Shown one piece after another: positions 1 through 64,000 of a stretch of DNA of 64,000 nt. How positions within the stretch are numbered: the first letter of the stretch is position 1; each line of letters opens with the position of its first letter. The notes beneath the pieces were generated by a model that had not been told where the DNA came from, searched no databases, and saw only the letters and a list, made by a program, of their open reading frames with translations. A program made the translations under genes and the position numbers. The DNA comes from Bacteroidetes bacterium HGW-Bacteroidetes-8 (lineage in GTDB: Bacteria; Bacteroidota; Bacteroidia; Bacteroidales; UBA932), in assembly GCA_002840895.1 (NCBI GenBank), contig PHCZ01000016.1:1-64000 (forward strand), in the 5' to 3' direction.

Positions 1-68
<68 letters not shown>

Positions 69-135
69 TTGGAGCTTAAATGACCTGAGGAGTTATCCTC
101 TTCTGTTACTCTTAATGCTATCTTTGAATTTATAT

Positions 136-209
136 AGTCCCGTAGCTCAGTTGGTTAGAGCACTACACTGATAATGTAGGGGTCAGCGGTTCAACTCCGC
201 TCGGGACTA
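136..209 (+). tRNA. tRNA-Ile (anticodon GAT)
   Basis: A 74-nt cloverleaf. The acceptor strands AGTCCCG and CGGGACT pair fully, the D arm contains GCTCAGTTGGTTAGAGC, the anticodon stem CTACA/TGTAG encloses loop CTGATAA with GAT, and the T loop is TTCAACT. CCA is not encoded. It sits 67 nt after the 16S end, as in most bacterial rRNA spacers. Confidence 0.97.
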
Positions 210-229
210 CTAATAAAAATTGACATAAT

Positions 230-303
230 GGGGGATTAGCTCAGTTGGCTAGAGCACTTGCTTTGCAAGCAAGGGGTCGTCGGTTCGACTCCGACATTCT
301 CCA
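230..303 (+). tRNA. tRNA-Ala (anticodon TGC)
   Basis: A 74-nt cloverleaf. Acceptor strands GGGGGAT and ATTCTCC pair with two G-T wobbles, the anticodon stem CTTGC/GCAAG encloses loop TTTGCAA with TGC, and the T loop is TTCGACT. CCA is not encoded. It follows tRNA-Ile by 20 nt, the usual Ile-Ala pair of a 16S-23S spacer, but no 23S gene follows. Confidence 0.97.
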
Positions 304-306
304 CAG

Positions 307-341
307 AAAGGGTAACTAAAGAGATTTAGTTACCCTTTTTT
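307..341 (+). terminator. Intrinsic terminator directly after tRNA-Ala
   Basis: A perfect stem, AAAGGGTAACTAAA at 307-320 with its complement at 325-338, closes a GAGA tetraloop and runs into a T tract. It starts four bases after the tRNA-Ala discriminator, so transcription of the 16S-tRNA-tRNA unit should stop here. The next gene is protein-coding, at 413. Confidence 0.9.
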
Positions 342-412
342 ACTTGAAATTTCTTATTATTTTTACGGAATTATTTAGAGATCATATTTAAAGGTCCGGA
401 AAAATAAATGTT

Positions 413-1816
413 ATGAAAAAATTACTCTCGTTAACTTTTCTGTTTGCATTAGGAGTTGCAACTTTTTCGCTCTACTCCTGCAATTTGGGAAAATCGAAAA
501 AAGTGGAAAAGCTGTTTACTGCCGTAGATCTCTTTCCAACTAAACCACGCCCTGCCGGTCAGACTCACGTTCTGGAACTTAGAACAGAGCCACTTAAAGA
601 GGTGCGAATTGCAATAATCGGTTTGGGAATGAGAGGACAGGGAGCTGTTCACCGTTTCAGCCATATTGAGAAAGCACGCATAGTTGCTCTTGCAGACGTT
701 GTTCAAAAAAATGTAGATTTGGCGCAACGAGCACTTGACAGCCTGGGGTGCCCTGCTGCAGACGGGTATACGGGGAGCGAAAGCTGGAAAGAGATCTGCA
801 GAAGGGGAGATGTAGATCTTATCTATATCTGCGCACATTGGGACCTGCATACACCTATTGCAGTATATGCAATGGAGCAGGGCAAACACGTTGCTACCGA
901 AATACCCGCAGCCTTAACAATTGAGGAGTGCTGGCAACTTGTTAATACAGCCGAGAAAACCCGACGCCATATGATGATGCTGGAAAACTGCAACTACGAC
1001 TTCTTTGAGATGGCTACACTCAATATGGCTCAGAAGGGACTTTTCGGGGAGATTGTACACGCAGAGGGGGCATATATCCACGATTTGCGGTTTCTCCTAT
1101 TTGACGAAGAGAAGGGCTATTGGGATATGTGGAGGTTAAAACATAACGAGAAGAAGGATGGAGCACTGTATCCAATGCACGGTCTTGGCCCGGTGGCTCA
1201 CGCACTAAACATTCATAGGGGAGACAGAATGGAGTATCTTGTATCTGTCTCAACAAATCAATTCGGACTTACAGAGTATGCTAAGGAGAAATTCGGAGCG
1301 GAGTCCGATTATGCAAAGAGAGCATACAAAAAAGGAGATAATAATACCACTATTATAAAAACAGCTAAGGGAAAAACTATCACAATTCAACACGATATTA
1401 CCAGCCCAAGACCCTATAGCCGTATTCATATGTTAAGCGGTACAAAAGGTTTTGCACAGAAGTGGCCACGCAGAGGAATAGCTTTAGAGCCAAATGCTCA
1501 TAATTATCTCTCAGACGAAGAGATGGATAAGCTGCTTAAAGAGTACGAGCACCCAATTGTAAAAGAGGTTGGTGAGAAAGCGAAAAAAGTGGGAGGGCAC
1601 GGAGGGATGGATTTTATTATGGATTACAGACTTATCTATTGTTTAACAAACGGATTACCTCTGGATATGGATGTGTATGATGCAGCAGAGTGGTCTTCTA
1701 TTATTGAGCTATCTCAAATCTCTGTAGCAAATCAGGGAATGCCGGTAAAAATTCCGGACTTTACACGAGGTGCCTGGAACGAACTTAAAACTGTTAAGTA
1801 TTATACAGCGGAGTAA
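413..1816 (+). CDS. Gfo/Idh/MocA family lipoprotein, GH109 (alpha-N-acetylgalactosaminidase-like)
   Basis: 467 aa with a lipoprotein signal (lipobox LYSC, Cys23), so probably an envelope lipoprotein. An NAD-binding Rossmann domain starts near residue 64 with GLGMRGQG at 70-77. The following blocks (YICAHWDLHTPIAVYAMEQG, the IPAALTIEECWQLV block, and HMMMLENCNYD) match what I know of the GH109 glycosidases, which hydrolyse terminal GalNAc by an NAD-dependent redox mechanism. Length fits GH109 (about 450 aa). The close GH109-specific blocks make a plain sugar dehydrogenase less likely, but the substrate is inferred. It is followed 13 nt later by the CapA-like gene. Confidence 0.8.
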   Translation: MKKLLSLTFLFALGVATFSLYSCNLGKSKKVEKLFTAVDLFPTKPRPAGQTHVLELRTEPLKEVRIAIIGLGMRGQGAVHRFSHIEKARIVALADVVQKNVDLAQRALDSLGCPAADGYTGSESWKEICRRGDVDLIYICAHWDLHTPIAVYAMEQGKHVATEIPAALTIEECWQLVNTAEKTRRHMMMLENCNYDFFEMATLNMAQKGLFGEIVHAEGAYIHDLRFLLFDEEKGYWDMWRLKHNEKKDGALYPMHGLGPVAHALNIHRGDRMEYLVSVSTNQFGLTEYAKEKFGAESDYAKRAYKKGDNNTTIIKTAKGKTITIQHDITSPRPYSRIHMLSGTKGFAQKWPRRGIALEPNAHNYLSDEEMDKLLKEYEHPIVKEVGEKAKKVGGHGGMDFIMDYRLIYCLTNGLPLDMDVYDAAEWSSIIELSQISVANQGMPVKIPDFTRGAWNELKTVKYYTAE

Positions 1817-1829
1817 AATATGATTTAGT

Positions 1830-3218
1830 ATGTTGAATTTTTTCCGGAAGCAAAATTTGTGGTTAAAAATTCTAATTCTCGCCACAGTTACTCTTCTATT
1901 GCTCATCTTTACATTTTACGCAGTTATTTGGGACAGCTCAGATGCAGATGAGATTGATTTCAGAAATTTCAGGGCAGAGGGGCTCAGCTTTTATGAGGCT
2001 GCTCCATCCGGCATTAAATATTTCAAAAAATACTATTTCAAAAGCTGGAACGCATCGGACTCCACTAAGCTTTTCTTTGCAAAGCAATCTCAGTTAAATA
2101 GGTCCCTTAAAAGCTCAGCACTTAATGAAAAAGAGAGTTTGTCCATATCTTTTGTCGGAGATATTATGTGGATACGAAATGGGTGGAGCTCTTTTGTGGA
2201 TGATAGTGTGAGAAGATATCTCTCAAAGTCAGATATGGTTTTCGGAAATCTTGAGACACCCATAGACACACTCTCCGATGTTCCGGCACTCCTGCCGGAC
2301 TACACAAACTACAACTCAAAACCGGACCTCATAAGATCATTTAGAAGAGAGCAGGGGGGTAATGTCTTTACAGCCCTCTCAATTGCAAATAACCACACTC
2401 TTGACAAAGGGCATAAAGGGTTGGAGAGAACCTTGAAGTTTCTTGAAAAAGAGGGTATTTTAGTGACAGGTGCAAGAGCAGGTTCAGCTCCGGGCGATAG
2501 GGATTATCTGTTTATTGAGAAGAGTGGGGTGCGAGTTGGCTTCTATGCTGCAACCTGGGGGTTAAACGATCCCGAGTTACTGAGAAAGGGCGATGCCAAG
2601 ATAAACCAGATATATGGGATTGCTCCTCTACATAAGGAGAAAATAGATTTAGCCTCTAAATTTGAGATACTTAAAAAGATGAGAGAAGATAGTGTCGATA
2701 TTAAGATTCTTTTTCTCCATTGGGGCTATGAGTATGAACTATATCCCGATGAGGAGATTATTAAAATCGGCCGGAAGCTGTCAGAAGCAGGTGCAGATCT
2801 TATAATTGGCTCCCATTCACACGTTGTGCAGCCAAGTGAAATATGCCTGGGAAACGGATACAAACTCACATCAGATTCTCTTAGCAGATACTATTATAAA
2901 TTCAACGACTCAACAGGAGTTCCCAGAAAATCGTTAATTGTCTACTCTCTGGGGAATTTCACAAGCGCTATGTATACCTCTCTATGCCGTCTGGGGCTTA
3001 TCCAAAATGTAACTCTCTATAAAAATAGCCAAACTGGTTTATGGGACTGGACTCTGGGAGAGTCTCTATTTGTATATAATAACCCCGCCGGAATAGCGGG
3101 GTTAAAACGTAAGCTAGTGTTTTATAAAGATTATATTGAGAGCCTATCTTTAAAATCACCCGAAAAGGGAGTTGAAATCAACACAGAGGTGAGATCTGTT
3201 TTACAGCTCTATAATTAA
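1830..3218 (+). CDS. CapA family metallophosphatase-like membrane protein
   Basis: 462 aa with one N-terminal membrane segment (about residues 13-32), then a PGA_cap/CapA domain of the calcineurin-like fold: SFVGDIMW near 105, NLETPID, NNHTLDKG near 188, FLHWGYEYE, IIGSHSHVVQP and SLGNFTSAMY. These are the expected metal-binding blocks. Relatives are linked to poly-gamma-glutamate or exopolysaccharide handling, but the actual substrate is unknown. It starts 13 nt after the GH109 gene and may be co-transcribed. Its stop overlaps by 4 nt the stop of the convergent gene on the other strand. Confidence 0.8.
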   Translation: MLNFFRKQNLWLKILILATVTLLLLIFTFYAVIWDSSDADEIDFRNFRAEGLSFYEAAPSGIKYFKKYYFKSWNASDSTKLFFAKQSQLNRSLKSSALNEKESLSISFVGDIMWIRNGWSSFVDDSVRRYLSKSDMVFGNLETPIDTLSDVPALLPDYTNYNSKPDLIRSFRREQGGNVFTALSIANNHTLDKGHKGLERTLKFLEKEGILVTGARAGSAPGDRDYLFIEKSGVRVGFYAATWGLNDPELLRKGDAKINQIYGIAPLHKEKIDLASKFEILKKMREDSVDIKILFLHWGYEYELYPDEEIIKIGRKLSEAGADLIIGSHSHVVQPSEICLGNGYKLTSDSLSRYYYKFNDSTGVPRKSLIVYSLGNFTSAMYTSLCRLGLIQNVTLYKNSQTGLWDWTLGESLFVYNNPAGIAGLKRKLVFYKDYIESLSLKSPEKGVEINTEVRSVLQLYN

Positions 3219-3658
3219 TTTATTGTAAACTGTTTTAGTACAGGTTTGGCATTGTCTGTAAGAATCTGAATCTCTACTTCATAGACTCCTTTTGGCCAAC
3301 CATTGGTTGGACGAGAAAGGTAGGAATTCAGCTCCACTGTTCCTGAAAGTTCTCCGGTGTCAAGAGTTACATCATCGATTTTTATCTTAGTATCTCCATA
3401 GTACATCCAGGTAAATTTTACCTTTGTTGCACTTACTGAATTTTTGAGAAGACAGCTTACATATATTGTGGGAGAGGTATCTCCAAGAGTGGGACTGTCC
3501 TGGTTACAAAGGTTACCGCTTAAAGATGTGCATATTTTTACATCTTGTACATTTGCAGTAGAGACACTACATTCGCAGCCAGTCATTGCAAAAGCTCCGG
3601 ATAAAATCAAAATTAAGGCAGCAATAATGATCTTTTTTTTTGAGATTAACTTTTTCAT
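3215..3658 (-). CDS. Small hypothetical lipoprotein
   Basis: 147 aa. The N-terminus has lysines, a hydrophobic stretch and a lipobox MTGC followed by ECS, so it is probably an envelope lipoprotein. The rest looks like one beta-sandwich-type domain of about 110 residues with four cysteines in its first half (CECS, CTSLSGNLC). I recognise no family. The polypeptide ends VLKQFTIN, like a single extracellular beta domain. It is convergent with the CapA-like gene and may share a transcript with no neighbour, since the next minus-strand gene upstream ends 83 nt away. Confidence 0.6.
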   Translation of the reverse strand: MKKLISKKKIIIAALILILSGAFAMTGCECSVSTANVQDVKICTSLSGNLCNQDSPTLGDTSPTIYVSCLLKNSVSATKVKFTWMYYGDTKIKIDDVTLDTGELSGTVELNSYLSRPTNGWPKGVYEVEIQILTDNAKPVLKQFTIN

Positions 3659-3741
3659 AGTTTTTGATAATTAGTTGATGAGTGCAATAGCTTGCGTGTT
3701 GATAAAGAGCGCTTTACGGAAATGGTTGTTTTTCAACTGGC

Positions 3742-4704
3742 CTAATAATTGGGAATGACCTTCTTAAAAGAGTTGTGAACTCTGTTGTGAATCTTCTCCA
3801 CCTCTGTTGCAACTCCTGTTCCAGCAACAAATCCAACGAGATAGAATGTAACCGGTCCATCAACTGCTGTATAGCTGAACATAGAGCCGTTATATTCGTA
3901 AGAGTATCTGCAGGTATAAATATCACCGACCTTTTCAAAGCTTTGTCCAAGAAGGGTTGCCCCGTTTCCTCTTATTGAGGCAACCTGTTCATTCATAAAT
4001 GAATTAAGGTTTTTCCCATCTTTAATAACATTCTGAACCACCATTGTGATTGATTTACCCGCAGAGAAGCCGGGAATATCCCAGATAGTTTGCCCTGGTT
4101 CTGTTTTGCGCACTGTAGATCCTTTTGGGATGAGGTGTTCCAGCTTTGCGTCATCTGAGACCAAGAGCTGGAAGGCGTCATCTGGTTTCTCTAACCCTGC
4201 AGCACTTAAACCTAGAATAGTAAATGAGTTTGTAATTGCGTCCGACTCTGCAGACCTGCTAGCAAAAAGGTTCTCAGGTATCATAGACCAGACAATGTAT
4301 CCAATGTTGTTTTGAATAGTATAAAAGGCACCAACCACAACAGTGATATTGTTGTAACGCCAACGATAACCAGCCATCTTCCCGGTTGCTCCGTTAAGAT
4401 TGTGTGGTTGAATAACCAATTGATTTGCACCTTTTAGAACATTTTGCCTAAATGCTGTTACTACCTGATCTACCGATACGTTTGCAGGAAGTTCAAACGA
4501 ACGGATACTTACAGCAACGTTATTGTCCCTGCTGACAAAAGCGTGAATCTTATCCGAACCATCCCAATACTGGTTGGTTTGATAATTTAAAGGAACAGAG
4601 ATCTTGAATTTCATCTGAGAATCTTCTACCATTCGGTTCTGGGCAGTTGCATTGAGACAAATGGTAAAAGTAGCGATAAGAAGAATTTTTGAGATTTTTT
4701 TCAT
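3742..4704 (-). CDS. Hypothetical secreted protein
   Basis: 320 aa with a Sec signal peptide (the first 21 residues, cleavage probably after NATA). The mature part has no transmembrane segment and alternates short beta-type stretches (VSIRSFELP, TVVVGAFYTIQNNIGYIVW, YTCRYSYEYNGSMFSYTAVDG), suggesting a periplasmic or surface beta-rich fold. I recognise no catalytic motif and no named family. It lies on the minus strand between a small lipoprotein and the adenine deaminase gene with gaps over 80 nt, so it is probably its own unit. Confidence 0.6.
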   Translation of the reverse strand: MKKISKILLIATFTICLNATAQNRMVEDSQMKFKISVPLNYQTNQYWDGSDKIHAFVSRDNNVAVSIRSFELPANVSVDQVVTAFRQNVLKGANQLVIQPHNLNGATGKMAGYRWRYNNITVVVGAFYTIQNNIGYIVWSMIPENLFASRSAESDAITNSFTILGLSAAGLEKPDDAFQLLVSDDAKLEHLIPKGSTVRKTEPGQTIWDIPGFSAGKSITMVVQNVIKDGKNLNSFMNEQVASIRGNGATLLGQSFEKVGDIYTCRYSYEYNGSMFSYTAVDGPVTFYLVGFVAGTGVATEVEKIHNRVHNSFKKVIPNY

Positions 4705-4825
4705 AGTCCCGGGATATTAATATTTGACTAAATACATATCTATCTCCAAGCACAACAGCCGATTATAGGCTATATCCATCTGATTTTATTAAATCTCAAA
4801 CTAAGTTAACTCTTTTTTTTTAAAA

Positions 4826-5845
4826 TCACACCCATTGGTCAAGTAACTGAAACATCCGCTGTTTACTTTTATGATCAAGAAAACTGGCGGTAAAAGAGTT
4901 TTTGGCGAGTCGATAGATATCATCATTTGAGAGACTAAGTGCAGTTGAAATCGCCAGATAGTTCTCATTGAGATATCCGCCGAAATAGGCTGGGTCATCG
5001 GAGTTAACTGTAACGATTACCCCTTTGTTCATCATCTCCTTAAGCGGATGGCCGGCAAGGTTGGCCTGCACTTTGAGCTTTTGATTGGATAGGGGGCACA
5101 TTGTGAGGGGAATCTCTCTTCTTACTATTTCGTCAATAAGGGCAGAATCTGATATTGACCTGTTTCCGTGGTCAATACGGGAGACTTTCAGCAGCTCTAT
5201 CGCCTCCCAAACATACTCAGAAGGGGCCTCCTCGCCGGCGTGAGCGACGGTTTTAAATCCCTCTTTGAGAGCCGCTTCAAATACATTTTTGAATTTTGAC
5301 GGTGGATGCCCCACCTCAGAAGAGTCAAGCCCGACTGCGATAATCTTCTCTTTAAATGGGATAGCCTCTCTTAAAGTTTTGAAAGCATCATCTTCACTCA
5401 GATGTCTCAGGAAACACATTATCATTTTTGAAGTTATCCCCCTGTCATAGTCTTTAACCCTGAGCTTCTCCCCATCTTTTAATGCACTATGTATGCCGTT
5501 AATCACAACAGCGAATGGAATGCCTCTTGAAGTATGTGTTTGAGGGTCGAAAAATATCTCAGTGTGAACAATATTCTCTCTTGCTGCTTTTTTCAGATAC
5601 TCCATTGTGAGGTCGTAAAAATCCTCTTCTGTTTTTAGTATAGAGGCTCCTGTATAATAGATATCGAGAAACTCCTGCAGATTATTGAATTCGTAGGCCT
5701 TTTTCAGTTCATCTACACTCTTGTATTTGATTTTTATGCCATTACGCCCGGCAATTTTGAACATCAGCTCCGGCTCAAAAGTACCCTCAATGTGCAGATG
5801 CAGCTCTGCTTTTGGGATTCTCTTAATAAACTCTTCTGTTTTCAT
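4826..5845 (-). CDS. Adenine deaminase (adenosine/AMP deaminase superfamily, type-2 ADE)
   Basis: 339 aa, full length. Zinc and catalytic residues of the amidohydrolase fold are visible: HLH at 16-18, HAGEE with His202 and Glu205, His226 in RIDHG, and the SDDP pair Asp283/Asp284. Three blocks point to adenine rather than adenosine deaminase: [26 protein letters not shown] and [11 protein letters not shown]. These are shared with the bacterial/fungal adenine aminohydrolases as I remember them. It would convert adenine to hypoxanthine in purine salvage. Automated pipelines would often call it add. It stands alone on the minus strand. Confidence 0.85.
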
Positions 5846-5884
5846 AAAATATAGGATTAACCCCTGTGTGTTTAGAATAGCCCT

Positions 5885-7015
5885 TTATTTGAAGGTAATT
5901 AAAGATAAAACCGGATTAGAATTCTCAGTTAAACTCCCGGAGATTTTATGCAACTCCGGATTCTGAATAGAGTCTCTATTCAGAAGAGAGATATCTTTAT
6001 ATGAGATGAAACATAACATTCTGTTATCTTCGGCTGCTTTTGGAATGTGGCTCACATAATTTATAAAAAGACCCCCTTTACCGTTTCGCTCCCCAAAACA
6101 GACAACCTCTTTGCTCTTTTTAAGATAAAAGAGAGTGGTAATATCGTTAAAACTCATAAATCCTTTTTGCATATTAAAGCAGATTGCCTTATTGAAATCA
6201 AACATTTTATAAACTCTATAACACTTTTCTATCTCCGAAACACTGGTATATTTAAAGTTGGCCGGAGTTACCAGAAGTTCGTTTAGCCCTAAAGTGGCAA
6301 ATGGAACCGGGTTAAGATCTTCTCCGAATCGCAGCAGAGTATCCGACAGCTCCTCTCTATAGTAGGTATAATCATCTTTTAAGTAAATCATTGAAAAATA
6401 CGGGATATCTCCAATCTCGCCTCTGTAATCGATTTTTTTAATTACATCGCCATTTTCTGAGTATATCTCTATTACAGATCGTGCCGATTTGTCGGGAAAT
6501 TGAAATGCAGGTTTTGTAATAATATAGTTATCATTTTGTACCAGCATCGATTCAAAATCAAAACGAAAATTGAGAGTTTGAACATATTTTCCGTCAATAG
6601 TGTAAACTTTTGTGTTGGATGGAGAGGAGAGATATATTTTACCGCTGGTTTTATCAAAGGCGTAACCAAAAATTGTCTGATACTCACCCGGACCCTTCCC
6701 CTTTATGCCTATTTTTCTCAAGAACTTACCGTTGAGATCGAACAAGAATACATTATGTTTGCTATCTGCAACTATAATGAACTCATTATAAAGCGATACA
6801 AAGCTAGCATCCGCAACAAGACAATTATTGCTGGTCTCAAGAGCAATATATTTTATACTTTCAATTAAATTATCGGCATCTGCAGGTTTACAGTTAATTA
6901 AAGCCTCACCAAGGCCTAAATTCGGTATTTGAGCCGTTTTGTGTGAACAAGAGTATCCAATAGGCAGTAAAATTAATAGCAGTGCCGCTAATTTAACGTA
7001 GATTAAGTTTTTCAT
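5885..7015 (-). CDS. 6-bladed beta-propeller lipoprotein
   Basis: 376 aa with lipobox GYSC (Cys23). The start of the mature part (IKYIALETSNN) and the blade pattern (FLFDLNGKFLRKIGIKGKGPGEYQ, VYTIDGKYVQTL) mark the Bacteroidota 6-bladed beta-propeller family, NHL-like repeats. These are envelope lipoproteins of unknown, probably binding, function. It ends 39 nt before the adenine deaminase start. The small lipoprotein at 7022-7453 lies 6 nt upstream on the same strand, so the two are very likely one transcript. Two more members of the family occur in this window. Confidence 0.8.
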   Translation of the reverse strand: MKNLIYVKLAALLLILLPIGYSCSHKTAQIPNLGLGEALINCKPADADNLIESIKYIALETSNNCLVADASFVSLYNEFIIVADSKHNVFLFDLNGKFLRKIGIKGKGPGEYQTIFGYAFDKTSGKIYLSSPSNTKVYTIDGKYVQTLNFRFDFESMLVQNDNYIITKPAFQFPDKSARSVIEIYSENGDVIKKIDYRGEIGDIPYFSMIYLKDDYTYYREELSDTLLRFGEDLNPVPFATLGLNELLVTPANFKYTSVSEIEKCYRVYKMFDFNKAICFNMQKGFMSFNDITTLFYLKKSKEVVCFGERNGKGGLFINYVSHIPKAAEDNRMLCFISYKDISLLNRDSIQNPELHKISGSLTENSNPVLSLITFK

Positions 7016-7021
7016 ATAGTA

Positions 7022-7453
7022 TTAGTAATGTCTTCGTCTGGCTCCTGGTATCAGACTCATTTTATTGGACTCTTCAAAATAGAGGAAATACATATAGAGC
7101 TTGTAGTTGAACTCAAAGTCGTATTTTATGAGAGGATTGTAGTCTATGTAGCTCTCTACAAGCCTCTCTCCGGAAGAGTAACGGCGGTTCCACTCAAGTG
7201 AGTACTGCTGGTTAAGCATCTGAAGATGTTCGTTGGAGTACATATTTTTATTAAAACTTTTACTTGCAAGCCAATAGTCAAATCCCGGGTCAAAAACAAG
7301 AAGTTCATACTCGGTGGAGTCATTTACCGATACTGTATCTTTGATACTTAACATCCCGGTTGTGGTTTCATTATATCCCCTGCGTGTAATACCACAAGAG
7401 AGTAGCAGACCCAGAACCAGAATCAATGCTGTAATTCCAAAACTCTTTTTCAT
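7022..7453 (-). CDS. DUF6146-like small lipoprotein
   Basis: 143 aa with a lipoprotein signal (LLSC). The block YELLVFDPGFDYWLASK and the Tyr-rich end (FEFNYKLYMYFLYFEES) resemble DUF6146, a Bacteroidota family of unknown role; I make this assignment from memory. It is immediately upstream of, and 6 nt from, the beta-propeller lipoprotein gene. Confidence 0.6.
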   Translation of the reverse strand: MKKSFGITALILVLGLLLSCGITRRGYNETTTGMLSIKDTVSVNDSTEYELLVFDPGFDYWLASKSFNKNMYSNEHLQMLNQQYSLEWNRRYSSGERLVESYIDYNPLIKYDFEFNYKLYMYFLYFEESNKMSLIPGARRRHY

Positions 7454-7554
7454 CTTTTGTAAGGTTTTATTCCCTGCAATTTACAAAAAAACCCCTTCAT
7501 CTGCCAATAATACCCTTTGGGAGAGTATTATTTTTACACAACTATGCAAGACAA

Positions 7555-7562
7555 TACTTTTG
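7555..7562 (+). promoter_or_regulatory. Probable -7 promoter box for the barrel/histidine kinase operon
   Basis: TACTTTTG fits the Bacteroidota -7 consensus TAnnTTTG and lies 22 nt before the ATG at 7585. I see no good TTTG at the -33 distance, so the call rests on one box. Confidence 0.4.
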
Positions 7563-7584
7563 CGTGATTAATAAATGTTAAATA

Positions 7585-8175
7585 ATGATGAAAACAAAAG
7601 AGATTATTGTTCTTATTTCGATTATGTTCTTTAGTTGGGTTTTAAATGCTCAGAATAACGAGAGCAGGTTTGGCTTTGAGATTAGCACAGGAGTATCTGT
7701 CGCTTCTAACAAGCTTGGAGATGCTACACTAAAGACAGGGTATGGAGCCGAGGGTATCTTCCACTACAGATTTATCTCCTCTACCGGGATTTATGCCGGA
7801 TGGGGATGGAACAGGTTTTCAAGCGAAAACTCATTCGCCGGGGTTAATTCAGATTTTGAAGAGACAGGTTATGTTATGGGACTCCAGTTTAAACAGAGTG
7901 TGGGAGCATCGCCACTCTCTCTCTATTTAAGAGCAGGAGCTCTTTATAACCACATTGAGATTGAGAATGAAGAGGGAGATATAATTAATAACAGCGGGCA
8001 CGGCTGGGGTTGGCAGGTTGCAGGCGGAGTCGATATAAGGTTGAGCGAAAAGGTGAGTTTAACTCCGGGTGTTAAATTAAACTCTCTAAGGAGAGACATT
8101 ATCTTTGACGGCACAGCAAGAGAGTTAAAACATAACTATCTCTCTTTTCGTGTAGGTTTGTTAAAAAGATTTTAG
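7585..8175 (+). CDS. Outer-membrane beta-barrel protein
   Basis: 196 aa with a Sec signal (cleavage near NAQ) and a series of amphipathic beta strands with glycines and aromatics (FGFEISTGVSVASN, GAEGIFHYRFISSTGIYAGWGW, NYLSFRVGLLKRF), ending in a C-terminal phenylalanine as outer-membrane barrels do. Length suits an 8-strand barrel of the OmpW/OmpX-like porin family. Two adjacent ATGs (7585, 7588) are possible starts. The histidine kinase gene begins 50 nt downstream on the same strand and may be co-transcribed. Confidence 0.7.
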   Translation: MMKTKEIIVLISIMFFSWVLNAQNNESRFGFEISTGVSVASNKLGDATLKTGYGAEGIFHYRFISSTGIYAGWGWNRFSSENSFAGVNSDFEETGYVMGLQFKQSVGASPLSLYLRAGALYNHIEIENEEGDIINNSGHGWGWQVAGGVDIRLSEKVSLTPGVKLNSLRRDIIFDGTARELKHNYLSFRVGLLKRF

Positions 8176-8225
8176 AAGAAGTTTCAAATCTTAAGCTAAA
8201 TTTGAGGTCTATAACTAGGTAAATA

Positions 8226-9290
8226 ATGCTTTTTCGTAAGATTCATAACTACTTTTCGTTTGGCAGGCTACTAAGATTCGTTGTAGGGCTTGCCTTTGTT
8301 ATCCAGTTGATTGTGATTTCTTACAACCATATAAGCGGTTTTTATGATCTTGAAAATTACCAACACTTTCTTTTGCGACTTGGCAGGGGTTGGGCGTTTA
8401 GTATCCTTGCAGGATTTCTGATATCTTACCCGGACCTTATAGTAATACGCTACCTGAATAAGAGCATACCTTGGGGGAGAAAGATTATCAAAAGAGTTTT
8501 TATGCAGATGTGCTTTACTGTTATCTATGCAGTTATAATATCTGTTTTCATTACCCTTCTTGCTCATATAATGAGGCCATATAGAGAGGATCTCATTAGT
8601 GTGCTCATTGCAAATGCTCTAATCTACTCGGTTGTAAATCTGCTGGTGATGGCTATATTGGAGGCCTGGGTATTCTATATCGAGAGCAACAGGGCCAGAG
8701 AGGTGGCAGAGCATCTGCAGGAGGAGCTGCTTCAGGTTAAATTTGAGGTTCTCAAGAGTCAGATTAACCCACACTTTATGTTCAACAGTCTTAATGTGTT
8801 GTCCGGGCTGATTGGTACAGATGTGAAAAAAGCACAGATGTTTATTGATGAGTTTTCTCAAATATACAGATATGTTCTTGAGATGATTGAGCAGCCTGTA
8901 GCCCTGTTAAGTGAAGAGATAAACTTTATAAGGTCCTATCTCTTTTTGCAACAGATAAGATACGGAAAAAATCTGACCTACTCTGTGAATATCCCATCAG
9001 AAAAGTTAACAATGCATCTTCCGCCGCTATCACTTCAGACCTTATTGGAAAACGCAATAAAACATAATATTGTTAATGAGGAGCGGCCTTTGAATGTGGA
9101 TATTCTTTGCGAGGAGAACTACCTGGTTGTAAGAAACAATATCCAGCCCAAAGTGTCGGGAAAATCTACGGGCGTAGGGCTTAAAAACCTCACTAAACGA
9201 TATGCACTTATTTGTGAAACAAAACCGGTTTTTGAAATAAGGGACAACTACTATGTGGCAAGGGTTCCTCTTATAATCCCGGAAAATTAA
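8226..9290 (+). CDS. LytS/YehU-type sensor histidine kinase
   Basis: 354 aa. Four hydrophobic segments (about 17-34, 55-73, 93-115, 125-148) form a membrane sensor without a separate periplasmic domain. A short coiled linker leads into the His_kinase domain, with phosphoacceptor His183 in QINPHFMFNSLN, the block EINFIRSYLFLQQIRYG, and the ATPase N box LLENAIKHNI and G box TGVGLKNLTKRY. It pairs with the LytTR regulator that begins 4 nt after its stop. The ligand is unknown. Confidence 0.9.
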   Translation: MLFRKIHNYFSFGRLLRFVVGLAFVIQLIVISYNHISGFYDLENYQHFLLRLGRGWAFSILAGFLISYPDLIVIRYLNKSIPWGRKIIKRVFMQMCFTVIYAVIISVFITLLAHIMRPYREDLISVLIANALIYSVVNLLVMAILEAWVFYIESNRAREVAEHLQEELLQVKFEVLKSQINPHFMFNSLNVLSGLIGTDVKKAQMFIDEFSQIYRYVLEMIEQPVALLSEEINFIRSYLFLQQIRYGKNLTYSVNIPSEKLTMHLPPLSLQTLLENAIKHNIVNEERPLNVDILCEENYLVVRNNIQPKVSGKSTGVGLKNLTKRYALICETKPVFEIRDNYYVARVPLIIPEN

Positions 9291-9293
9291 TTA

Positions 9294-10067
9294 ATGGCTA
9301 ATAGAGAGAAGATGAATGTACTTATTGTAGAAGATGAATCTGTTGCGGCAGATAAACTAGAACAGATGCTTAAAGAGGAGAACCCTTCGCTTATGGTAAC
9401 CGGCAAAACGGGCTCTATAAAGGAGAGTGTGAGGTGGTTAATGAACAACACTGCAGATCTTATTTTCCTCGACATTCAACTTTCCGATGGTCTCAGTTTT
9501 AGTATATTTGAACAGGTAAGCGTAAATACCCCTGTCATCTTCACAACCGCATACGATGAATATGCAGTTAAGGCCTTCAAGCTGAACAGTATCTCATATC
9601 TGCTTAAACCTGTAAGAAGAGACGAATTGCAGGAGAGCCTCAGGAAGTTCTCTTCACTGAAGGGGGTGTATGGTATAGATTTCGAAGCTCTGCTATCTCA
9701 GATTCAAGGCAATTCGCCGGAGTATAAAAAGAGATTTCTTATCCAGACAGGAAATAGGATAAGAAAGGTAGAATCCGGGGAGATCGCATATTGTTTTACA
9801 GAGGATAAAGCTGTCTATATTAGGACCTTTGATGGAGTTACACTACCTATGGACCACTCCCTGGACAAGCTACAGGAGCTGCTCAATCCACAACAATTTT
9901 TTAGAATAAACCGCAAATACATTGTTAATATCGAATCTATCTTCAATATGGTGGCCTATTCAAGAGCCAGAATAAAGCTAGAGCTAAAGCCTGGGGCAGA
10001 TTGTCCGGAAGATACAATCGTGAGCGTAGACCGCTCATCTGCATTTAAGAGGTGGATGAACGAGTAA
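9294..10067 (+). CDS. LytTR family response regulator
   Basis: 257 aa. Receiver domain at about 7-120 with acidic cluster ED in IVEDES, phosphoacceptor Asp60 in LIFLDIQL, Thr in FTTAYD and the Lys of LLKPV. A LytTR DNA-binding domain covers about 145-255 (KRFLIQTGNRIRKVESGEI, FFRINRKYIVNI). It follows the kinase by 3 nt, so the two form a two-component system. Met7 is an alternative start. The targets are unknown; the upstream barrel gene is a natural candidate by position. Confidence 0.9.
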   Translation: MANREKMNVLIVEDESVAADKLEQMLKEENPSLMVTGKTGSIKESVRWLMNNTADLIFLDIQLSDGLSFSIFEQVSVNTPVIFTTAYDEYAVKAFKLNSISYLLKPVRRDELQESLRKFSSLKGVYGIDFEALLSQIQGNSPEYKKRFLIQTGNRIRKVESGEIAYCFTEDKAVYIRTFDGVTLPMDHSLDKLQELLNPQQFFRINRKYIVNIESIFNMVAYSRARIKLELKPGADCPEDTIVSVDRSSAFKRWMNE

Positions 10068-10094
10068 CCTTTTTACCAATTAAGCCCGGCAATT

Positions 10095-11111
10095 TTATTT
10101 GGTGGTTCCACAGAGCGTGATAAGGTGACTCTCTGTGACGGTTTTCTGTACGTTGATATACTCCACAGAGGAGATGAATTGTTTGTAACCTGCGTAGTTG
10201 GCGGCACTGGTCATCTCAACGTGAAAGCCTTTAAGGGCAAGTGTATGGTAGGCACTCTCAATTACGGCATCACTAACCGCAACTATCTCTGCATCTATCT
10301 CTGCCATTTTTGCCAGTATATCACCTCCGTTTGCAGGGTTAGCTATTGCAATACCATCTGCAACTGTGCCTCTATTTACTACAGGCACCAGAGCAGGGGC
10401 TTTGTCTGCCGTATCTCTGTTTTTGTGCCATTTTTTGTAGGACTCATAGATTGGTGCACAGGCAGATGCCTGAATACAGATAATTTGCGGGAAGCTCTTT
10501 ACCTTACCCGCGGCAATGAGCTCCTGGATTCCGTAATAGACACCATAGAAGAGAGTTCCGTTACCCAAAGGGATATAGATGTTATGGGGAAGCACCCCCT
10601 CCATCTGCTCAAACACCTCGAAGATATAAGATTTCATCCCTTGTGCAAAAAGCGGGTTATAGATATGGCTTGCATAGTATCTCTCTCCCTTTGCAACCTC
10701 CTTTAGTGCCGCGGCAGCAACATCTTCCCTGGTCCCCTTTATCATCACCACATTTGCCCCAAAATCTTCAATCATCTTTATCTTTTTTGCAGGGGTGGAC
10801 TCTCCAAGGTAGATATCTGCCTTAATACCGGCTCTGGCGGCATATGCTGCAACTGAGCACCCTGCGTTACCGCTGCTGTCCTGAATGACGTGCTTTACCC
10901 CATTTTTGAGGGCATGCTCCATCATTACAACCGTTCCTCTATCTTTGAATGAGAGGGTTGGCATCATATAATCTAACTTGGCGTAGAGCCCTTTTTCAAG
11001 CTCAACTATAGGAGTATTCCCCTCACCCATTGAGAGGCGGGGTAACCTTGCCAAGCATCGTGGGGTGTGTTTGATTTTCAAGAAAGTGCAATTTTTAAAA
11101 GGATAGGCCAA
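10095..11111 (-). CDS. PLP-dependent enzyme, threonine synthase-like fold II
   Basis: 338 aa if the TTG at 11111 is the start. The fold-type II blocks are GEGNTPIVEL, the PLP lysine Lys56 in TLSFKDRG, SSGNAGCSVAAYAARAG, and the phosphate-cradle-type IPLGNGTLFYG. A homologue of archaeal-type threonine synthase is likely, but the reaction could also be another beta-elimination or replacement, and a bona fide thrC is present at 50560. The start is unclear. The only in-frame ATG is Met28 (11030), directly before GEGNTP. An ATG at 11130 would be in frame only if the T9 run behind it had ten Ts. Confidence 0.75.
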   Translation of the reverse strand: MAYPFKNCTFLKIKHTPRCLARLPRLSMGEGNTPIVELEKGLYAKLDYMMPTLSFKDRGTVVMMEHALKNGVKHVIQDSSGNAGCSVAAYAARAGIKADIYLGESTPAKKIKMIEDFGANVVMIKGTREDVAAAALKEVAKGERYYASHIYNPLFAQGMKSYIFEVFEQMEGVLPHNIYIPLGNGTLFYGVYYGIQELIAAGKVKSFPQIICIQASACAPIYESYKKWHKNRDTADKAPALVPVVNRGTVADGIAIANPANGGDILAKMAEIDAEIVAVSDAVIESAYHTLALKGFHVEMTSAANYAGYKQFISSVEYINVQKTVTESHLITLCGTTK

Positions 11112-11165
11112 TTTACAAAAAAAAACGACATCTCTGCCGTCTTCTTTATTGCTTGCAATATAGGT

Positions 11166-11888
11166 TTAGTTAACTTTTCTAACGCTAGATCCGCCGGAAA
11201 GTCTTGTATTAACCTGTGGATTACCTTTGTAACGAACAGTTGTTCCGCCGGAGCCGGTAACATCAAGGAGTTCACTTACAAAAAGCTCTGCAGATGCTCC
11301 TCCCGAGAGAGATGCACGGCACTCTTCTGCGTGTAGTCCATAATGTTTATGAACGCTGCCTCCGGATGAATTGATTGAGAAATAGCCGGCAGATCCCTCC
11401 AGCTCCGATCTTGAGCCACCCGACATACTAAGATAGAGAGAGTTCAACTCAACAGCTCCTGTTATGCGACCGCCTCCGCTTAGTGAGACCTTTAATTGGT
11501 CACCCTCCCAACCGTTCTCCAGATAGATTCTGCTGCCGCCGCTACCTGTAATCTTTTCAAGATAGTCGCAGGAGAGATAGATCTTCACATTACTATTACC
11601 GCTAAAGAATATGCCACCCTCACGATATATCTTTAGAGTGCTTCCGTCAACTCTTACAATTATATAGTCGTGAATATTTTCGAAAGTTTCAATTACCAAT
11701 TCCTGATTTGGATCCTGTGTGAGAATCAGTTCGAAGCCGTTGGCGACAGATACACTTTCGAAACTACCAACATTAATTTTTTTTGCCGTATAGGGGCCTG
11801 AAGGATTTATGGATACAAAATCCAGACAAGAACAAGATGAGATTGCAACAATTAGAACTGCAATAGTTAATAAAAAGCTTTTTTTCAT
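11166..11888 (-). CDS. DUF2807 (head GIN domain) lipoprotein
   Basis: 240 aa with a lipoprotein-type signal (ISSCSC). The mature part holds the GSGGS/LSGGS-type repeats (TGSGGSRIYLEN, VSLSGGGRI, MSGGSRSELEG, SLSGGASAEL) of DUF2807, a right-handed beta-helix family once called putative auto-transporter adhesin. It is probably on the cell surface or in the periplasm. It ends 54 nt before the start of the PLP enzyme gene on the same strand. Function is unknown. Confidence 0.85.
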   Translation of the reverse strand: MKKSFLLTIAVLIVAISSCSCLDFVSINPSGPYTAKKINVGSFESVSVANGFELILTQDPNQELVIETFENIHDYIIVRVDGSTLKIYREGGIFFSGNSNVKIYLSCDYLEKITGSGGSRIYLENGWEGDQLKVSLSGGGRITGAVELNSLYLSMSGGSRSELEGSAGYFSINSSGGSVHKHYGLHAEECRASLSGGASAELFVSELLDVTGSGGTTVRYKGNPQVNTRLSGGSSVRKVN

Positions 11889-11957
11889 TTTTTAAATATT
11901 TTTGACTCTACTTAGACGAATATCTTTTGCAAAAAGTTGCAATTATTCTAAAATAGT

Positions 11958-11989
11958 TTTGAAAAGTTTAGTAAAAGCGTTTACTTTTG
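11958..11989 (+). promoter_or_regulatory. Bacteroidota-type promoter of the porin gene
   Basis: TTTG at 11958-11961, a 20-nt spacer, then TACTTTTG at 11982-11989. This is an exact fit to the -33/-7 consensus (TTTG, 19-21 nt, TAnnTTTG). The ATG at 12021 lies 31 nt further on, giving a 5' UTR of roughly 25 nt. Confidence 0.75.
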
Positions 11990-12020
11990 TATAAGTAACC
12001 GAAACTTAAACCCCTGAAAA

Positions 12021-13181
12021 ATGAAAAGAATATTTACATTAGCCATTGTAAGTGCTATCTGTTTTAGCGCATACGCCCAGAGCACAGCGGTAAAACCAAC
12101 AGAAAACAAATTACCTTTCCTGATCGAGAAAGGCAACACCTCAGTCAAATTCGGAGGTTTTGTCCGTTTTGTAACCTTTGCAGATTTTGGTGGAGTGGTT
12201 CCAAATTATGATTTTGTAAGTTCTACAATGTCTGCAGACAGTGAGTGGGACAAAGAGTCAAGATTGAGTATGGATGCTTCAGGCACCAGACTAACTCTTA
12301 AAGTTATTCAAAAAACAGATCTGCTTGGAGATATTGAATTCTATATTGAGAGCGATTTTAGGGGAGCTGTAGATGCTTTTAGATTGAGGCAAGCATATAT
12401 CTCATTTAAGGGACTGACTGTTGGTCAGACCTGGAGTTTTATGACAGATTTTCTGGCAAATGCTCCAACTATAGATGTTCAAGGTGTAAACTCCAGAACA
12501 TTCTTCCGCAATCCACTCATTGGATACAAGAGGAACATAAGTGAGAAATCAAGTTTCGGAATAGCTCTTGAATTTCCAAAAACAAAAATGATAACCGGTA
12601 GTGGATTTAGAGCTGTAAACCAAAGATATCCGGATGTGCCTGTTTACCTAATGTTTAAGGGAGCTAAATCTCATTTAAAAATTGCCGGAGTATTAAGAGC
12701 GATGGATTTTGGTGTTAACACTACTCAGAAGATTGAGACTAAATTTGGTGCCGGCCTGCAGATGAGTGGTTCACTTAAACTTGCAGACGCTTTTACCCTG
12801 TTTAGCCAAGGTATTTACGGTAAAGGAGTAGCAAGATATATCAACGACCTGGCAGCACTTAATCTAGATATGGTTCCGGATGGTGCAAACAACACCCTTC
12901 AAACGGTTCCGATGTATAGTGTCTCGTTGGGAGCAAGAGGCGATTTCAGTAAAAAGCTCTATGCATCTGCAAACTTCTCAATAGCTGCACTGGCAAACAA
13001 AACAGATTACTACTCTGCAACAGAATTTTTAAACGGGAAGTATTTCTCGGCATCGTTGTTCTGGACAGGGGTGAAAAACCTTACAATTGCAGGTGAGTAT
13101 ATTCACGGTTACAGAAAAAATATGAACGACACCCACAGTAATGCAAACAGGTTACAGGTGTTATTTATGTATAGTTGGTAG
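12021..13181 (+). CDS. DcaP-like trimeric outer-membrane porin
   Basis: 386 aa with a Sec signal (cleavage near AYAQ). The mature start (VKFGGFVRFVTFADFGG) and the strand pattern (GDIEFYIESDFRG, FRLRQAYISFKGLTVGQTWS, HGYRKNMNDTHSNANRLQVL, last residue Trp) match DcaP-family porins, which pass anionic solutes or dicarboxylates in other phyla. It has its own strong promoter and is convergent with the ECF operon, so it is probably a single-gene unit. Substrate is unknown. Confidence 0.75.
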   Translation: MKRIFTLAIVSAICFSAYAQSTAVKPTENKLPFLIEKGNTSVKFGGFVRFVTFADFGGVVPNYDFVSSTMSADSEWDKESRLSMDASGTRLTLKVIQKTDLLGDIEFYIESDFRGAVDAFRLRQAYISFKGLTVGQTWSFMTDFLANAPTIDVQGVNSRTFFRNPLIGYKRNISEKSSFGIALEFPKTKMITGSGFRAVNQRYPDVPVYLMFKGAKSHLKIAGVLRAMDFGVNTTQKIETKFGAGLQMSGSLKLADAFTLFSQGIYGKGVARYINDLAALNLDMVPDGANNTLQTVPMYSVSLGARGDFSKKLYASANFSIAALANKTDYYSATEFLNGKYFSASLFWTGVKNLTIAGEYIHGYRKNMNDTHSNANRLQVLFMYSW

Positions 13182-13185
13182 CCTT

Positions 13186-13677
13186 TTAAGGTTTATTACC
13201 ATACCGCTCTTTCATCTCTTGCTGGGCCTGGCGGAGAATCTGGCGTTCAATTGAGTATAATTTCATTATCTCCTTTGGCTTAATAATGGTTTTAAATTCG
13301 TAAAAGTACTTCTCCCTCAAAAGGAGAAGTCTTTTTGATTTTTCTGTCTGTTTAATGAAATTCTCTTCAATTTGGGTGTCGGAGTATTGGTCATAGTCAG
13401 ATTCCAGGGGAAAAAGCCCCTCATATCGGGAGTTCAACTCAAAAAGCTCTGTAATATAGTCTCTGTAAAGCAGTTCGAACGTAGTAATATCTTTGTTCTC
13501 AATTGAGATATTCTTCTTAATCTCAGAGAGTTGTCTCTCCATTAGCAGGGCTCGAACTCTGGGCATCCCGGGCCTTATTTGAGCAGATAGAGTCACATTT
13601 GCCATTACCATCAATAAAGCTGTCATTAACACCACTTTAACCGGTAGAGCAGGGAGTTTTGGATGGATGGTTCTCAT
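13186..13677 (-). CDS. Small secreted helical protein of an ECF sigma operon (Spy/CpxP-like)
   Basis: 163 aa with a signal peptide (cleavage near LSAQ). The mature part is charged and helical (LMERQLSEIKKNI, KQTEKSKRLLLLREKYFYEFKTI, LYSIERQILRQAQQEMKERYG), resembling periplasmic Spy/CpxP-like proteins that accompany sigma/anti-sigma genes in Bacteroidota. It is the third gene of sigma - membrane protein - this protein, 14 nt after the membrane protein. A role as envelope stress sensor is inferred from context. Confidence 0.6.
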   Translation of the reverse strand: MRTIHPKLPALPVKVVLMTALLMVMANVTLSAQIRPGMPRVRALLMERQLSEIKKNISIENKDITTFELLYRDYITELFELNSRYEGLFPLESDYDQYSDTQIEENFIKQTEKSKRLLLLREKYFYEFKTIIKPKEIMKLYSIERQILRQAQQEMKERYGNKP

Positions 13678-13691
13678 AATATTATTATAAA

Positions 13692-14042
13692 CTAATTTTC
13701 AAATAGATCGGAGTCAAGAATTACCGAAAGTGAAGTTAACTCTTCGTCGGTAAAATCTTTAAAAATCACCTCAAAGTCGGTAGTTATAAAATTGGCAATC
13801 TTGCCTGACTCCTGTTCAAAAGGTTGAATTACGGTCTCATTATCAGGGGTTAAAAAAGCTATGCTGCAGATAATTAATAGAGCTACAGATGCTGCTGCAT
13901 ATACAAATATCCTTGACGAAAATTTAGTAGATTTCCTGTATGCCTCTCTACGGGAGTTAGGCTTGAAATTCTCAATATAGGATTCGGGAGCCTTATATGG
14001 TAATCTCTTTCCAACCTGTTCAAAATCAAATTCTTTTTTCAT
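13692..14042 (-). CDS. Putative anti-sigma-like single-pass membrane protein
   Basis: 116 aa: about 45 cytoplasmic residues, one membrane segment (about 46-62, FVYAAASVALLIICSIAFL) and an acidic tail of about 50 residues. It follows the ECF sigma gene by 3 nt. Size, topology and position fit a regulator of the sigma factor, but no zinc-binding or known anti-sigma motif is visible, so the role is inferred from context only. Confidence 0.55.
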   Translation of the reverse strand: MKKEFDFEQVGKRLPYKAPESYIENFKPNSRREAYRKSTKFSSRIFVYAAASVALLIICSIAFLTPDNETVIQPFEQESGKIANFITTDFEVIFKDFTDEELTSLSVILDSDLFEN

Positions 14043-14045
14043 TAC

Positions 14046-14591
14046 CTATAATTTTAACATATAATTTTTTACCTTTTCACTTGCGTAGTGGTAATTTGTT
14101 TTTGAAGATGAGGTGCTGATGTTCAAGACCTTTGAAATATCTTCGTAACTCATTTCGTCATAATACCTGAGATTGAATACAAGCCTCTGTTTTTTAGGGA
14201 GGTGCAAAATTGCCTCCTGAAATTTTAACAGAATCTTATCACCCTCATCGGCAGTTTCATAGTATAGTTTGTTTATAAGTTCACCTTTAATAGAGTCGTA
14301 TGGTGTAAATATTATTTTGTTCTTCCGGAACACTCTAATACACTCATTGGTGGCAATTCTGTATAGCCAGGTGTAAAGACGGCTCTCGCTTTCAAATCTG
14401 TCAATATAGCGGCAAGCATTAAAAAATGTCTCCTGCATTACATCCTGAGCATCTTCGTGGCTCACCACCAGCCTTCTTATATGCCAGTATATTCTCTCTT
14501 TATATTTGTCGATCAGCAGAGAGAGTCCCCTCTCTTTTGTCTTTTCATCTCCAATCAGGGAGAGGATATACTCATCTTTGGGATGCTGCAT
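14046..14591 (-). CDS. ECF RNA polymerase sigma factor
   Basis: 181 aa. Sigma-70 region 2 lies at about 25-95 (VVSHEDAQDVMQETFFNACRYI, LYTWLYRIATNECIRVFRK) and region 4 at about 120-175 (HLPKKQRLVFNLRYYDEMSYED, VLNISTSSSKTNYHYASEKV). This is the standard two-domain ECF layout. It leads a three-gene minus-strand operon and is divergent from the lipoprotein gene at 14726, which could be its target. The signal sensed is unknown. Confidence 0.9.
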   Translation of the reverse strand: MQHPKDEYILSLIGDEKTKERGLSLLIDKYKERIYWHIRRLVVSHEDAQDVMQETFFNACRYIDRFESESRLYTWLYRIATNECIRVFRKNKIIFTPYDSIKGELINKLYYETADEGDKILLKFQEAILHLPKKQRLVFNLRYYDEMSYEDISKVLNISTSSSKTNYHYASEKVKNYMLKL

Positions 14592-14725
14592 CGGCAGTTA
14601 TTGTTTATTATTTGAAGAGAATCTGCCGGGAAAGTTAAAAAAATAATTTTTTAAATTTAACTTTATACAAGTTTTCTCTTCTTAAAATTAGACGCTCAGA
14701 ATAAGAATTATTAATATAACCAATT

Positions 14726-15559
14726 ATGAAAAAATTTATCTTTTCTATTGCAGCCTTAACGCTCCTGATTTTGTCTTCGTGTACAAAGGAGGAGTTGGTT
14801 TCCGAAAATAAAGACGAAATGTTAAAACAGGACTCTTACATTGAAGTAACAAGCGCATCTACCGATGCAATACTTGCAGAGATCCTCAGAATGAACGCCT
14901 CGTATCCTGCAACTAAGGCAATATGGGGAGAAAAATATCTTACAGGAACTGTAACAATAACAATAAGAGACTCTTCCGGAGTAAGGATATTCCTTGTAGA
15001 TTTTGGAACTACCGGAAACACCGGCCCCGATGGTAAACTAAGAAAGGGTCAACTTGCTGCCTATATTGTAAATAATGGTAAAACCGGCAGTGAACAAAAG
15101 ATAAAATATATTGATTTTGTTGAGGATGGGTATCTGTTCAATGGCTGGGTGAGACGTACAATAACCCGTGACGTAGATGCCAATACACAACAGGCTGTTA
15201 TCACAGAAGATTTTAAGGTTACTATTCCTGATGGAACAAAATTCACAAAAAGGGTATCGTCACTCAACAGAGTTATCAAGGGTGGAGATGCAGCTACAAA
15301 AGATGATGACACAATTGAAACCTACGGAACAGCTACAATCACAAACGAAAAGAGCGAAAGCAGAACAAGAACAATTGAGGCAACCTCACCGCTAATATTT
15401 AAAGTGTCTGCAAGTGAAATTGTTAAGGGTGTTGCAAAGACAACTTTTGCCGATGGTAAATACGTTTCAGTTGATTATGGCGACGGTACAGTCGACAACA
15501 CTGCAACAGCTACAAATGGTACCAAAACTTGGACTATTACATTAAAAAAGACCACATAG
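14726..15559 (+). CDS. Hypothetical lipoprotein
   Basis: 277 aa with lipobox LSSC (Cys19) followed by TKEE, so probably a lipoprotein that is exported. The mature part is beta-rich with repeats of polar Thr/Asp patterns (LTGTVTITIRDSSGVRIFLVDFG, FNGWVRRTITRDVDANTQQ, YVSVDYGDGTVDNTATAT). No family is recognised. It is divergent from the ECF sigma operon across 134 AT-rich bases and ends in a strong terminator. Confidence 0.6.
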   Translation: MKKFIFSIAALTLLILSSCTKEELVSENKDEMLKQDSYIEVTSASTDAILAEILRMNASYPATKAIWGEKYLTGTVTITIRDSSGVRIFLVDFGTTGNTGPDGKLRKGQLAAYIVNNGKTGSEQKIKYIDFVEDGYLFNGWVRRTITRDVDANTQQAVITEDFKVTIPDGTKFTKRVSSLNRVIKGGDAATKDDDTIETYGTATITNEKSESRTRTIEATSPLIFKVSASEIVKGVAKTTFADGKYVSVDYGDGTVDNTATATNGTKTWTITLKKTT

Positions 15560-15583
15560 TATTTGTTAATTAAATTGGGTTGT

Positions 15584-15616
15584 AAAAAGGGTGGCCGGGA
15601 GGTCACCCTTTTTTAG
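15584..15616. terminator. Bidirectional intrinsic terminator
   Basis: Stem AAAAGGGTGGCC with GGTCACCCTTTT around a GGGA tetraloop, one G-T pair, with A-rich and T-rich sides so it works in both directions. It sits between the convergent lipoprotein gene and the Ycf48-like gene, and overlaps the stop of the latter at 15613. Confidence 0.85.
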
Positions 15617-16587
15617 TTTTTCACAAGAACAAGTCCATTGTTGCCGATAGCATACATAGTTTTGTCTACAAAAATAATCTTGCTTATGGGCACATTTGCA
15701 TACTCATAGACCACTCTCCAACTTATTCCCCCATCAATGGTTTTAAGGATTTTTCCACTATATGTAGAGAGGTAACCAATCTTCTCGCCGGTAAAGCAGA
15801 TAGATATTACTCCGGGCTCAACAGTTGATAACATTCTCCAACTTTTACCTCCATCTACTGTCCGGAAAAGTTCATCGTTGTAGTTTACGTAAAACCCTCT
15901 CTCACTGTTCAAGAAATAGATAGCTCCAATATTTGAATCGGTAATTAGAATCTGTTGCCAGCTCTCACCACCGTCTGTAGTTTTATGAATCTCCCCTTTG
16001 GAGTTCAAGTCATAGCTACGTCCACCTGCAACATAACCCACTGTTTTTGATGTAAACTGCATCTTGGTAATATTCTCTGCCTGGTCATATTGAATATCCC
16101 AGGTGGAACCGCCATTACGAGTTTTCAATATTAGGTTCCCTTTAATGACAACTCCCTCATTTTGATTAAAAAAGCAGATGCCGAAAATGCTGTTTGAGTA
16201 ATCTGCCAATACACCCAACGGACTAAAGCTGCTACCGGAGTTACTGCTTTTGTAGATTCCTATTCGGGCCATATATAGCGTTTTGGAATCCAGCATAAAG
16301 GCGTTTAAGAATGAGTGATTGATTCCCGAATTGAGTACGCTCCAGCTTTTGCCGCCATTTGAGGTTTTAGCAATGAACCCAAAACTACCGCAGATAATAC
16401 CCTCATTTTTATTGATAAATGAGATATCAGTTATTATCTGAGAAGTTGGAGATGTTAGTTTAACAAAGGGGGCATCTGAATCATATCCGTCTTGATCGTC
16501 AAGATCTATCTCCATTTTTTCACACGACAAGAGCGAAAAGAGCATAAAAAGAGCGGCTAATTTTAAAATAACGTAGATTTTTTTCAT
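15613..16587 (-). CDS. Ycf48-like/BNR-repeat lipoprotein
   Basis: 324 aa from the ATG at 16587. A longer frame to 16614 would put the start on top of the promoter, and only the shorter one begins with a proper lipoprotein signal (lipobox LLSC). The body repeats a BNR/Asp-box pattern, T.DGG.SW or S.NGGKSW (SNGGKSWSVL, RNGGSTWDI, TDGGESWQQI, VDGGKSWRML, IDGGISWRVV), forming a beta-propeller like Ycf48-related or sialidase-fold proteins. No sialidase catalytic residues are recognisable, so a structural or binding role on the cell surface is more likely. Confidence 0.75.
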   Translation of the reverse strand: MKKIYVILKLAALFMLFSLLSCEKMEIDLDDQDGYDSDAPFVKLTSPTSQIITDISFINKNEGIICGSFGFIAKTSNGGKSWSVLNSGINHSFLNAFMLDSKTLYMARIGIYKSSNSGSSFSPLGVLADYSNSIFGICFFNQNEGVVIKGNLILKTRNGGSTWDIQYDQAENITKMQFTSKTVGYVAGGRSYDLNSKGEIHKTTDGGESWQQILITDSNIGAIYFLNSERGFYVNYNDELFRTVDGGKSWRMLSTVEPGVISICFTGEKIGYLSTYSGKILKTIDGGISWRVVYEYANVPISKIIFVDKTMYAIGNNGLVLVKN

Positions 16588-16613
16588 TGGAGTTAATATT
16601 AATTTTAAGGGCA

Positions 16614-16642
16614 CAAAACTATATCTCTCTCCAATTTTACAA
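16614..16642 (-). promoter_or_regulatory. Promoter of the Ycf48-like gene
   Basis: On the minus strand, TTG at 16640-16642, an 18-nt spacer and TAGTTTTG at 16614-16621 fit the Bacteroidota consensus with a slightly short spacer. The 26 nt between the -7 box and the ATG at 16587 supports that start. Confidence 0.5.
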
Positions 16643-16675
16643 CTACAATTGTTGCCGAAGGGGTATTTTAATATG

Positions 16676-17605
16676 TTAAAGGGGTAAGTTTAGCATTTTT
16701 TCAATGGAAGGGTAGGCGCGCAGGCGGATATCTTCGGGTACTTTTACTTCGTGAATCTCCTGTTGAAGCGAGGTTAGCATCTTTTCGATGGTTATCTTAC
16801 GCATCTGCATACACTCGTTGTATTCGTCGCAGGGGATAAACTCTTTATCCGGGTAGAGCTTTTTCATACGGTGGATTACACCGGGCTCGGTAACCACCAG
16901 AAACCTGTTTGCAGATGAAACCCCAACTCTTTTTATCATCCCGGTTGTAGATAGAATGTATGAGTTTGGTTTTTTGTAGATAACGGGGTCGTGTGAGCAG
17001 TTGCTCTCCGGGTGTATGAGCAGCTCGGCGTCCGGGTACCTTTTAACCTCCTCCAGCACTAGTTTTGTGTCGTAGTATTCGTGCACGCAACAATCTCCAT
17101 CCCAGATCTCTATATCTTTTCCTGTCATTATCTTGACGTAGGAGGCAAGGTTCTTGTCCGGAATGAAGAATATCTTCTTGCCATCGGGAATGCTGTTTAT
17201 GACATCAATTGCATTTGCCGATGTGCAACAGATATCTGTGTAAGCCTTAACCTCTGCAGTAGTGTTTACATACGAGACAACTACACCTTTGGGGTTCTTT
17301 TTTTTCCAGGCAATTACATCTGAGCTTTTTATACTCTCTGCCAATGAGCATCCGGAAGTGGGATCTGGCAGGAGTACCTTTTTGCCGGGAGCGATAATAG
17401 AGGCGGTTTCGGCCATAAACTTCACTCCGCAAAACAGAATAATTTTTGCACTTGTATTGGCTGCCATCTGCGATAACCCGAGAGAATCACCAATATAATC
17501 TGCCAGATCCTGAACCTCGGGGTCGGTGTAAAAATGGGCAAGAATTATAACATCCTTCTCCTTTTTTAGCCGGGCTATCTCTGATAATATTTTTTCTCTT
17601 TCCAT
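16676..17605 (-). CDS. nadA: Quinolinate synthase NadA
   Basis: 309 aa, full length. It condenses iminoaspartate with dihydroxyacetone phosphate to quinolinate using a [4Fe-4S] cluster. Cysteines in conserved positions are Cys86 (GCSLAE), Cys171/172 (DGDCCVHE) and Cys265 (NECMQMRK). Other family blocks are AHFYTDPEVQDLADYIGDSL, HPESNCSHDP and the STTGMIK motif. It starts 19 nt after the nadB-nadC fusion, and together the two genes supply all three steps from aspartate to nicotinate mononucleotide. Confidence 0.95.
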   Translation of the reverse strand: MEREKILSEIARLKKEKDVIILAHFYTDPEVQDLADYIGDSLGLSQMAANTSAKIILFCGVKFMAETASIIAPGKKVLLPDPTSGCSLAESIKSSDVIAWKKKNPKGVVVSYVNTTAEVKAYTDICCTSANAIDVINSIPDGKKIFFIPDKNLASYVKIMTGKDIEIWDGDCCVHEYYDTKLVLEEVKRYPDAELLIHPESNCSHDPVIYKKPNSYILSTTGMIKRVGVSSANRFLVVTEPGVIHRMKKLYPDKEFIPCDEYNECMQMRKITIEKMLTSLQQEIHEVKVPEDIRLRAYPSIEKMLNLPL

Positions 17606-17624
17606 CTTTGCTGCAATCTTTCTT

Positions 17625-20165
17625 CTAATTATCCGGTATAACGGTTACGTTCATACTTATATCAAGAGCACTTATTGAGTGGGTGAGAGCTCCAACGCTT
17701 ATATAATTTACACCAAGCAGAGCCACCTCTTTTACCCGGCTAAGGGTCATATTTCCCGAAGCCTCACTCTCTGCCCTCCCTGCAATAAGCTCAATAGCCC
17801 TCTTCATAGTGGCATTATCCATATTGTCGAGCATTATTATATCGGCTCCACACTCCACAGCCTCCTTCACCTCATCCAGATTAGATGTCTCTACTTCAAT
17901 TTTCATACCCATATTGATATTCTCCCTCACTTGAGCAACCGCATTTTTAATTCCGCCGGCAATCTTAATATGGTTATCCTTTATAAGCACCATATCGTAC
18001 AGCCCCATACGGTGGTTCTTACCGCCGCCTGCCGCAACAGCCATCTTGTCCAGAACCCTGAGCCCGGGTGCAGTTTTGCGGGTATCAAGAATTTTTGTAT
18101 CTGTCCCCTCAATCTCCTTTACAAACTGAGCGGTGAGAGTTGCAATACCGGACATCCGTTGCAGAATGTTTAGTGCGATTCTCTCCGATGTTAAAAGACA
18201 TCGGTAGCTACCCTCAATCTCAACTATAACATCCTCTTTATTAACGCTGTCGCCATCTTTTACAAATGGTCTCCATATCACGTTCTTATCGAGGTGCTCA
18301 AAAACTCTCTTTATGATGCTAATTCCGCTCACAACACCATCTGCCTTCATCTTAAAAACTGCTGTGGCTTTTGTTTTCTCAAGGATTATTGAGTTTGTTG
18401 TGATATCTCCCGAAGCAACATCCTCCTCAATTGCCAGGTCAATAATTTTGTCTATCAGTGAATTGTGAGTCATAATTCGGTTATTTTGTTTTTTAGGAGA
18501 GCTCTCCTTCCTATTATTTGGCATTGTTCTCTTAACAGTAGCATACCAGTTGGCAGAAAGACTTCCGTTCATCTTACCTTTTTGCTGGATGGTATGATAT
18601 AGATTATAGCTGTTCTCGTTAGGGTAGTCGCTTCTGAAATGTCCGCCACGGCTCTCCTCTCTGTAGAGAGCACCGCAGATAATAAGCTCTGCAACTGTGA
18701 TTAGATTTTTGGAGATTGTGGAGTAATACTCTTTGTCGCAATCTCTCTCTAAAAGGCTCTTTTTTATCTGTTCAAGCTCTGTAACGGCACTCTCTAACCC
18801 CTCTCTGTCTCTTACTATACCGGCATACCTGGTCATTATAAATGAGATATGCTCTCTTATGCGGTAATAGTGATCGCTTCTGGCAGGGTTAAGATAGTAT
18901 TCTGATTCCGGTCCGGAGCCAATATATTTATTAAGACTCTCCAGCGGGAATCTATCTGAAGCCTGATGCTCTTTTGCACTCATTACCGCTCGGTATCCGA
19001 ATACTATGCACTCTGCCAGAGAATTGGATGCAAGTCTGTTTGCACCCATAATCCCGGTAGAGGCAAGCTCTCCGCAAACATAGAGTCCCTCAATTGAACT
19101 CTTGCCATCTATGTCGCACTTCACACCTCCAACCATATAGTGAGCAGCAGGTGCTACAGGAACTCTATCCCGCATATCAATACCTAGATCTTCACATTTT
19201 TGAAAAATATGGGGGAAACGACTCTTGATTTTTTCCGGGTCAAGATGTTTTAAAGATAGATAAACATATGGACGCTTTTCCGGATCTAACTTTATCTCTC
19301 TCTCAATTGCCTGTGCAACCACATCACGAGGGGCAAGTTCGGCAAGAGGGTGTATATTTACCATAAACCTCTCACCTTTATGGTTGAGCAGATGTGCCCC
19401 TTCACCTCGGACAGCTTCGCTTATCAGGTATGATTTGTTATCGGGAGAGTAGAGTGTAGTGGGGTGGAACTGGATAAACTCCATATCTGCAGCCTGGCAC
19501 CCTGCGTTATAGCATAGAGCAATCCCATCACCTATTGAGGTGTTTGGGTTGGTAGTTCTTGAGTAAATTGCAGATGCACCACCTAAAGCCATTATTGTGC
19601 TCCCTGCATAGAAATTCTCCTGTCTGCAGGTTTCGAAATTCCAAACCTTAAGCCCGATACATCTCCCCCCATCTCCTTTACCATCGCTGTCGAGAATTAT
19701 CTCCAGAGCCTGATGGTTCTCAAAAAGTGCAATTTTGGGGTTGGAGATAATCTGACTGGTCATAAACTCGCTTATTCTCCTTCCTGTAATATCTCCTCCG
19801 GCGTGAAGAACTCTTCTTCTACGGTGGCCACCCTCCAGCCCCAGAGCAAGAACTCCTCCGGACATATCGAAGTTCATACCATCTTCAATCAACTCTTTTA
19901 TTCTTAACGGACACTCATTGACCAGAGCGTCAACCACAACAGGATTGCACAGCCCTCTGCCAGCAGTTATTGTATCATTTGAGTGAAATTCCGGGGTGTC
20001 TTCATTATCTGTGACAGATGCAATTCCCCCCTGAGCGTAATAGGTATTGCTGTCAGATACCTTACTCTTTGTCACTATTGCAACGCTCCCATATTTTGAA
20101 GCTACAAAGGCTGCATAAAGCCCTGCCAGTCCGCTCCCTGCTATAAGATAATCGTATCGTTGCAT
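17625..20165 (-). CDS. nadB: L-aspartate oxidase / nicotinate-nucleotide pyrophosphorylase fusion (NadB-NadC)
   Basis: 846 aa in one open frame. Residues 1 to about 545 are L-aspartate oxidase: FAD motif AGSGLAGLYAAF, QGGIASV, GGHRRRRVLHAGGDITGRR, EFIQFHPTTLY, GANRLASNSLAECIVFG. A polar linker (NNRKESSPKKQNNR, about 549-563) leads to Met565, where a complete NadC begins: EEDVASGDITT, LNILQRMSGIATLTAQFV, LDTRKTAPGLRVLDKMAV, KNHRMGLYDMVLIKDNHI, ending near 846. The two halves would pass iminoaspartate to NadA and take back quinolinate. Usually these are separate genes of about 530 and 280 aa. No stop or frame change is seen at the joint. Residue 565 could still serve as an internal start. Confidence 0.92.
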   Translation of the reverse strand: MQRYDYLIAGSGLAGLYAAFVASKYGSVAIVTKSKVSDSNTYYAQGGIASVTDNEDTPEFHSNDTITAGRGLCNPVVVDALVNECPLRIKELIEDGMNFDMSGGVLALGLEGGHRRRRVLHAGGDITGRRISEFMTSQIISNPKIALFENHQALEIILDSDGKGDGGRCIGLKVWNFETCRQENFYAGSTIMALGGASAIYSRTTNPNTSIGDGIALCYNAGCQAADMEFIQFHPTTLYSPDNKSYLISEAVRGEGAHLLNHKGERFMVNIHPLAELAPRDVVAQAIEREIKLDPEKRPYVYLSLKHLDPEKIKSRFPHIFQKCEDLGIDMRDRVPVAPAAHYMVGGVKCDIDGKSSIEGLYVCGELASTGIMGANRLASNSLAECIVFGYRAVMSAKEHQASDRFPLESLNKYIGSGPESEYYLNPARSDHYYRIREHISFIMTRYAGIVRDREGLESAVTELEQIKKSLLERDCDKEYYSTISKNLITVAELIICGALYREESRGGHFRSDYPNENSYNLYHTIQQKGKMNGSLSANWYATVKRTMPNNRKESSPKKQNNRIMTHNSLIDKIIDLAIEEDVASGDITTNSIILEKTKATAVFKMKADGVVSGISIIKRVFEHLDKNVIWRPFVKDGDSVNKEDVIVEIEGSYRCLLTSERIALNILQRMSGIATLTAQFVKEIEGTDTKILDTRKTAPGLRVLDKMAVAAGGGKNHRMGLYDMVLIKDNHIKIAGGIKNAVAQVRENINMGMKIEVETSNLDEVKEAVECGADIIMLDNMDNATMKRAIELIAGRAESEASGNMTLSRVKEVALLGVNYISVGALTHSISALDISMNVTVIPDN

Positions 20166-20221
20166 CTCATTTTACATTGCAAGCGGCGAATTTACGCTTT
20201 TTATATTAATATCGCTCTTTT

Positions 20222-20253
20222 TTTGCTCGTTTGCTCTCTTATGAATATCTTAG
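20222..20253 (+). promoter_or_regulatory. Probable promoter of the peptidoglycan-salvage operon
   Basis: TTTG at 20222-20225, a 20-nt spacer and TATCTTAG at 20246-20253, one mismatch from TAnnTTTG. The ATG of the first gene is 28 nt downstream. Confidence 0.45.
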
Positions 20254-20280
20254 CAATCTAAATAATTTAATGCAAAAATT

Positions 20281-21753
20281 ATGACAAAATGTGTAAACTG
20301 CTTCATTCCCTACCAGGATAAAGCACAAGTAGAACAGACAGTTAAAGGGCTGAAAGAGTCGATGTTGGTAAATAAAATTTATCTGCTTTCCACACAAGCA
20401 TCTGCCCAACAGATTGAGGGATGTGAAATTGTTCATATTGAATCATTGAAATGCACTCCTGCCATAAAAAAGATTGCCGAGAGATCAGATTCTCAATTCT
20501 CCCTAATCTATACAAAAGAGTCAACGCTGGTTTTAGGCCTTTTCGCTCTCGAGAGGATGGTTAAACTGGCTACAGATACATCTGCAGCAATGGTCTATGC
20601 AGACCATTTTCAGATTATTGACGGAGTAAAAAAACCAAGTCCTGTGGTTACATACCAGATGGGCAGCCTCAGAGATGATTTTAACTTTGGGTCGGTTCTG
20701 TTTTACAACTCACAGGCTCTTAAGGATGCCGCATCGCAAATGAATGTAAAATACCAGTTTGCAGGGCTTTATGACCTTCGTCTTAAGGTGACTCAAAAGG
20801 GAGAGTTGGTTCATATAAACGAATATCTCTACACAGAGGTTGAGCAGGATACCCGTAAGTCGGGAGAAAAGATCTTTGACTATGTAGATCCAAAAAACCG
20901 CGCTGTTCAAATCGAGATGGAGGCTGCCTGCACAGAGCACCTTAAAGTGATAGGGGGCTATCTTGAGCCTAAGTTTGAGAAGATTGAGTTCAATATGGGG
21001 AATTTTGAATTTGAGGCGTCTGTGATTATCCCTGTCTACAACAGGATTAAGACCATAGAGGATGCAGTGAAATCTGTTTTGATACAAAAAACCAATTTTA
21101 AGTTCAATCTCATAATTGTGGATAACCACTCAACCGATGGTACCTACGAGGCAATTGAGAAGTTCTCCTCCGATGAGAGACTCATTCACGTTGTGCCGGC
21201 TAGAACTGACCTTGGTATTGGAGGCTGCTGGAATATGGGAGTACACCACCCAAAATGCGGGAAGTTTGCCATCCAGCTGGATAGCGACGATGTTTACAGC
21301 GACGAGAACACCGTACAAAAGATTGTGGATGCCTTCTACGAGCAGAACTGTGCAATGGTTGTAGGGACATATATGATGACCAACTTCAAGATGGAGATGA
21401 TTGCCCCGGGTATCATTGACCATAAAGAGTGGACACCTGATAACGGGCGTAACAACGCTCTAAGAATTAATGGACTTGGTGCCCCTCGTGCTTTTTATAC
21501 ACCTGTTTTAAGAGATGTGAAAGTTCCAAACACCAGTTACGGAGAGGATTATGCTCTAGGGCTTAATATCTCAAGGAATTTCCAGATTGGACGAGTTTAC
21601 GATGTTCTTTACCACTGCCGCCGCTGGGATGAGAACTCAGATGCATCTCTCGATATAGTAAAGATGAACGGTCACAACACATACAAAGATAGAATCCGCA
21701 CCTGGGAGTTGATGGCCCGTATCGCTCTAAACAAAAAGAGCTCTTCAAAATAG
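20281..21753 (+). CDS. Glycosyltransferase family 2 protein with extra N-terminal domain
   Basis: 490 aa, cytoplasmic (no signal or membrane segment). Residues 1 to about 235 form an N-terminal region that itself looks like a degenerate nucleotide-diphospho-sugar transferase fold (CVNCFIPYQDKAQVEQTVKGL, SAAMVYADHFQIIDG). Residues 240-470 are a GT-A domain: ASVIIPVYNRIKTIEDAVKSV, VDNHSTDGTYEAI, the DxD-type LDSDD near 333, and NTSYGEDYALGL. First gene of a five-gene operon, 5 nt before DUF4922. Donor and acceptor are unknown; context suggests an amino sugar or muropeptide-derived acceptor. Confidence 0.8.
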   Translation: MTKCVNCFIPYQDKAQVEQTVKGLKESMLVNKIYLLSTQASAQQIEGCEIVHIESLKCTPAIKKIAERSDSQFSLIYTKESTLVLGLFALERMVKLATDTSAAMVYADHFQIIDGVKKPSPVVTYQMGSLRDDFNFGSVLFYNSQALKDAASQMNVKYQFAGLYDLRLKVTQKGELVHINEYLYTEVEQDTRKSGEKIFDYVDPKNRAVQIEMEAACTEHLKVIGGYLEPKFEKIEFNMGNFEFEASVIIPVYNRIKTIEDAVKSVLIQKTNFKFNLIIVDNHSTDGTYEAIEKFSSDERLIHVVPARTDLGIGGCWNMGVHHPKCGKFAIQLDSDDVYSDENTVQKIVDAFYEQNCAMVVGTYMMTNFKMEMIAPGIIDHKEWTPDNGRNNALRINGLGAPRAFYTPVLRDVKVPNTSYGEDYALGLNISRNFQIGRVYDVLYHCRRWDENSDASLDIVKMNGHNTYKDRIRTWELMARIALNKKSSSK

Positions 21754-21758
21754 GGAGT

Positions 21759-22724
21759 ATGACCGAAACTCTGAATTCAGTTAACCTGGCCGCTCTCTTT
21801 GACGAGCAGCTTGCTTGCTGGGAGCAGGCCGGGTCTAATTATAAAGCGCTGGAAAGGGTTTTAGTTAAGAGTGTAGATGTAGACGGGTTTCCATTTAAGG
21901 TTCAGTTCAACCCCGCCAGAATAACATCATCTGCAGCTAAGGTAGATGCCAAATCTATAAGCGAGAGAAAGTGCTTCCTCTGTAAGGAGAACCGGCCGGC
22001 AATCCAGAAAGGTCTCGATTTTATCAACAACCTGGATAGAGCAAACCCATATACGGTTCTGATTAACCCCTTTCCAATTTTTCCCCGCCATCTTACAATT
22101 CCGCTCCTTGCCCATACAGACCAGCTAATTTCGGGTAGGTTTGACGCTATGCTCAACCTGGCGAAGGTACTTGAAGGATATACACTCTTTTACAACGGCC
22201 CCAAATGTGGAGCATCTGCACCCGACCACTTCCATTTTCAGGCGGGAAACAGAGGTTTTCTCCCCATAGAGAGTGAGCTTGCAGATATCAGTCGTGAAGA
22301 TATATTCACTTCGGATAAAAGCAGGGTCTCTTTGGTCAAATCTATCTTCAATGGATTGATAGCGATTGAATCTACCAGTACTGTTGAGGCTAACACACTC
22401 TTTGAAAAGATACTCTCCACCCTTGAGATCAAAGAGGGAGAGAGGGAGCCAATGGTTAATATTCTCTGTTGGTACGATAAACAGGTCTATACCACCCTAT
22501 TGTACATCCGCAGTAAACACCGCCCTTCGCACTACTTTGCAGAGGGGGAGGCAAATATACTTCTGAGCCCCGCCTCCGTAGACCTGGGCGGAGTGCTGAT
22601 TACCCCTCTTGAGAAGGATTTCGAAAAGATAGACCAAAATCATATAAGAGAGATAATGAACGAGATATGCATATCTGCATCAGAATCAATTGCAATAGTT
22701 AACAAAATTAAATCCATACTGTAA
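21759..22724 (+). CDS. DUF4922 protein, GalT/HIT-superfamily nucleotidyltransferase-like
   Basis: 321 aa without signal peptide. A zinc-knuckle-like CFLCKENRP (near 73), NPFPIFPRHLTIP and the triad-like APDHFHFQAG (His157, His159, Gln161) are the pattern of the GalT/Ap4A-phosphorylase branch of the HIT superfamily, in which the second histidine carries the nucleotidyl group. I assign DUF4922 from memory; the nucleotidyltransferase idea is inference from the HxHxQ motif. It sits between GT2 and SpoIID genes with gaps of 5 and 1 nt, so it may activate or salvage a sugar phosphate released from peptidoglycan. Confidence 0.75.
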   Translation: MTETLNSVNLAALFDEQLACWEQAGSNYKALERVLVKSVDVDGFPFKVQFNPARITSSAAKVDAKSISERKCFLCKENRPAIQKGLDFINNLDRANPYTVLINPFPIFPRHLTIPLLAHTDQLISGRFDAMLNLAKVLEGYTLFYNGPKCGASAPDHFHFQAGNRGFLPIESELADISREDIFTSDKSRVSLVKSIFNGLIAIESTSTVEANTLFEKILSTLEIKEGEREPMVNILCWYDKQVYTTLLYIRSKHRPSHYFAEGEANILLSPASVDLGGVLITPLEKDFEKIDQNHIREIMNEICISASESIAIVNKIKSIL

Positions 22725-22725
22725 T

Positions 22726-24039
22726 ATGAAAGAGCCAAAAGTGAGCGTAGGTATAATGTTTGAGCCTAAAATAGGCTTTATTCTCAACACACCTTTTCTG
22801 TTTAACGGCACAGAGTATTCCGGGGAGCAAACAGTAAATTTCAAGGATTGTAAAATACAGTTGGGAGGTGAGCTCTACGATACAATTCGGTTTGACCCCG
22901 TGAACGAAGAGCAGGCCTCTTTTGAGCTGACAGATGTTACTATCGGGATTAACTTCCACTGGGAGCGTAAGGAGAACCAGGTTTTCAAAGGCTCTCTTAA
23001 GCTCATCACTGAGCAGAATAAGATAACTGCAATCAATATTCTTGGGGTAGAGGAGTACCTCACATCTGTAATCTCTTCTGAGATGAGCGCAACTGCCTCA
23101 CTGGAGCTTCTTAAGGCACACGCTGTGATTTCACGCTCTTGGCTGCTTGCCCAAATCGAGAAAAACAGGGAGATAACCGCATCAAATGAGAAGTACAGCG
23201 CAATGACCGAGACAGAGGACGAACTAATCAGGTGGTACGACAGGGAAGATCATACAAAGTTTGATATCTGTGCAGATGATCACTGCCAGAGATATCAGGG
23301 AATCACCAGAGCATCCACCAAAATAGTTAAAGAGGCGATAGCCGCAACCTGGGGAGAGTTGTTGATGTTCGACGGAAAGATTTGTGACGCACGTTACTCA
23401 AAAAGCTGCGGAGGGGTTTTTGAAGAGTTTCAGAACTGCTGGGAGGATATAAAATATCCATATCTCACCGCAAAACGAGACCTTGCAGATAACTCCCCGA
23501 TGCCGGATCTTACAGTTGAAAGTAATGCAAAAGAGTGGATACTAACCTCACCGGACTCATTCTGTAACACATCAGATAAGGTGATACTCTCGCAGGTGCT
23601 CAATAATTATGACCAGGAGACAATTAACTTCTACAGATGGAGAGTAGAGTATACCAGTCAGGAGGTCTCGGAGCTGGTAACAAGACGCTCCGGAACCGAT
23701 TACGGAATAATTCTGGATCTTATTCCGGTTGAGAGGGGCACCAGCGGAAGGCTCACTAAACTAAAAATTGTTGGTAGCAAAAGAACCCGGGTAATAGGTA
23801 AGGAGTTGGAGATAAGGCGTACACTATCTAACTCTCACCTCTACAGCTCTGCCTTTATAGTAGAGAAGGAGTTGGATAAAGATGGGAATCCGTCTAAATT
23901 TATTCTTTTGGGTGCCGGATGGGGGCACGGAGTGGGTCTTTGCCAGATTGGTGCCGCTGTGATGGGGGAGAGAGGTTTCGGTTACAACCAAATTTTGCTC
24001 CACTATTTTGTAGGAGCCTCTCTGGAGAAGAGATATTAA
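22726..24039 (+). CDS. SpoIID/LytB domain protein without signal peptide
   Basis: 437 aa. The SpoIID core is clear: VEEYLTSVISSEMSATASLE with the catalytic-type Glu of SSEM, LKAHAVISRSWLL, ARYSKSCGGVFEEFQNCWED, and the closing GHGVGLCQIGAAVMGERG. SpoIID proteins are lytic transglycosylases that cut denuded glycan strands. Relatives in Firmicutes are exported, but this one begins KEPKVSVGIMFEPKIGF with no signal sequence, which suggests work in the cytoplasm on imported fragments. The start is fixed by the 1-nt gap to DUF4922. It is followed by an AmpG-like transporter gene. Confidence 0.85.
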   Translation: MKEPKVSVGIMFEPKIGFILNTPFLFNGTEYSGEQTVNFKDCKIQLGGELYDTIRFDPVNEEQASFELTDVTIGINFHWERKENQVFKGSLKLITEQNKITAINILGVEEYLTSVISSEMSATASLELLKAHAVISRSWLLAQIEKNREITASNEKYSAMTETEDELIRWYDREDHTKFDICADDHCQRYQGITRASTKIVKEAIAATWGELLMFDGKICDARYSKSCGGVFEEFQNCWEDIKYPYLTAKRDLADNSPMPDLTVESNAKEWILTSPDSFCNTSDKVILSQVLNNYDQETINFYRWRVEYTSQEVSELVTRRSGTDYGIILDLIPVERGTSGRLTKLKIVGSKRTRVIGKELEIRRTLSNSHLYSSAFIVEKELDKDGNPSKFILLGAGWGHGVGLCQIGAAVMGERGFGYNQILLHYFVGASLEKRY

Positions 24040-24067
24040 CCTAACTTTAAAACAAAAACTTTAAGAT

Positions 24068-25942
24068 ATGAGTAATAGAAAAATTTCTCCCTGGGCGTGG
24101 ATCCCTTCACTCTATTTTGCTCAAGGGCTGCCCTATGTGGCAGTAATGACCATCTCTGTAATAATGTACAAGAGACTTGGAATATCTAATACAGATATTG
24201 CTCTCTATACCAGCTGGCTCTACCTGCCCTGGGTTATTAAACCCTTCTGGAGCCCGTTTGTAGATCTTCTTAAGACAAAAAGGTGGTGGGTAGTCACGAT
24301 GCAGCTACTTGTAGGTGCAGGATTGGCCGGAATTGCTTTCTCTATCCCGACCACCTCATTTTTCCAATGGTCACTTGCAATATTCTGGCTTGTTGCATTC
24401 AGCTCTGCCACTCACGATATTGCAGCAGACGGCTTCTATATGCTGGCTCTGGACACAAATAAACAGGCGATGTATGTGGGTATTCGAAGTACTTTTTACA
24501 GAGTTGCCACAATCGCAGGTCAAGGACTTTTAATTATTGTTGCCGGGGCACTTGAGTCATCTACAGGGCTTGAACCGGTTAAAATTCAGGTAAATGCTTC
24601 TCCAACCTATGCGTCGGAGATAGTTTTGCCTCAGGCAGATACAAATCTTCTCGCTCCAAATACAATTCAGGCAGATGAGTATATCTTCTCTGCCACACCA
24701 TCTGCAATTAATATAGGAACCAGGAGTGTGCCTGCAGACTCTGTTGCTATGTTAAAGAAGTATGCATCTGAGCATAACATCTCAAACGGTTTTATTGCAG
24801 CGGAAGAGAGCAGAGGGGTAAAAGATGGCAAAAAGGAGAGTTGGTGGAGCAGCTCTGTTGCAACTCCTCTGAGCAGTTTTATTAAGAGAAATTTTGGAGT
24901 TGAGATAGATGAGAGTTTGGTTAACGCAAAAACCGGAAGTGCACAACTCGTTGAGGTTAGGCTCTCCAAAGCACCGCTCCCGGGAGAGAAGCTTGTCCTC
25001 AATACAAGACTGGACAAGGGAGATAAAAGTTTATTCATCCCTTACGGAGAGAGATTGGAGTTCACCTCAGAAAATTGGAACAGACCTGCCTATCTAATGG
25101 TTCAGGTAGATTCTAAACTGGATACTGGTGCAACTACCACATTTAAAGGAGTTTCCGGGAATCTCTCTTTTGCCTGGTCTGTAACGTTCTTCATTTTAGC
25201 CGGCTTCTTTATAGCTATTATGCTATATCATAAGTATATCCTGCCAAGACCAGCCAGCGACAAGCCTGCTAAAGAGGTTACTGCAGGCACAATCTTCCGT
25301 GAGTTTTTTGCCACATTTGCATCTTTCTTCAAGAAAAAACAGGCAGGTATTGCAATTGCTTTTATGCTTCTCTACCGTTTCCCTGAAGCTCAGCTTGTTA
25401 AATTGATATCTCCATTCCTTCTTGACCCTAAGGAGGTTGGTGGGCTCGGGCTCACAACCGGCCAGGTTGGTCTTGTATATGGTACTATTGGTATTCTGGG
25501 ACTCACCCTTGGAGGAATCATCGGAGGTATTATTGCTGCAAGAGGTGGACTTAAAAAGTGGCTCTGGCCAATGGCCTGGAGCATATCATTAACGTGTGCA
25601 ACTTTTGTTTATCTGAGCGTTTTTCAACCGGACAATCTCTTTATAATTAACCTTTGCGTATTTATTGAGCAATTCGGGTACGGGTTTGGATTCACCGCAT
25701 ATATGTTATTTATGATATACTTTGCCGATGGTGAGCACAAGACATCCCATTATGCGATATGTACTGCATTTATGGCTCTTGGAATGATGCTTCCGGGAAT
25801 GGCTGCGGGATGGCTTCAGGAGTTGATTGGCTATGAGCATTTCTTCTACTGGATTATGATATGTTGTGTTACCACAATAGTTGTTACCGCATTCATTAAG
25901 GTTGACGAAAATTTCGGACGCAAAATACCGGCTAAGAGTTAA
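24068..25942 (+). CDS. ampG: AmpG-like MFS muropeptide transporter with large extracytoplasmic insert
   Basis: 624 aa. The N-terminus (WIPSLYFAQGLPYVAV, NTDIALYTSWLYLPWVIKPFWSP, SSATHDIAADGFYMLAL) is typical of AmpG, which imports GlcNAc-anhydroMurNAc peptides. The second half has six or so membrane segments (from about 420), including QFGYGFGFTAYMLFMIYF. Between about residues 165 and 360 there is a soluble insert of nearly 200 residues absent from ordinary AmpG (400-500 aa); its end (LVLNTRLDKGDKSLFIPYGE) looks like a beta-sandwich. The neighbours SpoIID and NamZ support a role in peptidoglycan fragment uptake. Confidence 0.8.
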   Translation: MSNRKISPWAWIPSLYFAQGLPYVAVMTISVIMYKRLGISNTDIALYTSWLYLPWVIKPFWSPFVDLLKTKRWWVVTMQLLVGAGLAGIAFSIPTTSFFQWSLAIFWLVAFSSATHDIAADGFYMLALDTNKQAMYVGIRSTFYRVATIAGQGLLIIVAGALESSTGLEPVKIQVNASPTYASEIVLPQADTNLLAPNTIQADEYIFSATPSAINIGTRSVPADSVAMLKKYASEHNISNGFIAAEESRGVKDGKKESWWSSSVATPLSSFIKRNFGVEIDESLVNAKTGSAQLVEVRLSKAPLPGEKLVLNTRLDKGDKSLFIPYGERLEFTSENWNRPAYLMVQVDSKLDTGATTTFKGVSGNLSFAWSVTFFILAGFFIAIMLYHKYILPRPASDKPAKEVTAGTIFREFFATFASFFKKKQAGIAIAFMLLYRFPEAQLVKLISPFLLDPKEVGGLGLTTGQVGLVYGTIGILGLTLGGIIGGIIAARGGLKKWLWPMAWSISLTCATFVYLSVFQPDNLFIINLCVFIEQFGYGFGFTAYMLFMIYFADGEHKTSHYAICTAFMALGMMLPGMAAGWLQELIGYEHFFYWIMICCVTTIVVTAFIKVDENFGRKIPAKS

Positions 25943-25975
25943 TCTTGTATATTAATTAATTAATAACAATTGAAA

Positions 25976-27208
25976 ATGAAAATAACCAGGCTATTGATCG
26001 CTATCGCCTTTATGCTCGCTTATTCTATACTCCCGGCCCAGGATGTAGATACCGGAATAGATGTACTCAAAGAGCAAAAATTTAAAATTCTGGAAGGCAA
26101 AAGGGTAGGGCTAATAACCAACCCTACCGGGTTCGACAACACCCTAAAATATACAATTGATGTCCTTTTTGAGGCTCCCAATGTTAAGCTGGTTGCCCTG
26201 TTCGGTCCGGAGCACGGGGTAAGGGGAGACGTTCACGCCGGAGATAAAATAGATAATCTAACAGACCCTAAAACCGGAATTCCTGTTCTTTCACTCTATG
26301 GAGCTACCAGAAAACCCACCCCGGAGATGCTTAAAGGGATTGATGTATTGGTTTACGATATCCAGGATATAGGCTGTCGCTCCTTTACCTACATAAGCAC
26401 AATGGGTCTTGCTATGCAGGCTGCTGCAGAGAATAATATTGAATTTGTGGTTCTGGACAGACCGAACCCTCTTGGTGGTAATCGAGTAGAGGGAAACCTT
26501 GCAGAAGATGGATTCATCTCTTTTGTAAGTCAGTTTAAGATCCCTTACCTCTACGGCCTTACAAGTGGAGAGCTTGCAATGATGTTAAATGAAGAGAATA
26601 TGCTGGGCATTAAATGCAGTTTGAAAGTTGTAAAAATGGAGGGATGGAGAAGAGATATGACTTTTGATAAGACAGGACTACAGTGGGTTCCATCGTCACC
26701 ACATATCCCACAGCCGATAACCTCCCTATTTTATCCTGTTTCCGGAATCCTGGGTGAACTTGGTTACATCTCAATAGGGGTTGGATATACCATCCCATTC
26801 CAGATGTTTGCTGCCGAATGGATAGATGCAGATGCACTTGCCACTACTCTTAACAGCTACGCAATTGAGGGGGTCTATTTTCGCCCTATGCACGTTAAGC
26901 CATTTTATGCGGTAGGTGTTGGGAAAAACCTCCAGGGTGTGCAGGTTCATTTGACAAATGAGCAGAAGGCTCCACTCACCGATATACAATTCTATGTAAT
27001 GCAGGCTCTTGCAGAGCTCTCCCCCGAGAAGGCAGTCTTTAAAAATGCAGATCCAAAAAGGTTCCGTATGTTTGACCAGGTCTCCGGCAGCGACTATATC
27101 CGCCTAAAATTCTCCGAACGCCACCGTTTCGAAGATATCAAAGAGTACTGGTACAAAGATGTTGAGAGTTTCCGGAAACTATCCAAAAAATACTATTTGT
27201 ACAGGTAA
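25976..27208 (+). CDS. namZ: Exo-beta-N-acetylmuramidase NamZ (DUF1343, GH171)
   Basis: 410 aa from the ATG at 25976; the two codons before it are TTG AAA. Signal peptide cleaved near LPAQ, so periplasmic or outer-membrane associated. DUF1343 blocks: VGLITNPTGFD, ALFGPEHGVRGDVHAGD, VYDIQDIGCRSFTYISTM, LDRPNPLGG, and PITSLFYPVSGILGELG. The family releases MurNAc from the non-reducing end of peptidoglycan (shown for Bacillus and Tannerella enzymes). It is last in the operon, 27 nt after ampG. Taken together the operon would cut, import and process peptidoglycan fragments. Confidence 0.85.
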   Translation: MKITRLLIAIAFMLAYSILPAQDVDTGIDVLKEQKFKILEGKRVGLITNPTGFDNTLKYTIDVLFEAPNVKLVALFGPEHGVRGDVHAGDKIDNLTDPKTGIPVLSLYGATRKPTPEMLKGIDVLVYDIQDIGCRSFTYISTMGLAMQAAAENNIEFVVLDRPNPLGGNRVEGNLAEDGFISFVSQFKIPYLYGLTSGELAMMLNEENMLGIKCSLKVVKMEGWRRDMTFDKTGLQWVPSSPHIPQPITSLFYPVSGILGELGYISIGVGYTIPFQMFAAEWIDADALATTLNSYAIEGVYFRPMHVKPFYAVGVGKNLQGVQVHLTNEQKAPLTDIQFYVMQALAELSPEKAVFKNADPKRFRMFDQVSGSDYIRLKFSERHRFEDIKEYWYKDVESFRKLSKKYYLYR

Positions 27209-27216
27209 TCCTTCTA

Positions 27217-27325
27217 CGGGCACGTCCATCCTCATCGTTGTTGAAATTTTCACAGCAGGAACACATCCCTTGCACGTTATGGGCTTATAAAAACCCTTCG
27301 CACATCGGGCACGTCCATCCTCATC
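27217..27325 (+). repeat. Pair of 20-bp direct repeats in the intergenic region
   Basis: CGGGCACGTCCATCCTCATC occurs at 27217-27236 and again at 27306-27325, 89 bp apart. The DNA here is richer in GC than its surroundings and codes for nothing I can recognise. A 15-bp segment at 27251-27265 between the copies reappears inverted at 29320-29334, on the far side of the toxin-antitoxin cassette. Confidence 0.7.
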
Positions 27326-27359
27326 CGCTCACAAGTTCGCTCCTTCCGGCTGAGTGTGC

Positions 27360-27410
27360 CTGTGTGAGTTCTTTTGAAAAAAATCAATAGATTTATTTGC
27401 TCAAACAAAT
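27360..27410 (+). repeat. 51-bp direct repeat, left copy
   Basis: Identical over 51 bp to 29330-29380. The unit contains two small inverted repeats (AAATC/GATTT and ATTTG/CAAAT) and a wider TTTGA/TCAAA pair, so it could fold. The two copies bracket the AbiE-like gene pair, which suggests that the 1.9-kb cassette was inserted, duplicated at its ends, or can be lost by recombination. Confidence 0.9.
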
Positions 27411-27454
27411 TAATTATCATAATTTTAGGGTGCTTTCAGGTGGCTTAGAAAAGT

Positions 27455-28369
27455 CTATGGTAAATATAGAATTTGCTTAATTGCACCTAATTGTTCGGCA
27501 TACTTTTGTGGATTGTTTTTTTTCAGCAGGGTGATATTATGAAGTTTCCACTTAATTGCAGGATATTTGCTATAATCAACTGCAGTCCAATCTGGCTCCC
27601 CTTTCGAGAAACTCAACAAAAATTCTTTATCCGCAGGGGTTAATGATTCGTTTACCATTCTTATAAGTTGATTTCTCGTAGTTTTATATTCGTCATATCC
27701 GAAAGAAATATCAGTCATTCCGTTGAACTGTTTTTCAAAGGCTGCAGATATATCTATTAGATGAGGATTTAATAACTCTTGAATGGGACGTTTGCCACAT
27801 AAGAGAAAAAATAAAAATCCATCTTTGATATCAGCATAATAACCGATTTCATTGATGAAATTTTTGACATCAAACAAATCACGAGGATGTTGTCTATCTA
27901 ATGCTGCATTAATCTTCCCTCCCCAAAGTTGCTTTTGGGGAACCAGTCTAACTTCACAGAACTAATTAAAGGTTTCTTGTGCTTTATCGCATAGTACCAT
28001 CAATTCTGTACCCGCAATTACTCCGCGATTAATTTGGTTTACCTCGATTTTGACCATTGCTTCATAGGTAGTGCATATCAATTTCAGCTCTTCTTCTGCT
28101 TTGACTTGATCTGTAAAACTGATTCCCGGGATTTGTTTCGTTAATCGTTCTTTTATTCTCTCTAGGGTTAATCTGATATTTTGTAAATCTGTATCCCGAT
28201 TTTCACTTGCCGGAATATATGTAAGGTCTATGTCAACTGACAAGCGAGGCATATTGAGGCAGAAGAGATTAATCGCCGTTCCTCCGTGAAGAGCAAATAT
28301 ACTCTCTTTTGCGACCTCCGGTAATATATCCAAAAGGAGTGATGCTTGTTTTTTATATGCATCTTTCAT
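27455..28369 (-). pseudogene. AbiEii-type nucleotidyltransferase toxin, interrupted by an in-frame TAG
   Basis: Two open segments lie in the same frame: 28369-27962 (135 aa, with the nucleotidyltransferase signature LHGGTAINLF and RLSVDIDLTY) and a part up to 27455 (including LDRQHPRDLFDVKNF, typical of AbiEii). A TAG at 27962-27964 separates them. The frame continues without shift on both sides (ETFN, stop, FCEVRLVPQ), so one nonsense substitution explains the break. Whole length would be about 304 codons, normal for AbiEii. AbiE toxins act as nucleotidyltransferases (GTP-binding, tRNA-modifying) in type IV toxin-antitoxin/abortive infection. The start overlaps the antitoxin stop by ATGA. 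Confidence 0.8.
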
Positions 28370-29142
28370 AATGACAGCTCTTTGGGTAATACTAAATTAT
28401 ATTTTTGTATTAGTACACCTTTATTAACCAAGCTCCGATTACCAGAACCGAGGTCAATTTTTGCGTTATCTATATATTTAAACCAGCTATGATTAGCCCG
28501 CTCTGCAAAATAGAGAAACAGTCTTTTGGTTTTTATTGATCTACATTCTTCCAATAGCTCTTGCACCTGTTTGGGACGCAATGTTGGAAGTCCTTCCATT
28601 AACTCGTACGCTTCGGTTAGAGCAAATTCATTAGGACATAGTGATAAACATTCTAGCATTGCCCTACCTGGACTTGATATTTTCATATCTATTCCTGCAT
28701 ATATATAATCTACTAAACCAACGGTATCATCCTTAAATAAAGATGTTTTGAATAGTTTATAATCAAGATCCCATTTATTGTTCACAAACCAAGTAGGTAG
28801 TTTTGTCTTACCTAAAGTGAATAATGTGGTTTTGGGAGCTGTTAGTTGGAGGTAATGAGCAATACCATTTAATTCCAATGCAGAACGACCTCCTAAATGA
28901 ATATTGATATTTGCCTGGTATTGTATAGCTGAGAGAGCACCGGATAACAAAAGCGAGTCTCCGGATTTAAGCATTGCTCCTTTGCCAATAGACTTTAGCC
29001 AGCCACTTTTCCTGTATCGTTGCTGTAATTCGTATGGATACCCTTCGGAAACGAGCCAAGAAGACAACAAAACAAGATTTTTAGGAAATTCTTGCATAAG
29101 TTTACCAAGCTTGGAGTAGTTTGTATTTTGTCTTTCTACCAT
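28366..29142 (-). CDS. AbiEi-type antitoxin/transcriptional regulator
   Basis: 258 aa. An N-terminal winged-helix-like region (about 1-75: LVSEGYPYELQQRYRKSGWLKSIGKGAML) is followed by the AbiEi C-terminal region (INIHLGGRSALELNGIAHYL, KISSPGRAMLECLSL, LPTLRPKQVQELLEE). AbiEi represses its own operon and counters AbiEii without touching it. The gene appears intact while its toxin partner carries a stop codon. The 4-nt ATGA overlap implies translational coupling. Confidence 0.8.
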   Translation of the reverse strand: MVERQNTNYSKLGKLMQEFPKNLVLLSSWLVSEGYPYELQQRYRKSGWLKSIGKGAMLKSGDSLLLSGALSAIQYQANINIHLGGRSALELNGIAHYLQLTAPKTTLFTLGKTKLPTWFVNNKWDLDYKLFKTSLFKDDTVGLVDYIYAGIDMKISSPGRAMLECLSLCPNEFALTEAYELMEGLPTLRPKQVQELLEECRSIKTKRLFLYFAERANHSWFKYIDNAKIDLGSGNRSLVNKGVLIQKYNLVLPKELSL

Positions 29143-29224
29143 ACTATAGGTATTGATATAAGTACAAATATAAATAATTTTATTAAGCCAAGCAAAGTTC
29201 TAGATTTATATTTGCGTATATACT

Positions 29225-29239
29225 TATACTTAGAGTATA
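29225..29239. promoter_or_regulatory. Palindrome upstream of the antitoxin gene, possible operator
   Basis: TATACT, three bases, AGTATA: a perfect 6-bp inverted repeat about 85 nt upstream of the AbiEi start, in strongly AT-rich DNA. AbiEi proteins bind inverted repeats at their own promoter, so this is a candidate site. No supporting second copy was found; the region 29143-29329 otherwise holds nothing recognisable. Confidence 0.35.
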
Positions 29240-29329
29240 GATATATGAGTAATTATAAACAATAGATTATAGTCGTAATACAAAAAGAGCTGCAATCTTT
29301 AACAGCCCGTGGAGAGAATTGTGTTCCTG

Positions 29330-29380
29330 CTGTGTGAGTTCTTTTGAAAAAAATCAATAGATTTATTTGCTCAAACAAAT
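29330..29380 (+). repeat. 51-bp direct repeat, right copy
   Basis: Identical to 27360-27410. Match ends abruptly on both sides: the base before differs (C against G) and the base after differs (T against G). The first five bases overlap the end of the 15-bp element that is inverted relative to 27251-27265. Confidence 0.9.
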
Positions 29381-29409
29381 GTTGTTTAATTGAATAAAAT
29401 GGGATCTAT

Positions 29410-30678
29410 ATGTGTTACATTTTTAGAGTTTGTCGATTATTTTTATCAGAGATGATATTATTAATTGTAATGACGATTACGTTATTCTCTTGTATACAAG
29501 AAGAAAAAACGAAGGACTTAAGAGTAATTGATTTAGCAGGTAATGTTGGGAAAACCAGTGTAGTTAATCTTTCAGAAATTGCAGAGAGTGTAGACTATAT
29601 TCCCTTAGAAACCAATGATGAATCATTACTTGCACCTCCATTGATATACCTAACTTTTGTAAAGGGGAAACTTTATATCCAACAGTTTCAGACTGAAATA
29701 AAAATATTTAACCAAGATGGTTCCTTTGTTAAAGCTTTCAACAAACAAGGTAGAGGGCCACAAGAGTATGAGTTCCTTTCTGATTTTTATATTGATCCTT
29801 TAACAAGCGATTTGTTGATTTACTCACACAGAAAGTTATCAGAATACAACAGCGAAGGTGATTTTATTAAAAGAATTTTATTATACCAGAAAGATGAAAT
29901 ATCAATATTTGGTCCAAGTAGATATTTCAAAATTGATAAGAATCTGAATTTAATTACATTTAATAACTATAAATCCAAATATTCATCCTGTGTAACAGAT
30001 AGTCTGTTTAATGTTCTTTACTTCATAAATTATTCTGATAAAGATATTTGTACTCGCTTGAATATTGAGAAACAAATAAATTTTCTTAGACCATATTTCT
30101 ATAAATTCAGAGATAGTGTTAGAATATTTAACGGCTATGGTGAAAACATTCTTTCTGCTAGTAATTCCAAAGGAGTTGATACATCCTTTATTTTAAATTA
30201 TGGGGAGTATCACTATAAAAATGTTGATTTGAATGTTCGCAATTACAACAATCTACCCTTCATCCGGCGATACAGATCTGTATATGAAAGCACAAATTAC
30301 CTTTTTATACAATTTCATTTGGGTTCTTTACCCCATAAACCAAGGATTAAGTTACAGGGAGGTAAAGCAGGAGAAAGAGGGGAGACGTTAGAGGAACCTA
30401 TAACAGCGTCACTCTTCAACAAAAAAACCGGGCAATTTCAATATGTAGATCAGCCTGAGTTCAACCAGTTTGGTTTTGTTGATGATTTTGAGGGAGGTCC
30501 GGCGATATGGCCCAATTATATAAGCGAAGATGATTATATGGTGACTATTATTGACGCTTATAAACTTATCCAACACGCCCAAACCCATAAAGTATCTGAC
30601 AAATTTAAAAAGATAGCCAATGGGTTGACCGAAAATGACAACCCGGTAGTTGTGCTGGTGAAGCTAAAAACTAAGTAG
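29410..30678 (+). CDS. 6-bladed beta-propeller lipoprotein
   Basis: 422 aa with lipobox LFSC (Cys28). The diagnostic opening of the mature part is SVDYIPLETNDES, and the first blades read IKIFNQDGSFVKAFNKQGRGPQEYE. Second member of the family in the window, closest in layout to those at 5885 and 54251. Start: the first ATG gives the two arginines expected in a signal n-region; Met15 (29452) is the alternative. It ends 6 nt from the convergent ROK gene. Function is unknown. Confidence 0.75.
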   Translation: MCYIFRVCRLFLSEMILLIVMTITLFSCIQEEKTKDLRVIDLAGNVGKTSVVNLSEIAESVDYIPLETNDESLLAPPLIYLTFVKGKLYIQQFQTEIKIFNQDGSFVKAFNKQGRGPQEYEFLSDFYIDPLTSDLLIYSHRKLSEYNSEGDFIKRILLYQKDEISIFGPSRYFKIDKNLNLITFNNYKSKYSSCVTDSLFNVLYFINYSDKDICTRLNIEKQINFLRPYFYKFRDSVRIFNGYGENILSASNSKGVDTSFILNYGEYHYKNVDLNVRNYNNLPFIRRYRSVYESTNYLFIQFHLGSLPHKPRIKLQGGKAGERGETLEEPITASLFNKKTGQFQYVDQPEFNQFGFVDDFEGGPAIWPNYISEDDYMVTIIDAYKLIQHAQTHKVSDKFKKIANGLTENDNPVVVLVKLKTK

Positions 30679-30684
30679 AGAGCT

Positions 30685-31893
30685 CTACAGCAACCCAAGT
30701 GTTTTGCTGCGCACAAGCATACAGGCACCTGTTACTCCGCACTTCTCTCCCAGACGGGATAGTTTCAGCTTGGTGTCTTTACTTACGAGGATGAGGGAGT
30801 ATTTGTTGATGGCGCTTCTTATTGGGAGCATTATATACTCTTTGGCGGCTGCAAGAGTGCCTCCCAATACAATAAGTTCCGGGTTGAAGAGGTTAATGAG
30901 GCCGGAGATGGCTTTTCCCATCTCATTGCCTACACACTCGATTATCTCAATAGCAAGCACATCCTCTTTTTGGAGAGCATCCATAATATCTTCGAGGGTA
31001 ATCTCAAGACCATTATTGAATTTGCCGGATAGCATAGAGACTCTGCCCTCTTTGAGCCTTTCGGTAAACATTCTATGTATTGCAGATCCCGAGACTCCGG
31101 TTTCGAGGCACCCGCGTTTACCGCATCTGCATATAATTTCGTTGTCAAAAAATGGAAAGTGCCCATACTCTCCAGAGAAGCCGGATTTACCATAGTAGAG
31201 CCTGCCATCCATTATTATTCCAATACCAAGGCCCCAACTGGCATTTATGAATATCATATTCTTAACGTGACTGTCTGAACCCATCATAAATTCGCCGTAG
31301 GTCATCGCCCTGGAGTCATTCTCAATATAGACCGGGCAGTCTACCCTCTCCTCTATGAGCATAGAGAGCGGTTTCTCTCCAAGAAAATAGAAGCTGTAGC
31401 TGTATCCGGACTCCGAGTTAACCCTTCCGGAGAGATTGACACCCAGCGAGAGTATCTTATCTCTTGGAATGGAAAGCTTGTTTAAAAAGGAGTTAATAAT
31501 TGAGCAGAGAGAGTCAAGAGACTCTATTGTGTTCTCCATTACAAACTCTCTGTTCCCTACAAACTCGGTCATCTCCCCTTTGAAGTTGATCACCCCCATT
31601 GAGATAAAATCTTTACTGATATCTACACCGGCAAAGTAGCCGGCATCCGGGTTGAGGCCATACACATTTGGCCTTCTTCCTCCATTTGTCCCCTGCTTCC
31701 CGAAATCCAGAACGTAACCCTCACTTATAAGCTCCACAATTAGTTTTGTAATTGTTGGAACACTTGTGTTCATCTCTTTGCTTATATCGGTGATGCTGTA
31801 GTTACCTCCGATAACCAACAGACGTATAATCTCCTTTTTAAGGGAGGCACTTCTGTTGCCTTCGTAGCTCTTTTGAAGAAATGAAGTATTCAT
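30685..31893 (-). CDS. ROK family transcriptional regulator (NagC/Mlc type)
   Basis: 402 aa. Winged helix-turn-helix at about 20-75 (NYSITDISKEMNTSVPTITKLIV), then a sugar-kinase-like ROK domain with FAGVDISKDFISMGVINFKG, the NDSRAMTYGEFM block, and the zinc motif CRCGKRGCLE. It is the second gene after the symporter, 36 nt downstream on the same strand, and lies next to the carbohydrate locus it most probably controls. Candidate operators are given at 33832-34057. The effector is likely a sugar or sugar phosphate. Confidence 0.88.
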   Translation of the reverse strand: MNTSFLQKSYEGNRSASLKKEIIRLLVIGGNYSITDISKEMNTSVPTITKLIVELISEGYVLDFGKQGTNGGRRPNVYGLNPDAGYFAGVDISKDFISMGVINFKGEMTEFVGNREFVMENTIESLDSLCSIINSFLNKLSIPRDKILSLGVNLSGRVNSESGYSYSFYFLGEKPLSMLIEERVDCPVYIENDSRAMTYGEFMMGSDSHVKNMIFINASWGLGIGIIMDGRLYYGKSGFSGEYGHFPFFDNEIICRCGKRGCLETGVSGSAIHRMFTERLKEGRVSMLSGKFNNGLEITLEDIMDALQKEDVLAIEIIECVGNEMGKAISGLINLFNPELIVLGGTLAAAKEYIMLPIRSAINKYSLILVSKDTKLKLSRLGEKCGVTGACMLVRSKTLGLL

Positions 31894-31929
31894 TATTTTA
31901 AGTATTCGGCAGACAAATTTATCAAATTA

Positions 31930-33771
31930 TTATATCTTTTCGTACCCTTTGTCTGCGTTTTTAAGTTTATCGTACCAGTTGAACTTTAGAATAACCATAG
32001 AGACAACAGTTATAGAGAGTGTTATCCACATAGCGGTGTAGTTGTGAATCACCAGATAAATCGGAAGTACAACCAGAGACATCTGCCAAACAATACCAAC
32101 AACCACATTTACCGCATCTCTTTTGAAATCTTTATTACCCTCAAATGTAGGGTCTTCTGCAACAATCTTATCGTGTATTGGTTTCCAGAATCCCCACGGT
32201 CTTACATTTTTATAGAACTTTTTAAGCAAATCTTCGGGATCGGGCTTGGTAAGCAGTGTTCCGGCAAAACATCCGATAAAAGAGAAGAGCAGGATAGCCG
32301 GGAAGATATAGATATCTGCAATCTCCGGGAAGAATACCAGTTTGATAGTTGAAGACATCAGCCCAAAGAGCATTCCCCAGAAGTATCCGTAACCATTAAA
32401 ACGCCACCAAATCCACTTCAACACATTAGATGCAGCATAACCTCCGTAAAGAGATGAAGTTATCCAAAGTGTGAGGGAGTTAAGTGATTTGGCATAAAAG
32501 CCGAATCCAACTCCAACCACAACCAGAATTATTGATGCCAGATAACTATACCTTACATATGTTTTAGGGGATGCATTGGGGTTGATATATCTTTTATAGA
32601 GGTCGTTAACAATATATGCAGGAGCCGAGTTTACGAAAGCAGCCAGGGTTCCCATAAAGGCGGCCAGTAATCCTGCAAGCAGTAATCCCTTTAGCCCGAC
32701 AGGTACAAACTTGGTTATTGCCATTGGCAGAATTGTTTCAAAATCTACATTAGCACCCATTCCGGCCAATTGGGGTGAGAGGTAGACAATACTAAGGGCA
32801 GCAAGGCCTGCAACCATAAGATATCTTGGAGCATAGAGAACAAGTATTGTAAACCCACTCATCTTTGCTGCGTCAGATGGTTTGCGGGTAGATAGAATCC
32901 TCTGCATATCGTAGCTTGGAACCGGCCCGGCAAGGCTGGCGAAGATACCTTTAAACAGCATCAGCATTACCAGCGGCCCAAAAAGATCGTAGCCGTCGGA
33001 TGCTATCTTATCGCTTAGAGAGGGCATAAGCCCGTCCCAGTTGAGGTCCAGGTGCCATCCAAAGAAGAGGTTGTCCCAGCCGGCCGGTGTAAGGGCTGCA
33101 ATCTGCTCTCCGGTAATTGAGGTATATGCTATATATCCTATTATCAGGCACGAGACAGTCATTATTACAAATTGGAAAACATCTGCTGCAACTACACTAA
33201 ACATCCCCCCCTTTAATGTATAGAGTGTTGTAACACCTATAATAAGGAGTGCATACGAGTTTGCAGATGTGAGTGTCATAAATCCTAAATCTGCCGATAG
33301 ATCCCACGGAAGAATCATAATTGCAAATTTCCCTATCCCTTCAAAAAAGTAGGCCATAAAGCCAATCACACTTATGACTGCAAAAGAGATCACAATTATA
33401 TGAGAGTATCTACCTCCCCGCCCTCCAAATCTTGTTAAGATCCACTCTGCACCCGTCATTACATTTGACCTTCTCATCCAGATTGCCAGGAATACCATAA
33501 CGAATACCTGATTCCACACAGGCCACAACCAGGGGATAAAGGCACTTTTTAGTCCATAAACGAACAAAATTGCAACAGTCCACATTGTGCCCGATATGTC
33601 AAACATCCCAGAGGCGTTTGACAGCCCCAGATAGTACCACTTAATTTTATTGCCACCTAAAAAGTAGGTATCGATGTTTTTGGTTGCCCTTTTTGATAGG
33701 TAGAAACCAATAGATATTATTGCTACAATATAGCAGCACATAATAAGAATGTCAATCCAGGATAGGCTCAT
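31930..33771 (-). CDS. Sodium:solute symporter (SSS family)
   Basis: 613 aa with about 14 membrane segments. Family marks include the N-terminal YFLGGNKIKWYYLGLSNASG and the sodium-site region GLLAAFMGTLAAFVNSAPAYIVNDLY. A C-terminal cytoplasmic stretch (PDPEDLLKKFYKNVRPWG) is common in Bacteroidota sugar symporters. It is transcribed away from the SusC/D locus and together with the ROK gene, from a clean promoter at 33797-33827. It probably imports the monosaccharide released by the locus. Confidence 0.88.
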   Translation of the reverse strand: MSLSWIDILIMCCYIVAIISIGFYLSKRATKNIDTYFLGGNKIKWYYLGLSNASGMFDISGTMWTVAILFVYGLKSAFIPWLWPVWNQVFVMVFLAIWMRRSNVMTGAEWILTRFGGRGGRYSHIIVISFAVISVIGFMAYFFEGIGKFAIMILPWDLSADLGFMTLTSANSYALLIIGVTTLYTLKGGMFSVVAADVFQFVIMTVSCLIIGYIAYTSITGEQIAALTPAGWDNLFFGWHLDLNWDGLMPSLSDKIASDGYDLFGPLVMLMLFKGIFASLAGPVPSYDMQRILSTRKPSDAAKMSGFTILVLYAPRYLMVAGLAALSIVYLSPQLAGMGANVDFETILPMAITKFVPVGLKGLLLAGLLAAFMGTLAAFVNSAPAYIVNDLYKRYINPNASPKTYVRYSYLASIILVVVGVGFGFYAKSLNSLTLWITSSLYGGYAASNVLKWIWWRFNGYGYFWGMLFGLMSSTIKLVFFPEIADIYIFPAILLFSFIGCFAGTLLTKPDPEDLLKKFYKNVRPWGFWKPIHDKIVAEDPTFEGNKDFKRDAVNVVVGIVWQMSLVVLPIYLVIHNYTAMWITLSITVVSMVILKFNWYDKLKNADKGYEKI

Positions 33772-33796
33772 AGCTGTTATTAGGTTTAAACTATCG

Positions 33797-33827
33797 CAAA
33801 AGTAGTATATTATTTAAAATAGACAAA
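33797..33827 (-). promoter_or_regulatory. Promoter of the symporter-ROK operon
   Basis: Minus strand: TTTG at 33824-33827, 19-nt spacer, TACTTTTG at 33797-33804, an exact consensus match. The ATG of the symporter is 26 nt downstream. Confidence 0.7.
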
Positions 33828-33831
33828 CTAA

Positions 33832-33851
33832 TTAATAAAATATATTATTAA
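33832..33851. promoter_or_regulatory. Inverted repeat, candidate ROK operator
   Basis: TTAATAA and TTATTAA, perfect complements, separated by six bases, directly upstream of the symporter's -33 box. A related pair, TTATTAAT/ATTAATAA, lies at 33988-34016. The remainder of the 322-bp divergent region 33772-34093 is AT-rich and holds only these sites and the two promoters. Confidence 0.4.
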
Positions 33852-34011
33852 CTCATAAGAAAAGTGCAAATATATTTATTAACGTTACCTTTTGTTGGAA
33901 AATTGTGCAACTTCACTCCCTATATTAAGAGGTATCGTAACATTATTACTAAAATATCTATGGTATCAAATCTTGTAATAGAATCATTTATTAATCAAAT
34001 AGAGGGATATT

Positions 34012-34057
34012 AATAAAATAATTTATTATAATTTGCTTTTGAATAAAATAATTTATT
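34012..34057. promoter_or_regulatory. Two tandem palindromes, candidate operators of the GHL10-SusCD operon
   Basis: AATAAA-ATAA-TTTATT, a perfect 6-bp inverted repeat, occurs at 34012-34027 and again at 34042-34057, inside an 18-bp direct repeat with a 30-bp period. The second copy fills the spacer between the -33 and -7 boxes of the rightward promoter, the place where a repressor would block RNA polymerase. ROK regulation is inferred. Confidence 0.5.
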
Positions 34058-34064
34058 ATGTTTG
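34032..34064 (+). promoter_or_regulatory. Promoter of the GHL10-SusCD operon
   Basis: TTTG at 34032-34035, 21-nt spacer, TATGTTTG at 34057-34064, matching TTTG/TAnnTTTG. The ATG at 34094 lies 29 nt after the -7 box. Confidence 0.6.
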
Positions 34065-34093
34065 TGATTAAATAGAACACAAATAAAATATTT

Positions 34094-35392
34094 ATGAAGA
34101 GACTTATCATTTTTGTTGCGCTTCTTATTTTGAGCCTCTCTGTTAATGGCCAGGATAAGCCAAAGTATATGTGGATCGATTGCGAAGCCAATTTCCAGAG
34201 GATGGGATCGGCAGATTCAATCAGGTTTTACCTGGAGAGGTTAAAAAAAATAGGATTTACCGATGTGGTTGTTGATGTAAAATCCATTATGGGAGAGGTT
34301 CTCTATAAGAGCAAGATTGCCCCTTATATGGGAGAGTGGGAAGGGCATTACAGAAGTGAAGATTTCGATATGATGGCAATCTTTATTAAAGAGGGGCAAA
34401 AACTTGGGTTTAAGGTTCACGCCTCTCTTAATATTTTTGCCGGAGGACACAACTTCTTCAACAGAGGTGTAATTTATAAGCAGTATCCTCAATGGCAGTC
34501 ACAGGTTTACTGGGAGGGCAAGATTATTCCTATCAGCGAGATGAAATGGAACTACAACTGTATGATGAACCCTGCAAACCCGCAGGTTCAAAAATATCAG
34601 CTGGATATTTTAAGGGAGTTTGCACTCAAATACAAGAAACTTGACGGCCTTATCCTGGACAGGATGAGATTTGACAATATAACATCTGACTTTAGCCCTC
34701 TTTCAAAACAGCTCTTTGAGGAGTACTCCGGAATTAAAGTTGAGAACTTTCCGGATGATATTCTCTATTGGGTAAAGAAGGATGACGGAAAGATGGAGTA
34801 CAAAACCGGGAAGCTCTTTAAAGAGTGGTCTGAGTGGAGAGCGATGGTAATAAAGAACTTTATGACGGATGTTCACAATATGCTTCGCAGTGTAAATAAG
34901 AAGCTACTCATTGGAGACTATACGGGCGCCTGGTATCCAACATACTACTATGTAGGGGTCAATTTTGCGAGTAAAGATTATGACCCGTCTAAAGAGTTCT
35001 GGTGGGCAACACCAAATTATAAAAAAAGCGGATATGCAGAGCTTCTGGATATCTATATGACAGGACTCTACTATACAACTGTAACTAAGGCAGATCTTGA
35101 CAACGCATCAGGTAAACCGGGCCGCAGAGATGAGCCGGGAATGGATAACAGCAGGACATATTGGTATACTGTAGAGGGTGGCTCGCAACTGGTAAAGGAG
35201 ATAACCCGCGGAGTAGTTCCGGTAGTAGGTTCAATATATGTAGAGCAGTATGAAGGTAATGAGGAGCTTTTCTTTAGAGCTGTAGAGCAGGCTCTTAAGA
35301 GTAACGACGGAGGTGTTATGATATTTGATATGTCACACATCGTTACCAGAAACTGGTGGAGCTCTCTGGAGAGGAGTATCAAAGGCAACTAA
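34094..35392 (+). CDS. GHL10 family putative glycoside hydrolase, secreted
   Basis: 432 aa with a signal peptide (cleavage near VNGQ). A TIM-barrel opening (KYMWIDCEANFQRM, KKIGFTDVVVDVKSIMGEVLYKS) and the barrel core block LDGLILDRMRFDNITSDFSPLSKQ with acidic Asp residues match GHL10/DUF187-like hydrolases, a group that includes enzymes cutting denuded peptidoglycan and exopolysaccharides. It is the first gene of the locus and has a paralogue at 42040. The substrate is unknown. It ends 53 nt before the SusC start. Confidence 0.7.
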   Translation: MKRLIIFVALLILSLSVNGQDKPKYMWIDCEANFQRMGSADSIRFYLERLKKIGFTDVVVDVKSIMGEVLYKSKIAPYMGEWEGHYRSEDFDMMAIFIKEGQKLGFKVHASLNIFAGGHNFFNRGVIYKQYPQWQSQVYWEGKIIPISEMKWNYNCMMNPANPQVQKYQLDILREFALKYKKLDGLILDRMRFDNITSDFSPLSKQLFEEYSGIKVENFPDDILYWVKKDDGKMEYKTGKLFKEWSEWRAMVIKNFMTDVHNMLRSVNKKLLIGDYTGAWYPTYYYVGVNFASKDYDPSKEFWWATPNYKKSGYAELLDIYMTGLYYTTVTKADLDNASGKPGRRDEPGMDNSRTYWYTVEGGSQLVKEITRGVVPVVGSIYVEQYEGNEELFFRAVEQALKSNDGGVMIFDMSHIVTRNWWSSLERSIKGN

Positions 35393-35445
35393 CTGACGAA
35401 CAGTCGTCAATAAAAAATAATCATTTTATAAATCTAAGGCATTCT

Positions 35446-38400
35446 ATGGAAAAAGTTCATCTGATTTTCAAGAATCTCCGGACATTGCGGGCCCTTATGC
35501 TCACTATGTTCATCCTTACACTCTGCCCCTATTTTGTATATGCGCAGACAAGTGTAAGAGGTAAAATTACCGACACCAGAGGGGAGCCGGTTATAGGTGC
35601 AGTTGTTCTTATAAAGGGAACAAATACCTATACTGCAAGCGACCTTCGCGGAAATTACACCATATCTGCACCTGCAGGTAGTGTAATTGAGTTCACCTAT
35701 CTTGGTATGGAGAGCCAGGCTGTGAATTATGCCGGACAATCAACTATTAACATTATAATGAAGGAGTCGGCCTCTGCGCTGGACGAGATCATTGTGGTTG
35801 GTTACGGAACCCAGCAGAAATCGAGTCTAACAGGGTCGGTAACTCAAATCAAAGGTTCCGAGTTATTAAAGACTCCGGCAACCAATATCTCCAGTATTCT
35901 GGGAGGTAGAGTTGCAGGTCTCTCTTCTGTTCAGGAGTCAGGCCAGCCGGGAGCAGACTTTGCAGGGTTGAGAATTCGCGGCTCAAGAGCTGGAGTATCT
36001 TATATTGTAGATGGAATGCCACGTTCAATTAATGATATAGATCCTAATGATGTAGAGAGTGTCTCTATTCTTAAAGACGCTTCATCTGCAGCAGTTTATG
36101 GTATGCAGAGTGCGGGTGGTGTGATTATCATCACAACCAAAAAAGGGAAAACAGGCGATTCAAAAATCAGCTATAAAGGATCTGTTGGTGCTTCTATGAA
36201 CGCCAACTTCCCTAAATTCCTGGATGGACCGGGTTATGCCTATTGGTATAACAAAGCGTTGGAGCTTGACGGAAACAACCCTGTCTTTACAGCTGCTCAG
36301 GTTGGTAAGATGACCAATGGTGACGACTCTGACGGTTGGGGAAATACAGACTGGATTAAGGAGACATACAAAATTGGGATTACAGAGCAGCACAACGTAA
36401 CTGCAACAGGTGGTACAGATAATATCAAATATTTTGCTTCGTTGAGTTATCTAGATCAAAAAGGTAATGTAGAGAGTTTTACCTTCTCAAGATACAACCT
36501 TAGAAGTAATATCGATGCCAAGATTGCAAAAAACCTAACCCTTACATTGGGTATTGCAGGAAGTGTGAGTGACACAAGAGGTCCGGGTTACGGAGCAGGT
36601 GGTTCGCTTGCTGCCGGAGTATCCACTCCGGACTGGTTATCAGTTGCCGAGCAGGCTGCTTATGCGCACCCTTACCTCCCGATGTATATTGGAGGAGTCC
36701 CTGTTGCCAGTAGAAATGCATATAATAATGCAATCAATCCAATTGCAGCAGCAACCCTTTCGGGGAATCATAAATCTGTTTCAAACTCGATTCAGACAAA
36801 CATCTCTCTAAAATGGGATTTGCCTTGGGTTGATGGGTTGAACCTTAAGTTCACAGGTGGTTATGACCGTACCGGAACTGTTTCCAAAAACTTTAGCACA
36901 CCTTATAAAGTACTACTTGAGACAATTCCAAGTTCAACAACAACAGACATCTCATTTGGTCTTACAACAGATGCCAGAAATCAGGTAGACAGAACATTGG
37001 GCGAAGGCTACTCTCAGTGGAGCAGAGTTCTCACTCAAACCAGCCTTAACTATGCAAATATATTCGGTAAACACAATGTAGATGCAATGTTTTTAATGGA
37101 GTCAAGAGACTATGGAAGCAACAGGTTCGCAGCTTATGGTAAAGGATTCTATTTTACTGAGTTGCCGGAGCTTAATATGGCAAGAGTACCTAGTGACAAT
37201 CCAATATCCGGTTCAAGCGATGCCAACAGATCACTTGGTTTTGTAGGCAGGGTAAAGTACGACTACGATAACCGTTACCTGGCAGAGCTATCTGCAAGAT
37301 ACGATGGTTCATATAAGTTTGCAGGTAACGTATCCGGTAAGAGATGGGGTCTTTTCCCTTCACTCTCTGTGGGTTGGAGAATTTCTAACGAGGAGTTTTT
37401 CAAAGGGCTAGATTTTGTAGATAATCTTAAGATTAGAGGTTCTGTGGGTGTTCTTGGTTCTGACCCTGTATCTCCTTACGCATTCTTAAGCACTGTTAGC
37501 TTTATAGGTGGCAGTAGTCCTACACCTCAGGTAATATTTAATGGTCAGCAGCAGAACGCTCTGATGACAACAGCTATTGCAAATCCAAACCTAACCTGGG
37601 AAAAGATGGTCTCATATAACTTCGGTTTTGACGCCTCTCTGTGGAGCAGAAAACTTGGAGTTGAATTTGATGTTTTCTACAACTACACCTGGGATATATT
37701 GGGAGCACAGGGTGCAATGCCGGGATCTATGGGTGGATACTACACAACCTATATCAATAACAACAGCGTAGATTCCAAAGGAATGGATCTGATGCTTACT
37801 CACGACAACAGATTTGGAGCATTCCATTACGGTGCAAAGCTAAATATCAGCTATGCAAAAACAAGATATCTCAAATATCAGGATAGCCCTAACACTCCGG
37901 ATTATGCAAAAAGAATTGGTAAATCACCTTGGGCAATGCCGGGTTTAGTTGCTATTGGTCTTTTCCAGAGCGAAGCGGAGATAGACAATTCTGCCTATAT
38001 TCAGGGAGCAAGACCTCGCCCGGGTGACATTAAGTACGAAGACCTTAACGGTGACGGTGTAATCTCATATGCTCAGGACCGCGCACTGGTTGGAAAGAGT
38101 AACAGACCGGAGCTAACAGCAGGTCTTGATATCTATGGTGGATGGAAAGGGCTGGACTTCTCAATGCTATTCACAGCAGGTGCAATGAATGAGATATCTC
38201 TTACAGGTACCTACTATAACTACAATGACGATAACACAATCTATACAAGACCTTTTAAAGCAGGAGCAAACTCTCCGGTATATCTTGTAGAGCAGTCGTG
38301 GAGGCCCGATAATGTTACCGGAACCTTCCCAAGACTATCACTTACACCTCCCAATACCAATAACGCATACGCGTCTACATTCTGGTTCAGAGATGGTAAG

Positions 38401-38616
38401 TATATAAGAATGAAATCGGCTCAAATAGGTTACACCCTTCCAAAGAATCTGACTTCAAAGATAGGAAGCGACAACATCAGATTATACATTGAGGGGACTA
38501 ACCTGTTCACTTTAAGCGGACTTCCGGTTGGTATAGATCCGGAAAGACCGGGAGTTACAAACGGGTACTATCCTCAGCAGAGGACAATTATGGGTGGATT
38601 AACAATCTCCTTTTAA
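35446..38616 (+). CDS. SusC/RagA family TonB-linked outer-membrane protein
   Basis: 1056 aa from the ATG at 35446 (upstream in-frame codons overlap the previous gene and lack a signal). Signal peptide ending near VYAQ; carboxypeptidase-regulatory-like domain (about 27-105: VRGKITDTRGEPVIGAVVLIKG); the SusC signature DEIIVVGYGTQQKSSLTGSV; a plug with VDGMPRSINDIDPNDVESVS and GGVIIITTKKG; then a 22-strand barrel ending QRTIMGGLTISF. It imports oligosaccharides with its SusD partner, whose gene starts 13 nt later. Confidence 0.95.
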   Translation: MEKVHLIFKNLRTLRALMLTMFILTLCPYFVYAQTSVRGKITDTRGEPVIGAVVLIKGTNTYTASDLRGNYTISAPAGSVIEFTYLGMESQAVNYAGQSTINIIMKESASALDEIIVVGYGTQQKSSLTGSVTQIKGSELLKTPATNISSILGGRVAGLSSVQESGQPGADFAGLRIRGSRAGVSYIVDGMPRSINDIDPNDVESVSILKDASSAAVYGMQSAGGVIIITTKKGKTGDSKISYKGSVGASMNANFPKFLDGPGYAYWYNKALELDGNNPVFTAAQVGKMTNGDDSDGWGNTDWIKETYKIGITEQHNVTATGGTDNIKYFASLSYLDQKGNVESFTFSRYNLRSNIDAKIAKNLTLTLGIAGSVSDTRGPGYGAGGSLAAGVSTPDWLSVAEQAAYAHPYLPMYIGGVPVASRNAYNNAINPIAAATLSGNHKSVSNSIQTNISLKWDLPWVDGLNLKFTGGYDRTGTVSKNFSTPYKVLLETIPSSTTTDISFGLTTDARNQVDRTLGEGYSQWSRVLTQTSLNYANIFGKHNVDAMFLMESRDYGSNRFAAYGKGFYFTELPELNMARVPSDNPISGSSDANRSLGFVGRVKYDYDNRYLAELSARYDGSYKFAGNVSGKRWGLFPSLSVGWRISNEEFFKGLDFVDNLKIRGSVGVLGSDPVSPYAFLSTVSFIGGSSPTPQVIFNGQQQNALMTTAIANPNLTWEKMVSYNFGFDASLWSRKLGVEFDVFYNYTWDILGAQGAMPGSMGGYYTTYINNNSVDSKGMDLMLTHDNRFGAFHYGAKLNISYAKTRYLKYQDSPNTPDYAKRIGKSPWAMPGLVAIGLFQSEAEIDNSAYIQGARPRPGDIKYEDLNGDGVISYAQDRALVGKSNRPELTAGLDIYGGWKGLDFSMLFTAGAMNEISLTGTYYNYNDDNTIYTRPFKAGANSPVYLVEQSWRPDNVTGTFPRLSLTPPNTNNAYASTFWFRDGKYIRMKSAQIGYTLPKNLTSKIGSDNIRLYIEGTNLFTLSGLPVGIDPERPGVTNGYYPQQRTIMGGLTISF

Positions 38617-38629
38617 ATAAACAGATAAG

Positions 38630-40300
38630 ATGAAAACAAAAATATTATCACTTATATTATTGATCGGCTTGACTCTTCCGGGATGTAACAAATTCCTGGA
38701 TATGGATCCTACCGACAGACTCTCAGATAAGATGGTGTGGCAGAACGCAGAGTCGGTTGAGTTGTATGTTAATGGCTTCTACCCATATATAAATATCTAT
38801 GGAGCTTTTGGCGGTGGCGACAGTCAGGTTGGTCTTACAGAGGGTCTCACAGAGACACTTAAGTATGGCTCAATGATTCCCGGAACACACGTTGGATTTG
38901 CCAACATTGTAGCTTACGCAGACGGCGGAATGTCTGCTCCTACTGCAGCTTTCCACCTGGGAATGTGGGATGATCTATATACCCGTATCAGAAGGGTAAA
39001 CGAGTTTCTTAGCGGTCTTCACAAATATGGAACCAACCTTGACGTGGCAACCAAAACCCGTTTTGAGGCCGAAGCACGTTTCTTCCGCGGGTTCCTCTAT
39101 TTTCAGTTAATAAAGAGAAGTGGAGATGTTATTCTCTACGACGAAGATCTATCAAAAATATCGAAGACTACTCCTCTAAGCGCAGAGGCACTAGGTTGGG
39201 AGATGGTAAGAGCAGACCTAGATTTTGCAGCTAAGAATCTGCCTAAAACCTGGACAGGAGCAAATATTGGACGGGTTTCCAAAGGTGCTGCGTTTGCAAT
39301 GCAATCAAGAGCAATGCTATATGCCAAAAAATGGCAGGTAGCTAAAGATGCTGCAGACTCTGTGATTAACCTTGGCATTTACGATTTACCAAAGGCAAAT
39401 AGTGTGGCCGATTACCAGAAGGTATTCAAATCTGCAACAACCGGGAACAAAGAGGCTATTCTTGAGTTCAACTATATGCAGACGGGCGGTCCTACTCACA
39501 ACTTTAACAAGCTTTTTTCACCTGGTGGAGATGTGCCTGGAGTCGGAGGTCGTGCAACACCAACTCAGGAGATGGTTGAGTCTTATGAAAAAGCAACAGG
39601 AGGTTTCCCTAACTGGGCAGCGTGGCATAATGTAAACGGAACAACCACAACTCCTCCATATTCTGAGCTTGAGGTTAGGTTTCACGCTTCAATTCTATAT
39701 AACGGAGCAAGCTGGAAAGGTAGAGCTATTGAGACTTACGTAAACGGAAAAGATGGCTTTAGTGTATTCAAAGATGATCCAAATCCTTCGGGGAGATCTA
39801 CAACAGGATACTACCTGAGAAAGCTGGTAGATGAGAGTCATATAGATCTTAACTCTCAGGCTAGTACTCAAACCTGGGTCTCTATCCGTATGGCAGAGGT
39901 GTACCTTAACAGAGCAGAGGCAGCCTTTATGCTTAACAACTTTACTGTTGCCAATGCAGATGTGAGAAAGATAAGAGAGAGGGTAAACCTCCCATACAGC
40001 GACAAGAGTGGTGCAGATCTTATGGATGCCATAAGACAGGAGCGTAAAATTGAGTTAGCTTACGAAGGTCACCTATATTGGGATATGCGTCGCTGGAGAC
40101 TTGCTCACACTAAATACAACGGAGCTGCAAGCCGTGTTCACGGACTTAAGATTGTAAGAGAGGGTGCAATATACACCTACTTTTATGTAGATTGCGACAA
40201 GCAAGATCGCTCATTCCAGGAGAAGATGTACAGAATTCCTCTTCCGGAGACTGAGTTGATGAATAATACAGCAGTACAACAATATCCTGAATGGAGGTAA
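38630..40300 (+). CDS. SusD/RagB family nutrient-binding outer-membrane lipoprotein
   Basis: 556 aa with lipobox LPGC (Cys19) followed by NKFLDMDPTDRLSD, the classic SusD start. Helical repeats with AEARFFRGFLYFQLIKRSGDVILYD and the C-terminal block IRQERKIELAYEGHLYWDMRRWR are diagnostic. It caps the SusC barrel and binds the glycan. It is 13 nt after susC and 14 nt before the next ATG. Confidence 0.95.
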   Translation: MKTKILSLILLIGLTLPGCNKFLDMDPTDRLSDKMVWQNAESVELYVNGFYPYINIYGAFGGGDSQVGLTEGLTETLKYGSMIPGTHVGFANIVAYADGGMSAPTAAFHLGMWDDLYTRIRRVNEFLSGLHKYGTNLDVATKTRFEAEARFFRGFLYFQLIKRSGDVILYDEDLSKISKTTPLSAEALGWEMVRADLDFAAKNLPKTWTGANIGRVSKGAAFAMQSRAMLYAKKWQVAKDAADSVINLGIYDLPKANSVADYQKVFKSATTGNKEAILEFNYMQTGGPTHNFNKLFSPGGDVPGVGGRATPTQEMVESYEKATGGFPNWAAWHNVNGTTTTPPYSELEVRFHASILYNGASWKGRAIETYVNGKDGFSVFKDDPNPSGRSTTGYYLRKLVDESHIDLNSQASTQTWVSIRMAEVYLNRAEAAFMLNNFTVANADVRKIRERVNLPYSDKSGADLMDAIRQERKIELAYEGHLYWDMRRWRLAHTKYNGAASRVHGLKIVREGAIYTYFYVDCDKQDRSFQEKMYRIPLPETELMNNTAVQQYPEWR

Positions 40301-40314
40301 AATTGAAAGGAGTT

Positions 40315-41927
40315 ATGAAAAAGAATTTATTCATATTTTTGGCTGCTCTGCTCACAATTCTGAGCGGATGTCACAAACCCGAAGTACTTGTTCCAACGAT
40401 GCTAATGCTAAGTTCACTCTGCAGATATCCAACCCGGATGTTACAGATATAGTGATACCTGTTCCTTGGTTCTACCCGCAGGAGAGTTCAAATCCTACAG
40501 AGATAACCAAAATGAAGATATCTGCAAACCTGGATGACAATACATTTATTGAACCGGGTCTTGCTGTGATGGATCTCACAAAACAGAACCCGATTACCGT
40601 TACAAAGGCAGACGGCTCTGTTAAGACCTACAGAATCTCAGGAGCGAGAACCAAAAGCAGTAAGTGTGCAATTATAAACTTCACACTTAACACACCAACA
40701 ATTAACGGTGTTATAGACGAAGATGCCAAGAGCATCTCCCTTATAACCATAGATAATCTAGGTATGTCTACAGCATCAATTGCTGTATCTGCACACGCAA
40801 CTATCACTCCGGACCCATCTGTTCCAAGAGACTACTCACAAGAGGTTGTCTTTACCGTAACTGCTCACGATGGAGTTTCAAAAGCCAACTACACTGTTAA
40901 GAAGACCATCCCTCCAAAGATTAATTATGGTTTCCGTCCAGGCAGCCAGAGTGAACTTTGGGCTAACGACCTTAGCATAAAATATGGTATTACTAACGGA
41001 GCGAACAAGAATCACACTCTTGCAGCTATCGGTAACCACCTTATCCTAAGTGTCGGTACAGAGCAGCACTACTTCAACAGCACAACAGGTGAAAGAATAG
41101 GGCTAATTACAGGAAGTATGGACCTTACAGGAGGCGCAATTACTGCAGATAAAGCAGGAAATATGCTTCTATGTAATAACGTAGCCAAAAACGGAGTATT
41201 CAAAATATGGAAGACCAACTCTGTAACCAAAGCACCGGAGGAGTTTATCACAATGACCTATACTTTGGGCAAAGGTGTAAGGCTGGGTGCAAAGATCTCT
41301 GTACAGGGAGATGTTACTAAAAATGCAATTATTACCATTCCAACCTGGGCCTGGGCCAACCCTCCTGCACATAACGAGTTTATGAGATGGGTAATCACAG
41401 ACGGAGTTGTTGGGCAGCCGGAAGCGATAGTAGCAACAAATATTGTAAACTGGAACTCCGGTAATACCGATGTGGTTTACGGCTCAACTAACACTAACGG
41501 AAACTACTTTATAACCAACTACGGTGGAACAGGTAACAAGCTGAATGCTGTAAACGGAGCAACCAACAACGGAGTAGCAATGTTGGCAACCTCTACCTGG
41601 GGTGCAAACTCAAACTTCAACACAGTTGATGCTGTTGAGTTTAACAAAGCAACCTATGTGGCAGTATATGGCGGGATGCACTTTACATACAGCCAGTGTC
41701 TTGGTTATATGTTTGATGTGACTACACTTACCCAGTTTACAGACAGGATGGATAACTCTCCTTCAAGAGTCTTTACAACCAATGAACGTAAGTTTGGTAC
41801 ACCTGTTTTTGCATCAAGCGATATTCTGATGATACCTTCTCCGGACGGCTATAAACTGAGACTTTACTACACAGATGGTAACTGTCGCAGTCTTGTTGCC
41901 TGGGAATTTGATTGTATTGATAAATAG
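40315..41927 (+). CDS. DUF5018-like SusD-associated lipoprotein, split by a 1-nt frameshift
   Basis: The main open frame is 40368-41927 (519 aa without any signal): N-terminal beta-sandwich repeats (VTKADGSVKTYRISGA, VFTVTAHDGVSKANYTVK) as in DUF5018, then a propeller-like region (HLILSVGTEQHYFN, GNYFITNYGGTGNK). A good ATG with an AGGAG-type site lies at 40315 in another frame and encodes a lipoprotein signal ending LSGC, then HKPEVLVP. Inserting one base near 40394 would join LVP directly to NDANAKFTLQISNPDV. As written, the signal frame stops at 40452 and the body has no export signal. Such third genes usually encode surface glycan-binding lipoproteins. Confidence 0.65.
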
Positions 41928-41944
41928 TAATTAACTTTAAGGTG

Positions 41945-41990
41945 ATTTTCGGTGCTCCCATAAAGGGAGTACCGAAAATATTGCCTTTTT
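41945..41990 (+). terminator. Strong hairpin inside the carbohydrate operon, possible partial terminator
   Basis: A 15-bp stem with one G-T pair (41945-41959 with 41965-41979) and loop ATAAA. The T5 run comes six bases later rather than at once, so termination may be incomplete. It separates susC/susD/DUF5018 from the downstream enzyme genes. Confidence 0.55.
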
Positions 41991-42039
41991 ATGTGATATT
42001 CGGGAAAATAAAATTTGCTAAATTGTGAACAGGATTATT

Positions 42040-43401
42040 ATGAAGATTTTGACAGTGCTGGCTATGCCGCTATTAGTTATCAATTTACTTACCGCCTGCA
42101 GTAAGGCTCCGGCAACTCCGGAGTGGGAGTGGCCAGAGGAGGAGGTAGTACTTAACTCTGCAAAACCAAAATATTTATGGATAGATGCGGCGGCAAATTT
42201 CCCAGATTTTGCTAACAGTAAGGAGAACATTACCAGAGATCTTATCATTGCAAAGAATAGCGGGTTTACCCATATGATTGTAGATGTTAGACCCACAACC
42301 GGCGATATCCTCTTTAACTCAAACGCTGTAGAAAAGGTAAGCTGGCTAGGAGCCTGGTTGCCCGGCGGATATACAAAAGTGGAGCGAACAGCAACCTGGG
42401 ACTATCTGCAGGTCTTTATAGATGAGGGACATAAGTTGGGACTTAAGGTCTATGCAGCCATAAATACTTTTACCGGTGGAAACACCACAAGCCTTGGATC
42501 TCAGGGGATGCTTTTTAGAGACAATTCAAAGAGCAGCTGGGCTACAGAGCTAAACACCACAACCGGAATAAAGAGCATAATGCAAACCGAAGATAATGCC
42601 AAGTTCTTCAACCCTGTAAGAGACGAAGTGCAGGAGTATATCTGCACAATTCTGGAAGATCTTGCAAGATATCCCTCATTGGACGGAATCGTTCTTGACA
42701 GAGGTCGTTTCGACGGATTTGAGAGTGATTTCTCTGCATATACCAGACAGAAGTTCGAGAGTTATATTGGTGAGAAGGTCACAAACTTTCCCAGCGATAT
42801 AATCCCTCCCGGGACCAAGGTTGGTCAGTTACCAAACCCGCTTCCTAAACATTTTAAGAAGTGGCTCGAGTTTAGGGTTAAGGTTATCCACGATTTTGTT
42901 GTAAAGGCAAAGGGAAGGGTAAAAGCAATAAATCCCAATATTGATTTCGGTATTTATGTAGGAGGATGGTACTCATCTTACTATGATGTTGGTGTAAACT
43001 GGGCAAGTCCAAAGTACAACACATCATCAAAATATAGCTGGGCTACTGCAGACTATAAAAATTTCGGCTACGCAGACCATCTCGACTTTTTGCTTATTGG
43101 CGCCTACGCAGCGGCTAATAAGGTCTATGGAGCAACCGAGTGGACAATGCAGGGCTTTTGTTTAAAGGCAAAAGAGGTAACAATGGGTGATGTACCAATC
43201 TCGGGAGGTCCCGACGGAAACTTCTTCTACCCAAGCCAGGTGCCCGCAGGTGTAGTTGTTGGGCAGGCAATTTCCACCTCTGTTGATGCTTGCATCAATG
43301 CGGGGGACGGCTACTTCTTCTTTGATATGATCCACCTTAAGCAGAATAATCAGTGGCAATTCGTAAAAGCAGGAATTGACGCTGCAAACGCTCAGAAATA
43401 G
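42040..43401 (+). CDS. GHL10 family putative glycoside hydrolase, lipoprotein
   Basis: 453 aa from the ATG at 42040; a GTG at 42025 is possible but less likely. Lipobox LTAC. Clear paralogue of the protein at 34094: KYLWIDAAANFPDFA, GFTHMIVDVRPTTGDILFNS, GLKVYAAINTFTGG and LDGIVLDRGRFDGFESDFS align block by block, and both keep the LD(G)..LDR.RFD core. One copy is soluble and this one lipid-anchored, so they may act on the same polymer in different places. Substrate is unknown. Confidence 0.7.
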   Translation: MKILTVLAMPLLVINLLTACSKAPATPEWEWPEEEVVLNSAKPKYLWIDAAANFPDFANSKENITRDLIIAKNSGFTHMIVDVRPTTGDILFNSNAVEKVSWLGAWLPGGYTKVERTATWDYLQVFIDEGHKLGLKVYAAINTFTGGNTTSLGSQGMLFRDNSKSSWATELNTTTGIKSIMQTEDNAKFFNPVRDEVQEYICTILEDLARYPSLDGIVLDRGRFDGFESDFSAYTRQKFESYIGEKVTNFPSDIIPPGTKVGQLPNPLPKHFKKWLEFRVKVIHDFVVKAKGRVKAINPNIDFGIYVGGWYSSYYDVGVNWASPKYNTSSKYSWATADYKNFGYADHLDFLLIGAYAAANKVYGATEWTMQGFCLKAKEVTMGDVPISGGPDGNFFYPSQVPAGVVVGQAISTSVDACINAGDGYFFFDMIHLKQNNQWQFVKAGIDAANAQK

Positions 43402-43432
43402 ATTTAAACATATTGGTATAACAGTAAATTGT

Positions 43433-44383
43433 ATGACTATGAGGTTAAAAGGCACTTTTCTGGATGAAATAAGCCACGACATCCCTCACCAGAACTGGGG
43501 AGTAGATGAGTGGGACAGAGATTTCGGCTATATGAGAGAGGCCGGGATAGATACTGTTATACTAATACGCAGCGGATACAGACGTTGGCAAACCTTCCCC
43601 TCAAAAGTACTTACAGAGAGAGAGGGTTGCTACACCCCTCCGATTGACCTGGTTGAGATGTATCTCAAACTAAGCGATAAATGGGGGATGAAGTTCTTCT
43701 TTGGCCTATATGACTCAGGTAAATACTGGGATAGAGGCGATTACGAAATGGAGGCAGAGATCAATCGTCTGGTTATAGATGAGGTGTGGGAGAGATATGG
43801 TCACTACAAATCCTTCTCGGGTTGGTATATATCTCAGGAGTGCAGCCGTAAAACCGGCAAGATTATAGATCTCTATGCCGGACTTGGGAGATACTGCAAA
43901 GAGGTCTCGGGAGGCCTCCCAACTATGATCTCGCCATACATAGACGGAATAAAGAATATCAGCCAGTACAACTCGCAAACAAATAAAGAGGAATCAGTTT
44001 CACTTTCAAGCCACGAGCAGGAGTGGGATGAAATTTTCGCCGGAATTAAGGGGGCAGTAGATATTGTTGCCTTTCAGGATGGACACGTTGAGTATGACCA
44101 GCTGGTAGATTTTCTTTCAATCAACAAAAAACTGGCAGATAAACACGGTCTTGAGTGCTGGACTAACTCAGAGATCTTCGACAGAGATATGCCAATTAAG
44201 TTTCTACCCATAAAGTGGGAGAAGCTGCTTCTAAAGCTCAAGTTGGCAGAAAAAGCGGGCTACACAAATGCTGTAACCTTTGAGTTCTCTCACTTTATGA
44301 GTCCGCAGTCGGCGTATCTGCAGGCAGGACATCTGTACAACAGATATACCGAATATTTAAGAACTTTTGATAATAAAAGATAA
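43433..44383 (+). CDS. DUF4434 domain protein, TIM-barrel type
   Basis: 316 aa from the ATG at 43433 (an upstream TTG frame overlaps the previous gene). No signal peptide. LKGTFLDEISHDIPHQNWGV, FGYMREAGIDTVILIRSGYR, KWGMKFFFGLYDSGKYW and SGWYISQECSR are typical of DUF4434, a glycosidase-like barrel of unknown activity found in Bacteroidota carbohydrate loci. It lies 31 nt after the second GHL10 gene and its stop is 1 nt before the epimerase ATG. Confidence 0.7.
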   Translation: MTMRLKGTFLDEISHDIPHQNWGVDEWDRDFGYMREAGIDTVILIRSGYRRWQTFPSKVLTEREGCYTPPIDLVEMYLKLSDKWGMKFFFGLYDSGKYWDRGDYEMEAEINRLVIDEVWERYGHYKSFSGWYISQECSRKTGKIIDLYAGLGRYCKEVSGGLPTMISPYIDGIKNISQYNSQTNKEESVSLSSHEQEWDEIFAGIKGAVDIVAFQDGHVEYDQLVDFLSINKKLADKHGLECWTNSEIFDRDMPIKFLPIKWEKLLLKLKLAEKAGYTNAVTFEFSHFMSPQSAYLQAGHLYNRYTEYLRTFDNKR

Positions 44384-44384
44384 G

Positions 44385-45545
44385 ATGGATTTTCAATTAT
44401 TGGCGAATCTTTATAAAGATGAGCTTTTAAATAATATTCTCCCATTTTGGCTGGATAATTCACAGGATGATGAGTTTGGGGGGTACTTTACCTGTCTTGA
44501 CAGAGAGGGGAGAGTATATGATACAGATAAGTTTGTCTGGCTGCAGGGTCGCCAGGTGTGGCTCTTCTCAATGATGTACAACAGGGTAGAGAAGAGGAGA
44601 GAGTGGCTGGAGTGCGCAGTGCAGGGGGCAGAGTTTTTGAACAAATACGGGCACGACGGAGATTACAACTGGTACTTCTCTCTTACCAAAGAGGGAACCC
44701 CGCTTGTACAACCATACAACATCTTCTCCAACACCTTTGCAACAATGGCATTTGCCCAGCTTAGCCTGGCAACCGGCAACAAAGAGTATGGTGAGATAGC
44801 AAAAAAGACGTTCGACAAGATAATAGAGAGACAGAGTAATCCAAAGGGAGTCTGGAACAAAGCCTACCCGGGCACCAGAGAGTTAAAGGGGTTCTCTCTG
44901 CCTATGATAATGTGCAATCTTGCTCTTGAAATAGAGCATCTTGTAGATAAAGATCTGGTAGATAAAACAATCAATACTTGTCTGGACGAGGTTCTCAACA
45001 TCTTCTACCGAGAAGATCTGGGATTGATTTTGGAAAATGTTACAGCTGATGGAGAGTTTAGCGACTCATTTGAGGGGAGGCTCATAAATCCCGGTCACTC
45101 ACTTGAGGCTATGTGGTTTATAATGGACCTTGGGGTCAAGCTCGGCAGGGAAGATATTATTAAAAAAGCGGTAGAGATTGCACTAAAGACCATAGAGTAT
45201 GGTTGGGACAGCAAACACGGAGGAATCTTCTACTTTATGGATGTAAAGGGGTATCCCCCACAACAATTGGAGTGGGATCAGAAGTTATGGTGGGTTCACG
45301 TGGAGAGTATGATTACAATGTTAAAAGCCTATCAGCTAACAGGAAGCGAAGAGTCGTTAAAGTGGTTTGAGAAGCTTCACCAATATACCTGGGATAATTT
45401 CAAGGACAAGGAGCACAAAGAGTGGTTCGGGTATCTTAACCGCCGGGGAGAGGTTCTGCTGGATCTTAAGGGGGGTAAATGGAAAGGGTGTTTCCACGTA
45501 CCGCGTGCCCTGTATCAATGTTGGATGATTTTAGACAAACTCTAA
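44385..45545 (+). CDS. AGE family epimerase/isomerase
   Basis: 386 aa from the ATG at 44385; the TTG six codons upstream is inside the DUF4434 stop region. An (alpha/alpha)6 barrel of the N-acylglucosamine 2-epimerase family: FWLDNSQDDEFGGYFTCLDR, KFVWLQGRQVWLFSMMYN, NPGHSLEAMWFIMD, and QKLWWVHVESMI with the catalytic-type histidines. Members act on GlcNAc/ManNAc, mannose/fructose or cellobiose. It is cytoplasmic, so a product imported by the symporter may be its substrate. The choice among these is open. Confidence 0.8.
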   Translation: MDFQLLANLYKDELLNNILPFWLDNSQDDEFGGYFTCLDREGRVYDTDKFVWLQGRQVWLFSMMYNRVEKRREWLECAVQGAEFLNKYGHDGDYNWYFSLTKEGTPLVQPYNIFSNTFATMAFAQLSLATGNKEYGEIAKKTFDKIIERQSNPKGVWNKAYPGTRELKGFSLPMIMCNLALEIEHLVDKDLVDKTINTCLDEVLNIFYREDLGLILENVTADGEFSDSFEGRLINPGHSLEAMWFIMDLGVKLGREDIIKKAVEIALKTIEYGWDSKHGGIFYFMDVKGYPPQQLEWDQKLWWVHVESMITMLKAYQLTGSEESLKWFEKLHQYTWDNFKDKEHKEWFGYLNRRGEVLLDLKGGKWKGCFHVPRALYQCWMILDKL

Positions 45546-45556
45546 TTTTTAAAAGT

Positions 45557-48500
45557 ATGAGAAGAGCAATAACCCTTTCATTAATAGTAATACTCACCTT
45601 TAGCGGCATCGTGTCGCAGGCAGTTACAATAAAAGGCAGGGTTACTGCCGGCTCTGCCCCGGTTGCAGGTGTTGTTGTTACAGATGGTAAGAACTTTGCC
45701 GTTACGGGCAGTAGCGGACGCTACACACTTGAGGCAGCAGATGAGAGCAAGTTTGTATACCTCTCTCTGCCTGCAGGCTACAGCGCCCCGATCTCAGAGG
45801 GGGTTGTTAAATTTTTCCTGCCGATAGAGCCAAAAGAGAGTAAAAGAAAAAGTTATGACTTCTATCTGGAGAAGAGGGAGCAAGATGATAGTAATCACGG
45901 CTTTATTGTGGTGGCAGATCCTCAGATATACTCTGCAAAGGAGTTTAAGCTGCTGGAAGAGGGTGTTGCCGATATTAAAAACACAGTATCCGGTTACAAA
46001 ATTCCCTTTCACGGAATAGCTCCAGGTGACCTTATCTCTCACGATCATAAACTCTATCCCGAATATAACCGAGTGATGGCTAAGAGCGGAATCCCCTTCT
46101 TTAACGCAATGGGTAACCACGATATGGTCAACTCCGGACGATCTTTCGAAACCACTCAATGGAAGTATGAGCAGATGTTTGGCCCCTCATACTACTCGTT
46201 TAATGTGGGTAAGATTCACTATGTTGTTCTGAATGACTGCTTTTATGTCGGCAGAGAGTATTACTATATAGGCTATCTGGAGGAGAGGCAGCTAAGCTGG
46301 CTGGAGAGAGATCTTGCATACGTTCCCAAAGGCTCTACCGTAGTGGTGGCTCTTCATATTCCTACCACAATTAGCAAAAAGGACCGCGACAGGTTCAGCT
46401 ACGAGAAGGCGGGTACTACAATGGCCAACCACAAAGGGCTCTATAAAATTCTTGAGCCCTACAATACCCATATCATTTCGGGTCATATGCACACTAACCA
46501 CAACGAGGTTATATCTGCAAATCTCTTTGAACACGTTACGGCAGCTATGTCGGGTGCCTGGTGGCAGGGAGAACTCTGTACAGATGGGACACCCAAAGGG
46601 TATGGAGTATATATTGCCAATGGAGACACTCTAAGCTGGTACTATAAATCTACAAACAGAGCTAAAGATCACCAGATGCGTCTCTATACAGGGGAAGATG
46701 ATCTCGCTTTCAAAGGTTATATTGTTGCAAACATCTGGAATTACGACCCTTCGTGGAGAGTAGAACTTTATGAAGATGGGGTTCTTACATCTGTAATGGA
46801 GAGGTTCGAGGGGTATGACCCAATGGCAAGAGAGATCTATTCAAACAAAGATAAGCTTGAGCATAAATGGATCTACCCATCACTAACGGATAAACTTTTT
46901 CGGGCGAAACCAAAAAGTGAGACCTCTGAGGTTACCGTTGTTGCCACAGACAGGTTTGGAAACAGATATAGCGAAAAACTAAAAAGCAGAACCAGCTACG
47001 ATGTTGTTATTGTAGGTGGCGGTGCAAGCGGTACATCTGCAGGTATCAGGGCGGCCTCTTTGGGTGCCCGTACCCTTATAATTGAGGAGTTCGACTGGCT
47101 TGGCGGGATGCTCACCTCATCGGGAGTGAGTGCTGCAGATGGCAACCATAAGTTAAAGGGTGGAATCTGGGGCAGATTCCGGGACTCTCTCGAAATGAGA
47201 TACGGCGGTACTCAGGGACTCAAAACCGGCTGGGTCTCCAATACTCTGTTTGAACCATCTGTGGGGGCAAAGATCTTCGCAAATATGGCTGCAAAAGAGA
47301 GCAACCTCACCGTCTGGTTCCGCAGCACAGTCAGCAACATTTCCGGCAACACCGCCGGCAACACCGCCGGTAATACTGCCGGCAACACCGGCAACATCAC
47401 CGATAATACTACCGGCAACACCGCCCGAATTTCGGCTGGGTACTGGAGATTAAGCGTGGAGAGAGAGGGCAAGAGAGTAAATATATCTGCAAAGGTTTTA
47501 ATTGACGCCACCGAACTGGGAGATATTGCCAAAAAGGTTGGAGTAGCTTACAATATCGGGATGGACTCAAGGCTGGTAACCGGAGAGGATATTGCACCGA
47601 TGCAGGAGAATGATATTATTCAGGACCTCACCTATGTAATGGTTCTAAAGGAGTATGAAACAGATATGACCATTACAAAGCCACAGGGTTATAACCCAAC
47701 CCTTTTCTACTGTTCAACAATAAGCAAGAGGTGTAAAAACCCAAAGGAGAAGCAGCGTCTTTGGAGCCCGCAGATGATGATTACCTATGGTAAGTTGCCC
47801 AATAAAAAGTATATGATCAATTGGCCAATTGAGGGCAACGACTACTATACCAACATCCTTGAATTGACCAGCGAGCAGAGGGCCATTGAACTTGAGAAGG
47901 CTAAGCAGCACTCACTCTCATTTCTATATTATATGCAGACAGAGCTGGGTTATAATAAGCTTGCGCTTGCAGATAACGAGTTCCCGACTGCAGACAAGTT
48001 CCCATTTATTCCGTATCACAGAGAGTCGCGCAGAATTGAGGGGAAGGTAAGATTTTCAATCAACCATATATCCAATCCATACGGTCAGAAGGAGAGGCTC
48101 TACAGAACAGCAATAGGAGTCGGGGACTATCCTGTAGACCATCACCATACCCGATATGAGGGTTGGGAGGCTCTTCCGGACCTGCACTTCTACCCTGTAC
48201 CATCTTACGGACTCCCATTGGGTACGTTGATTCCAAAGGAGCAGGAGGGACTTATTGTAGCAGAAAAGTCAATTTCAGTCACAAATCTTGTAAATGGGAC
48301 AACCCGTCTACAGCCGGTAGTTTTACAGATAGGCGAAGCCGCCGGGGTGATGGCTGCACTTGCATCTGCAAAGGGGAGCCAAATTGCAGAGGTGCCGGTT
48401 AGGGATGTTCAGACCGAGATTCTTAAAGGTAGGGGTTATCTTCTTCCATATCTGGACCTTCCGGTAGATCATTCCCATTTTAAAACTATTCAGAGAATTG

Positions 48501-48916
48501 GAGTAACCGGAATTATCAAGGGTGTAGGGCTAAATAAGGGGTGGGAGAACCAAACCTGGTTCTATACAGACTCTCTTATTACAAACAGAGAGCTCTCTGC
48601 CGGATTGACGGAGTTTTATTCTGAAGCCTCGGGTAAGGAGCTAATTTTGTCGTCTAAATATGGAGAAGATAATTTTGTCACAATCGAATCAATTACACAT
48701 TTTATTTCGTCAATCGAAAATAGTATTGGCTCAAGCTCAACTCTGTCTACCCTTGAACGGGTAGAGTCAATAGAGAGAGTTGGGGCAGAATCCGGTTTAA
48801 ACAACCTCAAAAACAACAGAGCACTTACCCGTCTTGAGTGTGCAGTATTAATTGATAAAATTTTAAACCCTTTTGACAAGTTTGGCATAGATTTTAGAGG
48901 AGAGATATTAAACTAA
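45557..48916 (+). CDS. Calcineurin-like phosphoesterase fused to FAD-dependent oxidoreductase
   Basis: 1119 aa from the ATG at 45557. Order: signal peptide (to about 22); carboxypeptidase-regulatory-like domain (about 24-90); metallophosphoesterase (about 105-330: FIVVADPQIYS, GDLISHDHKLYPEY, AMGNHDMV, HIISGHMHTNHNE); its usual C-terminal domain to about 470 (VVATDRFGNRYSE); an FAD_oxidored domain (about 478-1000) with VVIVGGGASGTSAG, EEFDWLGGMLTSSGVSA and LVNGTTRLQPVVLQIGEAAG; and an SLH-like tail. Both halves are normally separate secreted proteins. A run of NTAG repeats lies at about 595-620. It starts 11 nt after the epimerase stop. Substrates are unknown. Confidence 0.8.
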   Translation: MRRAITLSLIVILTFSGIVSQAVTIKGRVTAGSAPVAGVVVTDGKNFAVTGSSGRYTLEAADESKFVYLSLPAGYSAPISEGVVKFFLPIEPKESKRKSYDFYLEKREQDDSNHGFIVVADPQIYSAKEFKLLEEGVADIKNTVSGYKIPFHGIAPGDLISHDHKLYPEYNRVMAKSGIPFFNAMGNHDMVNSGRSFETTQWKYEQMFGPSYYSFNVGKIHYVVLNDCFYVGREYYYIGYLEERQLSWLERDLAYVPKGSTVVVALHIPTTISKKDRDRFSYEKAGTTMANHKGLYKILEPYNTHIISGHMHTNHNEVISANLFEHVTAAMSGAWWQGELCTDGTPKGYGVYIANGDTLSWYYKSTNRAKDHQMRLYTGEDDLAFKGYIVANIWNYDPSWRVELYEDGVLTSVMERFEGYDPMAREIYSNKDKLEHKWIYPSLTDKLFRAKPKSETSEVTVVATDRFGNRYSEKLKSRTSYDVVIVGGGASGTSAGIRAASLGARTLIIEEFDWLGGMLTSSGVSAADGNHKLKGGIWGRFRDSLEMRYGGTQGLKTGWVSNTLFEPSVGAKIFANMAAKESNLTVWFRSTVSNISGNTAGNTAGNTAGNTGNITDNTTGNTARISAGYWRLSVEREGKRVNISAKVLIDATELGDIAKKVGVAYNIGMDSRLVTGEDIAPMQENDIIQDLTYVMVLKEYETDMTITKPQGYNPTLFYCSTISKRCKNPKEKQRLWSPQMMITYGKLPNKKYMINWPIEGNDYYTNILELTSEQRAIELEKAKQHSLSFLYYMQTELGYNKLALADNEFPTADKFPFIPYHRESRRIEGKVRFSINHISNPYGQKERLYRTAIGVGDYPVDHHHTRYEGWEALPDLHFYPVPSYGLPLGTLIPKEQEGLIVAEKSISVTNLVNGTTRLQPVVLQIGEAAGVMAALASAKGSQIAEVPVRDVQTEILKGRGYLLPYLDLPVDHSHFKTIQRIGVTGIIKGVGLNKGWENQTWFYTDSLITNRELSAGLTEFYSEASGKELILSSKYGEDNFVTIESITHFISSIENSIGSSSTLSTLERVESIERVGAESGLNNLKNNRALTRLECAVLIDKILNPFDKFGIDFRGEILN
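47345..47425 (+). repeat. In-frame 12-nt tandem repeat inside the FAD oxidoreductase domain
   Basis: Units of GGCAACACCGCC and close variants (47345, 47357, 47369, 47381, 47414) encode a Gly-Asn-Thr-Ala-rich run. Multiples of three keep the frame. The run sits between a strand of the FAD domain and YWRLSVEREGKRV, a place where a surface loop would be expected. Confidence 0.8.
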
Positions 48917-48935
48917 ATCGCAATATACCAGTGCA

Positions 48936-49027
48936 CAAAGCCCAAAGCCAAAGCCAAAGCCAAAGTATAAAGCCCTATGCCAAAGCCAAAGCATAAAGCC
49001 AAAGCATAACGCTCAAAGCCTTAAGCA
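48936..49027 (+). repeat. AAAGCC-type microsatellite between genes
   Basis: Repeats of AAAGCC with CATAAAGCC and TATAAAGCC variants fill most of the 146 bp between the fusion gene and the SGNH hydrolase gene. No hairpin or promoter box stands out in it. Confidence 0.8.
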
Positions 49028-49062
49028 CAATATAAGTCAAGTATAAACAAAAAGTTTTTCAA

Positions 49063-50403
49063 ATGGGTACAAAAAAATCTGCAGTTTTTATCTCTCTCTT
49101 CTTTTTTCTCTCCTTTTATGCGAGTGTAAGTGGCCAGGAGATAGTAATTAACGCCGAAACCAACGCAAACATCGAGGCGCAAAGGCAATTGACGCAGGCG
49201 CATACGCAAGCACATAATGAGGCACATAACCAGGCAATGGATAACCATTTTCGGGCAATGGATGCAGCAAATGAAGCACATTATCGCGCACAGATGCACT
49301 TTAATGAGCAGATGCAGAAAAGAAGATTCCGGGCTCAAGCTCAGGTTCAAAAAGCAGGTTCAGGAAATCCGTTGAATTATAAAAAAGAGTATCCCGGGAA
49401 TCATTCAAATATTCGATATACCGGTAGGGTAGTAAAAAACGAAGATGGATCTGCAAGTTTTGACTGGAGCGGTTCCTATATGGAGATACAATTCACAGGC
49501 AGCTTTCTTGCAATCAAGGTATCTGACACCCGTAAAAACTACTACAATCTGTTTTTAAACGGAGTGGAGCAGGGGGTAATAACCACATTTGGTAAAGACT
49601 CTGTAATTGTTCTTGCCAGCGGTTTAAAAGGAAAGAGCAATGTGATACGTCTGCAAAAGAGAAGCGAGGGTGAGCAGGGTAAGAGTACTATTCACTCACT
49701 TTATCTCTCGAAATTTGGGAAAATACTGCAGTATAGCCCAGCTAGAACTAGACATATAGAGTTTATAGGAAACTCTTTAACTGTAGGTTTTGGTACGGAA
49801 GGCAAATCTAAAGATGAGAAATTTCTTGCCTCGACAGAGAACTGTAACCTTGCCTTTGGTGCCATAATCTCCAGATACTTTAACGCCGACTACACCCTAA
49901 TCGCCCACTCGGGCTGGGGAGCTGCAAGAAATTACGGGGATACTCTCAGAGTTTCGCGCATCTCTATGAAAGATAAGATGATGCAAACATTTGATATGGA
50001 ACCCGGGCAGATATGGAACTTCACCTCTTACAAGCCGGATATAGTAGTCATAAACCTGGGCTCAAACGACTTCTCTACAAAACCTCACCCGCTTAAAGAG
50101 GAGTTTTTGGGAGCCTATGCAATAATAATTGACAGATTAAGAGATAAATACGGAGAAGTTCCAATCCTCTGCGTTGCACCAAACCGCGGGCCAGCATTTG
50201 AATATCTGCAAGAGTTCGTAAGGGCGAGAGCAGATAAAAAACTCTTCTTCACCGCCTATCTGCAAGGTGTTTACAATTCCGATTCCGATCTCGGCTCTGT
50301 GGGCCACCCCAACTACAGCGGCCAACAAAAACTTGCAATGACACTTATCCCCTACATCTCCACCGCAACCGGCTGGGCATTAACCGGTAAGCCGGTGAGG
50401 TAA
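49063..50403 (+). CDS. SGNH/GDSL hydrolase with N-terminal beta-sandwich (CE2-like carbohydrate esterase)
   Basis: 446 aa with a signal peptide (cleavage near VSGQ). An Ala/His/Gln-rich helical stretch (about 28-95) is followed by a jelly-roll domain (about 110-225: IRYTGRVVKNEDGSASFDWSG) and an SGNH domain with block I FIGNSLTVGFG, block III NLGSNDF and block V GHPNYSGQ. This order is that of family CE2 deacetylases. Block I has Asn where GDS is usual, but the Ser is kept. It is the last gene of the locus and may remove acetyl groups from the imported glycan. Confidence 0.75.
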   Translation: MGTKKSAVFISLFFFLSFYASVSGQEIVINAETNANIEAQRQLTQAHTQAHNEAHNQAMDNHFRAMDAANEAHYRAQMHFNEQMQKRRFRAQAQVQKAGSGNPLNYKKEYPGNHSNIRYTGRVVKNEDGSASFDWSGSYMEIQFTGSFLAIKVSDTRKNYYNLFLNGVEQGVITTFGKDSVIVLASGLKGKSNVIRLQKRSEGEQGKSTIHSLYLSKFGKILQYSPARTRHIEFIGNSLTVGFGTEGKSKDEKFLASTENCNLAFGAIISRYFNADYTLIAHSGWGAARNYGDTLRVSRISMKDKMMQTFDMEPGQIWNFTSYKPDIVVINLGSNDFSTKPHPLKEEFLGAYAIIIDRLRDKYGEVPILCVAPNRGPAFEYLQEFVRARADKKLFFTAYLQGVYNSDSDLGSVGHPNYSGQQKLAMTLIPYISTATGWALTGKPVR

Positions 50404-50466
50404 GCTACCAAAACCCAATAAAATTCCGCGCAGCGGTAAACACAGCTGCGAAGCAGGCCTTTTGTC

Positions 50467-50586
50467 CTGACAGTATTTTGCGTAAACACCTGTTTATCTG
50501 CAGAATAGTATTCTCAGTTTGGTAGAATCAACAAAATAAGATTATTAAATATCTCATAATTAGATTGTTTCACAAAATACTGTCAG
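50467..50586. repeat. 14-bp inverted repeat spanning the thrC 3' end
   Basis: CTGACAGTATTTTG at 50467-50480 and its exact complement at 50573-50586, 92 bp apart. The right arm is the last coding bases of thrC. The intergenic part between 50404 and 50559 holds no other recognisable element apart from the short palindrome AGAATAGTATTCT near 50502. Confidence 0.6.
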
Positions 50587-52011
50587 TTCATTGGCTTCAA
50601 TTTTTATGCTTCTCTTCTTAAGAGTGAGGCATTTTGCAAGAGAGTCGGGAATTTTAACTTCGACTCCGGTTGCGCGCTTGACAGTTTCGGCAAATTTGGC
50701 CGGGTGGGCTGTTTCTAATATAATGGAATTGAAGCCCTTCGGCTGGTATGATTCGTTTGTTAGGGTTGATTCGCTTGTTTGATGTGAGCTACCTTGTTGG
50801 TGCAGATATTCCTGGAGGGCGAGGTAGCCGACGGCGCCGTGGGGGTCCATCAGATAGCTGTGTTGGGTGTATATCTCACGGATAGCTTCCAGGGTTTGGG
50901 GGTCGGAGTAGGATTGGCTAAAGATCACTTTACCGGCGGCTGCTGCATTGCCGAACAAGGACTGAATGCGGGCGAAGTTGCTTGGGTTACCTACATCCAT
51001 TGCGTTTGAGAGGGTGGGGATAGATGGTTTTGGCTCGAACTTGCCATTTTGCAGATAGTTGGGAAAGATGTCGTTGGAGTTTACTGCGGCAATAAAGCGG
51101 TGGACCGGGAGTCCCATCTGCATTGCGAAGAGTCCGGCGGTGAGGTTCCCGAAGTTGCCGCTTGGCACCGAAAATAGAAGTCGCTGTTCGTCCGCCCGGT
51201 TAGATGGCCCTCCGGACAGATGAGATGTACTGCCGGACAGATGAGATGTACTGCCGGAGAAATGAGATGTCCCGCCGGACAATTGGGAATCACGGGTTGC
51301 GAGTTGGGCGGCTGCGTAGAAGTAGTAGAATGATTGGGGTAGAAGGCGGGCGATGTTGATTGAGTTGGCAGATGAGAGGTTGAGCCGTTTACGGAGGGAG
51401 GTATCTGCAAATGCCTCTTTCACCATCCGTTGGCAGTCGTCAAAGGTTCCGTTGACCTCAAGAGCGGTGACGTTGCCGCCCAGGGTTGTGAGTTGTTGTT
51501 CCTGAATTTTGCTCACTTTTCCTGATGGGTAGAGAATAACGACATCTACGCCCGGAACATTATGGAAGCCGTTTGCCACAGCGCTGCCGGTATCTCCGGA
51601 GGTGGCTACAAGCACAACTGTTCTCTCCAACCCAAAGTGGGATATGATTCCGGCCAGAAATCGAGCCCCAAAATCTTTAAAGGCAAGGGTGGGGCCGTGG
51701 AATAGCTCAAGGACATAAGTGTTGTTGCCAAGATCTTTGAGCGGAGCATCAAAATTGAGTGCATTGTAGACAATTCTCTCAAGATCCCTCTCCGGAATCT
51801 CTCCGGAGCTAATCTCATCTGCAAGAATCTCTCTTGCCAAACGGAAAGAGAGCTCACTGAAACTTAATCCTCTCAGGTTTTTGATGAATTCTGGAGTGAA
51901 GTGGGGCAGCGACTGCGGCATAAAGAGACCGCCATCACTTGCAAGACCCTGCAGGACAGCCTCCCGAAAGCTCACTTTGTTGTTTATATTGTTTGTACTA
52001 TATAGTATCAT
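50560..52011 (-). CDS. thrC: Threonine synthase ThrC
   Basis: 483 aa from the ATG at 52011. It converts O-phosphohomoserine to threonine with PLP. Blocks: MILYSTNNINNKVSFREAVL, LELFHGPTLAFKDFGARFLA with PLP lysine Lys112, ATSGDTGSAVANGF, SSANSINIARLLPQSFYYF, VPSGNFGNLTAGL. Residues 241-273 are an insertion of SGSTSHL-type repeats between the conserved QLAT and LLFSVPSGNFGN blocks, where relatives have only a few residues. It is third in the thr operon, 63 nt after thrB. Confidence 0.95.
   Translation of the reverse strand: MILYSTNNINNKVSFREAVLQGLASDGGLFMPQSLPHFTPEFIKNLRGLSFSELSFRLAREILADEISSGEIPERDLERIVYNALNFDAPLKDLGNNTYVLELFHGPTLAFKDFGARFLAGIISHFGLERTVVLVATSGDTGSAVANGFHNVPGVDVVILYPSGKVSKIQEQQLTTLGGNVTALEVNGTFDDCQRMVKEAFADTSLRKRLNLSSANSINIARLLPQSFYYFYAAAQLATRDSQLSGGTSHFSGSTSHLSGSTSHLSGGPSNRADEQRLLFSVPSGNFGNLTAGLFAMQMGLPVHRFIAAVNSNDIFPNYLQNGKFEPKPSIPTLSNAMDVGNPSNFARIQSLFGNAAAAGKVIFSQSYSDPQTLEAIREIYTQHSYLMDPHGAVGYLALQEYLHQQGSSHQTSESTLTNESYQPKGFNSIILETAHPAKFAETVKRATGVEVKIPDSLAKCLTLKKRSIKIEANELTVFCETI
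51212..51282 (-). repeat. 21-nt tandem repeat inside thrC
   Basis: Three full units of 21 nt start at 51212, 51233 and 51254, the first two identical, with a partial fourth. On the coding strand they encode the seven-residue unit SGSTSHL. The frame is preserved. Confidence 0.85.
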
Positions 52012-52074
52012 AACCAATTTTTACAAATTATTGCCGGACTATTTGACAAATCCGTATTACTTTATACTTACGGA

Positions 52075-53022
52075 CTATTTTAAGTAGATAACTTTTGGAC
52101 CTTGGTTGTTGATTTTCGAGATGTAGAGGTCGGACCCAAGATTGAACTCATTCAAAGCAATCTGCATAGATTGGCCGATAGCATCTGCTTTAGCCTGCGA
52201 ATCTGACAGAGCGAATAGGGAGGGTCCAGATCCACTGATGCTGCAACCCAAAGCTCCGGCATCCAGTGCAGCACACTTCATCCGGTCAAAACCCGGAATC
52301 AAACGGGAGCGAACAGGCTCTGCAACAAAATCCTCCAGCGAGCGCCCAATGAGAGCAAAGTCACTCTTGAAAAACCCGGCCACAAGCGTCGCGGTATTAC
52401 CCCACTGTCGAATAGCATCTGAGAGCGGAATCTGATCGGGCAGCAACCGCCTGGACTCTTTGGTAGATATCTCAATATGAGGATGTATTACAGTGCAGTG
52501 CAGATTCTCCGGAACATCAAGTTTGATGATATCTATCGGGTGGTAACTGCGGATAAGCACAAAACCACCATAAAGGGCCGGAGCAACATTATCTGCGTGG
52601 AGTGATCCACTGGCAATCATCTCACCCTCAATTGCAAAAGGCAATAACTCTCTCGGGGAGAGCCTTAGGTCAAAGAGCATATTCATTGCAAAAGCTGCAG
52701 CCACAGCACTCGCGGCGCTGGAACCCAACCCGCTGCCAAGAGGCATCTTTTTGTGAATCTCAATCTCCACACCACACTCAATCCTGTGAGCCTTCACTAT
52801 GGACAATATCGGTTTCCCGGCAGTATTCAATGCAGGATCTTTGGTAAGCTTACCATTATCTCCGGTAATCTCCACAATCCTAACACCGGGCCTCTCGCTC
52901 ACCCTCAGTACCAGCTCATCCCCCGGCATATCAATAGCAAACCCCATAACGTCAAATCCACAAGCAATATTGGAGACGGTGGCCGGGGCAAAAACTCTTA
53001 TCTCATTTATTTTTAATCTCAT
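52075..53022 (-). CDS. thrB: Homoserine kinase ThrB (GHMP family)
   Basis: 315 aa, full length. It phosphorylates homoserine. N-terminal VFAPATVSNIACGFDVMGFA, the GHMP ATP loop PLGSGLGSSAAS at 94-105, GSLHADNVAPALYGGFVLI and GCSISGSGPSLFAL are the family marks. It begins 7 nt after the stop of the aspartokinase gene and precedes thrC, the usual thrABC order. Confidence 0.95.
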   Translation of the reverse strand: MRLKINEIRVFAPATVSNIACGFDVMGFAIDMPGDELVLRVSERPGVRIVEITGDNGKLTKDPALNTAGKPILSIVKAHRIECGVEIEIHKKMPLGSGLGSSAASAVAAAFAMNMLFDLRLSPRELLPFAIEGEMIASGSLHADNVAPALYGGFVLIRSYHPIDIIKLDVPENLHCTVIHPHIEISTKESRRLLPDQIPLSDAIRQWGNTATLVAGFFKSDFALIGRSLEDFVAEPVRSRLIPGFDRMKCAALDAGALGCSISGSGPSLFALSDSQAKADAIGQSMQIALNEFNLGSDLYISKINNQGPKVIYLK

Positions 53023-53029
53023 TGTAATA

Positions 53030-53896
53030 CTAATTTCTTAAAGATATGATCTCACTCGATTTCAAATTGTAACACGGACTCGAACGGTGATAGTCAACCG
53101 CAATACTCTTCGGTTCAACTCTGTACCCAGCCTTTCTTGCTAAGATAAGCAATTTTTCTGCAACATCCTTACCATTGATCTCATCCCGGATACTGGCACT
53201 CATAACCCCATCTACATCTGTCCAGATCTCAATCTCGGCGACCCCCATAGCAGCTCCAATTATTGAAGCGGTATAATCCGATCCGCCTCTGCCAAGAGTT
53301 ATGGTTTCGCCATTAGCCGTAGAAGCAATAAACCCGGTAATTATATTCACATCGCTGTTTCCCAAAAAGTGTTCACGTATATTCCTGTTTGTAAGTTCAA
53401 AATCTACCCTCTCTGCTCCAAAATCTCCACTGCAGATGATTAGCCAACGGCTGTCGGTAAATCTCGCCTCAACCCCTCTCTCACGAAGAGCCTCACAGAT
53501 GATATATACACTGAGCCTCTCTCCGTAACTCATAATGCTATCCAGGCTTTTTGCGGTGGTCTCGCCTGTGAGAGATACCCCGTGCAGAATATCTGTAAGC
53601 CCCTTAAACTCCATCATAACACGCGCAGTTACTCTGCTCCTGCTCTCTATACCAATAAGTTCGTTTACTGCTTGCAGATGCCTCTCCCTCAACCCCTCCA
53701 AAGTTTTAATATATCCGCTGTTGCCCGTAGATGCAATAGAGCTGATGGTGATAAGCGAATCTGTAACCCCCTGAAAAGCCGAAAACACAACAGCTATTCT
53801 ACCATTTCTCTCTTTTGAGGTGATGATAATATCCATTACATCCTTAATCCTCTTTACATTGCCTACGGACGATCCTCCGAATTTTAAAACTTTCAT
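53030..53896 (-). CDS. thrA: Aspartate kinase, internally deleted ThrA (AK-homoserine dehydrogenase) remnant
   Basis: 288 aa from the ATG at 53896, against about 810 aa for a bifunctional ThrA. Residues 1-234 are the aspartokinase core: KFGGSSVGN at 5-13, MSYGERLSV, FIASTANGETITLGRGGSDYT, EIWTDVDGVMSA. The next residues, SIRDEINGKDVAEKLLILAR, match the late part of homoserine dehydrogenase (in E. coli ThrA around [20 protein letters not shown]). The last 23 residues match nothing I know. So the end of the kinase domain, both ACT domains and most of the dehydrogenase are missing in frame, joint near 53194. Activity is doubtful. It is the first gene after the attenuator and 7 nt before thrB. 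Confidence 0.8.
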   Translation of the reverse strand: MKVLKFGGSSVGNVKRIKDVMDIIITSKERNGRIAVVFSAFQGVTDSLITISSIASTGNSGYIKTLEGLRERHLQAVNELIGIESRSRVTARVMMEFKGLTDILHGVSLTGETTAKSLDSIMSYGERLSVYIICEALRERGVEARFTDSRWLIICSGDFGAERVDFELTNRNIREHFLGNSDVNIITGFIASTANGETITLGRGGSDYTASIIGAAMGVAEIEIWTDVDGVMSASIRDEINGKDVAEKLLILARKAGYRVEPKSIAVDYHRSSPCYNLKSSEIISLRN

Positions 53897-53921
53897 TTTT
53901 TCATTTATTAGTAGTTTATAC

Positions 53922-53954
53922 AAAAAAAACCGGCCCCATTTAAATGAAGCCGGC
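53922..53954 (-). terminator. Attenuator terminator of the thr operon
   Basis: On the minus strand, CCGGC TTC AT pairs with AT GGG GCCGG (five strong pairs, then two G-T pairs and C-G, A-T) and the stem is followed at once by eight Ts (53922-53929). It lies 25 nt before the aspartokinase ATG. The 5' arm is the strand that the antiterminator would capture. Confidence 0.85.
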
Positions 53955-54057
53955 TCAATATTATTGTTTGATATCAATCAATGCCAACTTCATCCATACA
54001 ACAGTGTTGTTGTGGTTGTAATCGTAATCGTTGTAATAACGATAGCCGATGAAGTTG
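53944..54057 (-). promoter_or_regulatory. Three-state transcription attenuator of the thr operon
   Basis: Segment 1 (54048-54057) pairs over 10 perfect bases with segment 2 (53985-53994). Segment 2 (53983-53993) can instead pair over 11 bases, two of them G-U, with segment 3 (53944-53954), which is the 5' arm of the terminator. Thus 1:2 leaves the terminator free, while 2:3 prevents it. The Thr/Ile codons lie between segments 1 and 2, and the leader stop codon lies inside segment 2, so ribosome position selects the fold. Confidence 0.8.
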
Positions 54058-54073
54058 ATAAATTTAGAATCAT
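53990..54073 (-). CDS. thrL: thr operon leader peptide (ThrL-like)
   Basis: 27 codons from ATG at 54071-54073 to TGA at 53990-53992. The peptide starts MILNLSTSSAIV and continues ITTITITTTTTLLYG. Nine threonine and five isoleucine codons, with the core run at residues 13-23, copy the logic of enterobacterial thrL, where starvation for either amino acid stalls the ribosome. Too short for standard gene callers. The promoter is 26 nt upstream and the terminator 35 nt downstream. Confidence 0.85.
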   Translation of the reverse strand: MILNLSTSSAIVITTITITTTTTLLYG

Positions 54074-54098
54074 AAAAATTTGTACGTTTTTACAATCA

Positions 54099-54128
54099 CA
54101 AATCTATGCTAAATTTTTTAATAACAAA
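54099..54128 (-). promoter_or_regulatory. Promoter of the thr operon
   Basis: Minus strand: TTTG at 54125-54128, 18-nt spacer, TAGATTTG at 54099-54106. The -7 box is exact and the spacer one base short of the usual range. It predicts a start about 18 nt before the leader peptide ATG. Confidence 0.6.
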
Positions 54129-54250
54129 TATTATTTTTGCAATCCCACGCAGAAATTCATAAAATCATTTGGAATTCTAATAGTCAATTATTCAATATTT
54201 ATGCAATTATGTGTAATTTAGTGAAATATTATCACTCGCTCTTAAATCCT

Positions 54251-55378
54251 ATGAAAACCATCATTCTATCTGCTTGCCTTCTTCTGCTATCCTGTAATGC
54301 ACATAAGGATTCAAAAGTCACAACCATAAATTTTTCGGAGGAGGAGAATTGTGACATCTTCTCGAATGAGTCGATGGAATTAGTTGGCTTTACTCCGTTA
54401 GATTCTATCGGTTCACCGATTGTTAGTTCAGACTCTAAAATGGTTGAGAGTGATGGCTCTTACTATTTTTTTGACAATAGTAAAATGGTTGTTCACAGGT
54501 TTGACCGTTCGGGTAAGTTTCTGAACTCTATCGGAACACGAGGTCGTGGGCCTACCGAGTACTCTGCAGTCGAAGATTTTTGCATCGATCCGGCTAAAGG
54601 CAATATAGAATTCCTCTCCCTTATGGCACAACAGCTTTACATCTACAACAATGATGGTGTATTTATCTCAACATTTAAGATTCAAGGGTATCCGTACTCT
54701 TTTACAAAATTCAACGATGGATCATATCTGTTTTGCAAAGGGCAGGTTGCCGATGAAAACGTAAAAATTGGTAATGCTCAGTTATATACAATAGATAAAG
54801 CAGGGGTCGTTAAGGAGAGATATCTGCCAATTGAAAAGAATAACGCTTTCCAGACTCCGATGCGTGACGAAAGTATTCAGGTCTCAAACGGAAATGTTTT
54901 TTTTAAAACCTGGTTCACCGGGGATGTTTATGAGATAACAAAGAGTGGCCCGAGGCAAGTTACTACTATAGATTTTAAAGATAGAGCTTACGATAAAGCT
55001 ATTTTGGAGAAGAGTACTGATGCATTTATGGAGTTTCTTACAACTGTAAATCCCTACAATATAGGCAGATATTTGGAAAATGAGAAATACATCTACATCT
55101 ATGTAACAGATGCCAACTATCAAAAATTCTACCATCTGCTCCACAATAAAACCAGTGGAAAGACTAAAATATCAAACGCAATCCGGAACAACTCTAAATA
55201 TCCGGCAATAGGTCCGGCAAAATCACTATCTCCCAATAACGAACTGCTGTTCCTGATTGATCCCATCGTAATATCAGACCTTAGAAATAACTCCGATAAC
55301 CCCTTTAACGGCACTCTCGAGATTCCTTCAATATCAGATAACTCAAATGCTATACTCGTCATCTTCAAGGTGAGGTAA
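54251..55378 (+). CDS. 6-bladed beta-propeller lipoprotein
   Basis: 375 aa from the ATG at 54251, which begins a lipoprotein signal with lipobox LLSC; upstream in-frame codons run back over the thr promoter and are unlikely to be used. The mature part has the family pattern (ELVGFTPLDSIGSP, VVHRFDRSGKFLNSIGTRGRGPTEYS, LYIYNNDGVFISTFKIQGYP). Third member in the window. It is divergent from the thr operon and is followed 77 nt later by a barrel gene. Function is unknown. Confidence 0.75.
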   Translation: MKTIILSACLLLLSCNAHKDSKVTTINFSEEENCDIFSNESMELVGFTPLDSIGSPIVSSDSKMVESDGSYYFFDNSKMVVHRFDRSGKFLNSIGTRGRGPTEYSAVEDFCIDPAKGNIEFLSLMAQQLYIYNNDGVFISTFKIQGYPYSFTKFNDGSYLFCKGQVADENVKIGNAQLYTIDKAGVVKERYLPIEKNNAFQTPMRDESIQVSNGNVFFKTWFTGDVYEITKSGPRQVTTIDFKDRAYDKAILEKSTDAFMEFLTTVNPYNIGRYLENEKYIYIYVTDANYQKFYHLLHNKTSGKTKISNAIRNNSKYPAIGPAKSLSPNNELLFLIDPIVISDLRNNSDNPFNGTLEIPSISDNSNAILVIFKVR

Positions 55379-55455
55379 CCTTGCCAAAGTTTTTGTAAAA
55401 AAGTGTAACTAAGTAATAAGAATCCGTTAAATATCAATTTTTTAAATTACATTCT

Positions 55456-55980
55456 ATGAAATCAAAGGTTTTATTAATTATTGTGGTCACCTTATTATGT
55501 ATAAAAAATCAATCTTTCTCTCAAAATGTCAAGGAGAAGAGAGCTCAGTCAGATATCGGTGTCGGATTCTTTTTCTCAGAAAGTAACAATGGCCCTTCTC
55601 TTAGAGTGAGTTATGGTTATCTTTTCAATAAATCTCTTTTCCTGGGAATTGGTACCGGTGCTACACTTTATATAGCACAAAAAGGAGGAACCAATAAAGC
55701 ACCGAGGATTCCAATCTTTCTCAACTCAAAATATTCACTGGCTCTCTCTCAAAGGACTTCATTTATAGTTGGATTGGAGACCGGATATCGATTCTTTTCG
55801 AAGTGGGGCAATAGTAATTACAACGCATTTTATGCGATGCCTAAAATTGGAGTTGGATTTAAAATTGGAAAGAGTGGTAAAAAAGCAATTAATTTAATAG
55901 CAAAATATAGCAGAGACAGAAGAAGCGATTTAAGAACCTACGAAAATCAGGTAGGGGCATTTTTGGAATTAAGCTTTTAA
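55456..55980 (+). CDS. Outer-membrane beta-barrel protein
   Basis: 174 aa with a signal peptide (cleavage near SFSQ). Repeated amphipathic strands with Gly and aromatics (SDIGVGFFFSESNNGPSLRVSYGYLF, LFLGIGTGATLYIAQ, FIVGLETGYRFFSKWG, VGAFLELSF), ending in Phe. Size suits an 8-strand barrel. It is in line with the beta-propeller lipoprotein gene upstream and convergent with the lyase gene, whose stop is 2 nt away. Confidence 0.65.
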   Translation: MKSKVLLIIVVTLLCIKNQSFSQNVKEKRAQSDIGVGFFFSESNNGPSLRVSYGYLFNKSLFLGIGTGATLYIAQKGGTNKAPRIPIFLNSKYSLALSQRTSFIVGLETGYRFFSKWGNSNYNAFYAMPKIGVGFKIGKSGKKAINLIAKYSRDRRSDLRTYENQVGAFLELSF

Positions 55981-55982
55981 CA

Positions 55983-57149
55983 CTATCTGAGTGAAATCTT
56001 ACATAACCTCTCCATCCCTTCACGCACCACCGAAATCGGGGTGCCGATGTTCATACGGAAAAAGCCTTCGCCGTCGGGGCCAAAGGTGAGTCCGTCGTTT
56101 AGTCCTATCTTTGCTACGTTTAAGAGTCTATCTGCAACCTCTTTGTGAGGTAGTCCTGTACCACGGAAATCGAGCCATAGCAAAAAGGAGCTCTGGGGTT
56201 TGATAAATGTAACCCCGGGAATCTCAGTTTTTAGAAAGTCGTAAGCGAAATCTATGTTTCTCTCAAGGTAGGGCAAAAGCTCCGCCAGCCACGGCCCGCC
56301 ATCTCTGTAAGCTGCCTCCATTGTTACGTGGCCGAAGATGTTTCCCAGCCCCAGATGAAGCATATTGAGTTGTTTGTTGAATTTTTCCAGAATCTCTTCA
56401 CTCTCTGAGATTATTACCGAGTTGAGCATCCCTGCAATGTTGAAGGTCTTGCTTGGGGCCATTGCTGTGATGGTGTTCATCGAGATTTCGTGTGAGATAC
56501 CGGCCATAATTGTGTGCCGGTTTCCGTAGAGGGCAAGATCTGCGTGGATATCATCCGAGAAAATGATAGCGCCATATTTGCAGCAAAGTTCACCTATTCG
56601 CTTAAGCTCGCCATAACTCCAGGCTTTACCTATTGGGTTGTGCGAATTACTCAAAATGAACATTTTTACCCCTCCGGCAAGTTTGCCTTCAAAATCTTTC
56701 CAGTCAATTACATAGCCACCATCTTCAATTTTTAAAGGAGAGCAGACCAACTCACGGCCGCACTCTTTAACAATAGCGTGGAATGGAGGGTAGACCGGGG
56801 TCTGAATTAGAATTTTGTCACCGGGCGAAGTAAATGCCAAAACTGAAACCGGGAGTGCTGCCACAATTCCGGGAGATGATGAGAGCTGTTCAACAGAGAT
56901 CTTCCAGCCATACCTTTCGAGAACCCATTGTATGAAGAGCTCTTTGGACTCCCGTGAGCGGTAGGTGTAGCCAAAAACACCAAGGTCACACAGCTTCCTG
57001 GCAGCATCAATTACACAAGGGGGCGACTGGAAATCCATATCTGCAACCCACATCGGAAGGATATCCTCTCTTCCGAAAACCTCTCTTCGCGCATCATATT
57101 TAAAGCAGGAGCTACCCTGGCGGTCTACTACTTTGTTAAAATCGAACAT
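55983..57149 (-). CDS. PatB/MalY-type cystathionine beta-lyase (PLP, fold type I)
   Basis: 388 aa. LPMWVADMDFQSPP at the start is the MalY/PatB hallmark, followed by SSSPGIVAALPVSVLAFTSPGD, PVYPPFHAIV, LSNSHNPIGKAWSYGEL, SDDIHADLAL and the PLP lysine in APSKTFNIAGML. These enzymes cleave C-S bonds of cystathionine or cysteine conjugates, giving pyruvate and ammonia. Full length for the family (about 390 aa). It may be co-transcribed with the YbjQ gene 32 nt upstream. The physiological substrate is not evident. Confidence 0.88.
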   Translation of the reverse strand: MFDFNKVVDRQGSSCFKYDARREVFGREDILPMWVADMDFQSPPCVIDAARKLCDLGVFGYTYRSRESKELFIQWVLERYGWKISVEQLSSSPGIVAALPVSVLAFTSPGDKILIQTPVYPPFHAIVKECGRELVCSPLKIEDGGYVIDWKDFEGKLAGGVKMFILSNSHNPIGKAWSYGELKRIGELCCKYGAIIFSDDIHADLALYGNRHTIMAGISHEISMNTITAMAPSKTFNIAGMLNSVIISESEEILEKFNKQLNMLHLGLGNIFGHVTMEAAYRDGGPWLAELLPYLERNIDFAYDFLKTEIPGVTFIKPQSSFLLWLDFRGTGLPHKEVADRLLNVAKIGLNDGLTFGPDGEGFFRMNIGTPISVVREGMERLCKISLR

Positions 57150-57181
57150 ATCTCTATTTTAATCCGTGAATCTCGGAAAGT

Positions 57182-57496
57182 TTATCTATATCTTACTGCT
57201 GTTCCGGCAGCGGTAACCATCAGCATTGTGCCGCCAATTGTTTCGTAATCAAGGTCAATTCCTATTATTGCATTGGCACCCAATGAGGCAGCTTGTGCAG
57301 TCATCTCCCTTATAGCATCCTCTTTCGCCTCCTTAAGAACTCTCTCATAGGAGCCTGAACGACCGCCCACGATGTCACGGATTCCCGCTAAAAAGTCCTT
57401 TATGATATTTGCTCCAATTATAGATTCGCCTGAAACCAGCCCGTAGTATTGTTCTATCTCCTTTCCCTGGAGAGTAGATGTCGTAGTTAATAGCAT
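57182..57496 (-). CDS. YbjQ/UPF0145 family protein
   Basis: 104 aa, full length. LLTTTSTLQGKEIEQYYGLVSGE, ANIIKDFLAGIRDIVGGRSGSYE, AREEA-like KEAKEDAIREMTAQAASLGANAI and MVTAAGTAVRY are the blocks of this small family of pentameric proteins, sometimes called heavy-metal-binding from weak evidence. No signal peptide. It is 32 nt upstream of the PatB-type gene on the same strand. Confidence 0.88.
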   Translation of the reverse strand: MLLTTTSTLQGKEIEQYYGLVSGESIIGANIIKDFLAGIRDIVGGRSGSYERVLKEAKEDAIREMTAQAASLGANAIIGIDLDYETIGGTMLMVTAAGTAVRYR

Positions 57497-57598
57497 ATTA
57501 ATATATTTTAAAAAAACGTTAAATAATCAAAATTGATTCATTCATTAAAAGCATTTTGGATAGAAATCCTATATGGAATTCAAATGTAAACAGAGTAA

Positions 57599-58744
57599 CT
57601 ATTTGGTATACAGTTTTATAATGTTTAGTATCACCTCTGTCGCCTTGGCCATACTCTCAAGCGGGATATATTCATAACGCCCGTGGAAGTTGTGACCTCC
57701 GGCAAAGATGTTCGGGCAAGGGAGACCCATAAATGAGAGTCTTGCGCCGTCTGTACCTCCACGGATAGGTTTGATTTGAGGTTTAACGCCGGCCATCTCC
57801 ATTGCCTCAACAGCTTTTTCAACAATATGATAGTGAGGCTCTACCTGTTTTTTCATATTGAAATATTGATCTTTCAGCTCCAGACGGAATGTTCCGGAAC
57901 CATACTTTTTGTTCATATATGCAGTTCCGTCAAAGCGGATGATATGGAAGAATCCCTCATAATGCTGTGTAAACTCCGGCCTCTGCTCAACAGGCAAAAG
58001 CGAATTGAACTCAGTTCCAAGAATAATTGCATTGATCATCTTATCTTTGGCATATCCGGGGTGGATGTTTCTCCCCTGAATAAATATCTTTGCAGATGCT
58101 GCGTTAAAGTTTTCATACTCAAGCTCGCCTATCTCGCCGCCGTCCAGGGTGTATGCGTAATCTGCACCAAACCTATTAACATCAAATTTATCTACACCAC
58201 GTCCAATCTCCTCATCGGGGGTAAAGCCTATCTTAATCTCTCCGTGTAAAAATTGAGGATTGCTCATAATATACTCTGCCGCACTCATAATCTCTGCAAT
58301 ACCCGCTTTATCGTCGGCAGCAAGCAGGGTGTTTCCGTCGGTGGTGATAATGGTCTGACCCTTGTATTTGAGAAGCTCCGGGAACTCCTCAACCTTCATA
58401 ACCATATTTTTCTCACTGTTTATAACTATATCTTCACCATTATAGTTCTTAATTATCTGAGGATTAACACCTTTGCCGGGGGCATCGGGAGCGCTATCTA
58501 CGTGTGCTATAAATCCAATCACAGGAACCTTTTTCCCTGCAGGCAGATTCGAAGGTATTGTGGCCATCACATAGCCGAATTCATCCAGAGATACATCTGT
58601 GATTCCCATCTCTTTAAGCTCTTTGAGCAGCATCCTTGACAGATCTAACTGCTTGGCGGAGCTTGGCTGGGAAGATGATTCCGGGTCTGATGCTGTATCA
58701 ACAGAGATATAACGCAGGAATCTTTCCAATATTTTATCTTTCAT
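57599..58744 (-). CDS. pepT: Peptidase T (tripeptide aminopeptidase), with apparent internal deletion
   Basis: 381 aa; PepT is usually about 405-410. Zinc and catalytic residues are present: His81 and Asp83 in AHVDSAP, Asp145 in LAADDKAGIAE, Glu178/179 in PDEEIG, and the C-terminal IRGGTDGARLSFMGLPCPN and GGHNFHGRYEY. Near residue 277 (about 57915) the text goes FDGTAYMNKKYGSGT, so the stretch with IIRD-DR and FE-RK that I expect here (about 30 residues) seems to be missing in frame. It removes the N-terminal residue from tripeptides. The arginine of the missing motif may matter for activity. Confidence 0.88.
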   Translation of the reverse strand: MKDKILERFLRYISVDTASDPESSSQPSSAKQLDLSRMLLKELKEMGITDVSLDEFGYVMATIPSNLPAGKKVPVIGFIAHVDSAPDAPGKGVNPQIIKNYNGEDIVINSEKNMVMKVEEFPELLKYKGQTIITTDGNTLLAADDKAGIAEIMSAAEYIMSNPQFLHGEIKIGFTPDEEIGRGVDKFDVNRFGADYAYTLDGGEIGELEYENFNAASAKIFIQGRNIHPGYAKDKMINAIILGTEFNSLLPVEQRPEFTQHYEGFFHIIRFDGTAYMNKKYGSGTFRLELKDQYFNMKKQVEPHYHIVEKAVEAMEMAGVKPQIKPIRGGTDGARLSFMGLPCPNIFAGGHNFHGRYEYIPLESMAKATEVILNIIKLYTK

Positions 58745-58783
58745 AATATCTTATTTTAAAATTATCTATATCAAATTACTATG

Positions 58784-59587
58784 CTAAAGAAACAGCATAC
58801 TTATACCCATAACTGCCATACCACCAATGACACCAATAATGGCAGGGTGGTGCTCTCCGTATTTCTCTGCAGTAGGGAGCAGTTCGTCAAGAGAGATGTA
58901 AACCATAATACCTGCAACTCCGGCAAGAATTATGCCCATAAAGGATTCGTCAAACAGGAAAGAGAGCAGGAAATAGCCCACAATTGCACCAATTGGCTCG
59001 GCAAGACCGGAGAGAGAGGAGTGAAAGAATGCCTTCCCTTTGCTTTGAGTTGCGTAGTAGATAGGAACTGCTACCGCAATACCCTCCGGAATGTTGTGGA
59101 TACCCACCGCAATTGCAATACTCAACCCCATATTAGGGTCATTCATAGCTGTTACAAATGTTGCAATTCCCTCGGGGAAGTTGTGAATACCAATTGCAAA
59201 AGCGGACATCATTCCCAGCCTCATCATCCCCTCTTTAGTCACTTTACTCTTCTCCTCTTTTATAGAGAGCTCTCCCGGTTCGTGAGGATTTTCGTAAGAT
59301 GGAACCAGATAGTCAATTATCGCAATAATTGCTATCCCTCCAAAAAAAGATGCGAGGGTGATAAAATCACCTCTACTCTCTCCAAATATACCAATCAGAG
59401 ACTCTTTTGCATCTCCGTAAAGCTCAACCAAAGAGATGAATATCATAACCCCTGCAGAGAAACCCAAAGAGGCAGCCAAAAATCTTGGAGAGAATTTTTT
59501 TGTAAAAAGAACTATCGCACTTCCAATGGAAGTGGATAGTCCCGCAATAACAGTGAGAGAGAATGCCAGCCAAAAATTACCTTCCAT
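58784..59587 (-). CDS. zupT: ZIP family zinc transporter ZupT
   Basis: 267 aa with eight predicted membrane segments. Both metal motifs are intact: AIGIHNFPEGIATF and AVGIHNIPEGIAVAVP in segments 4 and 5, with the variable charged loop (HEPGELSIKEEKSKVTKEG) between segments 3 and 4. Family length about 260. It takes up zinc and other divalent metals across the inner membrane. It starts 23 nt after the OPT transporter stop on the same strand, so the two are probably one operon. Confidence 0.92.
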   Translation of the reverse strand: MEGNFWLAFSLTVIAGLSTSIGSAIVLFTKKFSPRFLAASLGFSAGVMIFISLVELYGDAKESLIGIFGESRGDFITLASFFGGIAIIAIIDYLVPSYENPHEPGELSIKEEKSKVTKEGMMRLGMMSAFAIGIHNFPEGIATFVTAMNDPNMGLSIAIAVGIHNIPEGIAVAVPIYYATQSKGKAFFHSSLSGLAEPIGAIVGYFLLSFLFDESFMGIILAGVAGIMVYISLDELLPTAEKYGEHHPAIIGVIGGMAVMGISMLFL

Positions 59588-59610
59588 ACATCTGTCAATC
59601 TATATTATCT

Positions 59611-61608
59611 CTACTTCTCCAGCTTGGCTCTTAAACTGTCCCAGGCAAGGTAAACTATTATTATTGCATACATAAAGAGAGCAAGATACTCGGCCGGTAC
59701 AGACTCCATCCACTCTTTACTGGTAAGATTAATTCCGGCAAAACGGATAATTGCACTCATAACTCCCATAAGGGCACCACCGGCAATAAACCCGGATGCA
59801 ATAAGTGTTCCCCTCTCTTTTCTCTCATTATTAAGATTTTCATCTTTACATCTTGTAGATACAAACCAGGCAACTGCTCCACCAACCAGAAGAGGAAGGT
59901 TTAGTTCCAGAGGGATAAACATACCCAGAGAGAAGGCCAGGGCAGGGATACCAACAAATGCAAGTACTATAGAGATAATTGCCCCGATTCCGTAAAGAAG
60001 CCACGGAGCTCCGCCACCCGACATCAAAGGTTCAATTACTGCCGCCATAGCGTTTGCCTGAGGGGCAACCAGAGCATTCTCACCAACAAACCCGTAGGTT
60101 TTGTTAAGAATTATCATCACTCCTCCTACTGTTGCAGCAGCCACAATTGTTCCCAGAAACTTCCACTGTTGCTGTTTTATAGGGGTCGACCCCAGCCAGT
60201 AACCAATCTTTAAATCTGTAATAAATGCACCTGCTACAGAGAGAGCTGTACAGACAACACCCCCGATTATCAGAGCGGCTGTCATACCTGCTGTACCCTT
60301 AAGCCCCGAAGCTACCAAAATAACAGAGGCAAGGATAAGTGTCATAAGTGTCATCCCGCTTACCGGGTTAGTTCCTACAATCGCAATTGCATTCGCTGCT
60401 ACGGTTGTGAAGAGGAAGGCAATAATACCAACTACCAGAATTGCTATAACTGCGTGGAACAAGTTATTTACTACACCAAAATAGAAGAAGATAAAGGTTG
60501 CAACAAGTGCTATCACAATGCCGATTGCAACTATCTTCATAGGAAGATCTTTTTGGGTCCTGGTCACATTTGTATTAACATCCGGGCCACCTTTGAACTC
60601 CTTTGCAGCCATCCCGAAAGCAGTTTTAATAATTCCGGCAGATCTAATAATTCCAATAATACCTGCTGTGGCAATACCACCAATACCGATATGCCTTCCG
60701 TAATCACGGAAGATCTGTTCCGGTGACATCTGTGATATTGTCTGAGTTATTCCTGTACCCATCAGGTCAATAACCTGTGCACCGAAAAAGATATTCATCA
60801 GTGGAATTACTCCGAACCAGATGAGCATAGAGCCGCAGCATATAATAAAGGCATATTTAAGACCTACTATATATCCAAGCCCCAGAACTGCAGCACCTAC
60901 GTTTATCTTAAGAAGCACCTTTGCCTTAGTGGCAACCATCTCTCCGAAAGGTAAAACTCTGGATGAGAAAACCTCAGACCAGAAGCCAAAGGTAGAGACT
61001 ATAAAGTCGTAAAGACCTCCAACAAGACCGCTCATTAAAAGTACTTTAGCACTACTACCTCCACTCTCTCCGCTTACAAGAACCTGAGTTGTGGCAGTAG
61101 CTTCCGGGAAAGGGTACTTTCCGTGCATATCGGAGACAAAATATTTTCTGAAAGGGATCAGGAACAGAATACCTAAAACTCCTCCCAGTAGTGAACTCAT
61201 AAACACCTTTGCAAAATCTACAGTGAGTTCCGGGTATTTTGCCTGAAGTATATAGAGTGCAGGCATTGTAAAGATAGCTCCTGCAACAATTGCTCCGGAG
61301 CTGGCCCCGATTGACTGGATAATAACATTCTCTCCAAGAGCATTTTTCCTCTTTAAAGCACCTGAAAGTCCAACTGCAATTATGGCGATTGGAATCGCTG
61401 CTTCAAATACCTGACCCACTTTCAGACCCAGATAGGCAGCAGCTGCCGAAAAAATTACGGTCATAATTACACCCATAAAAACTGACCAAGGTGTCACTTC
61501 GGGATAGCTCTTTCCCGCAGACATAAGTGGTTTATACTCTTCACCCTCTTTTAATTCGCGATAAGCGTTTTCCGGGAGCCCTTTTGGCTTGCTGTTACTA
61601 TGTTCCAT
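59611..61608 (-). CDS. OPT family oligopeptide/metal-chelate transporter
   Basis: 665 aa with about 14-16 membrane segments. The N-terminus (RELKEGEEYKPLM, EVTPWSVFMGVIMTVIFSAAAAYLGLKVGQVFEA) and the GKYPFPEATATTQVLVSGE block are those of bacterial OPT proteins. The substrate could be small peptides or metal chelates; the adjoining zupT gene leaves both open. It is transcribed from a -7 box at 61631-61638, face to face with the arginine operon promoter. Confidence 0.9.
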   Translation of the reverse strand: MEHSNSKPKGLPENAYRELKEGEEYKPLMSAGKSYPEVTPWSVFMGVIMTVIFSAAAAYLGLKVGQVFEAAIPIAIIAVGLSGALKRKNALGENVIIQSIGASSGAIVAGAIFTMPALYILQAKYPELTVDFAKVFMSSLLGGVLGILFLIPFRKYFVSDMHGKYPFPEATATTQVLVSGESGGSSAKVLLMSGLVGGLYDFIVSTFGFWSEVFSSRVLPFGEMVATKAKVLLKINVGAAVLGLGYIVGLKYAFIICCGSMLIWFGVIPLMNIFFGAQVIDLMGTGITQTISQMSPEQIFRDYGRHIGIGGIATAGIIGIIRSAGIIKTAFGMAAKEFKGGPDVNTNVTRTQKDLPMKIVAIGIVIALVATFIFFYFGVVNNLFHAVIAILVVGIIAFLFTTVAANAIAIVGTNPVSGMTLMTLILASVILVASGLKGTAGMTAALIIGGVVCTALSVAGAFITDLKIGYWLGSTPIKQQQWKFLGTIVAAATVGGVMIILNKTYGFVGENALVAPQANAMAAVIEPLMSGGGAPWLLYGIGAIISIVLAFVGIPALAFSLGMFIPLELNLPLLVGGAVAWFVSTRCKDENLNNERKERGTLIASGFIAGGALMGVMSAIIRFAGINLTSKEWMESVPAEYLALFMYAIIIVYLAWDSLRAKLEK

Positions 61609-61630
61609 ATCTTTTTTTAAGTTTAGTTTC

Positions 61631-61668
61631 CAAAGGTAATGATTTTATAAATATTTCTTTTACCTTTG
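61631..61668. promoter_or_regulatory. Face-to-face -7 boxes of the OPT and arginine operons
   Basis: TACCTTTG on the minus strand at 61631-61638 (for the OPT gene, ATG 23 nt away) and on the plus strand at 61661-61668 (for the arginine operon). They form an inverted repeat with 22 bases between, so the two -33 regions overlap the opposite -7 boxes. Neither has a clear TTTG at the -33 distance. Confidence 0.5.
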
Positions 61669-61676
61669 CCCCGATA

Positions 61677-61742
61677 ATGAAACATAACAGCGCACATATC
61701 AACTCTAACTTTAATCATAGACACGTCCGACGATGTGCCTAG
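61677..61742 (+). CDS. Possible arginine-operon leader peptide
   Basis: 21 codons, ATG at 61677 to TAG at 61742. The peptide begins MKHNSAHINS and ends NHRHVRRCA, with three Arg codons (one AGA, then CGA CGA) in its last seven residues and four His. The predicted transcription start is only a few bases before the ATG, so translation would be nearly leaderless. It is upstream of the arginine biosynthesis genes. Weaker evidence than the threonine leader. Confidence 0.45.
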   Translation: MKHNSAHINSNFNHRHVRRCA

Positions 61743-61803
61743 GAAGGGCAGCTGTATAAAATTCGGCCTTGTGCCGTAAATCTACGCAGGTATAGTCTCC
61801 TGC
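61736..61803 (+). promoter_or_regulatory. Structured 5' leader of the arginine operon
   Basis: Three short hairpins follow the leader peptide: TGCCT/GGGCA (61736-61750), CGGC/GCCG (61764-61776) and GCAGG/CCTGC (61786-61803). The last is followed by ATATTATTT, only partly T-rich. The first hairpin overlaps the last leader codons. Together with about 170 nt of 5' UTR this suggests RNA-level control; no known riboswitch is recognised. Confidence 0.4.
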
Positions 61804-61845
61804 ATATTATTTACATTTTTACATTTTAAACTGTTTAATTCTACG

Positions 61846-62478
61846 ATGAATATAAACATTTATGTGGCTGATTCAAGCCACGTTATATACGCAGATGCTA
61901 TCTGCGAGTTGGTATATATATCTGCATTGGAGCGCGGAACCGGAATTGCAAAGCGGAGTCCGGAGTATATTGCCCAAAAAATGGTCTCATCAAAGGCTGT
62001 AATAGCACTGGATGGTAAAGAGCTGGCAGGATTTGCATATATAGAGACCTGGAGCCACAGCAAATTTGTGGCAAACTCAGGCCTTATTATTGCTCATAAA
62101 TACAGAAACCAAGGATTGGCAAAAAAGGTGAAGACCAAGATATTTGAACTCTCTAAAAAGCTCTATCCCAATGCTAAGATCTTTAGTATTACTACCGGGC
62201 TTGCAATAATGAAACTCAATACCCAGTTAGGATTTAAACCTGTAACCTTCTCAGAACTTACGGACGATAAGGAGTTTTGGAAAGGGTGTCAGGGTTGCAG
62301 AAACTTTGATGTTCTTCAGAGAAACGACTATAAGATGTGCCTTTGTACAGGACTTCTTTACGATCCTGCCGAAGTTCCAAAGTCAAAATTTGCTCCGGCT
62401 TTGGTATCTGCAGGTAAAACGCTTATAATTAACCCATTGGTAAAAATTAATTCTATTATTTCGTCAAAAAAGCAGTAA
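61846..62478 (+). CDS. GNAT family N-acyltransferase of the arginine operon
   Basis: 210 aa. GNAT core: RGTGIAKRSPEYIAQKM, KELAGFAYIETWSHSKFVANSGLIIAHKYRNQGLAKKVKTKIFEL (acyl-CoA loop YRNQGLA), KLNTQLGFKPVTFSELT, then a Cys-rich part (CQGCRNFDVL, KMCLCTGLLYDP). It is 1 nt before argG. From position it may provide the first acylation of glutamate, since Bacteroidota often lack a classical ArgA and use N-acyl (succinyl or acetyl) intermediates. This role is inference. Confidence 0.75.
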   Translation: MNINIYVADSSHVIYADAICELVYISALERGTGIAKRSPEYIAQKMVSSKAVIALDGKELAGFAYIETWSHSKFVANSGLIIAHKYRNQGLAKKVKTKIFELSKKLYPNAKIFSITTGLAIMKLNTQLGFKPVTFSELTDDKEFWKGCQGCRNFDVLQRNDYKMCLCTGLLYDPAEVPKSKFAPALVSAGKTLIINPLVKINSIISSKKQ

Positions 62479-62479
62479 A

Positions 62480-63670
62480 ATGAAGGAGAAGGTTGTATTA
62501 GCATTCAGCGGAGGTCTGGATACATCATTTTGTGTTCCCTATCTTAAAGAGGAGAAGGGGTTGGAGGTGCATACAGTAATGGTTAACACAGGAGGGTTCT
62601 CTCCCGAAGAGGAGCGTCGTATTGAGCAGAGAGCTCTGGAGCTTGGAGCTGCCTCTCACGTAAATATAAATGTGGTGGAGGAGTATTACCAAAAAGGTAT
62701 AAAGTATCTATTATTCGGAAACATATTAAAGAATTCAACATACCCGCTCTCAGTCAGTTCCGAGAGAATTTTTCAGGCAATTGCAGTACTGGATCACGTT
62801 AAAAAACTTAATGCCGGTTTTGTTGCCCACGGCAGCACAGGAGCGGGAAACGACCAGGTGAGATTTGACCTGGTTTTTGAGGTTATGGCCCCTACAGTTA
62901 AAGTTCTGGCACCAATAAGGGAGCTCTCTTTAACGAGAATGGAGGAGATAAACTATCTGCAGAGCAAAGGGTTCAACTTCTCGTGGGAAAAGGCCAAATA
63001 CTCTATAAACCAGGGCTTGTGGGGCACAAGTGTTGGAGGTGTAGAGACTCTCTCCTCCGGTGGAGTACTTCCGGAAGATGCATACCCATCGCAGATATCC
63101 CTTACAGAACCCGTTAGAATTAAGATAACTTTTGAAAAGGGTGAGCCTGTTGCACTTAATGGAAAGAGAGATACTCCGGTGGAGATAATCAGGTCGATAA
63201 ACGAGCTGGGCGGAAAATATGGAGTAGGCAGAGATATGCACGTTGGAGATACCATTATCGGAATTAAGGGGAGGGTAGGATTTGAGGCTCCTGCTCCGCT
63301 AATCCTGGTAAAAAGTCACCACCTGCTTGAGAAGCACACATTAACAAAAGGTCAGTTGTATTGGAAAGAGCAACTTGCCGGATGGTATGGTCAGTTGATG
63401 CACGAGGCTCAGTATCTGGACCCTTTGATGAGAAACATAGAGGTGTTTATGGATGATACTCAAAAATATGTAACAGGAGTTGTTGAGGCAGAGTTGCGCC
63501 CTTACCATTTTGCAATTTTAGGTTGTGAAACCCCATACGACCTTATGAGCAGCAAGTTCGGAGAGTATGGCGAGGCAAATAAATCCTTCACCGGGCAGGA
63601 TGTAATAGGGTTCACCAAGGTTCTTGCCAACCCATTAAAAATTTATTATTCTGTACATAAAGATGATTAG
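62480..63670 (+). CDS. argG: Argininosuccinate synthase ArgG
   Basis: 396 aa, full length. It joins citrulline and aspartate using ATP. The N-type ATP pyrophosphatase motif AFSGGLDTSF is near residue 8, followed by VAHGSTGAGNDQVRFDLVFE, SINQGLWGTSVGG and RDMHVGDTIIGIKGRVGFEAPAP. It starts 1 nt after the GNAT gene and overlaps argC by 8 nt. Confidence 0.96.
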   Translation: MKEKVVLAFSGGLDTSFCVPYLKEEKGLEVHTVMVNTGGFSPEEERRIEQRALELGAASHVNINVVEEYYQKGIKYLLFGNILKNSTYPLSVSSERIFQAIAVLDHVKKLNAGFVAHGSTGAGNDQVRFDLVFEVMAPTVKVLAPIRELSLTRMEEINYLQSKGFNFSWEKAKYSINQGLWGTSVGGVETLSSGGVLPEDAYPSQISLTEPVRIKITFEKGEPVALNGKRDTPVEIIRSINELGGKYGVGRDMHVGDTIIGIKGRVGFEAPAPLILVKSHHLLEKHTLTKGQLYWKEQLAGWYGQLMHEAQYLDPLMRNIEVFMDDTQKYVTGVVEAELRPYHFAILGCETPYDLMSSKFGEYGEANKSFTGQDVIGFTKVLANPLKIYYSVHKDD

Positions 63671-64000
63671 AGTTGCAATTGCCGGAGGTACCGGATATAC
63701 TGCCGGGGAGCTCCTTAGAATACTGCTAAACCACCCTATGGTGGAGATCTCTGCTGTTTTAAGCACCACTCTTGCCGGGGAGATGGTATCTTCAGTTCAT
63801 AAAGATCTTACAGGAGATACGAATCTACGTTTCACATCACACCTCAACTCTCCACAGGGGCGTAAGGAGGTTGACCTCATCTTTCTCACACTGGGTCACG
63901 GACTCTCAAAGAAATATCTGGATGAGCTAGACCTGCCCAACAGCTGCAAAATTATAGATTTGGGAAACGATTTTCGAGTAGATTCTCAATATAAAGGTGA
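63663..64000 (+). CDS. argC: N-acetyl-gamma-glutamyl-phosphate reductase ArgC, 5' part
   Basis: The open frame from the ATG at 63663 runs off the window after 112 codons. MIRVAIAGGTGYTAGELLRIL is the NADP-binding start of ArgC, followed by VDLIFLTLGHGLSKKYLDEL and IIDLGNDFRV. The family uses the phosphorylated N-acyl glutamate to make the semialdehyde. It overlaps the argG stop by 8 nt, so translation is likely coupled. The remaining two thirds lie beyond 64000. Confidence 0.93.
   Translation, partial: MIRVAIAGGTGYTAGELLRILLNHPMVEISAVLSTTLAGEMVSSVHKDLTGDTNLRFTSHLNSPQGRKEVDLIFLTLGHGLSKKYLDELDLPNSCKIIDLGNDFRVDSQYKG

Follow-up and report, generated by a model that had tools for sequence, protein, structure and literature searches.

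The window analysed here, by which we mean the whole 64 kb stretch of DNA, carries on its reverse strand a short reading frame rich in threonine and isoleucine codons, followed by an intrinsic terminator, a remnant of thrA, and the thrB and thrC genes. We read this region as a classical ribosome-mediated transcription attenuator of the thrL type that controls thrB-thrC, with the thrA relic lying between, and put the probability of this reading at roughly 0.93. The less ordinary part of the arrangement is that the attenuator persists although the first gene that it precedes has decayed, a decay that was overlooked in the first-pass annotation of this DNA.

The leader and its alternative RNA structures

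The leader reading frame (Table 1), whose 27 codons with nine for threonine and five for isoleucine were correctly described in the first-pass annotation, ranks first in threonine density among the window's 510 ORFs of 12-60 aa with an ATG start, with eight threonines in 10 codons where the runner-up has six. The promoter box that had been placed just upstream is likewise present; in the six genomes of the genus that have a complete attenuator the start of this TAnnTTTG box lies 12-33 nt before the leader ATG, and TTG or TTTG is found 18-19 nt from the box in all six. We take these -7-like and -33-like elements to represent the promoter consensus of the Bacteroidota; TAnnTTTG occurs 93 times on the two strands of the window. 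In one relative, G017 (locus L009), the box ends only 4 nt from the ATG, so that translation of its leader may start on a leaderless transcript.

The three RNA segments with exclusive pairings, and the terminator with eight Ts formed by the third of them, are located as had been proposed. Segment 2 includes the leader stop codon (TGA, 53992-53990), again in agreement with the earlier description, and can pair either with segment 1 (1:2, -15.3 kcal/mol) or with segment 3 (2:3, -18.6 kcal/mol), and the 2:3 antiterminator pairing is mutually exclusive with both 1:2 and the terminator hairpin (3:4), which sits between the leader ORF and the first gene. As a whole, the 170-nt leader region folds better than all 200 of 200 dinucleotide shuffles (z -4.82). 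The 11-base 2:3 duplex withstood comparison with shuffles of its partner region, none of 2000 being as good. The 10-base 1:2 pairing proposed earlier is present in the window, but is marginal by the same measure, and since 94 of 2000 shuffles equal it the duplex is, taken alone, only suggestive; in G017 it was not detected, and that of G004 is weak.

Masking by the ribosome was computed with footprint dimensions like those of the E. coli ribosome. With this footprint, a ribosome at the leader stop codon would mask 13 of the 13 nt of segment 2 in the window, and the whole of segment 2 in the other five genomes too, while one stalled at any threonine or isoleucine codon of the window's leader would mask 0-2 of the 13; at Thr7, Ile11 or Ile13 a stalled ribosome would also mask 8-10 of the 10 nt of segment 1. 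A ribosome stalled at the last threonine codon would mask 5 of the 13 nt of segment 2 in G006 and 8 of the 13 in G004. We predict that the leader is translated and that ribosomes stall within it, and the response would run as follows. When threonine and isoleucine are plentiful, the ribosome would reach the stop codon and cover segment 2, leaving segment 3 to fold with segment 4 into the terminator and the operon off. When charged threonyl-tRNA (or isoleucyl-tRNA) is short, the ribosome would stall upstream in the threonine/isoleucine stretch, so that segment 2 is free to pair with segment 3 and the polymerase continues into the operon. If the leader were left untranslated, 1:2 would form and the terminator would again win. 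The leader-peptide mechanism and thrL architecture put forward in the first-pass annotation are supported by this geometry and, the 1:2 stem apart, by conservation in six of six genomes.

Table 1. Features of the attenuator and operon in the window, with the leaders of five congeners
Feature	Position	Strand	Remarks
Upstream promoter element (-33-like), TTTG	54125..54128	-	18 nt upstream of the window's TAnnTTTG box
Promoter box (-7-like, TAnnTTTG), TAGATTTG	54099..54106	-	In 6/6 genomes
Leader peptide ORF, MILNLSTSSAIVITTITITTTTTLLYG	53990..54073	-	9 Thr and 5 Ile among 27 codons; five congeners have homologous Thr-rich leaders
Segment 1 (protector 5' arm)	54048..54057	-	Within leader codons 6-9
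Segment 2	53983..53994	-	Holds leader stop codon; partner is segment 1 or 3
Segment 3	53944..53954	-	Serves the antiterminator as 3' arm and the terminator as 5' arm
Intrinsic terminator (3:4) with T8	53922..53955	-	-17.3 kcal/mol; T-run at 53929-53922
thrA relic	53030..53896	-	288 aa; N-terminal aspartokinase part joined to homoserine dehydrogenase piece
thrB, homoserine kinase	52075..53022	-	NCBIfam NF002288, 387.5 bits (cut-off 194)
thrC, threonine synthase	50560..52011	-	TIGR00260, 286.9 bits (cut-off 167.1)
Leader of G016, MILNSSTSSAIVITTITITTTTTLLYG			
Leader of G010, MTIQHTTSIIMGSTSMSTITTTALYD			
Leader of G006, MAIQHTTSIIMGTTSMTTITTTTLYD			
Leader of G017, MTMHTSTIITSTTTALYD			
Leader of G004, MKSSKTIIINKISMSTMTTSTPVRRWW			

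Conservation in the genus and leaders elsewhere

Relatives were sought with two queries. The ThrA relic gave a match of any aspartokinase type in 50 of 60 genomes, its own included, and ThrB, searched in 25 genomes of the genus, gave any match in 23 and a close one (E below 1e-40) in 14. A complete threonine-leader attenuator is present in six of these 14: the window's own genome (G000), G016, G010, G006, G017 and G004. A leader fragment is all that is left in G008, and in G009 the contig ends inside thrA, placing the upstream region beyond the contig. The remaining six (G023, G014, G019, G018, G001 and G002) have no such leader beside thrB, which there lies close behind or overlaps another gene, one that in five of the six begins, by eye, like PurF; the stretches taken from these six showed no ORF with more than four threonines in 10 codons, the stretch of G002 being partly masked. 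A leader, a promoter box, an antiterminator and a terminator thus occur together in six of the six genomes of the genus in which thrA or its relic precedes thrB and the upstream DNA is readable. Conservation of the threonine-rich ORF and of the stems in close relatives was one of the checks that the first-pass annotation had named, and the finding survived it, with a qualification for the 1:2 stem.

A search with the attenuator DNA gave clear matches in G016, G008, G010 and G006, left G017 unmatched and reached G004 at E 0.01 only, so that the attenuators of G017 and G004 rest on position, leader and structure. A T-run terminator stands at the corresponding place in all six genomes. The 2:3 duplex is equalled by few of 2000 shuffles in any of them (0 in G000, G016 and G010, 1 in G006, 2 in G017 and 10 in G004). 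For 1:2 the corresponding numbers are 116 in G016, 62 in G010 and 166 in G006; the protector is weak in G004 (375 of 2000) and was not detected in G017 (1516 of 2000). Pair counts were made on segment registers set by hand around the structure, because MAFFT put segment 1 of the six attenuators out of register between clades. On these registers, 60 of the 66 pair cells of the 2:3 helix stand across the six genomes, and three of its 11 pairs have changed on both sides; the 1:2 helix has 10 pairs in four of the six genomes and all 40 of its cells stand in those four, two of the 10 pairs having changed on both sides; and in the 3:4 helix 67 of 72 cells stand by the script's count, with a both-sided change at one pair and a gap in G017 as one of the five cells that do not stand. 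With six genomes in two or three clades, these both-sided changes represent few evolutionary events or branches. Helices 1:2 and 2:3 of G016 are identical to those of the window. When segments were swapped between species the duplex became weaker for G000 and G004, and segment 2 of G010, G006 and G017 (three of five species) formed a slightly stronger duplex with certain segments 3 of other species than with that of its own genome.

Leaders of this sort are not confined to the genus. In a collection with one genome per species, at least 579 relatives were among the matches listed, of which the best 80, mostly Bacteroidota, were kept; 77 of these loci had at least 250 nt upstream and were searched for an ORF with at least four threonines in 10 codons, matched by no more than two of 200 shuffles. 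A threonine-rich leader precedes thrA at 24 of these 77 loci, mostly in Bacteroidota, and no ORF passed on the reverse strand of the same 77 upstream regions. One or two of the 24 (L073, from the Chlamydiae, and L074) look doubtful, and among the 53 loci that do not pass are isoleucine/threonine-rich leaders that just miss (L044, L048, L080, L100, L115 and L119). The novelty for the phylum suggested by the first-pass annotation is weak on this count, such leaders before thrA being common in Bacteroidota.

A second kind of threonine leader was seen before thrA in other Bacteroidota (L086, L093, L097, L099, L114, L115, L119, L014, L027 and L034). It ends Thr-Pro-(Leu/Trp/Val)-Gly, coded by a small palindrome, ACCCC(N2-4)GGGG, that lies next to the stop codon in most of these leaders; no obvious terminator was found beside it. 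The TP[WL]G code occurs at six of the best 80 loci on the forward strand and at none on the reverse, and the other four leaders were spotted one by one. Reading upstream of other pathway genes also finds leaders, with candidates at both of the further genes looked at. Both lie in the window's own genome, which speaks for the attenuator reading of the threonine leader. About 309-219 nt upstream of the hisG match (L132, C20 of this genome) there is a histidine-rich leader, MNLYSNIHSIHHHHLQLHGRLDRLFVYMR, with HHHH; behind it come a hairpin-like repeat and eight Ts in a row, and the whole is a likely his attenuator. About 385-205 nt upstream of the ilvD match (L131, C11 of this genome) a 59-codon leader rich in leucine, isoleucine and valine ends GLLLLVVSSIIISVIIIRLI; it has no obvious T-run terminator and is a likely branched-chain attenuator.

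The thrB-thrC operon and the remains of thrA

The first-pass annotation spoke of a thr operon, which is right for thrB and thrC and does not hold for the adjoining thrA. Against NF006959, the profile of bifunctional ThrA (about 819 positions), the window's thrA scores 234.2 bits where the cut-off is 726, its best stretch covering profile positions 1-236; the orthologue in G010 scores 1043.6 bits. The window gene is without about residues 235-670 of the G010 protein, continues with a short homoserine dehydrogenase piece, and then has a second gap (where the alignment is weak), a stop and no C-terminal end. To judge from these comparisons it is a truncated relic of a bifunctional ThrA, cut from about 815 residues to 288, and we reject it as a working aspartokinase-homoserine dehydrogenase on account of the profile cut-off and the deletions. 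The start codon of thrC is probably that at 52011. Its gene (50560-52011; 4539-6098 in L123) has a low-complexity insert of TSHLSG repeats between otherwise conserved parts, and a similar insert seems to be present in G016.

Elsewhere in the genus thrA is found in several states. G010, G006, G017 and G004 each have the orthologue as an open reading frame of 816-838 codons with thrB-thrC behind it (domains were checked for G010), and three of these genomes have an asd-like gene in between. Of the thrA of G016 a 13-codon start and a stub remain, some 190 nt together, and despite this near-total loss the attenuator of G016 is 90% identical to that of the window over 225 of 226 query nt. In G008 thrA, leader start and terminator are all gone. 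The piece of threonine leader that was seen there (L130, about 3805-3875, reverse strand), with neither start nor terminator, lies directly before thrB, with the end of an aminotransferase-like gene joined to it. The genus thus appears from its sequences to hold a decay series, in which thrA is intact, a 288-residue relic, about 190 nt, or gone. As these are draft genomes, assembly error was considered as the source of the deletions and was set aside as improbable because of the two gaps, the stop and the missing C-terminus in the window and the different, larger loss in G016.

Rates of change in the relic depend on the part compared. Compared with G009, the relic has 65% identity over the 71 residues common to both, against 82% for ThrB, where G010 gives 77% and 72% respectively; over 237 residues it is 63% identical to G010, and G017 is 65% identical to G010; and its 31-residue homoserine dehydrogenase piece is 71% identical to that of G009, the same as for G010. 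The relic therefore looks relaxed in the 71-residue stretch and not over the 237 or the 31 residues.

A second, complete bifunctional ThrA (895 bits) is encoded in the same genome, away from the attenuator, where it adjoins asd, an enzyme of Cys/Met metabolism and an alpha/beta hydrolase that is, by context, likely to be metX; no threonine leader was found at this locus. A third amino-acid-kinase frame, of 453 aa, is taken for a putative monofunctional aspartokinase.

The erosion of thrA bears on how the attenuator itself is to be regarded, since the switch could be a relic of a decaying operon that no longer works. The multiple deletions in the gene behind it would fit such a history, as would G008, which lost the leader start and terminator along with thrA. 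We consider it very improbable, given that the helices, promoter box and threonine codons are intact in both the window and G016, in the latter behind a thrA more eroded than the window's, and that thrB and thrC score above curated enzyme cut-offs. Just as improbable is a leader acting mainly at translation, opening or re-initiating on the next gene with the terminator incidental. PMC4833913 does propose that leader ORFs have a role in re-initiation, the distances from leader to gene peaking at 11-14 bp in Bacteroidetes, but in the window 93 nt separate the leader stop from the thrA start downstream (83-93 nt across the six genomes), and a strong terminator with its T-run stands between the two.

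That an ordinary terminator merely lies beside a chance threonine-rich ORF would draw on nothing beyond the general frequency of terminators, and is almost negligible in view of the conservation in five congeners, the exclusive 2:3 pairing, the match to the pathway and the 24 forward and no reverse significant ORFs in the 77 thrA upstream regions (from the best of at least 579). A functional attenuator remains our reading; on balance we also favour, with much less assurance, the view that selection has kept it while the first gene of the operon was deleted piecemeal, so that what is preserved would be the control that threonine supply exerts on the last two steps of threonine synthesis, aspartokinase supply having passed to the second ThrA beside asd and the likely metX.

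Known attenuators and the retention of the proposed switch

In E. coli the thr operon is preceded by thrL, a threonine/isoleucine-coded leader with its stop codon in segment 2, a terminator before the operon and an alternative antiterminator, and the window's element is like thrL/thrABC in each of these respects; it differs in its Bacteroidota-type promoter box, and in that the thrA of its operon is a relic. Threonine attenuators are also said to have been predicted by comparative genomics by Vitreschak et al. in 2004 (FEMS Microbiol Lett 234:357), the abstract reportedly extending attenuators to some Bacteroidetes/Chlorobi, and the window's element is of the same kind. Membership of the Rfam family Thr_leader (RF00506) was rejected, the leader region scoring 21.3 bits (E 0.22), below the gathering cut-off of 55, and in this, too, it differs from the E. 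coli element. The Bacteroid-trp motif (RF01692), which from its name presumably belongs to trp operons, is absent from the eight Rfam matches in the leader region. That motif, as entered in Table 1 of PMC2864571, is likewise a cis-regulatory RNA of Bacteroidetes, at a different operon.

Attenuation by leader peptides is already in the literature for the phylum. For Flavobacterium psychrophilum, strong clues for it are reported before amino-acid operons (PMC9723704), a case of the same mechanism class in the same phylum that was inferred from transcript maps and structures, the threonine operon not being named in that passage; sORFs reminiscent of attenuation leaders are reported for Bacteroides thetaiotaomicron in a passage of PMC7366714; and attenuators for histidine, threonine and phenylalanine are credited in PMC1262725 to Vitreschak et al. 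(2004) together with a second paper. Our literature search, with subscription papers mostly outside its reach, found no threonine attenuator of Bacteroidota. Given that threonine leaders before thrA are common in Bacteroidota and that leader attenuation in the phylum is published, the window's attenuator is of a known type and comes as little surprise.

The region nevertheless provides a well-supported example of thr attenuation in Bacteroidota, in an element that the Rfam model misses and whose leader is probably missed by gene callers too, as the first-pass annotation held. The staged loss of thrA with retention of the attenuator amounts to a small natural experiment on the purpose of the switch and, if the proposed history is true, the genus would offer a natural series in which to study at what point an attenuator disappears.
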